From: Argopecten irradians
Taxonomy: Eukaryota; Mollusca; Bivalvia; Pectinida; Pectinidae
Direction of reading: 5' to 3'
Assembly: GCF_041381155.1 (NCBI RefSeq)
Contig: NC_091134.1
Span: 42,367,338 to 42,431,337, forward strand
DNA length: 64,000 bases
Shown here: positions 1-64,000 of the stretch, one piece after another
How positions within the stretch are numbered: the stretch's first letter is position 1
How the letters are laid out: each line of letters starts with the position of its first letter
The notes under the pieces: generated by a model
Database searches by the model: none
The model's input: only the letters and a program-made list of their open reading frames with translations
What the model was told of the DNA's origin: nothing
Position numbers and translations under genes: made by a program

Positions 1-1025
1 TCAGTATAGAGTATCTGCTGTTCCCTACATTCAGAACGGAGTATCTGTTGTTCCCTACATTCAGTATGGAGTATCTGTTGTTCCCTACATTCAGTATGGA
101 GTATCTGTTATTCCCTACATTCAGTATAGAGTATCTGTTGTTCCCTACATTCAGTACGGAGTATCTGTTGTTCCCTACATTCAGTACAGAGTATCTGTTG
201 TTCCCTACATTCAGTAAGGAGTAAATGTTTTTCCCTACATTCAGTATGGAGTATCTGTTGTTCCCTACATTCAGTATGGAGTATCTGTTGTTCCCTACAT
301 TCAGAATGGAGTATCTGTTGTTCCCTACATTCAGTATGGAGTATCTGTGTTCCCTACATTCAGTATGGAGTATCTGTTGTTCCCTACATTCAGAATGGAG
401 TATCTGTTGTTCCCTACATTCAGTATGGAGTATCTGTTGTTCCCTACATTCAGTATAGAGTATCTGTTGTTCCCTACATTCAGTTAGTACGGAGTATCTG
501 TTGTTCCTTACATTCAGTAAGGAGTAAATGTTTTTCCCTACATTCAGTATGGAGTATCTGTTGTTCCCTACATTCAGTATGGAGTATCTGTTGTTCTCCT
601 ACATTCAGTATGGAAGTATCTGTTGTTCCCTACATTCAGTATGGAGTATCTGTTGTTCCCTACATTCAGTATGGAGTATCTGTTGTTCCCTACATTCAGT
701 AATGTGTTCCTACATCAGAGTATCTGTATTGTTTTCCCTACATTCAGTATAGAGAGTACATTCAGTATGGAGTATCTGTGTTCTTACATCAGTAAGGAGT
801 AAATTTGTTTCCCTACATTCAGTATGGAGTATCTGTTGTTCCCTTACATTCATAGTATGGAAGTATCTGTTGTTCCCTACATTCAGTATGGAGTATCTGT
901 TGTTCCCTACATTCAGTAAGGAGTATCTGTTGTTCCCTACATTCAGTATGGAGTATCTGTCGTTTCCTACATTCAGTATGGAGTATCTGTTGTTCCCTAC
1001 ATTCAGAATGGAGTATCTGTTGTTC
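1..1025. repeat. Minisatellite, about 30-bp unit
   Basis: About 33 imperfect copies of a 30-bp unit containing TTCCCTACATTCAGTATGGA run from the left edge to about 1025, where the similarity stops abruptly. Copies differ by point changes (TATGGA, TACGGA, AATGGA, TAAGGA) and by occasional one-base indels, mostly between 480 and 860. Because 30 is divisible by three, several stretches stay open as a repeating MEYLLFPTFS peptide; this follows from the unit length and is not evidence for a gene. The array continues past the left edge. Confidence 0.95.
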
Positions 1026-2608
1026 TGGAGAAGTTATTGCTGTTTCCTCTGTATGTCTGGAGTTTTCATTTCTTTATATTTTAGCAAGCTTTTAGTCCTT
1101 GCCTCTGTACATTCTAGCAAGTCTAGGACAGTTTCCATTCCTCTGTGTTCTATTGAGCCTGAGAAATCTGTTGTTTTACTACCGGTATGTTCTATTGAAT
1201 ATGGAGAAATTATTGTTAAGATAACTGTTATTTCTCATGTTGTGTTGTATCTCTAGTTCTGTTGACTTTACTACCAGTCCTGGTGACACTTGTAAGTGTC
1301 AGTGCCTTTAGTACTAAGTAGTCTGTGATGATTTAGACCATTTCCTTATACAGCTCCTAACTACACAAATATCTTCTGAAATCCAGGTGTTTACCTAGAA
1401 ATTAAGTGCTTTAAAACGTTTTACTGTTTACCCACTAACATTTCAACTAACTTCAGGAATGGTTGCTAAATAAAATAAAAATTGTCTCATCTGAACTTTG
1501 TCATTAACCTTATTATTAATGACATTGACCTTATGTGGCCATGTCTGTGACTACCCTTTGCATAGCGTAGTTTGTAATAATGATGTAGTTCATAAATATT
1601 AAACATTTATTTACATTTTGTCTTTAATATACATGTGTTTAATTGTTGGACTAAAAAATTAAATAAACAAATTGACTAGAAAAATGGCTCTCTTGTGTTT
1701 TAAAACAGAATAATATGCACAGTTGAGACATGGAAATTAATCTCTTCTTTTGATCATTCGGAAAGCAATTTACCATCTGATCATGCATGCTTGAAAATAC
1801 ATGTACATAAATTATGTATGCTTCCTACAGAAATAACATGAAAGGTTTGGTAAATTGATACACTCACAATTGAAAAGTTTTGATCAGATCATATCAAAGG
1901 ACCTTCCCTAAAACAATGAACATTGGATTCTCATCCATAAGAATGTATGACAAATACAAATAACATCAGAATAATCTGTGAAGCATATTGATTTGACTCC
2001 AATGAGTGGTAACCTGGTCTAAAGGCTATTGATTAACTGACCACACCTTCAGATGGACAGTGTAGGAAATCAAGATGTAACTTTAGTATGTCTTGCATCT
2101 ATTACATTGTAGAGGTAGTGCATGGAGACTGTTAGCATTAACATCATGGTGTAGAAACTACCCCTTCTACTCAACAAAAATATAACTTATCAACATAATA
2201 GTCATTATCACTTATAATTAACATTAAAACATAACGCTCTACCATTTGCACTCAGCATCACAACATCCCATTACATCTTATAGTACACAACATGTATACA
2301 TCATACCAATACCGAACCAAAATCTGTACAACTTTCATCTTGTTTGTTCTATTAATGGCCAATGTCATTTAATGGTGTGCCAGGTTTAGTAGGTGTAAAA
2401 AAAAGTTTTATTATCATATGGGATTAAAACTCAAAAATCGAAAGTGGAGAGCTAGTGGTAAAACTTAATGTCAAAACTCTTTAATCACTTGGCCGCCACG
2501 GTCCATACTGGTATTTAAAATCCTGACTCACTACCATATTTACTCCATATCCACAAACCCTATAGCACTGTCATACATCCGAAACACATTAGGCATAACA
2601 CAGTATAA
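1026..2608. other. AT-rich non-coding spacer between arrays
   Basis: No exon, RNA gene or transposon end was recognised on either strand. If the GH3 gene ends inside this window, its 3' exon could lie here, because the intron after its exon 10 is still open at 7639. I searched the minus strand for a phase-1 acceptor followed by a GH3-like C-terminal tail and found nothing convincing. Confidence 0.5.
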
Positions 2609-4855
2609 TACTCTAATTCTGTCACACTCTTGTACACAAGACAGTATAATACTATAATTCTGTCACACTCTTGAACACAAGACAGTATAATACTATAATT
2701 CTGTCACACTCTTGAACACAAGACAGTATAATACTATAATTCTGTCACACTCTTGAACACAAGGCAGTATAATACTATAATTCTGTCACACTCTTGAACA
2801 CAAGACAGTATAATACTATAATTCTGTCACACTCTTGAACACAAGACAGTATAATACTATAATTCTGTCACACTCTTGAACACAAGACAGTATTATACTA
2901 TAATTCTGTCACACTCTTGAACACAAGACAGTATAATACTATAATTCTGTCACACTCTTGAACACAAGACAGTATAATACTATAATTCTGTCACACTCTT
3001 GAACACAAGACAGTATAATACTATAATTCTGTCACACTCTTGAACACAAGACAGTATAATACTATAATTCTGTCACACTCTTGAACACAAGACAGTATAA
3101 TACTATAATTCTGTCACACTCTTGAACACAAGACAGTATAATACTATAATTCTGTCACACTCTTGAACACAACAGTATAATACTATAATTCTGTCACACT
3201 CTTGTACACAAGGCAGTATAATACTCTAATTCTGTCACACTCTTGTACACAAGGCAGTATAATACTATAATTCTGTCACACTCTTGTACACAACACAGTA
3301 TAATACTATAATTCTGTCACACTCTTGTACACAAGACAGTATAATACTATAATTCTGTCACACTCTAGTACACAAGACAGTATAATACTATAATTCTGTC
3401 ACACTCTTGAACACAAGGCAGTTATAATACTCTAATTCTGTCACACACTCTTGTACACAAGACAGTAATACTAAATACAACTATAATTCTGTATCACTAT
3501 AATTCTGTACACTCTTGAACACAAGGCAGTATAATACTATAATTCTGTCACAATCTCTTGAACACAAGGCAGTATAATACTATAATTCTGTCACACTCTT
3601 GAACACAAGACAGTATAATACTATAATTCTGTCACACTCTTGTACACAAGACAGTATAATACTATAATTCTGTCACACTCTTGTATAACACAACACAGTA
3701 TAATACTATAATTCTGTCACACTCTTGTACACAAGACAGTATAATACTATAATTCTGTCACACTCTTGAACACAAGACAGTATAATACTATAATTCTGTC
3801 ACACTCTTGAACACAAGGCAGTATAATACTATAATTCTGTCACACTCTTGAACACAAGCAGTATAATACTATAATTCTGTCACACTCTTGAACACAAGAT
3901 ACGTAAATACCAGTATAAACTATAATTCTGTCACACTCTTGAACACAAGACAGTATAATACTATAATTCTGTCACACTCTTGAACACAAGGCAGTATAAT
4001 ACTATAATTCTGTCACACTCTTGAACACAAGACAGTATAATACTATAATTCTGTCACACTCTTGAACACAAGACAGTATAATACTATAATTCTGTCACAC
4101 TCTTGAACACAAGACAGTATAATACTATAATTCTGTCACACTCTTGAACACAAGACAGTATAATACTATAATTCTGTCACACTCTTGAACACAAGGCAGT
4201 ATAATACTATAATTCTGTCACACTCTTGAACACAAGACAGTATAATACTATAATTCTGTCACACTCTTGAACACAAGACAGTATAATACTATAATTCTGT
4301 CACACTCTTGACACACAAGACAGTATAATACTATAATTCTGTCACACTCTTGAACACAAGACAGTATAATACTATAATTCTGTCACACTCTTGAACACTC
4401 AGTATAATACTATAATTCTGTCACACTCTTGAACACAAGACAGTATAATACTATAATTCTGTCACACTCTTGAACACAAGACAGTATAATACTATAATTC
4501 TGTCACACTCTTGAACACAAGGCAGTATAATACTATAATTCTGTCAACACTCTTGAACACAAGACAGTATAATATATACTATAATTCTGTCACACTCTTG
4601 AACACAAGGACAGTATAATACTATAATTCTGTCACACTCTTGAACACAAACAGTATAATACTATAATTCTGTCACACTCTTGAACACAAGACAGTATAAT
4701 ACTATAATTCTGTCACACTCTTGAACACAAGACAGTATAATACTATACTATCACACTCTTCTGTATAATACTAATAATTCTGTCACACTCTTGAACACAA
4801 GACATTCCTATTATACTATAATAAAATTCTGTCACACTCTTTGTCACACGAGGCA
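2609..4855. repeat. Minisatellite, 41-bp unit
   Basis: About 54 head-to-tail copies of a 41-bp unit containing AGTATAATACTATAATTCTG and CACACTCTTGAACACAAG. The middle of the array is highly uniform. Variants (GTACACAAG or AACACAAGG) cluster at 3170-3450 and 3640-3740, and broken units occur at 3455-3510, 3890-3920 and 4740-4850. Homogeneous blocks beside disrupted ones suggest local expansion by unequal exchange. It lies downstream of the last recognised GH3 exon. Confidence 0.95.
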
Positions 4856-4924
4856 TGAAAAACAAGAAAAAAACACTATACAAATGCACTAGGAATTTCC
4901 TGTCACACTCTAAAAGGAAGTAAA

Positions 4925-7436
4925 TCAGTGTGGTTCACAGTATCTATAACATGATCATACAGGTACATTAACAAGCACACACTATATATCTATAACATGA
5001 TCATACAGGTACACACCTCACACACCATATATCTATAACATGATCATACAGGTACACACACCTCACACACTATATATCTATAACATGATCATACAGGTAC
5101 ACACCTCACACACTATATATATATAACATGATCATACACACACCTCACACACTATATCTATATCATATAACAGGTACACATCATACAGGTAACACACACT
5201 CACAGGTACACACCTCACACACTATATATCTATAACATGATCATACAGGTACACACCTCACACACTATATATCTATAACATGATCATACAGGTACACACC
5301 TCACACACACTACAATATACATCTATAACATGATCATACAGGTACACACCTCACACACTATATATCTATAACATGATCATACAGGTACACACCTCACACA
5401 CTATATATCTATAACATGATCATACAGGTACACACCTCACACACTATATATCTATAACATGATCATACAGGTACACACCTCACACACTATATATCTATAA
5501 CATGATCATACAGGTACACACCTCACACACTATATATCTATAACATGATCATACAGGTACACACCTCACACACTATATATCTATAACATGATCATACAGG
5601 TACACACCTCACACACTATATATCTATAACATGATCATACAGGTACACACCTCACACACCATATATCTATAACATGATCATACAGGTACACACCTCACAC
5701 ACCATATATCTATAACATGATCATACAGGTACACACCTCACACACCATATATCTATAACATGATCATACAGGTACACACCTCACACACTATATATCTATA
5801 ACATGATCATACAGGTACACACCTCACACACCATATATCTATAACATGATCATACAGGTACACACCTCACACACCATATATCTATAACATGATCATACAG
5901 GTACACACCTCACACACCATATATCTATAACATGATCATACAGGTACACACATCTCACACACTATATATCTATAACATGATCATACAGGTATCTATAACT
6001 ATCATACAGTACACACCTCACACACTATATATCTATAACATGATCATACAGGTACACACCTCACACACTATATATCTATAACATGATCATACAGGTACAC
6101 ACCTCACACACCATATATCTATAACATGATCATACAGGTACACACCTCACACACCATATATCTATAACATGATCATACAGGTACACACCTCACACACCAT
6201 ATATCTATAACATGATCATACAGGTACACACTCACACACCATATATCTATAACATGATCATACAGGTACACATCTCACACACCATATATCTATAACATGA
6301 TCATACAGGTACACATCTCACACACCATATATCTATAACATGATCATACAGGTACACATCTCACACACCATATATCTATAACATGATCATACAGGTCACA
6401 CACCATATATCTATACATGATCAACAGGTACACACCTCACACACCATATATCTATAACATGATCATACAGGTACACACCTCACACACTATATATCTATAA
6501 CATGATCATACAGGTACACACCTCACACACCATATATCTATAACATGATCAACAGGTACACACCTCACACACTATATATCTATAACATGATCATACAGGT
6601 ACACACCTCACACACTATATATCTATAACATGATCATACAGGTACACACCTCACACACCATATATCTATAACATGATCATACAGGTACACACCTCACACA
6701 CTATATATATCTATAACATGATCATACAGGTACACACCTCACACACCATATATCTATAACATGATCATACAGGTACACACCTCACACACTATATATCTAT
6801 AACATGATCATACAGGTACACACCTCACACACCATATATCTATAACATGATCATACAGGTACACACCTCACACACCATATATCTATAACATGATCATACA
6901 GGTACACACCTCACACACCATATATCTATAACATGATCATACAGGTACACACCTCACACACCATATATCTATAACATGATCATACAGGTACACACCTCAC
7001 ACACCATATATCTATAACATGATCATACAGGTACACACCTCACACACTATATATCTATAACATGATCATACAGGTACACACCTCACACACCATATATCTA
7101 TAACATGATCATACAGGTACACACCTCACACACCATATATCTATAACATGATCATACAGGTACACACCTCACACACTATATATCTATAACATGATCATAC
7201 AGGTACACACCTCACACACTATATATCTATAACATGATCATACAGGTACACACCTCACACACCATATATCTATAACATGATCATACAGGTACACACCTCA
7301 CACACCATATATCTATAACATGATCATACAGGTACACACCTCACACACCATATATCTATAACATGATCATACAGGTACACACCTCACACACTATATATCT
7401 ATAACATGATCATACAGGTACACACCTCACACACTT
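4925..7436. repeat. Minisatellite, 43-bp unit
   Basis: About 58 copies of a 43-bp unit containing CTATAACATGATCATACAGG and TACACACCTCACACAC. Each unit has the palindrome ATGATCAT and a CA-rich tail. Units alternate between a CTATATAT and a CCATATAT start. The array follows the 41-bp array after only about 70 bp, but the two units are unrelated. Immediately beyond, 7436-7530 holds two copies of a 33-bp unit (TGTTTACACTGTATTG...) and two copies of an 18-bp unit (ATAAACACAGACTC...). Confidence 0.95.
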
Positions 7437-7639
7437 GTTTACACTGTATTGTTAATATTGATATTCTGTTTACACTGTATTGTTAATATTGATATTCTGA
7501 TAAACACAGACTCTGATATTCTGATAAACACAGACTCAAACATTTTCATACTGAAGAGACCATCTGATCAAAATCATATCTTAATAATCCTTAAACTACT
7601 CTATATTGATGTTGGATTCATTAAGAGATAAACCATTAC

Positions 7640-10600
7640 CTGGTTTGTTGACTAGGCCTGTACCGTCCCACACTGCTGTCTGATGGGCCGTAATGATGAC
7701 CTGACACGACTGTGTCTGACCTGGGATTAGGTGTGTCCTCTTTGTGCCTACTAACTGGTACCGCGGCATGTCACTTGCATTGTGCCAGGAAATATAGATC
7801 TGGGATACCTACAAACAACACATAAATATTCTGTATTTGCATATTACAGAGTTATCTGCCCTTGTGCATAGGTATTGATTGTGAGGTCATGTGTTTGCAA
7901 GCATAACTTCATTCTTTTCGGAAAAACAACATGCATTGCACTCACAAAATAATGACATCACCATGGATACCAACCCGAAAGGGAGCTAACTCTGTAAAAT
8001 GCAAAGACGGGATTCTCACAAAGGACATACAAGAAATACAATCTACTAAAAGCTAGAATTTTATATCCAACAAAGGAATAATGTGTTCCTTAATATTTCC
8101 TAGTGTTGGCGACATTTAATGTTGCTGTGACCTTGAACTTATTTGATGTGATGAGCAAGTAACAGACTGAAATATCGGTATAGTAGTTACAAGTATTTAC
8201 TAACCTCAGCTCCTTCATATTTCCCAGTGTTGGCAACCTTGAATGTTACTGTGACATTTGCCCCAACCTTGACCTTGGCTGGTTTGATGGTTAGCTGACT
8301 GTATCCAAACTGTGTGTAGGACAGACCATAACCAAATGGATAGAGCGGGTCATCTGAGAAGTACCGATAGGTCATGTTGGTCAAACTGTAGTCCGTCATA
8401 GACCCCACCTAGTGGAAATTGAATAGAGAGGTCATTAGAGAAACTGATGTTTTTTGTTTGTACTTTTAATAGCCAAGGTCATATAAGGACAGATTTAGTA
8501 GTTAGAAGAAAGCTAGAGTTAAAGTAACCAGAAAAACCCACTGACTAAGGCTCAGTGAATGAAAGTGTAAGTTTCGAACTCACAAGCCAAGGAGGCAGGG
8601 CTAATGGTAATGTTTTTGAGAAACTGGATGGCCATTAATTTACTGGTAATAACAATAAAAAGTGAAACAAATAGAAACCAAAAGAAAATCATTAGATGTA
8701 CTGTAGGCAATCCAAAAATCCACTTGTCCAAACCAAAAAGGTCCAATACATGGTATTACTCCCTAAGGATATAGTCTAGCCCTTATATACTATACCTGAC
8801 TCATGTCCGAGTACCAAGTGTAAGGAAGTCGTCCAGATGGATTGCTGTCTGGTGTGGCGAAGGTGAGGACATTGTACAGAGCACTTCCAGTCGCCTGGGC
8901 CGGGAAGAAGCATTGCATGATGGCCATCACCTCTAGAGATGTTTGGGCCAATCTGATGTCGACTGGCCCAGCACTAAATAGGAGTAACACCACTTTCCCT
9001 CGGCCTATAATGGAAAGTTTGTTATAAAATTACATCACTTGCCATTTGACTACAAGGAAAGGAGAGATAAGCATGGCTAAATGTACACTTGTGTTTTTTG
9101 TTAATTGGTATCTTTAAACATTATAACAATACCATCATCCAATAATTCTTATTACCGCCTTGAAACTATCTAACTTTGAAGAAAAAAACTTTTGCAGACA
9201 TAATCCAACTTCAAGGGGAGATAATTCATACTAAATTGTACCACCTAGACACAATTTAACTGAGGAGAAACAACTCAAACTGTCATGCAGACACACTATG
9301 TTTGAGAGCAGACAATTAAAGGACGTAATCTGACTTAAAGGGGAGACAACTGTAATATAGACATTATCTGACTTTAAGGGAAGATCATTAACATTTTTCT
9401 AAAAAAATTGTACTTTATAGGGAGATACACGTAATTTGTTTCGGAATCAAGCACCAAACTGATATGTATTATACCTACCAAAGCGTATAGAGTCCTTGAG
9501 AAGCTGAATCTGGCCAATGGGTAGCGACATGTCTGCACGGTCCATTGTCTCTGATTCAAGTGCATTACCTGTAGTATCAACATGAAGATAGCAGATACTT
9601 GCAAAGGGGAAAAAATGTTAAAAAGTGAAATACACATATAAGTGACATTTTACATACCAGACCATAACATCAACTTTTCCATAAGAAACAATGGGAGATT
9701 AAAATGACCTTGTTCAGTGTTAGAGAGATCATGAAAAAGAGTTACCTGTTCCCAGACAAACTATTGTGACGTCTGCCTCAGAAACTGCGGCCTTGACCCC
9801 TGACTCATCATAGTGATCACATGCAAGGTCACTACAACCTGCTGTATACAAGACTTTGGAACCGAGTTTGGATAAGCCACTTTTCGGGGTCGTCATAAAC
9901 TTTGAGTCAACGTCTGGATGATAGTCTCCCATCAACTGTAAAGGGTTGTCAGCCATCGGTCCAACAATCTGAATGTAATATATAAAAGTAAGATATAATT
10001 TACTTGTGATGGTGTTGTCAGAATGCAAGCTTATCACTACATCTATTATCTGACTGGTAACGGTATTTTTTTTATAAATACATAATGTATTATGATAAAA
10101 TTTTATCAGGTTTTTGATTGACCACTTAAAACTACCTTTAAGTTTAACTATTCAGAAAAGATTAGTAAATCACAACTAGTAACTGGCCCATAATTGGTAA
10201 CTTACAGCAACCTTTATCTGACTTACGATTGGTGACTTACAGCAACTTTTATCTGGCTTATGATTGGTCACTTACAACTACATTGCATCATTAACTGACT
10301 GATGATTGGCTATTTACAAACCAATCACTGATACCGTTACATATCATTTATATTTTACAACTTACTGCTAATGTTTCTAATTTCCTTATGATTGGAAGGA
10401 ACCCGTTTGAGTTTTTCAGCAGAACAAAAGACTGTGATGCTGCCTTGATTGCCAAGTCCCTGTGCTCAGGACTTTGTATGACTGATAAGTTCAGTTTATT
10501 ATCGGGGTTCAGTGCAGGTGGATCAAATTCTCCGAGCCTCAATCTGGTGAGGAATAATGGCATCACTCTGTCAATGAGCAGTTGTTTGTTAATCCGTCCC

Positions 10601-13600
10601 ATCTCCAGGGCCTTGTTTAGATAACTGAACATTGTTGTCCTGTACAGGAATGTCCCTGGTGAAAGTTCCAGATTGAGGCCAGCCTCGGCACATTTTACAG
10701 CCGTCGTAATGGCATCAGGGTAGTACATGTGGTCGAGGACAATGAACTCAACTGCCCCGGCATCACTGACAACAAATCCATCAAAGCCCCATTCCTTCCT
10801 CAAAATGTCTATCAGAAGCTTCTTATTGGTGCAGGAAGGAACACCATTGATGCTGGAACAAACAAATAACAGTTAAACATTCACAGAGACTTTCAACTTT
10901 GGCATGGCAAACCATTACTACACTTATGAAGAATAATCTTAAATTATACTGTATGATAAACTAAAACATTGCAACATATGGCCAGTTCTTTATTGACCCT
11001 GTAGGTAATGGCAAAGTTTATCTTAAGATTTACGGTAGATAATTGGAATTTACCTTTCATAAAGTACCATGGTAAAGGAAACAACGGAAGTGATACTAGA
11101 AATCCAAACCAAAGAGTAGTGTATTCCATGACCTCATGTTATCACAGCTGTTGTAATGACTAAATCTCTTAAAATCAAAACTTAAACTTTACTTTTCCCT
11201 CTAGCATTGTTTTGTAAATTGCAGCATCAACCATTCTAGATGTAGAGTATAGATTTGGTAGGCATCATTAGAGCCAAATAATGTGGAATTGTGTATGATA
11301 AATATAGTTAAATACCTATTGTAACTACACATGATGCCTCCAGCTCCAGCCTTTACACACGCCTCAAACTGGGGCAGAAAGGTCATTCGAAGGTCACGCT
11401 CATTTACCTGTTAAAATAATAATATATACACTGTATTCAAATTAATAATCACAAATACTGTGGTTCTCAGATTGATCCTCAATTCTTGGAGTACAAGTCA
11501 TTAGATTTTTCAATTTTATAATGAACAAAAGAAACAATTGTAACTGGAATATAGCTTTAAATATTTCTATTCTACCTCAGCATTCAGGTACCTTAGGTAC
11601 CAGATATTTTCTGGACTACTTACCTCAAAGTGAAATTAGAGACAGGAGACAGGAGACAGGTGTATTCTCTAGCCTATTACTTACTACAGCATTGAATTGG
11701 AGATGGGAGATAGGTCTATTCTCAAGCCTACTTACCCCAGCATTGAATTAAAGACAGGAGACAGGTCTATTCTCTAACTTATACTTATCTCAGCTTTGAA
11801 TTGGAGATGCAAGACATGTCTATTTGTTGAATTGGAGACAGGAGATACACTATATCTATGCTCTAGCCTACTTACCTCAGTATTGAATTGGAGCCGGAAG
11901 ACACTAGAGAGGTCTATTCTCTAGCATACTTATCTCAGTATTGAATTAGAGACGGGAGACACTAGAGAGGTCTATCCACTAACCTACTTACCTCAGGGTT
12001 GAATTGGAGATGGGAGACAGGCCTATTCTCTAGCCTACTTACCTCAGCGTTGAATTGGAGCCGGGAGACAGGTCTATTTTCTGGTCCACTGTAGGCAGCA
12101 AAGTGTTTACATACTACATTGGCACGTCTATATTTGGAATGTTGACCCTGTAGTCCATGTACAAAAGCCTGAGCAAGCAGGCCAGACAGATATGGATCCT
12201 CCCCATAAGTTTCCTGTCCATATTAAATAAACCTCATACATGTTACAGCAGAAATGATCGAGCAAAGGTAATGTACCTGTACTCTGTACATTTATAAGTA
12301 AATCCAATAATATTAAATTTAATCCATTGATCACAGAAAGTAGGCCTAATCTCTTCTTCATTTTCACAAACAAAAGCTCTTCAATAATTTTGCATTATAG
12401 ATAACTGTGGTAGAATCTATGCAGAGTTGAAGATTTATAGATCTACATATTGACATATAGTTCCACAGAAATAGTTATAAACACTGTAAACCTTAAATTA
12501 CCAGAACTGTTTCTCAGTTTATAGAGCAATATTTTGCACATATCTCACCTGATTTCGTCCCCACAATGGATGCCTCATGATATTGATGACTGGACTAAAG
12601 CAACTGAGACCAGTGTGGTCTGAGTAGTCATTGTTTTTACGAAAATTGTTATACTTGGCTCGAACTTCTATGGCAGTCGCTTCAGATACTTCATACAGTA
12701 GTTCTGGACTGTAATGGTAATGCTTCACTTTATACAGGTCTTGATATTAATATAATATATTTAATATATATTAATATATATAATGTAATTAATATAATAT
12801 ATATTTCATCTAAAGTGTAATAAAGCAAGGAAATATTGTTTAATTTAAAATGATGCATAAAAACCAAAACAATGAACGCCATACATATAGTTACAACAAG
12901 CTTTATTCATTATCGGTATCCTACAACTACGAACTAGTGCCTGGTAATCTTCCCCCTTACCATATTTGCACTTATATAGGCCATAGCAATGTTTAAAATC
13001 TTAAAGGGACTTGTTCTGTGGATATTAAGGACGCACCTCCGCTAATCTGGGACAGCTAATCCGCGATCAGCTGTCCCAGAGAATTGTTTGTTTTAAAGGA
13101 TTTGTGCAGCCAATTTTTTTTTTTTGTAATACGTCAGGATATTGCTTTGGATGAATGAAAAATTAAGTCCCACCCAACGAATCGCCTATCTTTTAGCGCT
13201 ATCGGTTGGTTTTGGTCGTGATTTACGGGTAGTGTCGACTACGGTTCAGAGATAATGAGCTAGGTGGTCACGTGGTCTTGTGATGTTAGAGTAGTCCGCG
13301 GCTACACAAGGTAAGCCTAGTACTATACATGTATACAGCATATATACGTATACGTTAGATATACAATTTGAGTTTTTCGAGTAAATGGTTATTCTAGCTT
13401 TATGATGTAGATATTTACAGTTTCAAAACATTCCATTTACACCACTTAAAAAATTCAGACAAGCATATATCTAACTTTAGATTAGATAATCAGTCCAGTT
13501 TGATAGCGATATCAAAATGATGTTCGGATCAGTTTGGTCTGAGACCAAATTTAGCATGAATATATCTAGAATCCGTGTTTTTATTTCAAACTTCTTCTAT

Positions 13601-16083
13601 AACGATGCAAACACGGCACAGTTTTTGAGTAAAAATAAAATGTGGACGGTTATTAGTTATGTGATATTGGAGTAACAGTACCGAACTTACAACGAAAATA
13701 ATATGTATATCTATATTGTTGCCTTTGAAACTTTATCCATAACGCTTACTAAAAAGCAGAAATATATCAATGGTATTTCTGATATATGTTCCTAAATCAC
13801 AGTTTAAGTGTAGATTTAAATTCATTATTTCAAAATTAAACTAAATCCTTAATATAGTATATTCATTGTCGACCGTTTTGTATCATACCGAGATTTAATA
13901 GTAATATTTGAACATTTATCGTATAATCCAAAAAGTAACCACATAAAGTGTTCAAATGAAAATTGAAATTACTTGTATACAGGCATTATAAATAGATATA
14001 ATATCTTGTACCTTTTTAAAAATATACTAAGTGATATTTAAATAAGCATATTTAGTGTGATAATGTTGTAACCTTTCTTGTATGACTATACATGTACATT
14101 TAGATTCGAAACGGTGAAAATACATGCTTAGAATTTTTACTAATACCTTAGAAATTACGGAAGATTGCTATATGCCACGATTCCGTAATTACAGTTCTAG
14201 ACTGGAATGATTTTTAAGGTTAAATCTTTAGTTGAAATAGTTCTTAGAACCATTTTTGTTTCTGAATAAGTCACCTTCCATTTTTGTTTTACCTGTGTAC
14301 GACATATATATATATGTGTGTATGTAATATATACTCCTAGGTATGATCAGGTATATTTTATTTCCATTTGCTTTTACATCTTCATTTTAAAAATGGAGGT
14401 GACAATAAAAAACCTAGAGCATAGATGTACGGGGTTTCCATAATTCAAATCACAATCCAATTAACGGATGTCCTAACCTGATTGACAGTAAGACAATAGC
14501 AAATACCCGATATAGTCCACCGAATAGCAAATTGCCCGCGGCCAGATAATTACAGGTGAGTTCGATGAATGGCGTTGTGTACAGGTAAACAACATCCTGG
14601 TCAAGGTATTACATAACCATCAAACCAAAGGCATGGCTAATTATATATCTATAATATCGGTGATTCTACTCGTATATCGATTAAAACTTGAAAGCGACCG
14701 CACGGTCTGAAAAAATAGTTTGTTTTGCTTAATATCTCGTTTATTTGATCTTTTATAATATCAAAAGTAAATATGGAAACGTTTTACGGTATTGAAATAA
14801 ATGTATCTCGATTTATTCGGTTAGCAACACACAATACAATGTTTGTAATGATCAATCATCGGTGTGTACGTATGTCAAGCATCATATCCTTGATGCTTTA
14901 ATCAAGGATTTCTTAAATTGTTACGTAAAATTTCATTTTACTGTCACAAACTTTGCATTTCACAATGAATCAAAGATACAGACTACAGGAAAATATTATC
15001 GAAATAAAGCATATTCGTTGCTGAACTCCTCGACAAAAAAATCTGAAACTTTTATTTCTGTGTGGATTTTCTTTCATAATTACACGAAGATACTTGCTAT
15101 TAGAGCATAAATTAGAGTATTTGAACCATCGAATTTCACTTATTTAGTTATAAAAATTCGAGCCAAAGTTATTGTACGATTAACTTCACTCAAAAGTAAT
15201 CATTAAAAAATCTTTGATCGGCTTTTCCTGTGACCGTCGATGTAAGTGATAGCACATCAGTTGTAGTACAGCTATAATCCACGGACTATTGTGACGTCAC
15301 ACGGTTTAGAGCTATAAAATATGCATAATCGGGTGGTCAGAAAATTTGACCTCGATATCAGCGGTTTACAGGTTATTCCGGTTGCGCGCGGCACGGAGAG
15401 GTTTCTACATGGTCTACTAAAGCCATTTCCAGTATAAACTGAAATCCTCCTCCATTTGCAAGACCTGCCACTTGTTAAGGGTTTTTTTCAATGAAAATTG
15501 CCAGTGAATTGCATTTAATTGGGTAATTATTTGTTATGAGATACCGTTATCACGGAATTATTCTTGACAAATCAAATAAAATGCAGCTCTTGAAAAAGAC
15601 CTGAATCAAGTCAGCATAGACACGTACAGTTTACGTTTCTCATCTTATATGTTTGACACATTTAATCAAGCCAAGTTACATAGTAGGTTAATCATTAAAA
15701 ATCAACTTCATTATGTCTAACTGGTAATTTTTGTAACATGTTTTATTAGCCAGTGTGTATACTTACTTAAAAGAAGCAGCCAAACCGATAGACTGTGGGT
15801 ACGAGGTTGCATTTCCCGCACCTACATCCCCTCTTAGACATTCGCTATCCCACTGGAAAGGCCCTATGCCGAGGCGAGGTATTGAAGGAGCTGGACCACC
15901 ATTCTTTCCTCCTCCGCCTTTGGACATTTGTAGAATGAGTTCAGATACATTTAGTCTATTAACCAAGTCTCTAGCCCGTTCAACGTAAGATAGAGATGTG
16001 TTCCTGAATGGATAATCTGATGTTACAACTCCTATCGAATAAACTGAAAGTAGGAAACAAGTCACATAGTAAACACCCGCCAT
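7640..16083 (-). CDS. Secreted GH3 beta-xylosidase-like glycosidase (3' end not found)
   Basis: Ten exons (5' to 3'): 16083-15767, 12708-12549, 12213-12043, 11407-11316, 10852-10366, 9968-9746, 9568-9479, 9004-8796, 8408-8205, 7808-7640, giving 707 residues plus one base. All have GT-AG borders and fit in phase. The start at 16083 has a strong context (AAAATGG) and begins a hydrophobic signal peptide of about 22 residues, so the enzyme is probably secreted or lysosomal. Family motifs in order: SPVINIMRHPLWGRNQ and ETYGEDP (exons 2-3), GGIMCSYN (exon 4), GFDGFVVSDAGAV with the expected nucleophile Asp277 (exon 5), the GH3 C-terminal domain (exons 6-8), YPFGYGLSYTQF and a fibronectin-III-like domain (exons 9-10). 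The family removes xylose or arabinose from plant or algal polysaccharide; exact substrate is not readable. About 40-60 C-terminal residues are missing compared with relatives. Intron 1 is 3 kb. The many introns argue against bacterial contamination. Confidence 0.9.
9060..9400. repeat. Diverged tandem repeat in GH3 intron 7
   Basis: Several decayed copies of a roughly 60-70 bp unit around AATCTGACTTAAAGGGGAGA and GACAACTG occupy the intron between GH3 exons 7 and 8. Copies are strongly diverged, so the array is old. Confidence 0.5.
10165..10325. repeat. Short tandem repeat in GH3 intron 5
   Basis: Three to four copies of a unit of about 45-55 bp containing TTGGTGACTTACAGCAAC and TTTATCTGGCTTATGA lie in the intron between exons 5 and 6, immediately downstream (in gene direction) of the exon 5 donor at 10365. 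Confidence 0.7.
11570..12094 (-). repeat. Minisatellite copying the exon 3 / intron 3 boundary of GH3
   Basis: The 3' end of GH3 exon 3, its splice donor and the first bases of intron 3 are repeated about eight times, with spacings of about 50-85 bp. Read on the minus strand, each unit runs CTCCAATTCAACGCTGAG then GTAAGTAGG. The true exon ends at 12043. The next copy, 51 bp downstream, has an intact GAG/GTAAGTAGG donor and stays in frame, so using it would add 17 residues that repeat the local peptide. The third copy has the donor changed to ATAAGT. Later copies keep or lose the GT variably and are not all in frame. Confidence 0.9.
12728..12795. repeat. AT-rich simple repeat in GH3 intron 1
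   Basis: A (TA/TTAA)-rich stretch of about 65 bp, some 20 bp upstream of GH3 exon 2. Low-complexity sequence with no further signal. Confidence 0.8.
13046..13080. repeat. Perfect 12-bp inverted repeat (hairpin)
   Basis: TCTGGGACAGCT at 13046-13057 is the exact reverse complement of 13069-13080, with an 11-base loop containing CCGCG. It sits in GH3 intron 1 in a patch richer in CpG than its surroundings (13000-13320). It may be the end of a fold-back transposon; no partner end was identified. Confidence 0.7.
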
Positions 16084-16377
16084 TTTGTTCAACTTATGAT
16101 CATGTGACAACAAAATCACGTGATAACAATCTGTCGGGAACAAGTTGTACTCCAGTCAACTGCAGCACCTTACCAGAAACATATACACATATGACCTTAC
16201 TCAGAAGCCGTGCTTATGTAGAAATGGAAAAATTGCTTACAACTCAGAATAAAAGCTCATCTAAAATATTCACTTATACAATTAAGTTTACCTAAAATCA
16301 AGGACGTAGATATTAAAATTAGACAAATTAAAAGAAAGCCGATATAGGCCTATTGTAGGTATAGCGGCTACATCCTA

Positions 16378-17431
16378 GATACTCCAGGGGTTCCGATCAC
16401 ATACGATCTCTACACCCCTGGACTATCTCATAGCAAAACTAGAGGCAACCGAACAGAACAGGTAATTTAGTCCTTTGATTTACATCAAAAGAGCCATATA
16501 ACGGTATACTGTGGTTGACTGTGTGACTTTGAAGTTGGGCGTCGCTCTCTCTGTAGTCTTCTAAGGAAATCTTTGCATGCCTATGATTCACAGTGTATGA
16601 ACGGAAGTGTATAGTATTTTTTAAATTTCGTAGTTGCGAGTCTGTATAGCGGTACTCGGTCACTTGCTAAGACAAATGAAACAATCGATCATGAACAATT
16701 TTTGCCAATTTTATTCATTCTATACGTGTTTGTTGTAATCTTCGGTTATAAACGGCGTTATGGATAGAAAATTGAACAACCAGTGACTAATGAAATGTTG
16801 AGGGTTAACCAGCATTAACACTTGAGACACTTTTTGTGAGGTGATCTGCTGTTCATCATCGAAGAATTGAGACACCCGCCTAATATTTTGCACTATTCTA
16901 AGGTACATGTATTCTGTCTGTCTTTCATTATTTCTATCACCATTACAGGTCTATAAATGAATCCAACAATATAAAACACATAAATACATCTTTATGGACA
17001 CAATATCTTTTACTTAATCGTATTTTGAAGTTGTAGGATGATCAGTTAAAATTGTATAGTCACTTGCATTGTTTTGAACTGGCGATGTATAGTTGCTTGC
17101 GAGGACACTTGTATAGTCGATGTATTATTTTCAAAATCATGTTCATGAATTTGTTTCTATACATGTTATGAAGACGTCTATAATGTTAAACATATTTGTA
17201 TTTACGAATAATGCCGATATTTGGTGTTTTACCGACCTGTATACCATGCCTGTTTTCATTCATCCCGCTTCGATACTCACAAGTGACGATACAAAAAGCA
17301 ACTTATGATTGTACTATAAACTTCCGTTCATACACTGTGATTGGTCAGAAATTTTCTTCTGAACTGCCTTCAGTTTTATGAGATAGTCCAGGGGTGGATA
17401 TAACGTCAGTTATGGTAACCCCTGGAGTATC
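16378..17431. mobile_element. Non-autonomous DNA transposon with composite inverted ends, about 1.05 kb
   Basis: The two ends are reverse complements of each other: GATACTCCAGGGGTT at 16378-16392 matches 17417-17431, and the inner block ACCCCTGGACTATCTCATA at about 16414 matches 17371-17394. Each end also folds on itself (CCAGGGGT against ACCCCTGG). A further inverted match, CACAGTGTATGAACGGAAG, lies inside near 16590 and 17320. No transposase reading frame was seen. It lies about 300 bp upstream of the GH3 start codon. Confidence 0.8.
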
Positions 17432-17989
17432 GATGATGAGCGGACTAGACTGGCCCTAGATGTTGATGGTTCTTTGAGTAAATCACACTATTTCGGTATT
17501 TAGTTTCAGTGGCTGGTTAAATGAATAATTCTTTCCTTATTCAAGGAAATTGCATCTCCTACGTACATAGTGGTACCATGATTTCGTAAAAACGAAATGG
17601 AAGGTATAGTTGAATGTTAGCTTTGGTGAATAAAGGGGTTGCTATTGCCGAAATTATTGACAATTTTTGAAATATGCAGGGTGATTTCTTTAAATCGAAA
17701 AGTGATCAATCTTTTAAGTATTTTGTGATAATCTACAAGATATGATTTTTTACCGATAAATAGGCGAAGGGGCAAATCTCTATACACGTCTTCCGCATAG
17801 AAAACAATACAATTATGTGAAATTACTGAATTTACATCTCTACAACATTTTATTAACCATGAGCTAAGGACGCTGAATTACGTCCAATAGTTTATTCAAC
17901 TATTCTTTGGGTCCCTTTCGTCACCGCAAGCTGTTCCTATGTTCCTATCCTTCTCCACAGGGATAGTCTGAGAATAGGTTACATTATAT

Positions 17990-18194
17990 CAGAGTGCCTA
18001 TTGGTCATTTTTAGACTTTTTAGTGGCTTAGATAAAACAAAAATCAGTAAAAATCATATTCTACATAATACTATACACCAGAAGGGGTAGAGTTTTGTCT
18101 CGGGGCTTTTCAACCCTTCGATCTGGTGTAGCCTAAGGATTTTACCGTTTTTAAACCAACCCTAAATCGTTTAAAATGGACAGTAGGCACTCTG
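17990..18194. mobile_element. MITE-like fold-back element, about 205 bp
   Basis: The ends CAGAGTGCCTATTGG (17990) and its near reverse complement at 18181-18194 bracket about 205 bp. Inside, TACACCAGAAGGG and CCCTTCGATCTGGTGTA form a second stem near 18072-18130. There is no coding sequence. Confidence 0.75.
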
Positions 18195-18285
18195 GTGGGT
18201 CCACATTGCAACAAACTATAAATAATTCCCAGATCCCTGTGAAAATACTATGTAAAGTTTAATTTTCACCGATCATGTTTTTTTC

Positions 18286-18854
18286 CAAATCTTTTTTTCG
18301 TCCGTGGTCTGTCGTCCGCACGTACGTTAACAACTCTTGTTGCCACTATTTCCCAGAAAGCACCTTATGGATCTCTCTCAAATTTCATATGTAGGTTCCG
18401 CTATGGCCCTAGTTTTGCATATTGCATTTAAGGACCGACTGGCAACCATCTTGGATTTTGATAGTTAAAGTTTGTTACCACTATTTCTCAGAAAGTACTG
18501 AAGGGATCTGTCTCAAATTTCATATGTATGTTCCCCTAGGGCCCTATTTGTGCATATTGCATTTTAGGATCGACCGGTTAATAAGATGGCCGACCGCTAT
18601 CTTGGATTTTGATAGTTGAAGTTTGTTACCGCTATTTCTCAAAAACGAATGAAGGGATATGTTTCAAATCTTGAACGTAGGTTCCCCTAGGGCCCTAGTT
18701 GTGCATATTGCCTTTCGGGATCAATCGGTAAACAAAATGGCCGACAGGCCACCATCTTTGATTTTGAGTTTGAAAAGCAGAGAAAAGGTCCCGGTTTAAA
18801 TTGTCAGACATAGATCATTCTTTGGTTGGCGACAAGATCCCTCTGGGATCTTTT
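18286..18854 (-). mobile_element. Pearl-like tandem-core element, copy 1
   Basis: Contains about two and a half monomers of roughly 151-155 bp, recognised by CATCTTGGATTTTGATAG, ATTTCATATGTA and TTCCCCTAGGGCCCTA. They are bounded by a TCCGTGGTCTGTCGTCCG end (about 18300) and a GTCAGACATAGATCATTC end (about 18805). Both ends and the core match the element at 22817-24140 in inverse orientation. The layout (unique ends, tandem core, ACGG-rich tract) fits what I know of bivalve pearl elements, often linked to Helentrons; family assignment is inference. Confidence 0.7.
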
Positions 18855-18859
18855 GTTTG

Positions 18860-20054
18860 TCTAGACCCCTTAAAACGACTAAAATTACTATTATGACGTA
18901 TACAATCTGATAACTAGTTTTCAACCCCCTTTTACAAATTGTTGATCTTTTGATATCTTCATTGTTCGAAGAGTTGTTCTATCTTGCATAACGGTATTGG
19001 AAGACAGACACTATACAGGTATAGCTTCATTAGCCCAATAGATCAATTGTATAATGAATGTACATGTACAGGTGTATTAAATATATGTCCATGTATATAG
19101 CATGACATGTTTATACTATACCTATATTACGGTACATAAAATTTCTAACTTAATAACGTAATTCAAAAGACTAATCCGTGTCTGTACGGACATACCGAGG
19201 TGCGGACCTTGATTGATCTATTGTTCATTCACAAGAGTGCGTAATACTATACTGGTATGGTCACTGGTATATCCAATTATCCATACATGTATAACATTAT
19301 ATTATTTATAACAACGATAAAAATCCAACACCCGTGTTACAGTTGACGGTAACTGACTTTGGAAGATACAAAGTAAGTGAACTAGTGATATAAAAAGGAC
19401 TACGATTTGTGTTATCACTTTCTAGGACAGGTATATGTTATAGGGTTGGCCCTTATAGAACATGCTAATACTTTGTCAGGAGAAATCTTTTTACTAGTAA
19501 TGATGTTTACTAGAAGGCTCAAATTGAATGTCATATTTGCTCAATCTTGAACACAAATTGCTCTATACTTATCATCTTCTTGTCGCTATTAAAATGTCTT
19601 TGAATATATTTGTATTATTTAACGGTATTGTCTAATATGCAGTAGAATTAAGTTCCCAATCTCCTCAAGTTAATTTGACATCTCCCAAATTTTTTTGAAT
19701 AACTTGAATTGCTCATTTTTTCTTATGTGTCCCTTGAAATGTCCGTTGGAAACAAGTAATTGCTGCAACTTCGTTTTGTGTTACGCAAACTCTGTTTTGT
19801 GTGTCAGAGAAGAGAATTATACAGAAAATTCGTTTATTATGGCACAGCCATCTGATGGAATATTAAGTTGTTCAATATTACTTTTGCTGCACCTGTAGGA
19901 AGGCAGAATTGCTTCGTCTGTCTCCATGTCACATCTCTTTGAATGCAGAATTCCTCCATATTTGTTTCATGAATTATCTAATCTTTGTTTCGCGTGGCTT
20001 TTCTTGTATAATTACTCAATATTCGTTGCATGCGGTGTATGTAGGATAAACGTC
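18860..20054. other. AT-rich intergenic DNA, no feature recognised
   Basis: No exon, transposon end or tandem repeat was recognised in this stretch between the pearl-like element and the repeat upstream of the CXorf38-like gene. Confidence 0.5.
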
Positions 20055-20059
20055 TCAAT

Positions 20060-20325
20060 GTAGTTACCGTATATTAACGACAATAAGCCTCCATCTCCCC
20101 CTTACATAAAATCTTTGAAAACCTTTTTCTGTGGTAGGGGCTCATTGTCCGCCACCTCCCCCTTATATAAATATGAAGTCTTCAAAAACTTTTTTTGTGG
20201 TAAGGGCTTATTGTCCGCCACTTCCCCAAAGGGTTTTTTAAGTGGTAAGAGCTTATTGTCCATCATTTTTGTGGTAGGGACTTATTGTCCGCCACTTCTC
20301 CCTTATAAAAAAATCTTTAAAATCG
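20060..20325 (+). repeat. About 80-bp tandem repeat just upstream of the CXorf38-like start
   Basis: Four imperfect copies of a unit containing TGTGGTAGGGGCTCATTGTC, CGCCACCTCCCCCTTATATA and AAATCTTTGAAAACC end about 35 bp before the ATG at 20359. Three copies carry a TATA-like CCTTATATAAA or CCTTATAAAA motif. The position suggests a duplicated promoter-proximal module, which is inference. Confidence 0.75.
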
Positions 20326-20358
20326 TCACATTAACATTTTAACGTTAATTTTTAGTAA

Positions 20359-21005
20359 ATGTCACTACCACGAAAGCAGTCACAGGAAAGTAAATTCCAA
20401 AACTGGCATGAAGTGGCAGTGGGGATATCCACAGCTACCCGAGGACTGGTGGACTACCTAAAGGACACTTCCATACATCTCCACACCTGTATAAAGGTGT
20501 CAGACCCCTGTGCTGGGCTAAGGAAGTGTAGTAACAATTGTAGCCAGCGCTACAGGGATCTCTTTGAGTGGTGCCCCACTTGTACAGAATGGCGAAACAG
20601 ATATTGAGGCACCACAGGTACAACTCTAGGGACGACGAGATACACTGGAGCAGAGTGGACTCCTCCCAGTGGCAGGAGAGCGTCGATGAGATGGTCAAGG
20701 TATACGGCCCCAACTGGTGGAAGGGCACACCAGCCTATACTTCTGATCTGGCAGTGAGTTTACACATACTTAACAACTGTAGCTCGTTCTGTGTCCCTGA
20801 GGAGGTGTGCCGGGCAGTGCGCAGTGTAAGACAGGGATATTTCACCCATGGTAGATTACAGATCAGTACACAAGAAAAGGACAATGCCTTAAAGACACTG
20901 ATACAGTTGTTAGAATCACCAGAGATAGCAAAGACTCGGTCAGGAAAACATGCCTTAAAGCTCCTGATTCTATTCACCAAGGTTCCTAATACAACCACAA
21001 GGTAA
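20359..21005 (+). CDS. CXorf38-like protein, interrupted by a one-base frameshift
   Basis: The first frame runs 20359-20607 and ends in CPTCTEWRNRY-stop. The second continues from about 20590 to 21005. Human CXorf38 has a matching run from its CxxC through EWK, ILRHH and HW, so the two frames are one gene. The break is in GCGAAACAG near 20590: one extra A in the A-run would restore EWRKQILRHH. Conserved features are Cys57, Cys61 and the CxxC pair (Cys72, Cys75), LxILNNCSSF, and an R-x5-H (RQGYFTH) where CXorf38 has R-x4-H, reminiscent of the HEPN RX4-6H motif. No intron splits the visible part, but AAG/GTAACT at 21001 just before the stop could be a donor. Biochemical function is unknown. The break could be a real mutation or an assembly indel. 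Confidence 0.75.
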
Positions 21006-22816
21006 CTGGATTCACAACACAAACACTATATCTTTATATAAAATCGGGCAGTGTTTTGTAACATGTCCAGTTCCACTTGTATGTATTATATCAATATATT
21101 TTGAACTGTATTTTTGTCGCCTTTTAGTGGGTTTTCCCCCCACAATTTATGTCGGGTAAGCATAATAGATGTATTATGAAAATAAATGAAAAGAAAACCC
21201 AATTTTATCTTGACATAGATTTCATTGAAATTAATTCAATTAAAGTTATATGTGCCGTAACTGGGCAAAAATTTTGACGTGCTATTTTTTCATCGTTAAT
21301 CTATTAAAAACCATAAGGTTTGATGAATAAAGCTGTAAAAATCATTCAAATGGCTTCAGATGACTTATAAACGTTAGTTATAACACCGAAATTTTGTACT
21401 GTAAAATTGTTGTTTTCATGCCTTAAATATGTTTACATGGAAACATACCTGCAGAAATCACTTTACAATTACTAATAACATTGTAAAAATGTGTAATGAA
21501 ATTGTAGACCACAATTTGGCTTCATGGTCTGACCGTATGTACTCATTTCACTTCACTATTGATGTAAATAAATGATTTTTGGCAGTACTGCCAAAATTCA
21601 TTTTCAGCTCTTATTTGTACATGTAAAATTAAAACCTATGCATTGAAAGTACTGTAATTTTCAAAAAGTTGGTAAATTTTGGTGATGAATAACATATTAA
21701 AAACTCATCTTGATTCGCGAGTATGAAAAATACGGCACATATAACTTTAACAGACAATAATTAATATGCTGTACATAACACAATAATCTGCTACCATGTT
21801 ACAGATCCAACACATAGCTCATTCACATCATTATGCAAAAAACAATAAACATCTATAATATCACATGATTGTTTAACAGACAACATTTCAAGCTTCAACA
21901 AGTGGGTTCAGGTTACAGTTAGTGTTTATATAAACATCAGAAAAATATAAGTATTAAACAGTCAGAATACTCTAGGATCAGTTTGAACAAGATGTACTGT
22001 ACAAAAACATTGAACAAGCATGCTCCGGTAACCTGTCCCTCGTGAGATCAAACAGATCATGTAACATTGAACTGAACACTGTAAAACAACTTTCTTCTGC
22101 TACTAAATTTCACGATTTACAATTCAAAAGAAATTGCGGATAATGAAAATAAAATTGAGTTATCTGTCAATATCAGTAAGGTAGTCATTCACAGAGATAA
22201 ACTTTCACATCAAATCGTAAACTTTGTGTAAGTAAATTGCACATGAAAGAAAGTTGATTTAATGTACCAGTTACTAGTATATAAAACAATTGGTTTTTTA
22301 CAGCTGAAACCGTAAAGTGAACAACCTAACTGAATTTCTGCTATAATTAAAAGAACTCAATATTTCTTTTGGTACAACAACCTATACAGATGTTCTGGGC
22401 TTTCACCTCTCTGGTGACTAGATCATGATAAGAGTTTTCAGGAGAATCAAATAAAAAAATCAAAGTTTTTCCTCATGATCATTTGAGGTTCAAATGGTTA
22501 GAGGTGAAGCCATAAGTCTCCTCCATGAACAATGTTGATAGGTAAGGCTCTTGTGTAAATTGATAAACACAATTAACAAGGGCAGTAACAATGGTAACAA
22601 TGGACGTAAAATGCAAAGCAAAAATAGTACTATTTGATTGATAAAAGCACATTATTAAGAATTAGTAAATAACAATTCAATAACAGGATAAATATCACGC
22701 CATTTATGTACTTTAAAATCATTTAATTCTACTTACAAAGTCAGTAAAAGCATGATGGTCAATATCTTAATATATAATACTAGTACCCGGTATCTGAGTT
22801 TCATATCAAAAGTAGA
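21006..22816. other. AT-rich intergenic DNA, no gene recognised
   Basis: Contains only short open frames and no recognisable transposon ends. If the CXorf38-like gene has further exons after a donor at 21001, they should lie here or beyond; none was recognised. Confidence 0.45.
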
Positions 22817-24140
22817 CCAGAGGGATCTTGGCGCCCACCAAAGAATGATCTATGTCTGACAATGGAAAGAGGGATCTTTTCTCTGCTTTTCAAACTTTTG
22901 CAAACATACTACATATAAAATTAGAGACAGATCGCTTCAGTACTTTGCCCTGGGGGATCAGAGCCATAAATTTTATTTACCAAGTTCTGTTCCCCCTCCC
23001 CCAAGGATGTTTGTGGCCCAAATTTGGTTCCAATCATGCAGAACTCTATAGGACTAGTAGCGATTTAAAGGATTTACCTCTATTTCCCCTATTGGGCCCC
23101 GCCCCTCCTGCCCTGGGGGATCAGAAGGGCCAAAATTTATACAAAGTTCTGTTCCCCTCCCCCAAGGATGTTTTGTGGCTGATTTTGGATTACAATCCAT
23201 GCACAAACTCTAGGACAAGTAGTGATTTAAAGGGATTTACCTCTATTTTTCCCTATTTGGCCCCCGACCTCCTGCCTCCTGGGGGGACAGAGCCAAAATT
23301 TATACAAGTTCTGTTCCCCCTCCCCAGGTTGTTTGTGGCCAATATTTGTTACCCCTCCAGCAACTCTGGGGGACCAGAGCCAAGGATATGTTGACGGTAC
23401 GGGCGGACGGACGGGACGACGCACGATGGTACAATGCCATGTGCCACATATGCTCATCCGAGACAAGTTCGGGCCAGGTGAGTAACAAACTTCAACTATC
23501 AAAATCCAAGATGGCTCCTTGGCGGCCAGCTTGTTGATCAATCGGTCCCAAATCGAAATATGCACAACAAGAGCCCTAGGGGAACCTATATATGAAATTT
23601 GAGAGAGATTCATTCAATACTTTCTGAGAAATAGTGATAACAAACTTTAACTATCAAATTCCAAGATGGCAGCCTGGCAGCCATTTTGTTGACCGATCGA
23701 TCCAAAAACGCATTATGCACAACTAGAGCCCTAGGGGAACTTACATATGAAATTTGAGAAAGATCCCTTCAGTACTTTGTGAGAAATAGCGATACCAATC
23801 TTTAACTATCAAAATCCAAGATGGCTGCCTGGCGGCCATTTTGTTGACCGATCGATCCAAAAACGCATTATGCACAACTAGAGCCCTAGGGGAACCTACA
23901 TATGAAATTTGAGACAGATTCATTCAGTACTTTCTGAGAAATAGCGATAACAAACTTTAAGTATCAAAATCCAAGATGGCTGCCTGGTGGCCATCTTGTT
24001 GACCGATTGGTCCCAATATGCACAACTAGCGCCCTAGGGGAACCTACATATGAAATGTAAGACAGATCCCTTCCGTACTTTCTGAGAAATAGCGATAACA
24101 AGAATTGTTAACGGACGGACCACGGACAAAATGAGATTTG
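22817..24140 (+). mobile_element. Pearl-like tandem-core element, copy 2
   Basis: Starts CCAGAGGGATCTTGGCGCC and ends GGACCACGGACAAAATGAG. It has two tandem blocks. Block 1 (about 22960-23390) has two to three monomers of about 160 bp with CAAGTTCTGTTCCCCCTCCC and GATTTAAAGGATTTACCTC. Then comes an ACGG-rich tract (GGGCGGACGGACGGGACGAC, about 23400). Block 2 (about 23490-24110) has four 155-bp monomers with ATCAAAATCCAAGATGGC, spaced at 23498, 23653, 23808 and 23963. Block 2 and both ends match 18286-18854 in inverse orientation. Open frames here, including one of 180 codons from 22852, are read-through of the repeats. Confidence 0.75.
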
Positions 24141-24539
24141 AATATGCTATTTTAGATAGATAGACAAATGGTTATACGTCTTTCTTGCTTTTAGAGATTT
24201 TTAGGTAAAATTTAAGCCCTACAAATATTTGAAAATAAATCTAACATAATTAATCAAACATTTGAAATCTGAGTCGTTGTGATGTTTAACAGTTTAAATA
24301 TGAACCCTACTGTTCTAGTTGTTCTAGGTTTTGTTCAATTACTATTCTCCTCTTTCCTACACATATGAACACATTATTTACAACAGCTCTGTCTTTTCAA
24401 TCACATCACCAAACCTATAAGGTCCTACATGACGGAGTCACTATTAAAGAGCTATCAATCTTCCTACATGATGGAGCCACAAAGAGATATCATATCAAAG
24501 GCAAATTAAATGTTAAGTCTTAAATCCTGTATCCTTAAA

Positions 24540-24690
24540 ACATGCTAGACGATGCCAGTGACAGATGACTTGCTAGACGATGCCAGTGACAGATGACTTG
24601 CTAGACGATGCCAGTGACAGATGACTTGCTAGATAATGCCAGTGACAGATGACTTGCTAGACAATGCCAGTGACAGATGACTGGGTAGAT
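24540..24690. repeat. 28-bp tandem repeat beyond the pseudokinase stop
   Basis: About five copies of a 28-bp unit (GACGATGCCAGTGACAGATG plus ACTTGCTA), followed by decaying versions to about 24720. It lies about 100 bp 3' of the pseudokinase stop codon, so it is probably in the 3' untranslated region of that gene. Confidence 0.9.
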
Positions 24691-24791
24691 AAGCTGCTAG
24701 ACGAAGCTACAGGTAATCCGGTAGATGAAATACAAGGTGATACGTCAGATGAATGTTACAAATGATTAAGGAGATGGTCTGCTAGTCGGTT

Positions 24792-27700
24792 CTACCGATG
24801 ATGGAGTAGTTGAGTCAGTTTGTCCTGGAGAGCAGTCACTGTAATCCTGTTTTCTATGTTGTGCTGTGGAAACAAAACGAGAATTTGAGAAATATATTTA
24901 ACAATACAAACATGCTACATAGTATTCTTGCTAAAATTCATTAGAGCAAAATGAGGAATAGTTCTTTAATCTGTTTAATTATTTACCTGCCAACAATTAT
25001 CCATCAAGAGATTTCTGACTTGTGGTGGTACTGTGTGTTTGGTGGCCGTCATCATGTTGTCCACATTACTCATCACCTGTAATGTAAAATAAGACACACT
25101 CTTCTCACCTCGTACAATATACCTTAGACATTAGCATGAACCATACAGAAGAAAATCTTTTCTATAAACAGTTGTAGTCTGTTTCAGTTTGGTTTATTAA
25201 AGTCATATTAACAGTGGTCTTTTATTATGTTACAACGTTTATGTCATTACAGAAATCCTACCATTTACCCCTACATAAACCTAGAGTCTGGGGTAAGTCT
25301 TTTATGTCATTACAGAAATCCTACCATTTACCCCTACATAAACCTAGAGTCTGGGGTAAGTCTTTTATGTCATTACAGAAATCCTACCATTTACCCCTAC
25401 ATAAACCTAGAGTCTGGGGTAAGTCTTTTATGTCATTACAGAAATCCTACCATTTACCCCTACATAAACCTAGAGTCTGGGGTAAGTCTTTTATGTCATT
25501 ACAGAAATCCTACCATTTACCCCTACATAAACCTAGAGTCTGGGGTAAGTCTTTTATGTCATTACAGAAATCCTACCATTTACCCCTACATAAACCTAGA
25601 GTCTGGGGTAAGTCTTTTATGTCATTACAGAAATCCTACCATTTACCCCTACATAAACCTAGAGTCTGGGGTAAGTCTTTTATGTCATTACAGAAATCCT
25701 ACCATTTACCCCTACATAAACCTAGAGTCTGGGGTAAGTCTTTTATGTTATTACAGAAATCCTACCATTTACCCCTACATAAACCTAGAGTCTGGGGTAA
25801 GTCTTTTATGTCATTACAGAAATCCTACCATTTACCCCTACATAAACCTAGAGTCTGGGGTAAGTCTTTTATGTTATTACAGAAATCCTACCATTTACCC
25901 CTACATAAACCTAGAGTCTGGGGTAAGTCTTTTATGTCATTACAGAAATCCTACCATTTACCCCTACATAAACCTAGAGTCTGGGGTAAGTCTTTTATGT
26001 TATTACAGAAATCCTACCATTTACCCCTACATAAACCTAGAGTCTGGGGTAAGTCTTTTAGTGTTATACACCTTACACAAGAAGTTTTTTTAACCATTCT
26101 ATTAACAGCAATTCTATCTTTACTTAAGGTATAGATTTTTATTTTGTTGAGGTTATAAGGGTATAATGATAATGGAGCATGTGTATTCGCCGGGGTTACA
26201 TAAAATTTACACCAGCTTCATTATCATTATACCCTAATAACCTCAACAAAATAAAAATCTTTTCCTTATATTTACAGTTTTTCACGTAAATGAATATAAT
26301 TTATTCTCGCGGCAGTTGCATATTTGTTATTAAAATACCCCTATTTTTTTCTCTCTCGTCTTCGTCAACGAATTCAATTGAACAGCTGATTGGAATCGAG
26401 TCATTCATATGTTCCCATCAAAAGTGGGGTCATGACCCCACGTTGCTACGCCATCGACTGTTCCCATAACAATAGAATTGCCGCACGTGTTGTGCTATCA
26501 TTATACTCTGATAATGATAATACTAGAAAGCATGGTTATTGAGTCCATGTCAGCGCAAACTGTAAATATTCTTGGATAAATGACATTTTTTTTGGTAAAA
26601 TATTACTCTAACATAAATGCAGAATATGCGCAGCCAGACCTTGGTTCAAAACCAGTACAGCTCTCTGTTTGCCAGAAATCGATCTGATCCAGAACCGTTA
26701 TATTACAGTGCATCAAAGTAATTCTATCATTGAAAGTATGAACAGATAAGGATGATCATCTATTTTGGATTCACTAGCTCTTTTAACATATACGTTACTT
26801 GTTTTAAGTAGATAAATTTCTTGATTATGATGAATCAATTGATTCTGAACCTTTACATAAAATTAGATAAAATACAAATGACATTATACCGCTTTAAATA
26901 TAGCTTCCCGACTGGAGTGCCGTAAGTGGTGCCACATCTGTTTTCCAGTCAGCATCTCTGCAAACAGACAAGCTGCTCCCCATATGTCTGATCTCTCCTC
27001 CAGCTTTATATAACTGTCACAGGCCACAATCTTAAGGAATAATGGGAACAGTATGAGGCATATACATAATAATTTGTACATCTCTTTTGGTTTTGCTTTA
27101 GTCTAGATAAATCATATTGCATACATAACATAGTATACAAAGGACTATGTATGGTATGGGCTGGGCCCTTTTTGGCCCTTAAATCCTTGAAAACTGTTAT
27201 TTAGTGATTAATTTGTTATATTTATTACATCCCTGATTCAACTATAATAACTGTTTTTTAAAAACCATAGAGCGCATCCTTGAACAAACTTTATATTTCT
27301 CCTAAAGATGAATTGGAAGTGCAGACATATTCTCAGTAAATATTAAGTTTGTTCAAGGATGCAATCTATAGTTTCATAGACAAAAACTTGGCAAAAAATG
27401 ACAAAAATTTTCAAAATTTCCACATTTCATAATTTATAACAGGAAAATTTTGTTCCTTACTCTCTATGATTTTTGCAAATTTTTATATATAGAAAGCTTA
27501 CCTCAGGGGGTACGATACAGGCCGGAAGTGTACTTTTGTGGAAAACCACATCTGCTTTATCATTCCTGATGAGTGACATTGATAAATTGGACAAGTATAC
27601 CTGGTTACGTATTGTGTCCTTAAACAACACATTGGAGGCTGAAAAACAAGCAACATTGTTTACAAAAGAGGTCCAATAGGCCTGATTCTTTTATCAGGTA

Positions 27701-30700
27701 CTGATATCTAACTGATTCTCTATATCAAACCATTTAGTAAACAAAAAGACACATGATAATATGAGACAAATGGAATGCAATGTTTTTCAGATATTTGGGA
27801 AAACTGTTTACCAATATACTTGTTTGCTTACCTGTCCAGTATAGGTAAATGATTTGCTTTTCATGAAGGAATGTCAGAGCGCTAAGTAACTGCTGCATGA
27901 TAAAGGTAGCCTCATCAGGTCTCAGGAACATGTGGAGATCTTGGTACTCTTCTAGTGTACCACCTGTAACACAAAACACTTCACTATACAACTAAGGAAA
28001 CGTACAGGTATCAAAACACTTTACTATATAGCTAAGGAAACATACAGGTATCAAAATGCTTCACTATACAGCTAAGGAAACATACAGGTATCAAAACGCT
28101 TCACTATACATCTAGGTAAACATACAGGTATCAAAACGCTTCATTATACAGCTAAGGAAATATACAGGTATCGCAACACTTCACTATACAGCTAAGGAAA
28201 TATGTGTTACACTTCACTATACAGCTAAGGAAATATGTGTTAAACATCTATAATATGAAGGCCTGCATGCCAGATTTCATCAATGAAAAAAAATAAATCG
28301 TAAAAAGAAAAATTTGCAGTATGAAATTCTTTTTGGCAGTAGAAATTATAATTGTATCAAAATAAAACCTTCCCTTATAAAAGTGTTACATTTCATACCT
28401 TTTAAACTGGACACTACAAGTGAAAACAAAGTAATACCCTTTTGGCCCGGAGATATATATTCCCATCAATATTTACAACTCAAGCACAACTTTATTGTAA
28501 TGGTAATTCAGTGATTATCAATGCTTACCACACATGAATTCTGTACATGTGTATAAGTAGTCAGCCGTGTTGTAGAGCCACATGTGGGGAACTATACGTT
28601 GGTGCCCACAACCAATCAGCTTCCTGTAAACCTCCATCAAGTTGCTTCTACCACGATCTTTCTTCAACACCTACATATAAATAACACCAAATTTAGTTTT
28701 CTTAAAAGAACATCATTTGAAAGTTATAAGTTTTGACATTAAGAGTTGATAAAGAACATTGGCAATATTAGATCAAAGTTTTATTGGTTTTTGTAAGTTA
28801 TCATTAAACTTTTTTTGACTTTTTAAACCGCTTTACCTGTATCAGTATGTGTGAAAAGTTTTGATGACTAGGAAATTTTGCATTCACCATACAGATGACT
28901 GGTAAAGCATCAGGAACATGTAAGGCAACAGGTCTAGAAGTGATTAGAACCTAACAAGGCTTCCAACTTACGCGCTTAAGTATCAAGTCTCTGCTGTCCA
29001 CTTTCTCCTCTTCTTCAGTAAACATGGCCACATTACCGTAGTTACCAAACGTGGTGATGAGGATCATCTCGGGACTAGGGACGGCGTCAGTGTAACCAGG
29101 GGTGGTGAACTGAAACAGGGTGGGTTGTCATATTGTTAAAATACTCTCCAAGTTCCATTTACCATTAGTTCATACAAAACATATTATTTGCAAGACTACA
29201 TGTACAATCGTCATAAACGATGATAAGAAGAAAAACAATAGCAATCAAAATCTAAGAGGGTGGCCTGTTGGACATCTTGTTGTCCCAAAATGTATTAAGC
29301 AAATCTAGGGCTTATGTGGAGCCTATACATATGAAATTTGAGAATGAGGCCTTCAGTATTTTCCGAGAATTTGTGGTAATAAACTTCAACTATCAAAATC
29401 CAAGATTGCGGCGATTGGCAATCTTGTGTATTGATTGGTACAAAGAATCTACCATATTTTCCGGAGTATAAGCCGCGACTTTTTTCCTTGAAAATCGGGA
29501 GTGCAGCTAATACACCAGTGCGGCTTATCCGTGGACGAAAACCAAAATCTGACCATGTTTTTGCATTATTACGTCGTGGGCTTATATAACGGTGCGTCTT
29601 ATACGTGTACAAAACCTGAAAAAATCGTAAAAAAGACCTCTGCGGCTTATCCACAGGTGCGGTTTATTGTCCGGAAAATACGGTACACATGAAAATATGA
29701 CACAGATCCCTTCTACAGTGCTTTCTTAGAAATAGAAGTAACAAACTTCAACTATCAAAATCCAAGTTGGTGGCCAATCGGTCACAAAATGCATTAAGAC
29801 CCTAGGGTAACCTATAATGGAACTCGGTTAATACGAAATCAAAGAACAGAGATAAAACTTTGATTTATCCAAGTGTTTGAATTAAGCGAGTTCTCAATTA
29901 AGTCTACTGACGTTCTTAGTAATTTACTTGGTAATAGATCTGCTTGTTTCATGTCGTAAAACGATGTGAGCAAGAAAGCTATCAGAATCGTCGATGGTGG
30001 TTGCAAAATTATAACAATAAAATCAAAATAAATCTAAAATATCAATTCATCAACTGCACTCACAGCAGATTTTTCACTCACATATAAATAACAGACATAA
30101 CTTACGTAATTGAGACACGTTTTCATAGGAAATTATGTAGAAAGTAATTCTGCGCATATCAACTCATGATCAAACGATGGTGGCTGGTGAACAGTGTAAA
30201 GTCTATTTTGCCGAGTAAAAAGTTCAAAGCACTAACATTGCTCACACCTAAATAATTGTAGCATCGCTCTATAAAAACAGTGATCTTGTGCGGCTCCAAG
30301 TTGTGATTGCATTTGGAACACATTGCAAGGTGGTAAGAGATTAGTTCCATTCGAGTGTTCACACCATGCATGTGACAGGCTGGACGAGAGCACCTGTTTT
30401 GTATCAGGTCGCTATTCAGTCGAGGTAATGTTTATGTAAGTAATGAACATGAACTGTAGCTTTACAAATGATTATTGCTGATGATTGTTGATAAAATATA
30501 ACTTTGGTTCAATGCTAAACATTTAACAATTTTCCCGTGTTTTTGTAGTTGTAAGAAGCTTTTGAAATGCTGTTTTACGGCATATTTGTGGAAAAATCTG
30601 CATTTTCGGTAATCTTGTTGTCCAAAAAATCTCAATTCGATTTATACAAATGTTTTATGTATGATTTTTGTCATTCTGACCAAAAATTTACTTTGTATTA

Positions 30701-33681
30701 TCTGAGTTTTTCGAGTTTTCTGAATTAGAATTTTCTGAGTTTGATAAACAAACAGATGGAAGGACCGACCACAGGCAAAAGATGATTTAAAAAGACTGAA
30801 GGCAGCATTTGTTTTACTATATAATTTCCATGCTATATTTACCTCCTTTACCTCCCCCCCCCCCTTTTCACCCCCTCCCAGAACCTCTCATTCCCTGCAT
30901 GATCCCTTTACCTCTAGGAACTCTCCTCTGGCTGGGTAATCTTTAAATCTCTGGCCAAGACTGATACAGGGCAAACTCTGGCAGAGTAGGAACTGAGACA
31001 CTTCCTCAATCCCGCTGGAATAACTGTAACAGTAAGAAATGAGAAAAGTATAAACCTGAGGTCAACTCAATTGTGCACTCTTAAGAGAATTTCTTATACA
31101 TGTAGATGGAAAAGCTTTCAGAGGTGAGTTACAAACTAATTGATCAGAAGGAAATTGAATTCTAGAAGTAGAAGAGAGTAAATCGAAATAGGCTTGAACA
31201 TGAATTTACCTTCAATTCAACTTTTACAAGACTTTTGCCAGTCTGATAACAAGGTATTTTACAATAATTTTTAGTTTGTCCTAGAGTTGGAATTTCAGTT
31301 TCTATGAGAATTACCTGCGTAGGAGATGACACATAGGTACTGCACATTTGTACAGATATTGACAACAACTAAGTGTGTGATGGTAGAGGGCGTGGCCCAC
31401 CTGTTGGAGGGTAGTGTTACACTCCAGTGACCATTGTCCAGCCAGTGCCTGCGTCAGACCAATCACAGCCTCTCGTACCTGTAACAATGTCAGATTTCAT
31501 ACTTTTGAGTGTTAATAATTTATAATTATTATAATATCTGACTGATATTCAACTGAAATAATCTTCCTTGATTTTTCAAAAAAGTGATGAGGAAGATTTG
31601 TTTTAGTGCATATCTGGTAAATAACAATCAATAATAATTAACAAATATTTTTGCTAATATGTAGTACTGTAAAACATACCCTGTTACACTTGGTGTCAGT
31701 ACAGGAACTGTCGCGGCACCGTGAAATGTACTCAAGGTCAATGGTAGTACTCTGAAAAATGGAAATGAAGTACTGTATATCTATGTAGGGAGAAAAAAAT
31801 ATTACAAAATTACTCCAGAGAGAAAAGGGCAATATTTTACAAATACTCATAATTCTTATTTGAAGATAAACCACAACTCAAAGCAAATCCAAAGCAAACA
31901 TAAATTAAACAGCATATCACATTAAGAACTATGTTGAGAACCCTGCAAAAACCTTTGGAGAAACCAATCTTACCCTACTCCATCATTTGTGTCACAAACA
32001 ATATAATAATGTCTCAAAGGTTTCCGATGATTTCCAGAAGGGAGTTACTAAGTCATAAGAAATGTTGACTAACTCCTCACCTCATTTTGCTGCTTAGGCT
32101 TGCCTTGGTTAGGTGTCTGGTCTAGAAATAAAAAGTAACATCTTCACATTAATGTTAATATCATAACAGTCACAAAATCAAATTTTGTTTCTTGTCTATG
32201 CGTTTACAATAAATTATGTTCACATCTTACTAACCGTATATTGGCTGTGGTAGGGGATAAAGTGGAGGACATGATAAACAGTAGTAAACTGCTCTCTTAG
32301 GTGTTTTAAATTCAACAATCAATTTATATTCATAGTTACCATTTAGAGAAAACATTTCTAAGTAAGTGGTAAATTAATAAGTTCATGTACCACATTAGAG
32401 GGAGTATTTCACTATTATTCACACAGAAGAATATAACTTACATGGCGAAGGTGAGTTTGGTGATAATTTATAAGTTTCCAGCAAGTTGAGAAATTCCAAT
32501 GGGTCCTCCAAGTGTCTCTCTAGTAAAGATTTATCATTCTGGATCATTTGAATAAGCATACTGAATGGAGATCTGGGCAGCGCTTCAGCTTCTTCACTAG
32601 ATTGTGGTGCCTGGGACTCCACATTAGTAGACGGTATTTGTTCCCCACGTATATATTTACTAAAAACAAGATCATAAGATGGTGTTTGATAGCTTGGATC
32701 AGGCATGCCCGAGATATCAGTAGGAAGACAAACACTACTGTCAATGCCTGCACTCACATTACTTGGCATGCTGCCATTCTTTACGTAATTCAAGGAATCT
32801 TTCATGTTATCCCTGGATGATAACATGCTTACAAGTGGAATATTGCCAGCAAAATTGTCCTCACTTTCCTCCTTACCAAACACAGAAAGTATAGGCATAT
32901 TTGCATCTTCCCTAGTGGTATCTGAAAATGGAGATTCATATTGCAGTTTATGTCCCGACACAGTAGAGCCACTTTCTGCACTGGACTGAGAGGGTAGAGA
33001 GTTGGTAGGTGTTCCTGATGACAGGATACTAAGATTTGGTAATGCATCACTATTTGAACTGGAATTCATTTTTTCCTGAAGAACCTTCATTGAATGTTCT
33101 TCATGGTTATCAAAGACTTCACCTTCATGGTTCTGGGAGCCCATAGAATTATTCTTACTTCCATCTGACCCATATCCCGAGTCTTTGTAACTTCGACGCC
33201 GACTTTTAGCCTCATTGTTGTTGGAATTATCATCCTCACCATTTTCATGGTCTTGAAAACTGACACTTCTGATATATGGGGCTTGTTCTGGACCTTTGTC
33301 CAATGTTGAGGGGTTCCATTTTAAAATACCACATCCTCTGTCTGACGTAGCTGTTTCACTTTTTTCTCTGCCTTTCTTAAAAAAATTACAATCAATAGGT
33401 AAATTGTCTGGGTGGTCTGCCCTTGGACTGACCACATCTGGTAGTTCATCACTGTTCATGGAGTCACAGAATGTTGGTGTATGGTCGAGTGAGCTGGCCA
33501 TAGTAACCAGGTCCGGGACACTGGTACATTGCCCATATTCATTGCAAACTCCTTCATCAATTTCATCAGATCTATCCAAAAGTCTTTTTCTTCTTCCTGG
33601 CAGATTATTCGATCTTGAAGGCTTGCTATCTGTTGAATCCTGTGGATGTTCAACATCCTGATATGGGTCAAGGCTTGCCAT
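24792..33681 (-). CDS. TAZ-like zinc finger protein with C-terminal pseudokinase domain
   Basis: Twelve exons: 33681-32442, 32121-32081, 31751-31680, 31478-31315, 31023-30912, 29109-28972, 28670-28529, 27963-27832, 27638-27502, 27030-26890, 25076-24987, 24863-24792. Together they give exactly 826 codons plus stop, with GT-AG at every junction. The ATG at 33681 has G at -3 and +4; the frame is open upstream but has no earlier ATG. Residues 1-370 are disordered and Ser-rich, with DSGYGS at 167-172. Residues 371-404 look helical. Residues 435-505 resemble a TAZ finger: C439-x4-C444-x4-C449, then C471, ALYH, H485-x3-C489, C496-AVPM-C501. Residues about 555-826 have kinase layout: degenerate glycine loop FGNYGNV (564-570), Lys588, Glu602, SDIWG (740-744). 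HRD is YLY (676-678) and DFG is NLS (698-700), while Asn683 is kept. By eye the lobe is nearest the NIK/MAP3K group. Likely a catalytically dead scaffold. Confidence 0.85.
25241..26059 (+). repeat. 63-bp tandem array, 13 copies, in a pseudokinase intron
   Basis: Thirteen almost identical 63-bp units lie in the intron between pseudokinase exons 10 and 11, on the opposite strand sense. Each unit reads ATGTCATTACAG, a 40-bp body (AAATCCTACCATTTACCCCT...), then GTAAGTCTTTT. The only common variant is GTCATT against GTTATT. It occurs in copies 9, 11 and 13, so copies 8-13 alternate as dimers. Because 63 is divisible by three, two plus-strand frames stay open for about 290-306 codons. Confidence 0.97.
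26134..26259. mobile_element. Fold-back (MITE-like) element with 41-bp arms
   Basis: The 41-bp arm at 26134-26174 (AGATTTTTATTTTGTTGAGG...) is the reverse complement of 26219-26259 with about one mismatch, around a 44-bp loop. It lies 75 bp after the 63-bp array in the same intron. A related TATCATTATACTCTGATAAT piece follows at about 26497. Confidence 0.85.
27970..28245. repeat. Tandem repeat next to the pseudokinase exon 8 acceptor
   Basis: Six to seven copies of a unit of about 42 bp (CTTCACTATACAGCTAAGGA plus AACATACAGGTATCAAAA) begin within about 15 bp of the exon 8 acceptor at 27964. In gene direction they occupy the last 280 bp of the intron, including the usual branch-point zone. Confidence 0.9.
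29250..29805 (+). mobile_element. Pearl-like monomers in a pseudokinase intron, split by a MITE
   Basis: Fragments of the 155-bp monomer (AACTTCAACTATCAAAATCC, ACATATGAAATTTGAGAATG, GACACAGATCCCTTC) flank the MITE at 29452-29683 in the intron between exons 5 and 6. Orientation is the same as the element at 22817-24140. Both ends of the element are missing. Confidence 0.65.
29450..29685. mobile_element. MITE with about 25-bp TIRs and TA target duplication
   Basis: The left end CCATATTTTCCGGAGTATAA and the right end (reverse complement CCGTATTTTCCGGACAATAA) are inverted repeats with few mismatches, bounded on both sides by TA. The element is 232 bp, has no coding capacity and is inserted in pearl-like repeat DNA. 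Confidence 0.85.
29815..30745. mobile_element. Possible pogo/Tigger-type non-autonomous element
   Basis: The left edge GGAACTCGGTTAATACGAAA and the right edge (about 30680-30745, reverse complement with ACTCAGATAATACAAAG and AAAACTCGAAAAACTC) look like decayed inverted ends rich in the CTCGGTTAATACGAA theme of pogo-like elements. No transposase was recognised. It lies in the same pseudokinase intron as the preceding MITE. Confidence 0.4.
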
Positions 33682-33828
33682 TACAACAGATTGGACATAT
33701 ACATATATTTGGGTTTGTGTGATAGAAGTCAAATCCGCAGCATGTTGTTTGTAGTGCAGTCAATATACAGTGGACTGTAAACCATCAAGATCTCTAAATC
33801 ATCACTGTATACAGCACCTTAGCAATCT
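33682..33828 (-). other. Probable 5' UTR part of pseudokinase exon 1
   Basis: On the minus strand, GTCTATTTCAG at about 33829-33839 is a good acceptor, so the first coding exon probably begins at 33828 with about 147 bases of leader and an upstream non-coding exon exists. The leader contains short upstream ATGs, for example ATGCTGCGGATTTGA. An AAG/GTACGT donor near 35650 is a candidate for the upstream exon, which is speculative. Confidence 0.45.
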
Positions 33829-33839
33829 GAAATAGACAA

Positions 33840-34540
33840 AAGATACAAAATGCTGAATATATAACACATGTTCTTTAAGACAACTAAGGAAGATGCTTCA
33901 AGATTTTTAAGTATACTTTTACAAAGAAAGATATTTTGCGGCCAAATTCATCTTTGGGACAAAAAAAAGTTTAAAGATGATATATATTTAGGAAATTAAC
34001 ATTTAATTTATCTCTGTTATCTCTGTAATGTATCTATCTAAAATTTCCAGGACGTGATAAGATAACTATCATGGGTAAGCTTATAACTTTTTGGACAAGA
34101 TTATCAAATCAATTTTTCGAATACATTTTGAAAAATTAAAGCTTTATGTACTTTTAAAGATTTGTAAGTATGTAATTGTATAGAAACTTCTAATGTGACT
34201 GGATTGGATTAATTAAATATATTGATTATCAACAACCAGGTTGCTCAATAAATGGGTTTAAAAATACCGAAGCAACCTTGGTAAAGTATGATTTACCATT
34301 GATTAGGCTCTCATTCCTTTAAGTTTGATAGTGATGTCACAAAAATCATGTCAAAATATGACATAATGATCACCCAGAAGTGGGGATTATTTGACTGTAA
34401 ATGGTACTTTACACAAGTCACTTAATTAAAGTGTATTTCAAAATTAACATATTGTAAGAGCAACTAGCTATATCTAGTGTTCTTAAGTCCTAGGTTTTTT
34501 AATTAAGGTCTGTTAATTATGTCAGTTTGAGGGTAAAGTA
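33840..34540. other. Non-coding, upstream intron or flank of the pseudokinase gene
   Basis: AT-rich sequence without a recognised exon or repeat. Confidence 0.4.
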
Positions 34541-34542
34541 CC

Positions 34543-34875
34543 TTAGTTTTTCCTAATGTCTCTCGTAACACCACCTCACTTTTGGCCTTTGGTCAAGCAC
34601 TCGCCCCTGTGAGGTAGGTTCTCTCCTCTCGCCCAGACACACCATAAGTCTATAAAATTGGAAGTTTCTGCTCCTGCTTAGCATTCAGCATACAGGGAGC
34701 AGGACAACTGGTTTGCCCGTTGCCAGTATAATGTGACCAGGTGGGGTGTGTTGCTTGGTGTCCTTGGCAGAATGCTTCAGCAATAAAGCACTATTAAAAA
34801 AGGGCAAGAGTTCCACTATACAATGACAATGACCCTGGCTGTTAATAGGACGTTAATTAATTAAACAAACAAATT
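34543..34875 (+). mobile_element. SINE-like dispersed repeat with AAACAAACAAA tail, copy A
   Basis: Shares ordered blocks with 47936-48416 and 53375-53830: CTCACTTTTGGCCTT, CGCCCCTGTGAGG, GACACACCA, TGCTCCTGCTTAGC, TTCAGCATACAGGGAG, CAGTATAATGTGACC, GGTGTGTTGCTTGGTGTC, AAAGCACTAT, AGGGCAAGAGTTCCACTATA. It ends GGACGTTAATTAATTAAACAAACAAA. The constant 3' end and short tail repeat indicate retroposition. Weak tRNA-SINE similarity (GACTGGGTCGATCGTAAG, GTAGCTCAATC) follows at 34918-34960. Confidence 0.75.
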
Positions 34876-35189
34876 GAAGGTAAAGACTTTCAGAAGAGAG
34901 GAATGTACAGCGAAATTTGACTGGGTCGATCGTAAGCGAGCATGTAGGTAGCTCAATCATATTGATGTTTTGGAAGAACCTGTGCATCTGGCTGGTTTTC
35001 AGAGGTACTGGATTCTATTTTCTATCCCGTTAAATACTTTTACATAAATAAATCAGGGAAATAATCGTAAAGGAACAAATGTAGAATTACAACAGAGGGA
35101 AAAAAACCACATGACGTATCAGAGAGAGAGTAGTAATTAAGTTCCCACCCTAAAGTCAACATCAGAAATTGTGCAGTAACGTTACATAT

Positions 35190-35400
35190 ATATACAGAGG
35201 ACTCCACATAATCGAATAACGGTTATTTGAATATTTCGGTTATTTGCATAAAATTCTGCGGTCCCGATTTTTTCTTCTTTATCTTTGTTTTTCAACTCCG
35301 TGTATTTGCATAGACTTTTACATGACCTCCCGTGACATCCCGTTATTTGAATAAAATATTTGGGAAATTCTATAAATAAAATCGAATATTTTTCAATTTT
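35190..35400. mobile_element. Fragment of a dispersed element (GGTTATTTGAATA theme)
   Basis: AGAGGACTCCACATAATCGA and GGTTATTTGAATATTTCGG resemble, in inverse orientation, a segment at about 54685-54755 (CCGGTTATTTGCATATTTTC ... AAATAAGCGGAATCCTCTG). The two look like ends of the same inverted-repeat DNA element family. Complete element limits were not determined. Confidence 0.4.
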
Positions 35401-36009
35401 GCAATATAGTTTTAGCGAAATTCGCCGATATATGTTTCAAGATACTTCGCTTTTACTAGAAATCATCATGGTGACAGATTAACGTTATCGTATGGCTTGT
35501 TATTTTATGCATGAATCTGCAAAGGTATTCGACGCTGTTATGATATACATCGGCAGCGGTTGATCATAACTTAAGTATAATCACTGACTCAAACATCTAA
35601 TTAAAGCATTTGCACTTTCAAATATGTTTATTTATTAACGTAACGTACCTTCATTCGCGATCGGTTGGAGAAACCATGCTTCCTTACAACAATCGCCATT
35701 CATGAGTAATCTCGTTCAACCAGAGTCTTGTTGGCTAGGACAGACATGTGTGAATCAAGCCTCTCGTTGAACGAGACATACAAGCATGCAAAGTCGGCGT
35801 GCAATGGTTACCGCAAGTTTCGAACAATATGTAGGATACAAAAGATACTTGCTACGTTGTTTCATTGCTACTTGAATACATGTATTGACAAAACAAAATA
35901 CGCCATCTTTAAATCTCCATTTTTTAACATACAATGGTTTGACATATTAAAATATAGGTTTGTATTTTTACACTGTTTTTAAACTCATACAAAAAATATT
36001 TAAGAAACC

Positions 36010-39000
36010 TAAAAAAAACGATTTGCTAGCAGCTACATATCCAAGCGATTGAAACGTTAAAGCCTATCAAGGTTTTTTTGGTAATCTTCAAATTAGTAAT
36101 ACCAGCAGGGAAATATAGTAATTAGAACCTTTTATGTGGAGAGATCAATAACGCTGTAAGATCGATATATTGTGTTTTAATTGGACTGAAAGATGTAGCC
36201 GAGCCTCCATTACGGAACGCATAAAGAACATATGTCCCGCATGTTAGTGCAGACCAGCCCATGCCGGTTGCCCTCCCTTTACATATGGTTCGGGGGGTAT
36301 AGTGGGAGGTAACGGGCAGAAACGAAGGGTCAGGATAGACCTGGAGATTGCGCCGTGCGCCGTCCCGTAGTTTTTCAAATGTGTGGTGTTTTGGGGATTG
36401 AGCAAAAACATTGAAACCTGACAAGTCCCGAAAAAGTATTGTGATTTACAACTTCTTGGACACAATTTTTTGTTTTAATGATGTCAGTTACTTGTAGACA
36501 GGACATGCTGCTCCAGGTAAACACATATTGTTGCGTATATTATAGTAGTTCTACAAGTATCGATTTGAAAGTTGCGTAAAATATATTTTTCATATTTATG
36601 AGTGTATACTTTGTCGGAAACCAAGATGGCCGCCCAGCTGAATAACTTTTTTGAACTATCATTAGCTACAGACGGATTTCGGCTCTTTGATTAAAATCAT
36701 GGACTAAATGGGTCACTACATTTACCCTTACAGATTGTAGCCTTTGGGAATTACGGCAATCGGTTAAGTAAAAGGGGCCGGTACAGATAAATAATCATTT
36801 ATACCAACTCTAAACGTTCTGAAAACACCAGTTTTTTGATTTGTACTTGTTTTGGGAATTAGAGACTTGGAAGATGTATCCCTGACGGCCTCCCATTAAA
36901 GGTGTTCGTACAATGGATGTGGAGGTTTATTTAGTTTAGGGGGTCACTATGGGTATGGGCTGAATGTCAAGATGGGTATGTGATTTAAACAGGACCGGGA
37001 AATGGTGAACTCGACAAATTTTGAAATAACACTCCCACTGATTCTGGACATGTTCACGTAGTGGAGTCTGAAGTTGGGGCATATTACCTCGGCCTGAACA
37101 TGCCCGGTTCAAAGAATGTTAGAAAACCGCTTGGATCAACCAGTTGATAAGAACCAGTGACGTGTAATATTCAAACAAACAAACAAAGGATATGAACTTA
37201 TCTCAAGTTCTAATGTGCCACATCCTTCAACGCAGTCACTGTTCATGAAAAACTCTTCTTTGACGCAGAGTGTTGTTATATTGGTGGGTTTGTTATTTAA
37301 ATCCGGATATGGAATGAGTTTCACCCCGCGGTTTTACCACTTTTGCAATGCCCGAAAAAATTCATACTAGTTTCATCGCGACCGCAGAAGATACTGAAAC
37401 TTGTCAAGGTAACCTATGACACCCTGACATGACTTCTTCAAACAAATGTATGTACTTATGTTCGTTGCACTTGATAAATTTTGAACCCGCCACAGTTAAC
37501 CATGCTACGAAAGAAACATTTTGTAAAACTATTCCTCAAACCGTGTTACCTGAGTCTGATTGGCGCCCCTTGCACGAGGTCTTCCTGACCTGTACTGACA
37601 GACTCAACATACGTTGTTGTTGTTTTCGGTCTAGGCCACCGAAACTTCTTCTGCACCTTTAGTTCTTATAATAAACGCATTTGGAATCCTCTGTCTCTAT
37701 CAGGTTCTGAAGCTCATATTTCTATGTTGCCCAAGACATACTTTTTTGCAATCACCACGTCCTGAGATTCAGTCCCCACATTAGTGTTTTTACGGCAACT
37801 GTCGGTTACATTTTCTCTTTTCAACAAAACAGCCCAACCATGACATTTTAAGTCTACGTCTCGGAAACAGGTGTTAAATTTTACGAAGCGCTCCCCAGAT
37901 TTGCAACTAGGTGTTCCTCAGACTGCAGACTTTACAGAACTAATCGGGCCTTCTTCACTACTGGCGAATTGTTCGTTATCGTGTTTACTCATTAAGCAAG
38001 CTGACTGTAGACCGGGTGCCATTCTTTCTACATCGTTACAGAGACTATGCCATCATTCGACTTAAACCTTCTGATTAATGATTGTAATAATTCCTAGCAT
38101 AATAATCCATTTAGTCCCTGACTTTTATCAACCAGATCAAAAACATGCGCATTGTTATACCAGCAGTGTCAGCATTTACAATTGAATTAACGTCCTGTTG
38201 ACATCTGCAGTCGGCCACTATGCGGACCCAGTAGGCTGCTGTCTAGTAATATATATTGCTGCCCTATGAAAGTACGCGTATTGACATCAGAAACTTGCTG
38301 GTAGTAATGTAGCACGCTCTACTTGTATTTTTCCTTTCTGAAATAAATTGTCTATATTTGAAATGATGTCAGGATTGCTAATTGAGGTACATTTAAGAAC
38401 TACCTTAACCAGAATCTGTCAGTGGCGGAAACGTATGTTAGACCTTTAGTTTGACCTGAGCACCTGTCACGTATTTGTAATGATCTCAGCCCTGTTGAAA
38501 CCCCCCCCCCCATCGTGTAACTAGACCTGCTGACCACCCTGGACCTTGCTTTCGTATAAAGGCTAAGCTTCGTAAGTCTTTGACTCCAGGGTTATCTAAA
38601 ATAATTTGTCATCATACATGCCACCTCATAACCCTTCAGAAGCTAAGCCTCATTCAATGCACAGTTGATTTGACGCGTGCAGCCCCTACAGGGAGAGGAT
38701 AGTTAAATACGGCGTTCCTGTCCCCCTGCCAACGTCCTGAAGATACACCAATCCGTCTTAAAGGTTGTACCCTGGCTCACCCCGCCCCTGGCGTTGCATG
38801 TACCGAGCACAGGCTACGTCTCTGGATCATCCTTCTGTGCCAGTTTAGACTACCTCAACGTTGACAGGCCATATGTGACCACGTAATGGCACCTAGACTT
38901 CACCTGGTTGTTGCTTGGGTGTGCTTCGCCCGTTTAGCCTACAGGATATCAAGCACTAACTCCCATGCACACAGTTCCACTGACTACATTTAGCCGAACA

Positions 39001-39970
39001 CCCCAAACATACATGTAAAACCGCTGGTCCATAGAGGTGGACATCGTGCTCCTCGCTCTAGGGGGAACTGTAAAACTATATCCCGGGACCGACGGACATT
39101 CCATGCATGGTAGGCCCAGGTGTCAGTAATGGGAGTGATAAATTGCAAAATGTGTATGCTCTATCATCATACGTTAATTATGCCAAAAAAGATGTTGTAA
39201 TGGGGGGTATAGTTTCATATGTCTGTAAGGGTGTCAACATTAACTGCAGTGTACAAGGGTAAGTTAAACTGAGGCGTTTGTAATGGTATTTGCATGTTGA
39301 TGTATCTAAAACATTGGCTGCTTTTGTATTTTTTCGATCAGTGAGTTGAATTTGTCTAATGTCGTTTGTGAGAGTCTATCTGGGGAGAAATTGTGTTCCC
39401 CTTTCGAATGACTTGAAGCTTTTAACCTTGCAAGTGGAGTTTCTGATTTTCTGTTGTGGCAAATCGTCGCCAATGCGTGGACACAATAATGTGTCATGCT
39501 GCTATTTATTAGATGGGCAATCAATAAAAGTAAGGACATAGGATGCTAAAATTTAGGTGCTTTTGCTTCATATGTTTAATCGCTATGGTCATGTTTGAGT
39601 AATGAGAGTACGGTTTTCGGAAACAGCTGGTGAAATTAGGGGGGGGGGTTTGTCCCCTTGCCGAATCAATGACCAATGGTATAATGTGGGAAGTCAAGAA
39701 GGGGTGGGATTGTTGGCCCTTGTGAGAAAGTGCTATCCGTTGGTGGGTGTCTCGGCGGTCTACTGGAGCATAACGAAATGGCATTAGTTGTCAACTATAG
39801 CAGGATAACCACTGTACCTAGCACCAGTTCCAACAACAACGCAATAAATTGTGACATCGGGGCACTACGCTGCTCCGTGAGCCGTCCTTTCATGAATCCG
39901 CATACTAGATAGTATACATGAAATACCGTATATATACATGAACGGGGCATAGCAAGGTTTTTAATTGACA
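36010..39970. other. No gene recognised; mixed composition
   Basis: Only short open frames with no family resemblance. About 38440-39130 is GC-richer than its surroundings, with C runs and CpGs kept. A short pearl-like fragment (AACCAAGATGGCCGCC) lies near 36620. No splice-consistent exon set was found. Confidence 0.4.
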
Positions 39971-40562
39971 GAGTCAATCTGGGTTTTGTCCCCTGCTCGA
40001 GACACACATCATAGTTTATAAAAGTGGAAGTTTCCACTCTTGTGGTTGTACCACAGCACGTTGTACACATACTATTTCCATTAATGACCCTGATTTTAAA
40101 TAGGAAAATAACAATAACAATGCCAAACATTGGTCACTAAAAATATATTATGTATGGTATTCATGAAGTTTTCAAAATAATATGATGGTAAGCTGATAAT
40201 ATTGAGATTCGTTTTTGTCTTGGTATCCGGAAAATAAGAACTAATTGATGTAATGATCGTTGAGTCAATCTGGGTTTTGTCCCCTGCTCGAGACACATCA
40301 TAGTTTATAAAAGTGGAAGTTTCCACTCTTGTGGTTGTACCACAGCACGTTGTACACATACTATTTCCATTAATGACCCTGATTTTAAATAGGAAAATAA
40401 CAATAACAATGCCAAACATTGGTCACTAAAAATATATTATGTATGGTTTTCATGAAGTTTTCAAAATAATATGATGGTAAGCTGAAAATGTTGGAGATTC
40501 GTTTTGCTGAAAGTCTTGGTATCTATGTCGGAAAATAAGAACTTATTGATGTATTGATCGTT
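39971..40562. repeat. Direct tandem duplication of about 291 bp
   Basis: The segment starting GAGTCAATCTGGGTTTTGTC at 39971 is repeated at 40262 and is nearly identical through GGTCACTAAAAATATATTAT to GTTGA near 40560. Small differences (GACACACATCA against GACACATCA; a GCTGAAA insertion) show the copies have diverged slightly. Each copy includes an internal piece of the SINE-like repeat (TTTATAAAAGTGGAAGTTTC). Confidence 0.9.
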
Positions 40563-43500
40563 GACTTATATACACCAAGAAATACAAAATGTAAAGATGC
40601 TGTGACTTCCGTGTGGATGCTACATGCCGCAGCCAAACCATTGATATCTGTCACTAATAAAGCCCATCACCCACGAACATTCAAAATGTCAACATGTTAT
40701 GAAAGGTGACAGGAAACTAACTGTTTGTTACTAGATATTATAAACTCATTATTGGACAGTGTTCTGTGCTGAATGTGTTCATTATGGTTTGTTATATAGC
40801 TAAATAACACAGACGAACTATATCGCAAACAAATGACTGGCTATAATTTGACCATGACCTTCACAAAGTATGCTTTTCATCCACATTATCGCCTCTTTGA
40901 ACAATCATTTTCCACTATGTTTCAGTGAAGTGAAGGAATGGCTGCAACAGACAAAACTATTAACAAAAATGCATTCGCAATTATCGGCTCAGTGTCCCAC
41001 TAATGTTATTTTACAAAGCAACATATGGTCAGATTTACGGAGATATTGCACGATTTGACAAGTTGTCCTTGAATCTGCTAGCAGAAGGCCCTTGATCCTG
41101 TTCCTGGTCGAGACCAACACTATGTGTCGACATAACAGAGATCCTAAACCTTCATATTCACTAATAATAGAAAAGGTATCTCTATTTGATGTGATACAAT
41201 TTTGCCAGTAAACTTGCAAATTCATATGTCAATATCTTGTCAACTAATAATAAAGAGTGCTGTATAAATCAATAGATGCGTCTGTAAAGAAAAGACTGTA
41301 GTATGTCGCACAAAATTGCTTAACCAACTTATGGCAATAAACTAACTGACTAAAATAGACTTCATGGATAGAGTATAATGAATCAATGGAAAACAATGCC
41401 CCGTCAAAATTTATGTCTTAACTAAGGAGCTATTAGAACGAAAACCACCTTCATCGCCCCTAGATAAGTCCCCTTCTAGTCCAGTGCCTTTTGTTGGTGT
41501 CCCCTAAAATCGTTCTGTGTAGTAGACTCTCTTAAACATGCATCCTGTCTGATATCATCTACCTAGAAACGAAATAATTGAGCGTGATTAAGAGAAGTAA
41601 TAATGTTTTTTGTTGTTGAAGTAAATTCAATTATGGAAATGTGTAATCACGATAAGCTAAATGACGACATTCACTAGTCGGCTGTGTAAATTGCACCTGT
41701 CTGCTTGCGCCTTCAATAGCAACGGCTCGAGTGTCTAAAAAGAGTGCATTATAGTGTTCGTGTTATGATTTTTCTTCTTATCTCCTTCTTCTCTGCCTAA
41801 ATGCTTGGTCTCTATCCGTAACTTCTGAGTTGTTCATAAGCTGTAAGATTGCTGGTCTACGTAAATATAGCCGACAACAAACAATATGTGAATCACGGCC
41901 GACGGCTTAATAGACAATCTAGATTAAAAACACAGATTCCCTTATTATCACCTCTATTGAAGACGGAAGAGGTTATAAGGAGTGTCTGTGTGTTGAAATC
42001 AGACATTGCATCTTAAGTCAGCTGTTGTTTTTTAGTTTGTCCACCCATCTTTTTTTTACCCCTCTATTCTCCTAAGTATCACGTTCTGACGAACCGAAGG
42101 AGTGCATGTAGGGATCCCGCAGGACCACCTACAAAAGGGGAATCAATTGATCCCCTAAAACCTAGCAAAGCCTCCTATGCTCCAGATAGTCGGTCCAGAA
42201 TAGATTCACTCTAAGAGTTCGAAAGTGCTTTAAAGGTCCAAATATAGAAATCTTGTCCCTAATTAATATGACTCTTGGGCCGTCTGATAGTTTCCCCCTG
42301 CAATAGGGTGTGATCGTGTTACGTAAGTGTCAGTATATTTAAGGTGGCTAAATCCCAAGTCCCATGTGGGTATCAACCCCCATCCTGACTTAAACTCAAC
42401 GATCCTCTATTATCACTCACGACGTTGAATCTAGAGAGATCTCGAGATCATCCCTAGCTATAGGGCGGTCACGTCAAGATGACCTTTTGAAATGGGGGTT
42501 AATCATACTTCCCGGCACTTGTCAGAATCTTGAATTGGCGCGACGATAATCGTTTCCTCCTCATAAAGAAGCTGTCCATATTATTTTTGTGGATGAAGTA
42601 TATCAGACGCTTCATACCGCTTAGAGTGGAACAACCAATAAGCTGTAATAGTAAGATATGTATAAACATTGGGCTGAGAGTGAAGGAACTATTATTTTAC
42701 TCAATCGAACTGTACTTAATTATGGTTGCCTAGAGAAAACACTCGCCATGGTGCTATGAAGTGACACGTGTGAGTTATAAAGTATTCATCTAGAGAACGT
42801 TTGCCGTGACCCTCGCCACTTATGGGATATTTGCCCTCTAGATTCCTGTCTATTGAACGGAGTCCACAATAACACAAAATAGTGGGGTTGATATGGATTT
42901 GTATTGTTTAAGCTGTGAATGTGTGCGGGTAACACAAACAGGGGAAATGTTCCAAAGGTCTCGAAAGTTATAGCAGCTATCTTAGGAACTGTGGTCTAGA
43001 CGACCTAGCAAAAACATATTATAGAACTACCTTACTCACTGTATTTAGTCTCAACCCAACACGCTGGGGTCCCCCATTCGTAACCCCCACAGAACAACAA
43101 AACTGAGATACTCATCTCTAAACCTGAACAGACCTAACATCACGTATAATCCTACATAACTCAGGTAGGAAGTCGTTAGAGAGCCGCCAGAGCAGGCAGA
43201 TGCTATTTTCACTCACCGGCCTCCAGCAACTGTACAAATATTGTAACACATTTCCTTAACTCAATGATAGGCCGGCACGGCTCTCCTCTAATCACCTATC
43301 ATACAAGATTTTTTGCCCTGTTATTTGCATTTTTTATTTGATTTTTAAACTGACATACTCGAGCTCCTCAAGTGAATCCTACGCAGTGTCCATCACGACT
43401 CTAGTAATCATTGTTCCAGTTGTCGCTAGCTCATAAGACGAGATTCTTTTTCATACTAACATCACAAAGGCGGACTCGGCGCATTTTTACTAGGGAACAC

Positions 43501-44324
43501 AGTCGCTCTCGCTATAGTCCGCAGAAAGTGAGAAACATTGTAGTTTCCCGACACAAGTTTGTATGCCGAAACCTCTCCCCATCTTGCTGTAAAAATACCT
43601 GCAACATTTTGTCCTATAACATAGCTTTAAATCGCTTCTGACAGTAAGTGTTTTACTTATTAGCCCCCCCCGCCGAGAACCTAAGTGCTTGCGCCTAAAA
43701 ATAATTCACCTCCTGTCAAACTGTGGTGAGTTAGAGATTCATGTGTGTTTAACATGCCGTCGATGTTTGGTTACGGGTCATGAGTGGTACTAGCGTACAC
43801 CTTATTGTACAGCTGCCTTAATTGTATTGTATCATTTTATGTCGGTACAACGATTGTGTATATTCAACATACGGTATCAAATTATCCTCAATCTAATGAC
43901 TAATGAAAGAAGTGGAATTTGTACCAATATTTTTCCCGCCTCGTTAATAATTTCATACGATATGATAAGAACAATTCAATTTTGATGCTCATATTTTGCT
44001 CGTCTTAGATATGATAAAAAGACTGTAATAGTTTGTTAGTCTGATCGTGAATTGTTCCCCCTCCTTGTATACAGTGTTGTAGAAACGTATGTTTTTTTTC
44101 ATGTTATCATCAAAATCTACGCGTCAATACTCATCGCTTATCATCAACATGTCAACATGATGTATGAGTTTCACTTAGTGATGTTTTATCGTCTAAGTCA
44201 ACATCCTTTTGATTTTAATCTCAATATTCGATCAATTCTTGTGTTGTAAGTATTATTACTTGCCCTTCTTTCTTATTCCTGATTTTTTACCCGATACAGT
44301 TTTTGTTTATATCTTGATATTAAT
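40563..44324. other. No gene recognised; part with unusually even composition
   Basis: About 41400-43700 has near-balanced bases, many CpGs, few long A/T runs and no repeats, unlike the AT-rich, repeat-dense DNA around it. No open frame over 80 codons and no splice-consistent exon chain was seen. Confidence 0.4.
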
Positions 44325-44394
44325 GTCCCCCCCCCCTGTCTCTGCTTACCCCCCCCCCCCCCCCCCCCCCCCCCCTTGTTCCCCCTTGTAGTTT
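44325..44394. repeat. Poly-C tract
   Basis: Two C runs, the longer about 27 bases (about 44349-44375), in a C-rich strand. Other C runs lie at 30855, 38500 and 49436. Such tracts are prone to sequencing length error. Confidence 0.95.
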
Positions 44395-46199
44395 GCCTTA
44401 AATGACCTTATTTTGTCGATATGACCGTAAAACTCACAACAAACAAGCTCAAAACACATTGCATGCAGGGAAGAACCCTTTTTAGATGATCCTTGATGTT
44501 TAATTAATTAAGATGTGAAACTTACAAAACAAAAATTTAGGAGCATTTTTAAAATTGAGATTTTTGTGATAATCAAGGATTTCATAGAAAAAGCGACGAA
44601 AAGGAATGCCACAAGCTAAAAAAAGCTTGGGCAATACATTGAATTGTTTTAAAAAATGCTGCGACTATAAGACAGGGTGGAGTGTATTGTTCATTGTCTT
44701 TGGCAGTCAGTGCCAGTGACAGCAGTATTAATGGGTAAGATTGTCCACTATTAGTGAAAGACAACATCACCCCGCACATCAAAAAAAAACTCCCAAATAC
44801 GTAATACAAACGACTATTGCTTGCCCAGAGGCCTTCGTGTGAAACAATATGTAACTCGATTTGATCGCGATAAAAAATACGCCGGATTTCAACTAGTGTA
44901 ATGATATAAGTAATGTTAGATCGAAACAGACCGTGATTGCTTTTGAACAGAAACGGACGATCTCACTACTCAATTATTAATATAGAAAGCGTTTCTTACC
45001 GAAAGTCATTCTTTGTGTCCCAAATCGATGAAAAAACAGATTAAAGGGGAATCAAGATTTCATAGAGAGGTGAATATATCGGAGGCCTGCTGATTGGTAT
45101 AAATTCAGGGTACATCAGTTAATGGTTAATGTGTGGGTTCGGACCAATACATGTAGATGTAAAATTTGTAAAGAATTTGATGTGCAATTTGTTCAATTTG
45201 TTTGGTTCTGTGGTTTCAAAAACATGCCGGTAATTTTCACCAACATAGCACCGGTTTTTTCTTAAAACATCCGGTGGTCCTTAGGTGACCGCTCAGAGGA
45301 ACCACACATAAAAAGGTTTTGGATGACAATGACAGTTTTCATACTTTTAACTTGTAAAATTAAAAGCATCAAACTTTTCAATGTTGGATATGTTGTGAAA
45401 GTAATAAATTTTGTACGCTTAGAGCTCTAGAAAAACGGTACTCAATCGTCTTCTCCTGTTTTTGATAGTGAAAAAATCCATTTGGAAACATCCGGTTGTC
45501 AGCAGGTGCCAGCACTGGCCACAACACAACTAAAAACGTTTTTGAAACCTGTCAGTTATTGGGTTTGTGCATTAACTTGTTTTTGTTTGTTATGTTATTG
45601 ATTAAATGTAAGTCCTATTAATAGCTAGGGTTTCACGTAAAGCGACGGGGGCATGAGGTGTAGTCTACACATGTACATGTACGTGTAACGCAAACATGGC
45701 GATTGTGTACATTGTTTCATGTAGAACTTAAAACATCACGAAATTAAAGTATTCAAAGTTGGGTATGGGTAAGAACCAGCCAAATGAAAAAAAAAGACCT
45801 TCGAAACGGCCGCGTGTTCTGTATACAAAATTGAGCCCGGGATAGAAATTTATAACCTGGGCCGCTGATTGGCTGGCTAATCTTGAATTTCAAAAGTAAA
45901 AATGTTTTCTGACAGGTAATTTATTTCCTTGATAACCATAAATATGAATTTGGAAATTCAGATTGAGATTTAGGGTTCAAAAATATGAATTTTGATAATG
46001 AATAGGTAAAGCACATTATTAGAATTTCAGGTTATTTTGAAAGTGCAAAAAATTCTCCTTTTCTTATGAAGAACTTCGACCAATGGGGAAAAAAACTCGT
46101 ACAATTAGAGTTAAGTATTAGAGGATCATCTCCCTTTGGCCACATCATGTAATCCCAATTACATACACATCACCCCAAGCGCACAAAATAAAAATCGCT

Positions 46200-47420
46200 G
46201 CAAGGGGAAAGGACAATTGATGTCCTATACCTCCGTCATTTAGGAATCATATGACATTGAAATTGGTCAATATATGTGTCTGAGAGCGAGCCCTTTCACA
46301 TTCGATTTCAAACCTTTCTCTTGGAAATTTCTTAAAAAATTACGGTAAAAATTTACGTTAAAAAAAATGAACGAAAAGCCAAATTCGGAGGGCTATATTG
46401 TTTCGCCATTTTTCTAATTCGTGTGTTTTTTTGAAAATTATAACCCTGTACAGGATATATGGCCAATGTCTACATTCACATAAAATCAACTCCCTAAATT
46501 AAATGATAAAGGGCCGTACAATCTCATAAATTACAGGGGAAAAATAAGGAAACGGAAGAAATTGACATATTTGAGGAGCTAATTTTGCCCGCCATTTTTC
46601 TATATAACCCCTTTAAAATCCATAACTTTTGAAGACAAAAGTTTATACAACATAGGTATGGAAAAATCAAACATTGTGCATGAACAGGTTTTAAAGGGGC
46701 TGAAACGCGTGCCGCGAGCGCAGAGGACAAATATAAACTAAAATTTCGATTTTGATGTACTATATTCTCCGCCATTTTTGAATCATATGACCTTGATGAA
46801 ATTAGTCATTTTACGATGTCTGAGAGCATGAACTTTTCACATCCAATTAAAAAAAACATTTCTCTTTGGAAATTTCATGAAATACGTTAAAATTTACCGT
46901 TAAAAAAAAATGAACGAAACGTAATATTACGGGTAGAGCTATATTTTCCACCATTTTCAAATTTAATGACTTTGAAATTACAAAGCACTGTACAGACAAA
47001 TATGCCAAAGTCTACATTTACGATAAATCAACACCCTACATGTAAATGACAAACGCCCTACAAGCTCACAAATTACGGGAAAAAAATAAGAGAAGAAAAT
47101 GAAACAAAACGCATTACAAATTCAGAGATGCTATATATCCGCCATTTTTCTATATAACCCCTTGAAAGTTTTTCAAAAACAAATCTTTATACAACACAGG
47201 TACGAAAAAACCAAGACTGTTACATACAGGTTTAAAAAGGCGCTGAAACGTTCTCGCGCGAAAGGACAAATATAAACTAAAATTTCGATTATTTGATGTC
47301 CTATATCTCCGCCATTTTGAATCATATGACCTTGAATTTGGTCATTTTATGTGCCTGAGAGCATGCTCTGTGACATATGCGCCCAATTCAAAACTTTTCT
47401 GTGAACAAATTTTTTGTTTT
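46200..47420. repeat. Tandem repeat of about 540-bp units
   Basis: Two full units and a partial third start with GATGTCCTATACCTCCGTCA (46218) and its versions at about 46752 and 47291, each followed by AATCATATGAC and TCTGAGAGC. Within each unit the theme GCCATTTTTCTATATAACCC recurs, so the unit is itself a decayed higher-order repeat. No coding sequence was found. Confidence 0.85.
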
Positions 47421-47935
47421 GACCTTTGCTTGATCTCCTTAACCGAGCGACTCTTGACCTTGACATAAAATTTGATAACATGGCATGAGAAAAGCACGCG
47501 AAATGTCAGGATCTGTCAGCATAACTAAACGTGGACGATGAACAGCGTACAGTTTTAAAAAGTTATGAGAGCGTTCAAAAATAGTTTTTTTACATCTGTG
47601 ATCACCTTGACCATTGAACGTTATCGTTACAAAAATCAAGCCTACGTTTTCAAGCATGATTCATGTACGCTCGCACATAACATGTCCCAATTGAGCGCCG
47701 TACTACTTTGATGTTACCCGAATTTTAAATCATTGAAGAAAGTTACTGAAATAAGCGTATCTGTATTGGTGAGAAGGTTTCCTGTAAGTCGTAACTGCTG
47801 TTTAAACTTGGCGTATGGGCGTCCCAAATGATTTAGGTTTGTACCTGTACTGCCCCCTATTGTGCATGATCGTAAAAATGTCGACTAAATTAGAAGGATC
47901 TTATACTTTTCTTTTATCTCATTCCAAACTGACTT

Positions 47936-48416
47936 TATTTTTTCCTAATGCCTCCCTTGGTCATGCGCGCACCTGCCACACTTTTGGCCTTGAGTTGAGC
48001 GTTCGCCCCTGTGAGGAAGGCTCTGGGTTCTGTCCCCTGGCCGAGACACACCAAAGGCTAGTAAAAGTGGTAGTTTCTTGCTCCTGCTTAGCGCTTCAGC
48101 ATACAGGGAGTGGGACGACTGGTTCGCACGCCCGTTGTCAGGTATAATGTGACCGGGTGGGTGTGTGTAGCTCTTGGTGTCTTCGGCGGCATGCCTTCAG
48201 TGATAAAGCACTATAAAAAGGGCAATAGTTCCACTATAAAGCAAGAGGACACAACATGAATAATACCGCAGTCTTGTCCCAACAACACTGACGCACCTCC
48301 CGCTACAACATACACGCAGCACACACATCGTCATACATTGAGGCCGTCCTTGGCATGGACCATAGCTGTTAATCGAAGGACGTTTATAATCAAAAATCAA
48401 ACAAAGAACAAACAAA
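47936..48416 (+). mobile_element. SINE-like dispersed repeat, copy B
   Basis: The longest copy of the family at 34543-34875. It includes an extra 3' segment (ACCGCAGTCTTG, CCTCCCGCTACAACATACAC, AGGCCGTCCTTGGCATGGAC, CATAGCTGTTAATCG, AAGGACGT) before the AAACAAAGAACAAACAAAC tail. Confidence 0.75.
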
Positions 48417-49961
48417 CATTATATATAATAGTATATGAATAATGAATCATAATAAAAATACAGTTATAAGTAGATCCATCTTCAAAATGTCCAATTGATC
48501 TGAAATCAGAACGAAACTTTTAAGTGTGTAGCCATCAAAATATGAATCCGTAGTGTAACTTACGGTTTGCTTTTTGGAGAACAAATCGACTTTTTGTGTC
48601 CCGCCTATATTCTCCTGAAGTGCATCAGAAATATTACTGTTGCCGAACTTAAATGGAAGGCGTGCTTTTGCTCACTACAGTGTTTAGATTCCCGTCTGAA
48701 AGGCAGCGCGTTCTGACGCCCTTCGCGTGGATTTAAGTCCGTTTCAACAAAAAGAAGCGGAACAACTATCAAGAAACAATGCATTTTCGCGCAACTAATA
48801 ACGACAAATAAGCGCCGGCACACGACACTCAATAAACCGGTGGATAATTAAGAATTTTCAGTAATAGTTGCAATTAAGAAAATGATAGCGATGTCAGTGA
48901 AAATAAACTGTTTAAATTTCTTTTCGTTTGATTCACTTGTTTTTGAATTGGAATGGCACTTGAATCCCAGAACATTCCAGTGTCGTCGATCTTTTAGTAT
49001 GAGTGAAGGAAACGGCAGTCAGTCCCGCCAAACAGTGACAGGTCACAATCACTGCGGAATGACGTCGCTTACGACACATTTTTCCACGGTAGTAAAAAGG
49101 TATACAACACTCATTCGGTTTATGGTAGTGAATGCATCTTTTTCTTGATCATTCAAAGAAAGCGTTTCGTTGTGTTGAGCCGAAAAATCGTGTAAATAAC
49201 ATTCAATTTGCTTTTCGTTTTTAATACCTTCCATCTTCTGTATGCATAATTAAAAAATTCATGATAATAAACAGAATACACGGTCACACAATCTTACAAG
49301 TGTATAAGTTTTATTTTTGGTGTGTGACAGGTGAAAACCGAGAATGAACTTTGGCAAAACCTCTCCTCATCTCATATACATCGCTATGCCCGTTTGAATA
49401 TGCACGTGTATAAATGTCATTGACGTTTTCAAGTGGCCCCCCCCCCCTGCTGCGTATCCTATTGTTTTATGTGAAAATGATAATACATTATATGTTATGT
49501 TAAAAATTTGTGATAGATTCAGGTTTTTTTTACTTGTCACTTAATCCTGGAATATCCCAATAGTTACAATTAAACGAAAAGCGTCATATTTTACCTAAGA
49601 AGTCAATTATAATAAATGATAAAGAAAGTATCGTTTTTAGCTTTTAAAATAATATAATAAGAATATGGAAAGAACAGAACACTAACAATAGGGAATTCCA
49701 TCGCTGAATGGTAAAACCCTGAAAAATTGTGTAACATTAAATTTGGAAAAGACCATTACAATAGGGTGGACATAAATAATTTATTTGTGATACAGGATTA
49801 TGGGACATTGAGTTGTATTTGCGTAATAAACTTGAGAAACATTAAGTCTTACAATTCAATCCCACTATATAGTCAATCTAACACAATTTCGTGATTGTAT
49901 TTTGAACGAAGCGAGATAATACGCTTTTACTTAGAAGTCACATTGGTTTATGGCACCACTT

Positions 49962-50075
49962 GTTTGTTTGTTGTTTGATTTATTAACGTCCAAGTAAACC
50001 AGCAATGTCATGTAAGGACGGCCCTCCCATGTAATGCGTTTGTGTAGCGTTTATGTTGTGCGAGGTGAGTGTAAC
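49962..50075 (-). mobile_element. SINE-like dispersed repeat, 3' fragment, inverted
   Basis: TTTGTTTGTTGTTTGATTTA at the left is the reverse complement of the family tail, and TAAGGACGGCC and GTTGTGCGAGGTGAGTGT match the reverse complement of the 3' segment seen at 53700-53800. It is 5'-truncated, as expected of a retroposed copy. Confidence 0.65.
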
Positions 50076-51539
50076 TGGGAATGCAATTATTAATAACATA
50101 AAATGATTTCAGCTTCATGTATTACCGCAATATCCAATAAACTAATTAAGACAGACTTAAAGAGACATGTAAGGGTAAAGCGGCGACAATTAACATTAAC
50201 CAAACAAAATTATCCTTGACCACTTGTAGTTAAGTGTATATAGATTAAAACTTGAGAAATCAGTTCGTATGGAGTTCAATTATCCGTGGTTTTAACGCGG
50301 TGGGTTTATTTTTGCGCTGAAGCAATGAAATTACGAACAACTGGGGCGAAATATATAATTCCTGTCAAAGTACAACACATTGAAGTTGCGAACGAGGGGA
50401 CTGGAACAACTTCTTTATTATTTTATCAAATTTTTTTATTATTCAAAGTTGATAACTATATATTTTAATATTCATACATTAGATGAGTTATAGAGTTGAG
50501 AATACGCAACACAGATATACAAAAACTGTGTGAAAAGAGCAGGTAAAACACTAACTTAACAAAATTTATGTAATGAAACCATACCCTGTAAATTTGGTCC
50601 ATGTGGTATACTGACACAAAAGCACGCTAGTCTCCTGAATTCCTCATTGTATGATCGAGCATTCGACGGGGGGGGCGCAGCGCCGTTTCACATAGTTGTG
50701 TTCGAAAAGCGTCAAAAACCCTAAATGGGGGACAAGTATCAGCCTGTCGGTCGAGTTTGTAGATTTCAAATACTACTTTAACTCACTTTTACTAGTGACG
50801 AATCCATGGTGCTAAAACTATTATCTGTACACGAAGACAGGTACAGGAACATATCAATTGGTGGCACATCTAACATGTTTTTATTAGAAATATACAAGAA
50901 CGGATATTTAAAAAAAAAAACTTTTAAAGAATAAAACAATTAAAAAAAATAAAATGATCGATAAGCATGAAACAGATTGCGATAGGACTCGTAAGTAATT
51001 TACATTGGTATAAAATGAGTGTTTTTCATAAATCATGAAAGCAGTGTTGATGGATCCACATTGCTGAAAGTTTGTGTGTAATAACTTGGTCAATGGCAAT
51101 TGGCATTATGGTTGGTCATAGGATAATAAAATATGGAGTTGTCTGCGTTACAAACTCCAACGGTATGTTACAATTAATTACTATCCTGTCAATCTGCACA
51201 TTATTTCGATGTGTTGAACGAAGAGAGATAACTCTAAAATACAATCACATTGGTTATAACACTACCACTCTTATGAATAGCAGAAAGTGAGTTTAGCTGC
51301 AAATTTACCCAATATGCTAACGAATTGATAAGATAGAGTTGTAAAGTAAACGAAAATGCACTTAAATAACCAAATTATCCTAATTACATTTTGTGTGGTG
51401 TATTACATTAATATCCTAACACAACCACGGCCATTTAAATAAGAAAAGTCTCCCATATGTGCAATGTGTTGTGGGGTGTGAATATATGTAATGATTTTGG
51501 ATAGTATGTTGTAATGGTTTTAATGAACGTGTCACCTTA

Positions 51540-52740
51540 TAATATTTTAGATCCTTGCCATGGTCATTAAAGGCCTGACGGCCACTCATGGTATGTCGAG
51601 TTCTAGCATGTGTGAAGCCCGAGGTGAGAAGGTGATGGTGTAAGTTTAGAATATATTAGTGTTTTGGAACCGGGTCGTGTTGTAATCGAGGAACTTTTGG
51701 CCCTTTTAAAGTAGTATTTTTCAATCTCCATACAGGAAGCATACTTTAAAGACAACCCCAAATCAACATTCCCATTATTTGAGCGGTATACCTGCTATTA
51801 ACACACAGATGAAGTCAAGAACATAGAATGCTGACCTGAATAATGCGGTGCTTGCTCTGGTTTAGGTATGTGATCTACGGGGGAGTCATAACTTGCTCTA
51901 TCTAGAGAAGAACGACAGACAAAGCTTACGATGCTAAGTACAATGAAGAGTCACAACAGTCATGCAAACCACAGTCTTCCTAAAACACGACGAACGACAT
52001 CCCATACAAGGTGAAGTGTTGGTACCCATTCTAAAACTGGGCATAATACTAATACGAGTCAAAGACTCCAAAAAGGCGATTAACATATAGGCGATTTAAT
52101 TCATCCTATCAGATTCCATCGACAGTATGATGAGTGACCGGCCCTCAGCGGGCAATATCGTCTTGAGTTAAGAGTTCACGCCTCACTCGAGGAAAGGTGA
52201 TTATTTTGGCTTCTTATCTTCAGCGAGTCAGGAAAAACAGCACGCAGGTCCCCATTTTTAAAACCTTGCAGTATTTTGAGGAATGCGTGTATTCAATGGC
52301 GTCCATATATTTTCGATAAGTTCGAGGGGTGGGGATTGCATATCTTGTTTTACGCATTCAAATCTATCATCACTACGGGTTAATATATCCGCCCATGCTG
52401 ATCAAAATTGAGCAGTAACATCCTTAAAATCAGCAAAAGCGATTGGATGAAAAGAAATCAGAAGAAACGATTCCCATTAGTGGGTCGACGAGTCCAGAAT
52501 GACCTATGCGGGTTGGGTCTAAGATCGGGCAAAGTCAAAATCTATCTGTCACTCGAATTGCACAACAACAAGGCTTAGTTGTATATGGTATACTAGGCGG
52601 AAAAAAACACATGTTCATCTGATTGTGATATACAGGGGTGTAGAAAAAACTGCTATTTGGCTCTGAAGTAACGACGTTGGTAATCTAAAGGCGTCATCTG
52701 TGACGTGACCCACCATATGGGGTATTGATGTCTAGATCAC
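51540..52740. other. No gene recognised; even base composition
   Basis: Like about 41400-43700, this stretch lacks repeats and long A/T runs and keeps CpGs. No exon or transposon end was recognised. Confidence 0.35.
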
Positions 52741-53374
52741 TTTATCTGAACTGAGAGAGTGTTCACTAACGAATCTTTGCTCTTTAATAAATTCAGATGA
52801 GATGAATGACTTCCTGTCAGAGTCCAACTCAGACCAGGGCTCCGACGACGTAGATATTCTAAACGTCTTATTATTTGGTAAAATTATCAGAGGAAAGCGA
52901 TTACATAAAACTATTTTTTGACTATAAGTTGGGAAAATAACTTTAAAAGTGGTAAATTTATAAGTATGTGAAATTGAATATTGTTCATTTAGCATGGACA
53001 ATTTGATGTGGTATATAATAAAAGAGAGGGTCAGCAAGTACATAGACATCTTCCCAGACAAGTACATAGCGGCACGGTAGGAGAGACATTACAAAGCCTC
53101 AACACCAAGCCACGTGCACGCTTCAGGAATTGTATCACAACATTAATTGAAGAAGGACCTCTCTTTTACGTGATGAGCGATCGCTCCTGGTGAGGAAAGG
53201 CTTTGGATTTTGTTCACCTGGCCGAACACATACTTTTCATATTGTTAGTTTATGCTACTGCTCCTCGCCCGGCAGGTTAGAACATTTACCGATGGCAGCC
53301 CCTCCTATTGCAATATCGTAAAAAGAGTGCTACTAAATTTAGGAATCTAATATTTCTCTTCTTCCTACCTGACT

Positions 53375-53830
53375 TTATCTTTCCGAATGCCTTACCCTTG
53401 GCAACCGCCTCACTTTTGGCTTTGAGTTGAGCGTGTTCGCACCCGTGGGGAAGCTCTGGTTCTGATCTCCTGGCTTGAGACACACCAAAGACTATAAAAG
53501 TGGTAGTTTTCATGCTCCTGCTTAGCGTTCAGCATACAGGGAGTTGGACGACTGGTTCAGCCCGTTGTCAGTATTTAATGTGACCGGCGATGGGGTGTGT
53601 TGCTTGGGTGTCTTTCGACGGCAAGGCTTCAGTGTTATAGCACAATAAAAAGGGCAACAAGTTCCCACTGATACAAGAAGACACAATTTGCAACATACCG
53701 CAGTCACCCAGTAACACTCACCTCGCACAACATTATCACCTACACACCACCGTATACATGTGATGCCCGTCCTTACATGAGCCATAGCCAGTTAATCAGG
53801 AACGTTAACTAAATCAAACAAACAAACAAA
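53375..53830 (+). mobile_element. SINE-like dispersed repeat, copy C
   Basis: Matches copies at 34543 and 47936 in the same order (CTCACTTTTGGCTTTGAG, GACACACCAAAGACTATAAA, TGCTCCTGCTTAGCGTTCAG, GGGTGTCTTTCGACGGCAAG) and ends with AAATCAAACAAACAAACAAA. Partial pieces of the same family flank it at about 53165-53290 and 53850-53940, so insertions are clustered. Confidence 0.75.
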
Positions 53831-54866
53831 AATGCTACTGCATGGCGTTTTTAGCATTAAGGAAATAGGATGAACTGGGTCCGCTCGTTGTCAGTATAAT
53901 GTGACCGATGGTGTTGCTTTGGCGTTTTGGTTGTTTGGATGCAGTCAGAGAGAAAATTTGTAATCCATTCATGTTTATTTCATGTGAAATGCATAGCCTT
54001 TAAGTATTGTACTCGTATGCGTTTGCATAGTAACTTAATGAAAAAGCTTTGTCTAAGTCCTTGATTAGAATGTCTGTCTTCTGTGTGTTGTTGATGGTTT
54101 AGTGTAAGTTCGTGTATGATCCTGGAATCTCCTAAAACCGTGAATATGCATTAACTTCTGAAATGTTATCAAGCTATTCGCCGTATAGATCAACAATACA
54201 GAGAGAATTCTCAAAACACATTTAGGTCCAGTGAACGCATGGCTTCATCACCTGCCGCCATTTTCGAATTCATACACATGTATGTGTAAAAACAACACTA
54301 CTAGTTGTATCGGCACGTTGAAGTTTAATCACGATCGTAAGTTCATTTTGCCAGGCAAATGTACGTAAATTTGTTTATTATTTAGGTTCAGAATTGTAGA
54401 CACAAAATCAATCCCGTTTAGTTATTGCATTTGATATCGATCGTTAGCTGTTTCTCAAATATTCACGTCTCGATCTAACCTAAACAAGAATAATCTAACA
54501 TTGGAATATTTTTTGTTATTAAACAATTAAAATCGATTTACAACTTCGAAAATAATTACTTGTTGTTCGTTTTAAGTGTAAATAGTTTACGTATTTATCA
54601 AGTAAACGAAATAATATCTATTTGCCTGTTCACATACATATGTGTGAGGTCAAACGAAGGTGCAAAATGTCATCTCCGCCTATTCGAATACTCCGGTTAT
54701 TTGCATATTTTCTTCTGGAAAATGACCTATTCAAATAAGCGGAATCCTCTGTATGTAATGTACCGATACCGTTCTTGGATGTCTTACTTGGGCATCTAGA
54801 CTCGATCGGAAGACTCCCCCTTTTAAAGCTCACAATCATCATAATGATCATAACTTATGTAGCGGG

Positions 54867-55215
54867 ATTGGACTGGGTGGATCATCGGTCACCAGGTAGC
54901 TCAGTCGGTAGAGCACTCGGCTAGTGTTCGGAGGGTTCCGTGTTTGATCCCAGTCTGGCCGCTACATTTTCTCCTCTCCTGTTACAGAATTGGCGCCCAA
55001 CTAAATAACCCACGGTGGTGGTGTTTGGAAGGGTCTTGTATGTCTTCAAGGGCGAAGACTTCGAGAAAGGAGGGAGGAGTGTAGCTGGATTGGACTGGGT
55101 CGATCATCGGTGACCAGATAGCTCAGTCGATAGAGCACTAAGTTAGGCTAGCGTTCGGAGGGTCCCATGTTCGAATCCTGGTCTGGGCGCTACATTTTCT
55201 CCTCTCCTGTTACAC
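54867..55215 (+). mobile_element. Dimer of a tRNA-derived SINE
   Basis: Two copies 222 bp apart (54867 and 55089) start GGATTGGACTGGGT and contain tRNA-like promoter boxes: box A TAGCTCAGTCGGTAGAGCAC and box B GTTTGATCCCA (first) or GTTCGAATCCT (second). Both end GCTACATTTTCTCCTCTCCT. The sequence outside the boxes and the imperfect acceptor pairing mark it as a SINE head and not a functional tRNA gene. Confidence 0.8.
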
Positions 55216-58200
55216 TAACAAACCTACCTTAACTAAGTTGAAATACCACTATTTTTTCGGGCTAATTCAGTTATGTAATATAAGATGAAAAACGTTCAAA
55301 AAAAACTTCTGATTAACAACGTCGCAGATAGCCTAGGACGTAATGTTTCACTTTCAGTCTCGTCGTGCTAAAACTTGTCCATTGGTGATCGTTTCGGGTC
55401 AGATATAAATTGATTATCTTCATCGTGAAATCACCAGTTTTCCCACCATGAAATATCTACTCGATAAAAGAAGTGGTACATTTTTGGGACAGTTTAATTT
55501 TACACCGTGTCTGAGGAATGAGGATCATTTTCATCGTACATCGTCGAGAAACAATCCCAGAAAACATTTCGTTTCATACACTTCAAATAAAAACGGACAC
55601 AAATCAGTGATACGAAAAATACAACATGCCATTATTCGTATGAATATGTCTATCGATTACCTTCACATGGACCGGTTGGAAATTCTTCGTGACAGCGCCA
55701 TATTTGTTTTGGTACATCTCACTAGCTAGTCACGTGATCGAGTAGATGAGTCAGAATTTATAGGTGTCGCACCGCTATTGTGTAGGCCTGGACCATGCAA
55801 AACCATCAAACTTTCCCCAACATCTTCCACCAACAAAAACTCCGGTACTAGTTGTTGCTAATTTTTTTAGGTTTCTCTGTCATTTTTATGTTATATTAAT
55901 TTTGAAATAACCATAATAATGACAAATATGCAATCAACTATGTGCAGTGTAAGTAGATTTGGAAGAATTTTAATTTGATACTCAGATAGGCCTACTGCAG
56001 TATGCATTGGGTGGATTTGATGGATTTATGCATATTTACAAACGTATTTCGTACATTCATAGTAGCTGCAATATTGTAGCTCAAAAGACTTTGGACAGAA
56101 TTAAAATAGTGTCATCTTTAGAGCTACAATTGGCACCCATAATTACTGATAATGGAGCAAAGTAATGATTGCGCAAACCAGTATGGAAGCATTTTATCAT
56201 ACTTAATTGTTTTATATCTCTTACCTACTAGGCAATAAGACTGAATCGTATTAAATAACAAGTTCTCAATGAGACATTACCTTTTTTAACATATACATAT
56301 GAAGGTCTTTATAAAGGAAATTTATACAGCAAGTCTACAAATAATGTGAACTTCATGTCCTGTGAGTGGTACGGTAGATATTAAGAATGGTAGTTATGTT
56401 TGTTTTGGACAAAAATAATATATAAATGCATGTATGCGCATAAAATAATTGAAAACCTACAAAAAAGTATAGAAAACGACCAATTTTCTGAGGCACTGCT
56501 CAACTAGGACACATAGGCACCATTTCGTACCCGGCCAAACGGTATACATGTAGTGAGCCAGGTATGTATATTCGTTCTTTATTCATAAAGACCAATATTT
56601 GCAATAAATTTTCAAACTGATATTGACCAAAAGTCCAAATGTACAGACAAATAGGCCTAGCAACCTAATTTCAGAACATGATACCTCAACTATATTTCAA
56701 GTTGAAAGTACAAGACATTAATGAAAACTTTCAAAACCTCCTGATAAATGTGAAACCTGCATCATCTTGAGTTGGCCCCAGTTTCATCTTCTAGAGACAA
56801 GCGATTACAGAAGTTACAGGAAAATCTCAAGTAATGGAATTTTCTTTTACTTCTGTATTGTTGAAATTCACTGTTAAAGTTAAAGGAATGTTACACACTG
56901 GGCCAATGCAGTTAAAAAAGGCATTATGTAATTATTCTATGGTTCACAATTAAGCTTTCTAATCTCTACTGCTTCTTACTAAATTAATCAAACCACAATA
57001 CTTTTTATCCTTTGAGGTCTGTTTGCAAGCCATTTTAGATATAAATCACCGCTGGCAATAAATTGTAAGATTTATTTGTGTTATGATTGGTAATTTTATT
57101 AAAAGTCATGGGTGCTCCATCAAGATTTTCAAGGTCTTAAAATTTTGTCATCCATTTCTTTCTTTTCCACAAAATTTTCATCGTTCTGTGAGAACTCTAG
57201 CTGTACCAGTTAATTGGTTGATGATTTTTCTCCTGGTACTCTGGCATTCTTCCACCTCCTAAAGCTGGTAGATCCTAAAATGACCCTGGCTGTTAAGAGG
57301 ATGTAAAACTATTACAAACAAACCCTTAAAATCAGACTAAACAATTGATATTGTTATCAAATAGTTGTATAGCAAAACAAATGATTGCACTTTCTTTCAC
57401 ATATATCATTTTATTCATATGTTTCTTACATATGCATTTGAGTCTGGTATTTATGGTTTATCTAGCATAAAACAAACATTATATATCTATTAAACGAATG
57501 TTACATTGATGAGTCTTTTTGTTACAAAATGTTATCTGATCTAATGAGCAGGTATAGATAATGTATGTTCATATTCTTTATAGTGTACTGATATCATTAG
57601 ATAGTTAGTTTTCTAGATCTCAACTTTTGGTGTAACTTTGATGATAAATGAAAACTGATTAATACCATTTGTTTCTATGGTAAATTTTATAATTTTTTGT
57701 TTTCTTTTGTGAAATCTAACAAGTAAGATAAATACATGTGCCAAAATTTTTCTCTTTATCCTCACAATAAAATGTTGCTTTAAAATTGGTCAAAGGATGA
57801 TCTTTAATTCCTGGTTTACAAACTAAATATTGAAAATGATGTAAAAAAATCTTCCACACGTAAGATTTAAATACAGGAAGTTTAAAAATAGCAAAGAGAG
57901 GAAAATTTTAAAAAAAATGTTGAAAACATGAGACTTTACTGGAATGTATACAAATGCTCTTTTCACCCAAGATTTTGTGAAATATGTTTTTATTTTGTTA
58001 TTTTTGCAAGCCTTGGTAAGCCAAAATTTGAACTTAGTGATAGACCAAAAATATATATATATATATCACGTAAATAAATGATGTACCAATCAGTACCCAC
58101 TCACTAGATTAGATAGCACTTCATAAGGGAAAGACTAACTAAGATTTACATCACTGCTGTTTACTGTGACTACAATTTGACTAGTCCTACAATACCTCTG

Positions 58201-58370
58201 ACTAACTGTTAAATGAAGGAAATCTGGTGAGTTTCCACCAATATGTACAGCTTTGTATAACGACATGATTCTCGGATACCATCAGCTCTGATATAGACTT
58301 CTAGCAGTATATAACTATGGGAAAAGTTCCATCAAGAGCAGTGGATTGAAAACTTCTTGTGTTTTGATAA
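55216..58370. other. No gene recognised; AT-rich
   Basis: Only short open frames. A 3' remnant of the SINE-like family (GACCCTGGCTGTTAAGAGGA then ACAAACAAACCC) lies at 57283-57330. Nothing else was recognised. Confidence 0.45.
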
Positions 58371-58602
58371 GGCCAAAAAAAAAGTCTGTTTAGGGTTACC
58401 CGACCAAGCCTAATTTTTTCCCACTTTTCTACAATTTTTTTTTTTAAAAAGTTGGGATTTCCATCTCAGACTCCGGTTCCGGCCATCATTTTAGAGTGAA
58501 AGACACTAAAAAAAAAAAAAAAAAAAAAAATTCCTCCTGACCAACCAACCCTGTTTTTTTTTGCCAATGTAACCCTAAACAGACTTATTATTATTTTTGG
58601 CC
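58371..58602. mobile_element. MITE-like fold-back element with A-rich loop
   Basis: GGCCAAAAAAAAAGTCTGTT plus TAGGGTTAC at the left and GTAACCCTAAACAGACTT plus ATTATTATTTTTGGCC at the right are inverted repeats of about 30 bp around a 170-bp centre with a poly-A run of about 25 at 58509. No coding capacity. Confidence 0.8.
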
Positions 58603-59429
58603 TAAGCTGCATATCCAATTTAGAACATAGTATTAAAAAGTAATGTCAGGAAAACTACAGATTAAAAACATGCTTATCCTAACTTAAGAGAAAGAAAAGG
58701 AAGGGAAGACAGATGGTCTCAGAGAGAGAGAGAGAGAAAGTTGGAAAAAGAGAGACAAAGGAAAAGGGAATAGGTAGATAGAAAATGTAATGATATAGTG
58801 CCAACACCTCTTGAGACACTGAACATGGCACTGTGAAGACATTTGTCTAATAGGTTGGCTAATACAAAACCTATTTTCCATTTTACAAAAATGATAATTT
58901 ATCAAATACACAATGTGAGCATAATGTAAAACAAATCTAACAATTAAACAATTCAATTCAAAACAAATGACTTTCATAAATGATTGTTTTAAAGTCTTGT
59001 CTGAATGGATTAAAACGTCAAGTTCATCGGAACTTATATTTAAAAAATTCTTAGGATCACAAGCTCTCACCACTGCAACATGGCATATAACAACAGCTGT
59101 TTAGGAGACAATATAATGCAGTTTTTCACCCTGAAAGCAAGTTTTGTTTTCATAACCGTTAATACTGATATTAAATCAATGATTTTCAGAGAAAACAATG
59201 ATTCAGAAAGAAATGATTGGAGCAAGAAACAGTGTTTTCCATTATAATCTTTAACATTCACAAATAATATGACTGACAGTACATTATATGTACATATAGA
59301 AAGATGAGTGTGAGAATACAAATTATCTAGGTACATATCACCAGTTTGCTTGATACACAAATTACATTATGAGAATTTACTAATCTTTACCAACTAAATG
59401 AAGTTATAAATGTAGAGTGTTAGGCTTCA

Positions 59430-59760
59430 ATGTCCACTGAAGATAGTATGGTCCAAAATCTAAAGTAGATTGTAAGCTGAAACATCTACAAACAGATTGC
59501 TCCATTGTCAACTGTAGAACATGTAGAATTCAGATTCTACTTCCAATGTCCAATGTAGATTTGCAAGCCTCAATTTCCATTGCAGATATTAAGCTTTTAT
59601 GTCCACTATAGATATTAAGCTCTTATGTCCACTGTAGACTCTAAGCATTTATGTCCACTATAGATTCTAAGCTCTGATTTTAAGCCTTGATATCCAACGG
59701 GGATGAAAAACTTCAATGTCCACTGTAGATTGTTCCAATATCAACTGCCAAATGTCACCT
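59430..59760. repeat. Decayed minisatellite 3' of TTK
   Basis: About ten diverged copies of a roughly 25-33 bp unit around TTATGTCCACTATAGATATT and AAGC. It lies just beyond the proposed TTK stop codon, so it is likely in the 3' untranslated region. Confidence 0.7.
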
Positions 59761-59794
59761 CTATCATATACACAAGCTTTTAAGTCTTTTTGTT

Positions 59795-62700
59795 TCATGT
59801 TGAGTCCTGTAAAACAAATATATACATTGTAAATTTTGCTTTAGTGCCTTTATCATGTTTTCTATATAAAAAATAATGGTAGTGTCAGCAATATACATTC
59901 ACCAAGAAACCAATTTTCTTCCTAGATGATAAGTAAAACACAGATAAACGACTGGCATATTATTGAGTCAGCATTAAACAGGAAAGAATTTCTTATTTTT
60001 TTTTTTTTACTGCTGTACAGTGTTCAGTAAAATGTCATTTACATGATAATCCATATGCCAATAATCTGGAAAACTCACAATCAGGGAATAAAATTGATTA
60101 TTGACCAAGAAGATGGAAAACGTCTGTCTGGAAAATTTGCAATCCGGATGGTTTGGACTGGGGATGAAAGTATCCGGATTATCGAGGGTCCACTATACAT
60201 AGTTTTAAAACTTGATATACCTTACTCATAGCACTCTGTACCATGGAACGAATGCTTGTAGGTGAAGAAGCAAATTTGGTGGACAGCTGTTTGACAAGGC
60301 GCTCTAAGTGTTCATCTTTACAAGGCAGTTTGGGGGCAGTCTCTTGGTCTACTGAAATAGGAAGAAAGAACTCTTTATAATTGCAGATAAAACATATGTT
60401 ATAAAGCAAATGCACTACAAGCTGTTCTTTGAATAGTGAAGTTTCACATTTGTTACCACCCTGAGAATAATTTGGTCGAAAGTGATTTTAAATGGTAAAG
60501 AATGAGACATGTAACAAAATTGTATTGTTTACTGATGTATGTATAAGTTAAATAGTAGTCGGGGCATTTTACATCTAATTAAACAATAAACATACCATAT
60601 AACATGATATGTCTGAGGGTACTTTCTGTTGTGGTTTGAAGCTTTGATGTAATATGTGGGTAAAATATTTATGGTTGGCCTATGCAGGACAGTGTTTCCA
60701 ATGCTACATCAACCAAAGAAATTGTTTAATTTCTGTGGTTCAACAGTAACCACGAAAACTATGAAATTTTATCTGATACAGATCATTCCTACCCACCTCT
60801 ATCTAAGTTTGTGATGTAGGGGTGTGCTAACAGGTCCTCTATACTGGCACGCTCTCTTGGCTCCCGAATTAGACATTTCTGTAAATAAAGATAAGGTAAA
60901 ATTCCTACACAAACTGAAAATTACAGAAATACAGACACAGCCTAGGCCTTCACCATTAGGAATACTATTAGATATAAGCGTAATTGTGAACATTTTTTAT
61001 TGAGCATTTGAATCCTGAATTTTCCAGATACTAAACAAATAGAAGCGACTACATTTCCAAAATAAAAATTGAAAAGTTGTTTCCTATTACATTTAAATAA
61101 ATTAAAGCCGTTTTGGTTACCATAACCTTGCAATAAAATAAAGATGCTTTTTTTATCTTTTTCCGTGTATTCTGACTATTAAAGGCAAAATGTAAGCTGA
61201 CCATGATTTAATTCTGTTTAAACTATTTTACGATTGAACATGCATCTGGTATGTAATTATTATCATCTGTATTATATTTCCAATGCATATTATTTCTTTT
61301 AAACACTTTTACTGAGATTATTCGGATGTGTAAATTTTCTAAACTGGCGAGTAAAATGGGACATGTGTCCATGACGGAATAATGTGTCACTAGTACAGAA
61401 AGAGTTAAAATAATACCAAGATCTTACCTGTATTGTGTCCATCAAGTTTTTGTCGGAGATGTCTTTGAATTCTATTGGGTAGTCTGGATTGATGATAGCC
61501 TTGAGTTTGATGAATGTATTTGTTATTTTCTGGAAAGGTGTGTGGCCATACACCATGTAAAACAGGATACAGCCGAGGCTCCAAATATCACTCTTCACAC
61601 CTAGCTATAGGACAAAGGGTACAACAATAAGTTTCTTCATAATATATAATATGTCAACCATGTCATCTGAAGAGATTCGACAGTTTTCAGGCATCCAATG
61701 CCTATCAAAGTAGCTGCGATAAATGCGTTACAGCATATCTTCAGATGACATATGTTAATTTTTCTAAACATTTTCTGTGAATTTTTTTCCATTACGGTCA
61801 TTTTTCATGTTTACTGTTTACACAACACATTTAGCCTTTTTCTCTATCTAGAGATCTGTTTTTTTCTGGTTAACAGGGCACCAGACATCTTTAATTTTCT
61901 TGATTTTTTAATGAGCACCCCACTGCAATCCACTACAGTCAGAAAATCACAAAGATAGCTATACATAAGTACCTTGTAGGTTGGTTTTGAACGTCCCCCA
62001 CCGTCACCTCCACAGGAGTCCACGATACTTTCTGGAGACATGTAGTTGAGGGTTCCCACCTGTGTATCTACCATTATACTGGTCTTATCACACTGGAGGG
62101 ACTTGGCTATCCCAAAGTCAATCAGTCGTAGTGTACCATCAATAACTAGGAAGTTAGACGGCTTCAAGTCTGAATGTATTATACCTGTAGGAATATGGAG
62201 GATAATATATGTACATGGTGACAACGATAACAGGGAAGTTAGACAGCTTCAAGTTCGAATGTATTATACCTGTAGGAATATGGAGGATAATATGTGTACA
62301 TGGTGACAACGATAACCAAAAAGTTAGACAGCTTCAAACTGGAATGAACTATACCTGGATATTATTTAGACGATATAGTGGGAAACCTGTCTATAATAAC
62401 TGCAGAAGAGAAGAGAGAAAATTTGTCATTGTTATATGTCTATAGATACTATACCAAGTAGCTATTTGTAACAAGTCAAGATTTCTGTACCGACTAGTCA
62501 GTTAATGTAATAGACATACATGTAAGTTATGTGCCATTGTTTATGTATGATATATGCATTACCACATACAATTAATTTAGATTATTTTTTCATTGATATA
62601 ACTTACATCACATGTATATACCAAAGTTTCAACATTTTGTTTGTAGCCTACCAAACATGATGAGAAATTCAAACATGGCTTTATAGTTATGTGTAACATT

Positions 62701-63576
62701 CTTGTAAAACCAATGGGCATTAATTATGACTCGATTCACAAAGAGTTTGTTCTGACATGGTAGTGCTAAATGCTTGCCTATATCAACCACAGGGACCTGG
62801 CAGAAATTTCTAACCAACCGTGTATAAATATATATATATAGTAAAGTAACAAGGGTATGAACTCTATAGTAGAGAAAAACACATATTTTTTTAACCTGAG
62901 AATTTTATAAAATAAACAGGCTCTATACATCTTTACTAGAGTTTGTTTCTCACCTTGTTTGTGTAGAGCTCCCACAGCCTGTAACATGTCCTCCCAGTAA
63001 AACTTGATGGTATTTGGTGAGAGGCGGCCTTCATCCTTAAGTCTATTTTTTATAAAGTTTGCAAAGTCTACAGTTCCATGTTCCATTACGATGTACAGCT
63101 TGCTGTTTTCTTCATCATATTCACTGTATAAGAAAATGTTTAAATGTGTTAAATTTTTCTAAATCATTACTAGAACACTAACATCCATCAGAAAGGGCCC
63201 CATACCTGCTAATTATTGGAGCTACAAATATACATGTACATAAAACGAATCAGACTCCTCTAACTTAAAATCCCATCATTTATTTCTGGAGAAGGGGGTT
63301 ATTGCCAGTAGAATATGGTAGGTTTTCTAGATCTTTTCTTACTATTTATACATTAAGATAACCTTTATCATTTCTGTTGGAGACACAGGCAAACAACTAA
63401 GTTTTCAAATACTCTACTTACTAATCATACATCTTGATGACCTTGGAACAGTACTGTAGGCGTTCTAATAAATGTATTTCATTACGATAGCCTTCCAGGA
63501 TCTGTTCGTTAGCATCTGACAGGTCAACCACCTTTATGGCTCGGTTCTCCAAGTTACAGTCCATAACTTTATACAC
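59795..63576 (-). CDS. TTK/MPS1 dual-specificity kinase, catalytic and C-terminal exons
   Basis: Seven exons in the window: 63576-63422, 63123-62954, 62184-61973, 61604-61428, 60878-60797, 60351-60221, 59806-59795, giving 312 residues and a stop, all in phase. The 5' part (N-terminal regulatory and TPR region) lies beyond the right edge. Numbering from the first residue here: Lys15 in AIKVV, Glu33 in YRNEI, the TTK-type loop [10 protein letters not shown] (112-121, Asp114), DFG at 131-133, [11 protein letters not shown] (150-160), [14 protein letters not shown]. These follow human TTK closely, including HSDLKP in place of HRDLKP. TTK phosphorylates KNL1 to recruit BUB proteins to unattached kinetochores. 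The activation segment keeps T143-S144 where TTK autophosphorylates. The last four-codon exon (Asp-Ser-Thr-stop) is the least certain; reading through the exon 6 donor would also stop soon. Confidence 0.93.
60030..60200. mobile_element. Pogo/Tigger-like MITE remnant in a TTK intron
   Basis: ATCCGGATTATCGAGGGTCC followed by ACTATA (60174-60199), read on the minus strand, is the typical GTGGACCCTCGATAATCCGG end of pogo/Tigger elements. Inner GGAAAAC and TCCGGA repeats and ACATGATAATCCATATGCC at about 60040 suggest a short non-autonomous copy. It ends about 20 bp from the donor of the exon at 60221. Confidence 0.55.
62151..62358 (-). repeat. 85-bp tandem duplication spanning a TTK acceptor and exon start
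   Basis: Units start at 62151, 62236 and 62321 (the third partial). Each contains the first 34 bases of the exon with the catalytic loop, its acceptor TCCATATTCCTACAG and about 50 bases of intron. The functional copy is the one nearest the exon body (exon start 62184). The middle copy keeps an intact acceptor (exon start would be 62269) but encodes [11 protein letters not shown], with Asp to Asn in the HSD motif. Its use would shift the frame, since 85 is not a multiple of three. Confidence 0.9.
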
Positions 63577-64000
63577 CTGTGGTAACCATAGTAACAGGCA
63601 GGTAAGACAACATGCTAAATATAGAGGGCAGTTGTTGATATCAATATCCCTGATGGCAAGATACTTGTTTATTACATTTTTCGCAGTGAAATATAAGGTT
63701 TTACGGTAAACTTAAAAGGGATATACTTCAATCTAGTGCAAATATCAATTTCACTCCCTTTTGACCAATCAGAATGCAGCATTGACAGTGAAAATATTAT
63801 TTTGATTGTTACATCATTAGTTTGTGCGCGAAAATGATGTCATATTGTTGTGTTGAAATATGACGTTATGCTCACAAAAATATGACGTAATAATTGCAAG
63901 GGCAAGTAACACTGTAAAATACAATGACAGAATAGCCTTTACGGAACTAGTAGTGATGGTCTTCTGTGAACGGATAAAAAAAATATTGTAATAAAGCAGG
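63577..64000 (-). other. TTK intron upstream of the first exon in the window
   Basis: AT-rich sequence with no further exon recognised; the next upstream TTK exon must lie beyond the right edge. Confidence 0.6.

Follow-up and report, generated by a model that had tools for sequence, protein, structure and literature searches.

The window, the 64,000-nucleotide stretch of Argopecten irradians DNA analyzed here, carries on its minus strand a gene of 12 exons coding for 826 residues without an internal stop (Table 1). The splice sites were picked by eye among candidate sites; all 11 introns are GT-AG and the phases are consistent. The window also holds two frames matching the protein kinase domain, an exon of glycosyl hydrolase family 3 with two frames resembling further parts of such a gene, and a DUF4559 match. 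One intron of the gene contains a tandem array, each unit of which resembles a short plus strand exon between TTACAG and GTAAGT.

Table 1. Features of the window, numbered from its first nucleotide.
Feature	Position	Strand	Residues	Remarks
Gene	24792..33681	minus	1-826	12 exons
Exon 1	32442..33681	minus	1-413	open frame of 413 codons
RRKRLL	33577..33594	minus	30-35	resembles a basic nuclear localisation signal
DSGYGS	33166..33183	minus	167-172	fits DSGxxS
Exon 2	32081..32121	minus	414-427	linker; phase-consistent, GT-AG
Exon 3	31680..31751	minus	428-451	first TAZ-like site; aligns with p300 TAZ2 site 1
Exon 4	31315..31478	minus	452-505	C471 and third TAZ-like site
Exon 5	30912..31023	minus	506-543	linker joining TAZ-like module to kinase-like domain
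Exon 6	28972..29109	minus
Exon 7	28529..28670	minus
Exon 8	27832..27963	minus
Exon 9	27502..27638	minus
Exon 10	26890..27030	minus
Exon 11	24987..25076	minus
Exon 12	24792..24863	minus
Predicted pseudokinase domain	24825..29046	minus	565-816	exons 6-12 (seven exons); PF00069
Tandem array in intron	25238..26060			13.1 copies of a 63-base unit, 99% matches
Protein kinase frames	61844..63158	minus		two frames, 58.4 and 27.2 bits; reminiscent of MPS1/TTK
Glycosyl hydrolase family 3 exon	10351..10872	minus		54 bits
Frame resembling glycosyl hydrolase family 3	9729..10151
Frame resembling glycosyl hydrolase family 3	15763..16155			without Pfam match
DUF4559 match	20568..21002	plus		29.3 bits

We scored the exons with a codon-usage model trained on exon 1 and exons 6-11, holding out exons 2-5. 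In the chosen frame exons 2-5 gave 0.46, 0.25, 0.14 and 0.28 bits per codon, all positive, as were the remaining scored exons of the gene; exon 12 falls outside the scoring because the stop codon lay within its stretch. No other frame is open in exons 4 and 5; exons 2 and 3 each offer one alternative, which scores lower (0.25 and 0.11). The phase of exon 5 fits exons 4 and 6. Exon 2 codes for a Pro/Gln/Lys linker, and a transcript skipping it would lose the frame, since the phase is 1 at the end of exon 1 and 0 at the start of exon 3. These data support one consistently spliced gene model containing both the finger and the kinase-like parts. It is highly improbable that the finger and kinase exons stay unjoined in mature RNA as two transcripts, or that the locus holds a decaying gene. 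Such readings would suit a gene model built on genomic sequence alone and a kinase domain that has lost catalytic residues, but all phases match over the 826 codons, each internal exon scored has coding bias and the splice sites are intact.

The presence of a kinase-like domain, as claimed in the initial annotation, is certain by Pfam. PF00069 matches residues 565-816 with 84.4 bits (E 1.2e-23, cut-off 31.7), and only kinase families scored above cut-off in the 826-residue protein. Among the best 60 of the 1,146 PDB sequences with E 0.1 or less, ULK3 was the best match (E 4e-11); Tribbles 2 was matched at E 1.4e-7. Assignment to one kinase family was rejected, as the PDB matches are spread over ULK3, STK10, STK33, BRSK2 and others. 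In the alignment with ULK3 the Asp of HRD is replaced by Tyr678, the Lys that follows it (HRDLK) by Thr680, and the Asp and Gly of DFG by Asn698 and Ser700. The VAIK Lys (Lys588) and Asn683 are kept, and the alpha-C Glu position is occupied by Val603, with Glu602 adjoining. With the HRD and DFG aspartates both lost, the four substitutions make residues 565-816 read as an inactive pseudokinase, a status on which the initial annotation was silent.

Ahead of this domain the same annotation placed a diverged two-site TAZ-type zinc finger. The motif itself lies within exons 3 and 4, and exon 5 fills the rest of the annotated span. The residues it quoted are all in place in the translation (Y435, C439, C444, C449, C471, H484, H485, C489, C490, C496 and C501). 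Site 1, Y435-x3-C439-x4-C444-x4-C449, has the exact spacing of TAZ2 with Tyr435 in place of the first His, leaving three of four ligands, and the middle site is indeed mostly lost, C471 alone remaining of four. The third site is complete (H485-x3-C489-x6-C496-x4-C501) and has two residues more than TAZ2, between C489 and C496. Eight of the 12 zinc-ligand positions are therefore kept and four are lost, the first His among them. The spacing from C471 to the YH pair, described as equal to that of TAZ2 without gaps, is so as far as H484; the true His-x3-Cys pair, H485 and C489, lies one residue further on. TAZ2 has a long first helix ahead of site 1, and its counterpart in this protein is short. 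The zf-TAZ pattern consists of three His-Cys3 zinc sites, and residues 428-510 do not have all three. The module may bind zinc.

Pfam does not place the module in zf-TAZ (PF02135, curated cut-off 25 bits). The family was not reported for the 826-residue protein, a 116-residue segment or an 82-residue segment, and a standalone TAZ domain found elsewhere in this genome clears the cut-off at 31.8 bits. Together with the four missing ligand positions, this speaks for an unrelated Cys/His-rich linker whose cysteine spacing converges on TAZ2 and which has a small metal site of its own or none. A phmmer search of 177,635 PDB sequences returned 11 matches at E 10 or less, and the top eight are all p300 TAZ2 (E 0.036 to 0.27), followed by weaker matches to MITD1 (two) and an Fe(II)-binding effector. 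The best value of 0.036 is borderline and so leaves room for convergence, but the order of the matches argues against it. As a yardstick, p300 TAZ2 as the query finds CBP TAZ1 at E 0.013, and the reverse search gives E 0.00087, both somewhat better than 0.036. A profile of three TAZ2-type sequences gave 19.9 bits for CBP TAZ1, 18.7 bits for residues 428-510, 17.4 bits for residues 428-543 and 12.8 bits for the whole protein. By this measure the module appears nearly as close to TAZ2 as CBP TAZ1 is (18.7 versus 19.9 bits).

The similarity to TAZ profiles is above chance. Using phmmer with p300 TAZ2, one of 20,000 shuffles of residues 428-543 equaled the real score, and none of 50,000 did so with a four-sequence TAZ profile (real score 20.1 bits). 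With residues 428-510 and the four-sequence profile the real score was 21.4 bits, the best of 600,000 shuffles reaching 20.3, a result that weighs against convergence at equal composition. The TAZ2-only profile was equaled by one shuffle in 50,000. Two separate exons match TAZ2 in the correct order: among the window's 2,136 stop-to-stop frames of 20 residues or more, the exon 4 frame ranked first against p300 TAZ2 and the exon 3 frame third, with E-values that are weak singly (0.36 and 1.9). Agreement beyond the cysteines, for example at Q476 and P499, likewise disfavors convergence. Judging by the score tail of the 600,000 shuffles, the chance for each family tried would be near 1e-6, and over some 25,000 Pfam families this comes to the order of a few per cent, in agreement with the PDB E-value. 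On these two estimates homology of the module to TAZ is likely, not proven, and its membership of the TAZ family is likewise not yet proven. AlphaFold modeled exon 4 by itself (54 residues) as one long helix (mean pLDDT 75.4) and, with two added TAZ rows that bias the model, as three helices (pLDDT 63.3). Foldseek with the exon 4 model returned 16 matches, with no TAZ domain among them and none reaching E 0.001. The lack of a TAZ match would fit convergence, but we gave the exon 4 models no weight in either direction. Weighing both sides, we regard convergence as unlikely, if a serious contender. The annotated reading of the finger is partly supported: the likeness to TAZ2 stands, above shuffles and with p300 TAZ2 as the top PDB match, and Pfam does not report the module as zf-TAZ.

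We also searched the host genome (845,758,899 bases). PF02135 finds CBP TAZ2, CBP TAZ1 and, apart from CBP, the standalone TAZ (L003; contig C3, match 1501-1713, minus strand) in a 147-codon open frame. With the threshold relaxed to E 10, the 10 scored candidates fell at eight places, including CBP TAZ1 (two exons), CBP TAZ2 and the standalone TAZ; the window exons, between which the module is split in this search, are absent. Two further places (L022 and L023, about 22 bits) are tandem repeats rich in Cys/His codons and were rejected as TAZ domains since they score by base composition. Another match, L025, contains seven stops, and L026 resembles a RING/IBR piece. Because repeat arrays reach about 22 bits, a TAZ score of about 20 bits cannot settle the matter by itself, a further point on the side of convergence. 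In a three-way alignment of exon 4 with the genome's CBP TAZ2 and standalone TAZ, residues C471, Q476, H485, C489, C496, P499 and C501 are invariant, at identities of 28% and 22%, respectively. No intron position is common to the module and CBP; CBP TAZ2 lies in one exon and CBP TAZ1 is split elsewhere. No second copy of the finger was found in the genome among eight scored candidates (seven places, three of them this gene and the rest at E 0.1 or worse), nor one of the pseudokinase among 26 (18 places, seven of them this gene). The best other match of the kinase part is a generic kinase (E 5.4e-4).

Residues 1-413 are serine-rich and acidic (67 Ser, net charge -30) and, from their composition, likely disordered. 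RRKRLL, which we take to resemble a basic nuclear localisation signal, is a weak hint of a nuclear location of the product. DSGYGS fits the pattern of the beta-TrCP phosphodegron DSGxxS and might mean regulated decay; it is a weak lead, the pattern arising in 986 of 20,000 shuffles of residues 1-413 (about 5%). At the end of exon 1, shortly before the finger, residues 371-413 form a hydrophobic-acidic stretch (net -3) that could dock on the finger as a helix.

According to PMC3534135, p300 TAZ2 holds three zinc ions, is unfolded by EDTA and needs zinc for folding, and its hydrophobic groove, ringed by positive charge, binds amphipathic acidic helices. The initial annotation suggested binding of transactivation-type peptides for the module. 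A true TAZ-derived finger that binds such acidic peptides in competition with CBP/p300 would suit the resemblance to TAZ2 and its groove, but most of the basic charge is gone. The module has seven basic and four acidic residues (net +3) versus +11 for p300 TAZ2, +11 for the genome's CBP TAZ2, +8 for its standalone TAZ and +8 for CBP TAZ1. This difference makes classical activation-peptide binding less likely and weakens the suggestion; we consider it quite improbable. The low charge favors another partner, or a contact within the protein itself. There is precedent for the latter, since TAZ2 acts within p300 by holding the acetyltransferase closed and inhibited (PMC10475075). It is conceivable, if rather unlikely, that a pseudokinase has captured a TAZ finger, the hallmark docking module of CBP/p300, and forms a class of signalling adaptor in the coactivators' peptide-recognition network, or that its acidic tail switches it by docking on the finger.

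Our preferred reading, to which we give a probability of about 0.6, is an adaptor that joins a diverged TAZ-like module of two sites to a pseudokinase and has a non-enzymatic binding or scaffold role. One protein would combine a long acidic serine-rich tail, a diverged helical zinc module of TAZ type with two metal sites, and a protein kinase fold that, without its catalytic and metal-binding aspartates, would work without phosphorylating. The zinc module would dock a helical partner peptide or pack on neighboring parts of its own protein, and the pseudokinase would bind a second partner. If so, a TAZ-derived module on a pseudokinase would tie docking of the coactivator type to scaffolds with a kinase-like fold. 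With two of the usual three metal sites, it would also indicate how far a TAZ domain can be reduced.

The gene is real, its pseudokinase is firm and its diverged two-site TAZ-like finger is probable; the combination is unusual. To our knowledge, TAZ fingers occur in CBP/p300 and plant BT proteins, none joined to a kinase. We found no description of a TAZ-kinase combination in open-licence full text; one match there concerned the unrelated TAZ of the Hippo pathway, and another came from two separate rows of a table. A text search of the oyster kinome paper found no mention of TAZ (PMC4883820), and an eLife 2017 survey treats TAZ fingers as part of the p300/CBP architecture (PMC5560861). Like CBP/p300 TAZ2 (PF02135), the module has the x3, x4, x4 spacing of site 1, a complete third site (His-x3-Cys followed by Cys-x4-Cys), and C471, Q476 and P499 in register. 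Unlike it, the module has Tyr for the first His, a single Cys left of the middle site, a third site longer by two residues and little of the basic charge, and Pfam reports no acetyltransferase, KIX or bromodomain in the 826-residue protein.

Outside CBP/p300, TAZ fingers are found in the plant BT proteins (BTB-TAZ). A further case is WSSV wsv100 (PMC12187017). Unlike the plant BT proteins, the 826-residue protein has no BTB domain reported by Pfam. Neither these proteins nor wsv100 are, as far as we know, kinase fusions. Like the module, the standalone TAZ of the same genome is a TAZ-type finger, but it has three sites with a complete ligand set and no kinase exon was seen with it; the two are not closely similar (22% identity over exon 4). 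KSR and Tribbles are pseudokinases in which an impaired kinase fold follows an N-terminal docking region, and KSR, a scaffold, has a Cys-rich finger of C1 type ahead of its kinase domain. The protein described here would share with both a catalytically impaired kinase fold and an N-terminal docking region, and with KSR a finger before the kinase. It differs from KSR in that its finger is TAZ-like rather than C1, and its kinase part shows no close relation in the PDB sequence search, where ULK3 is the best match and Tribbles 2 is weaker.
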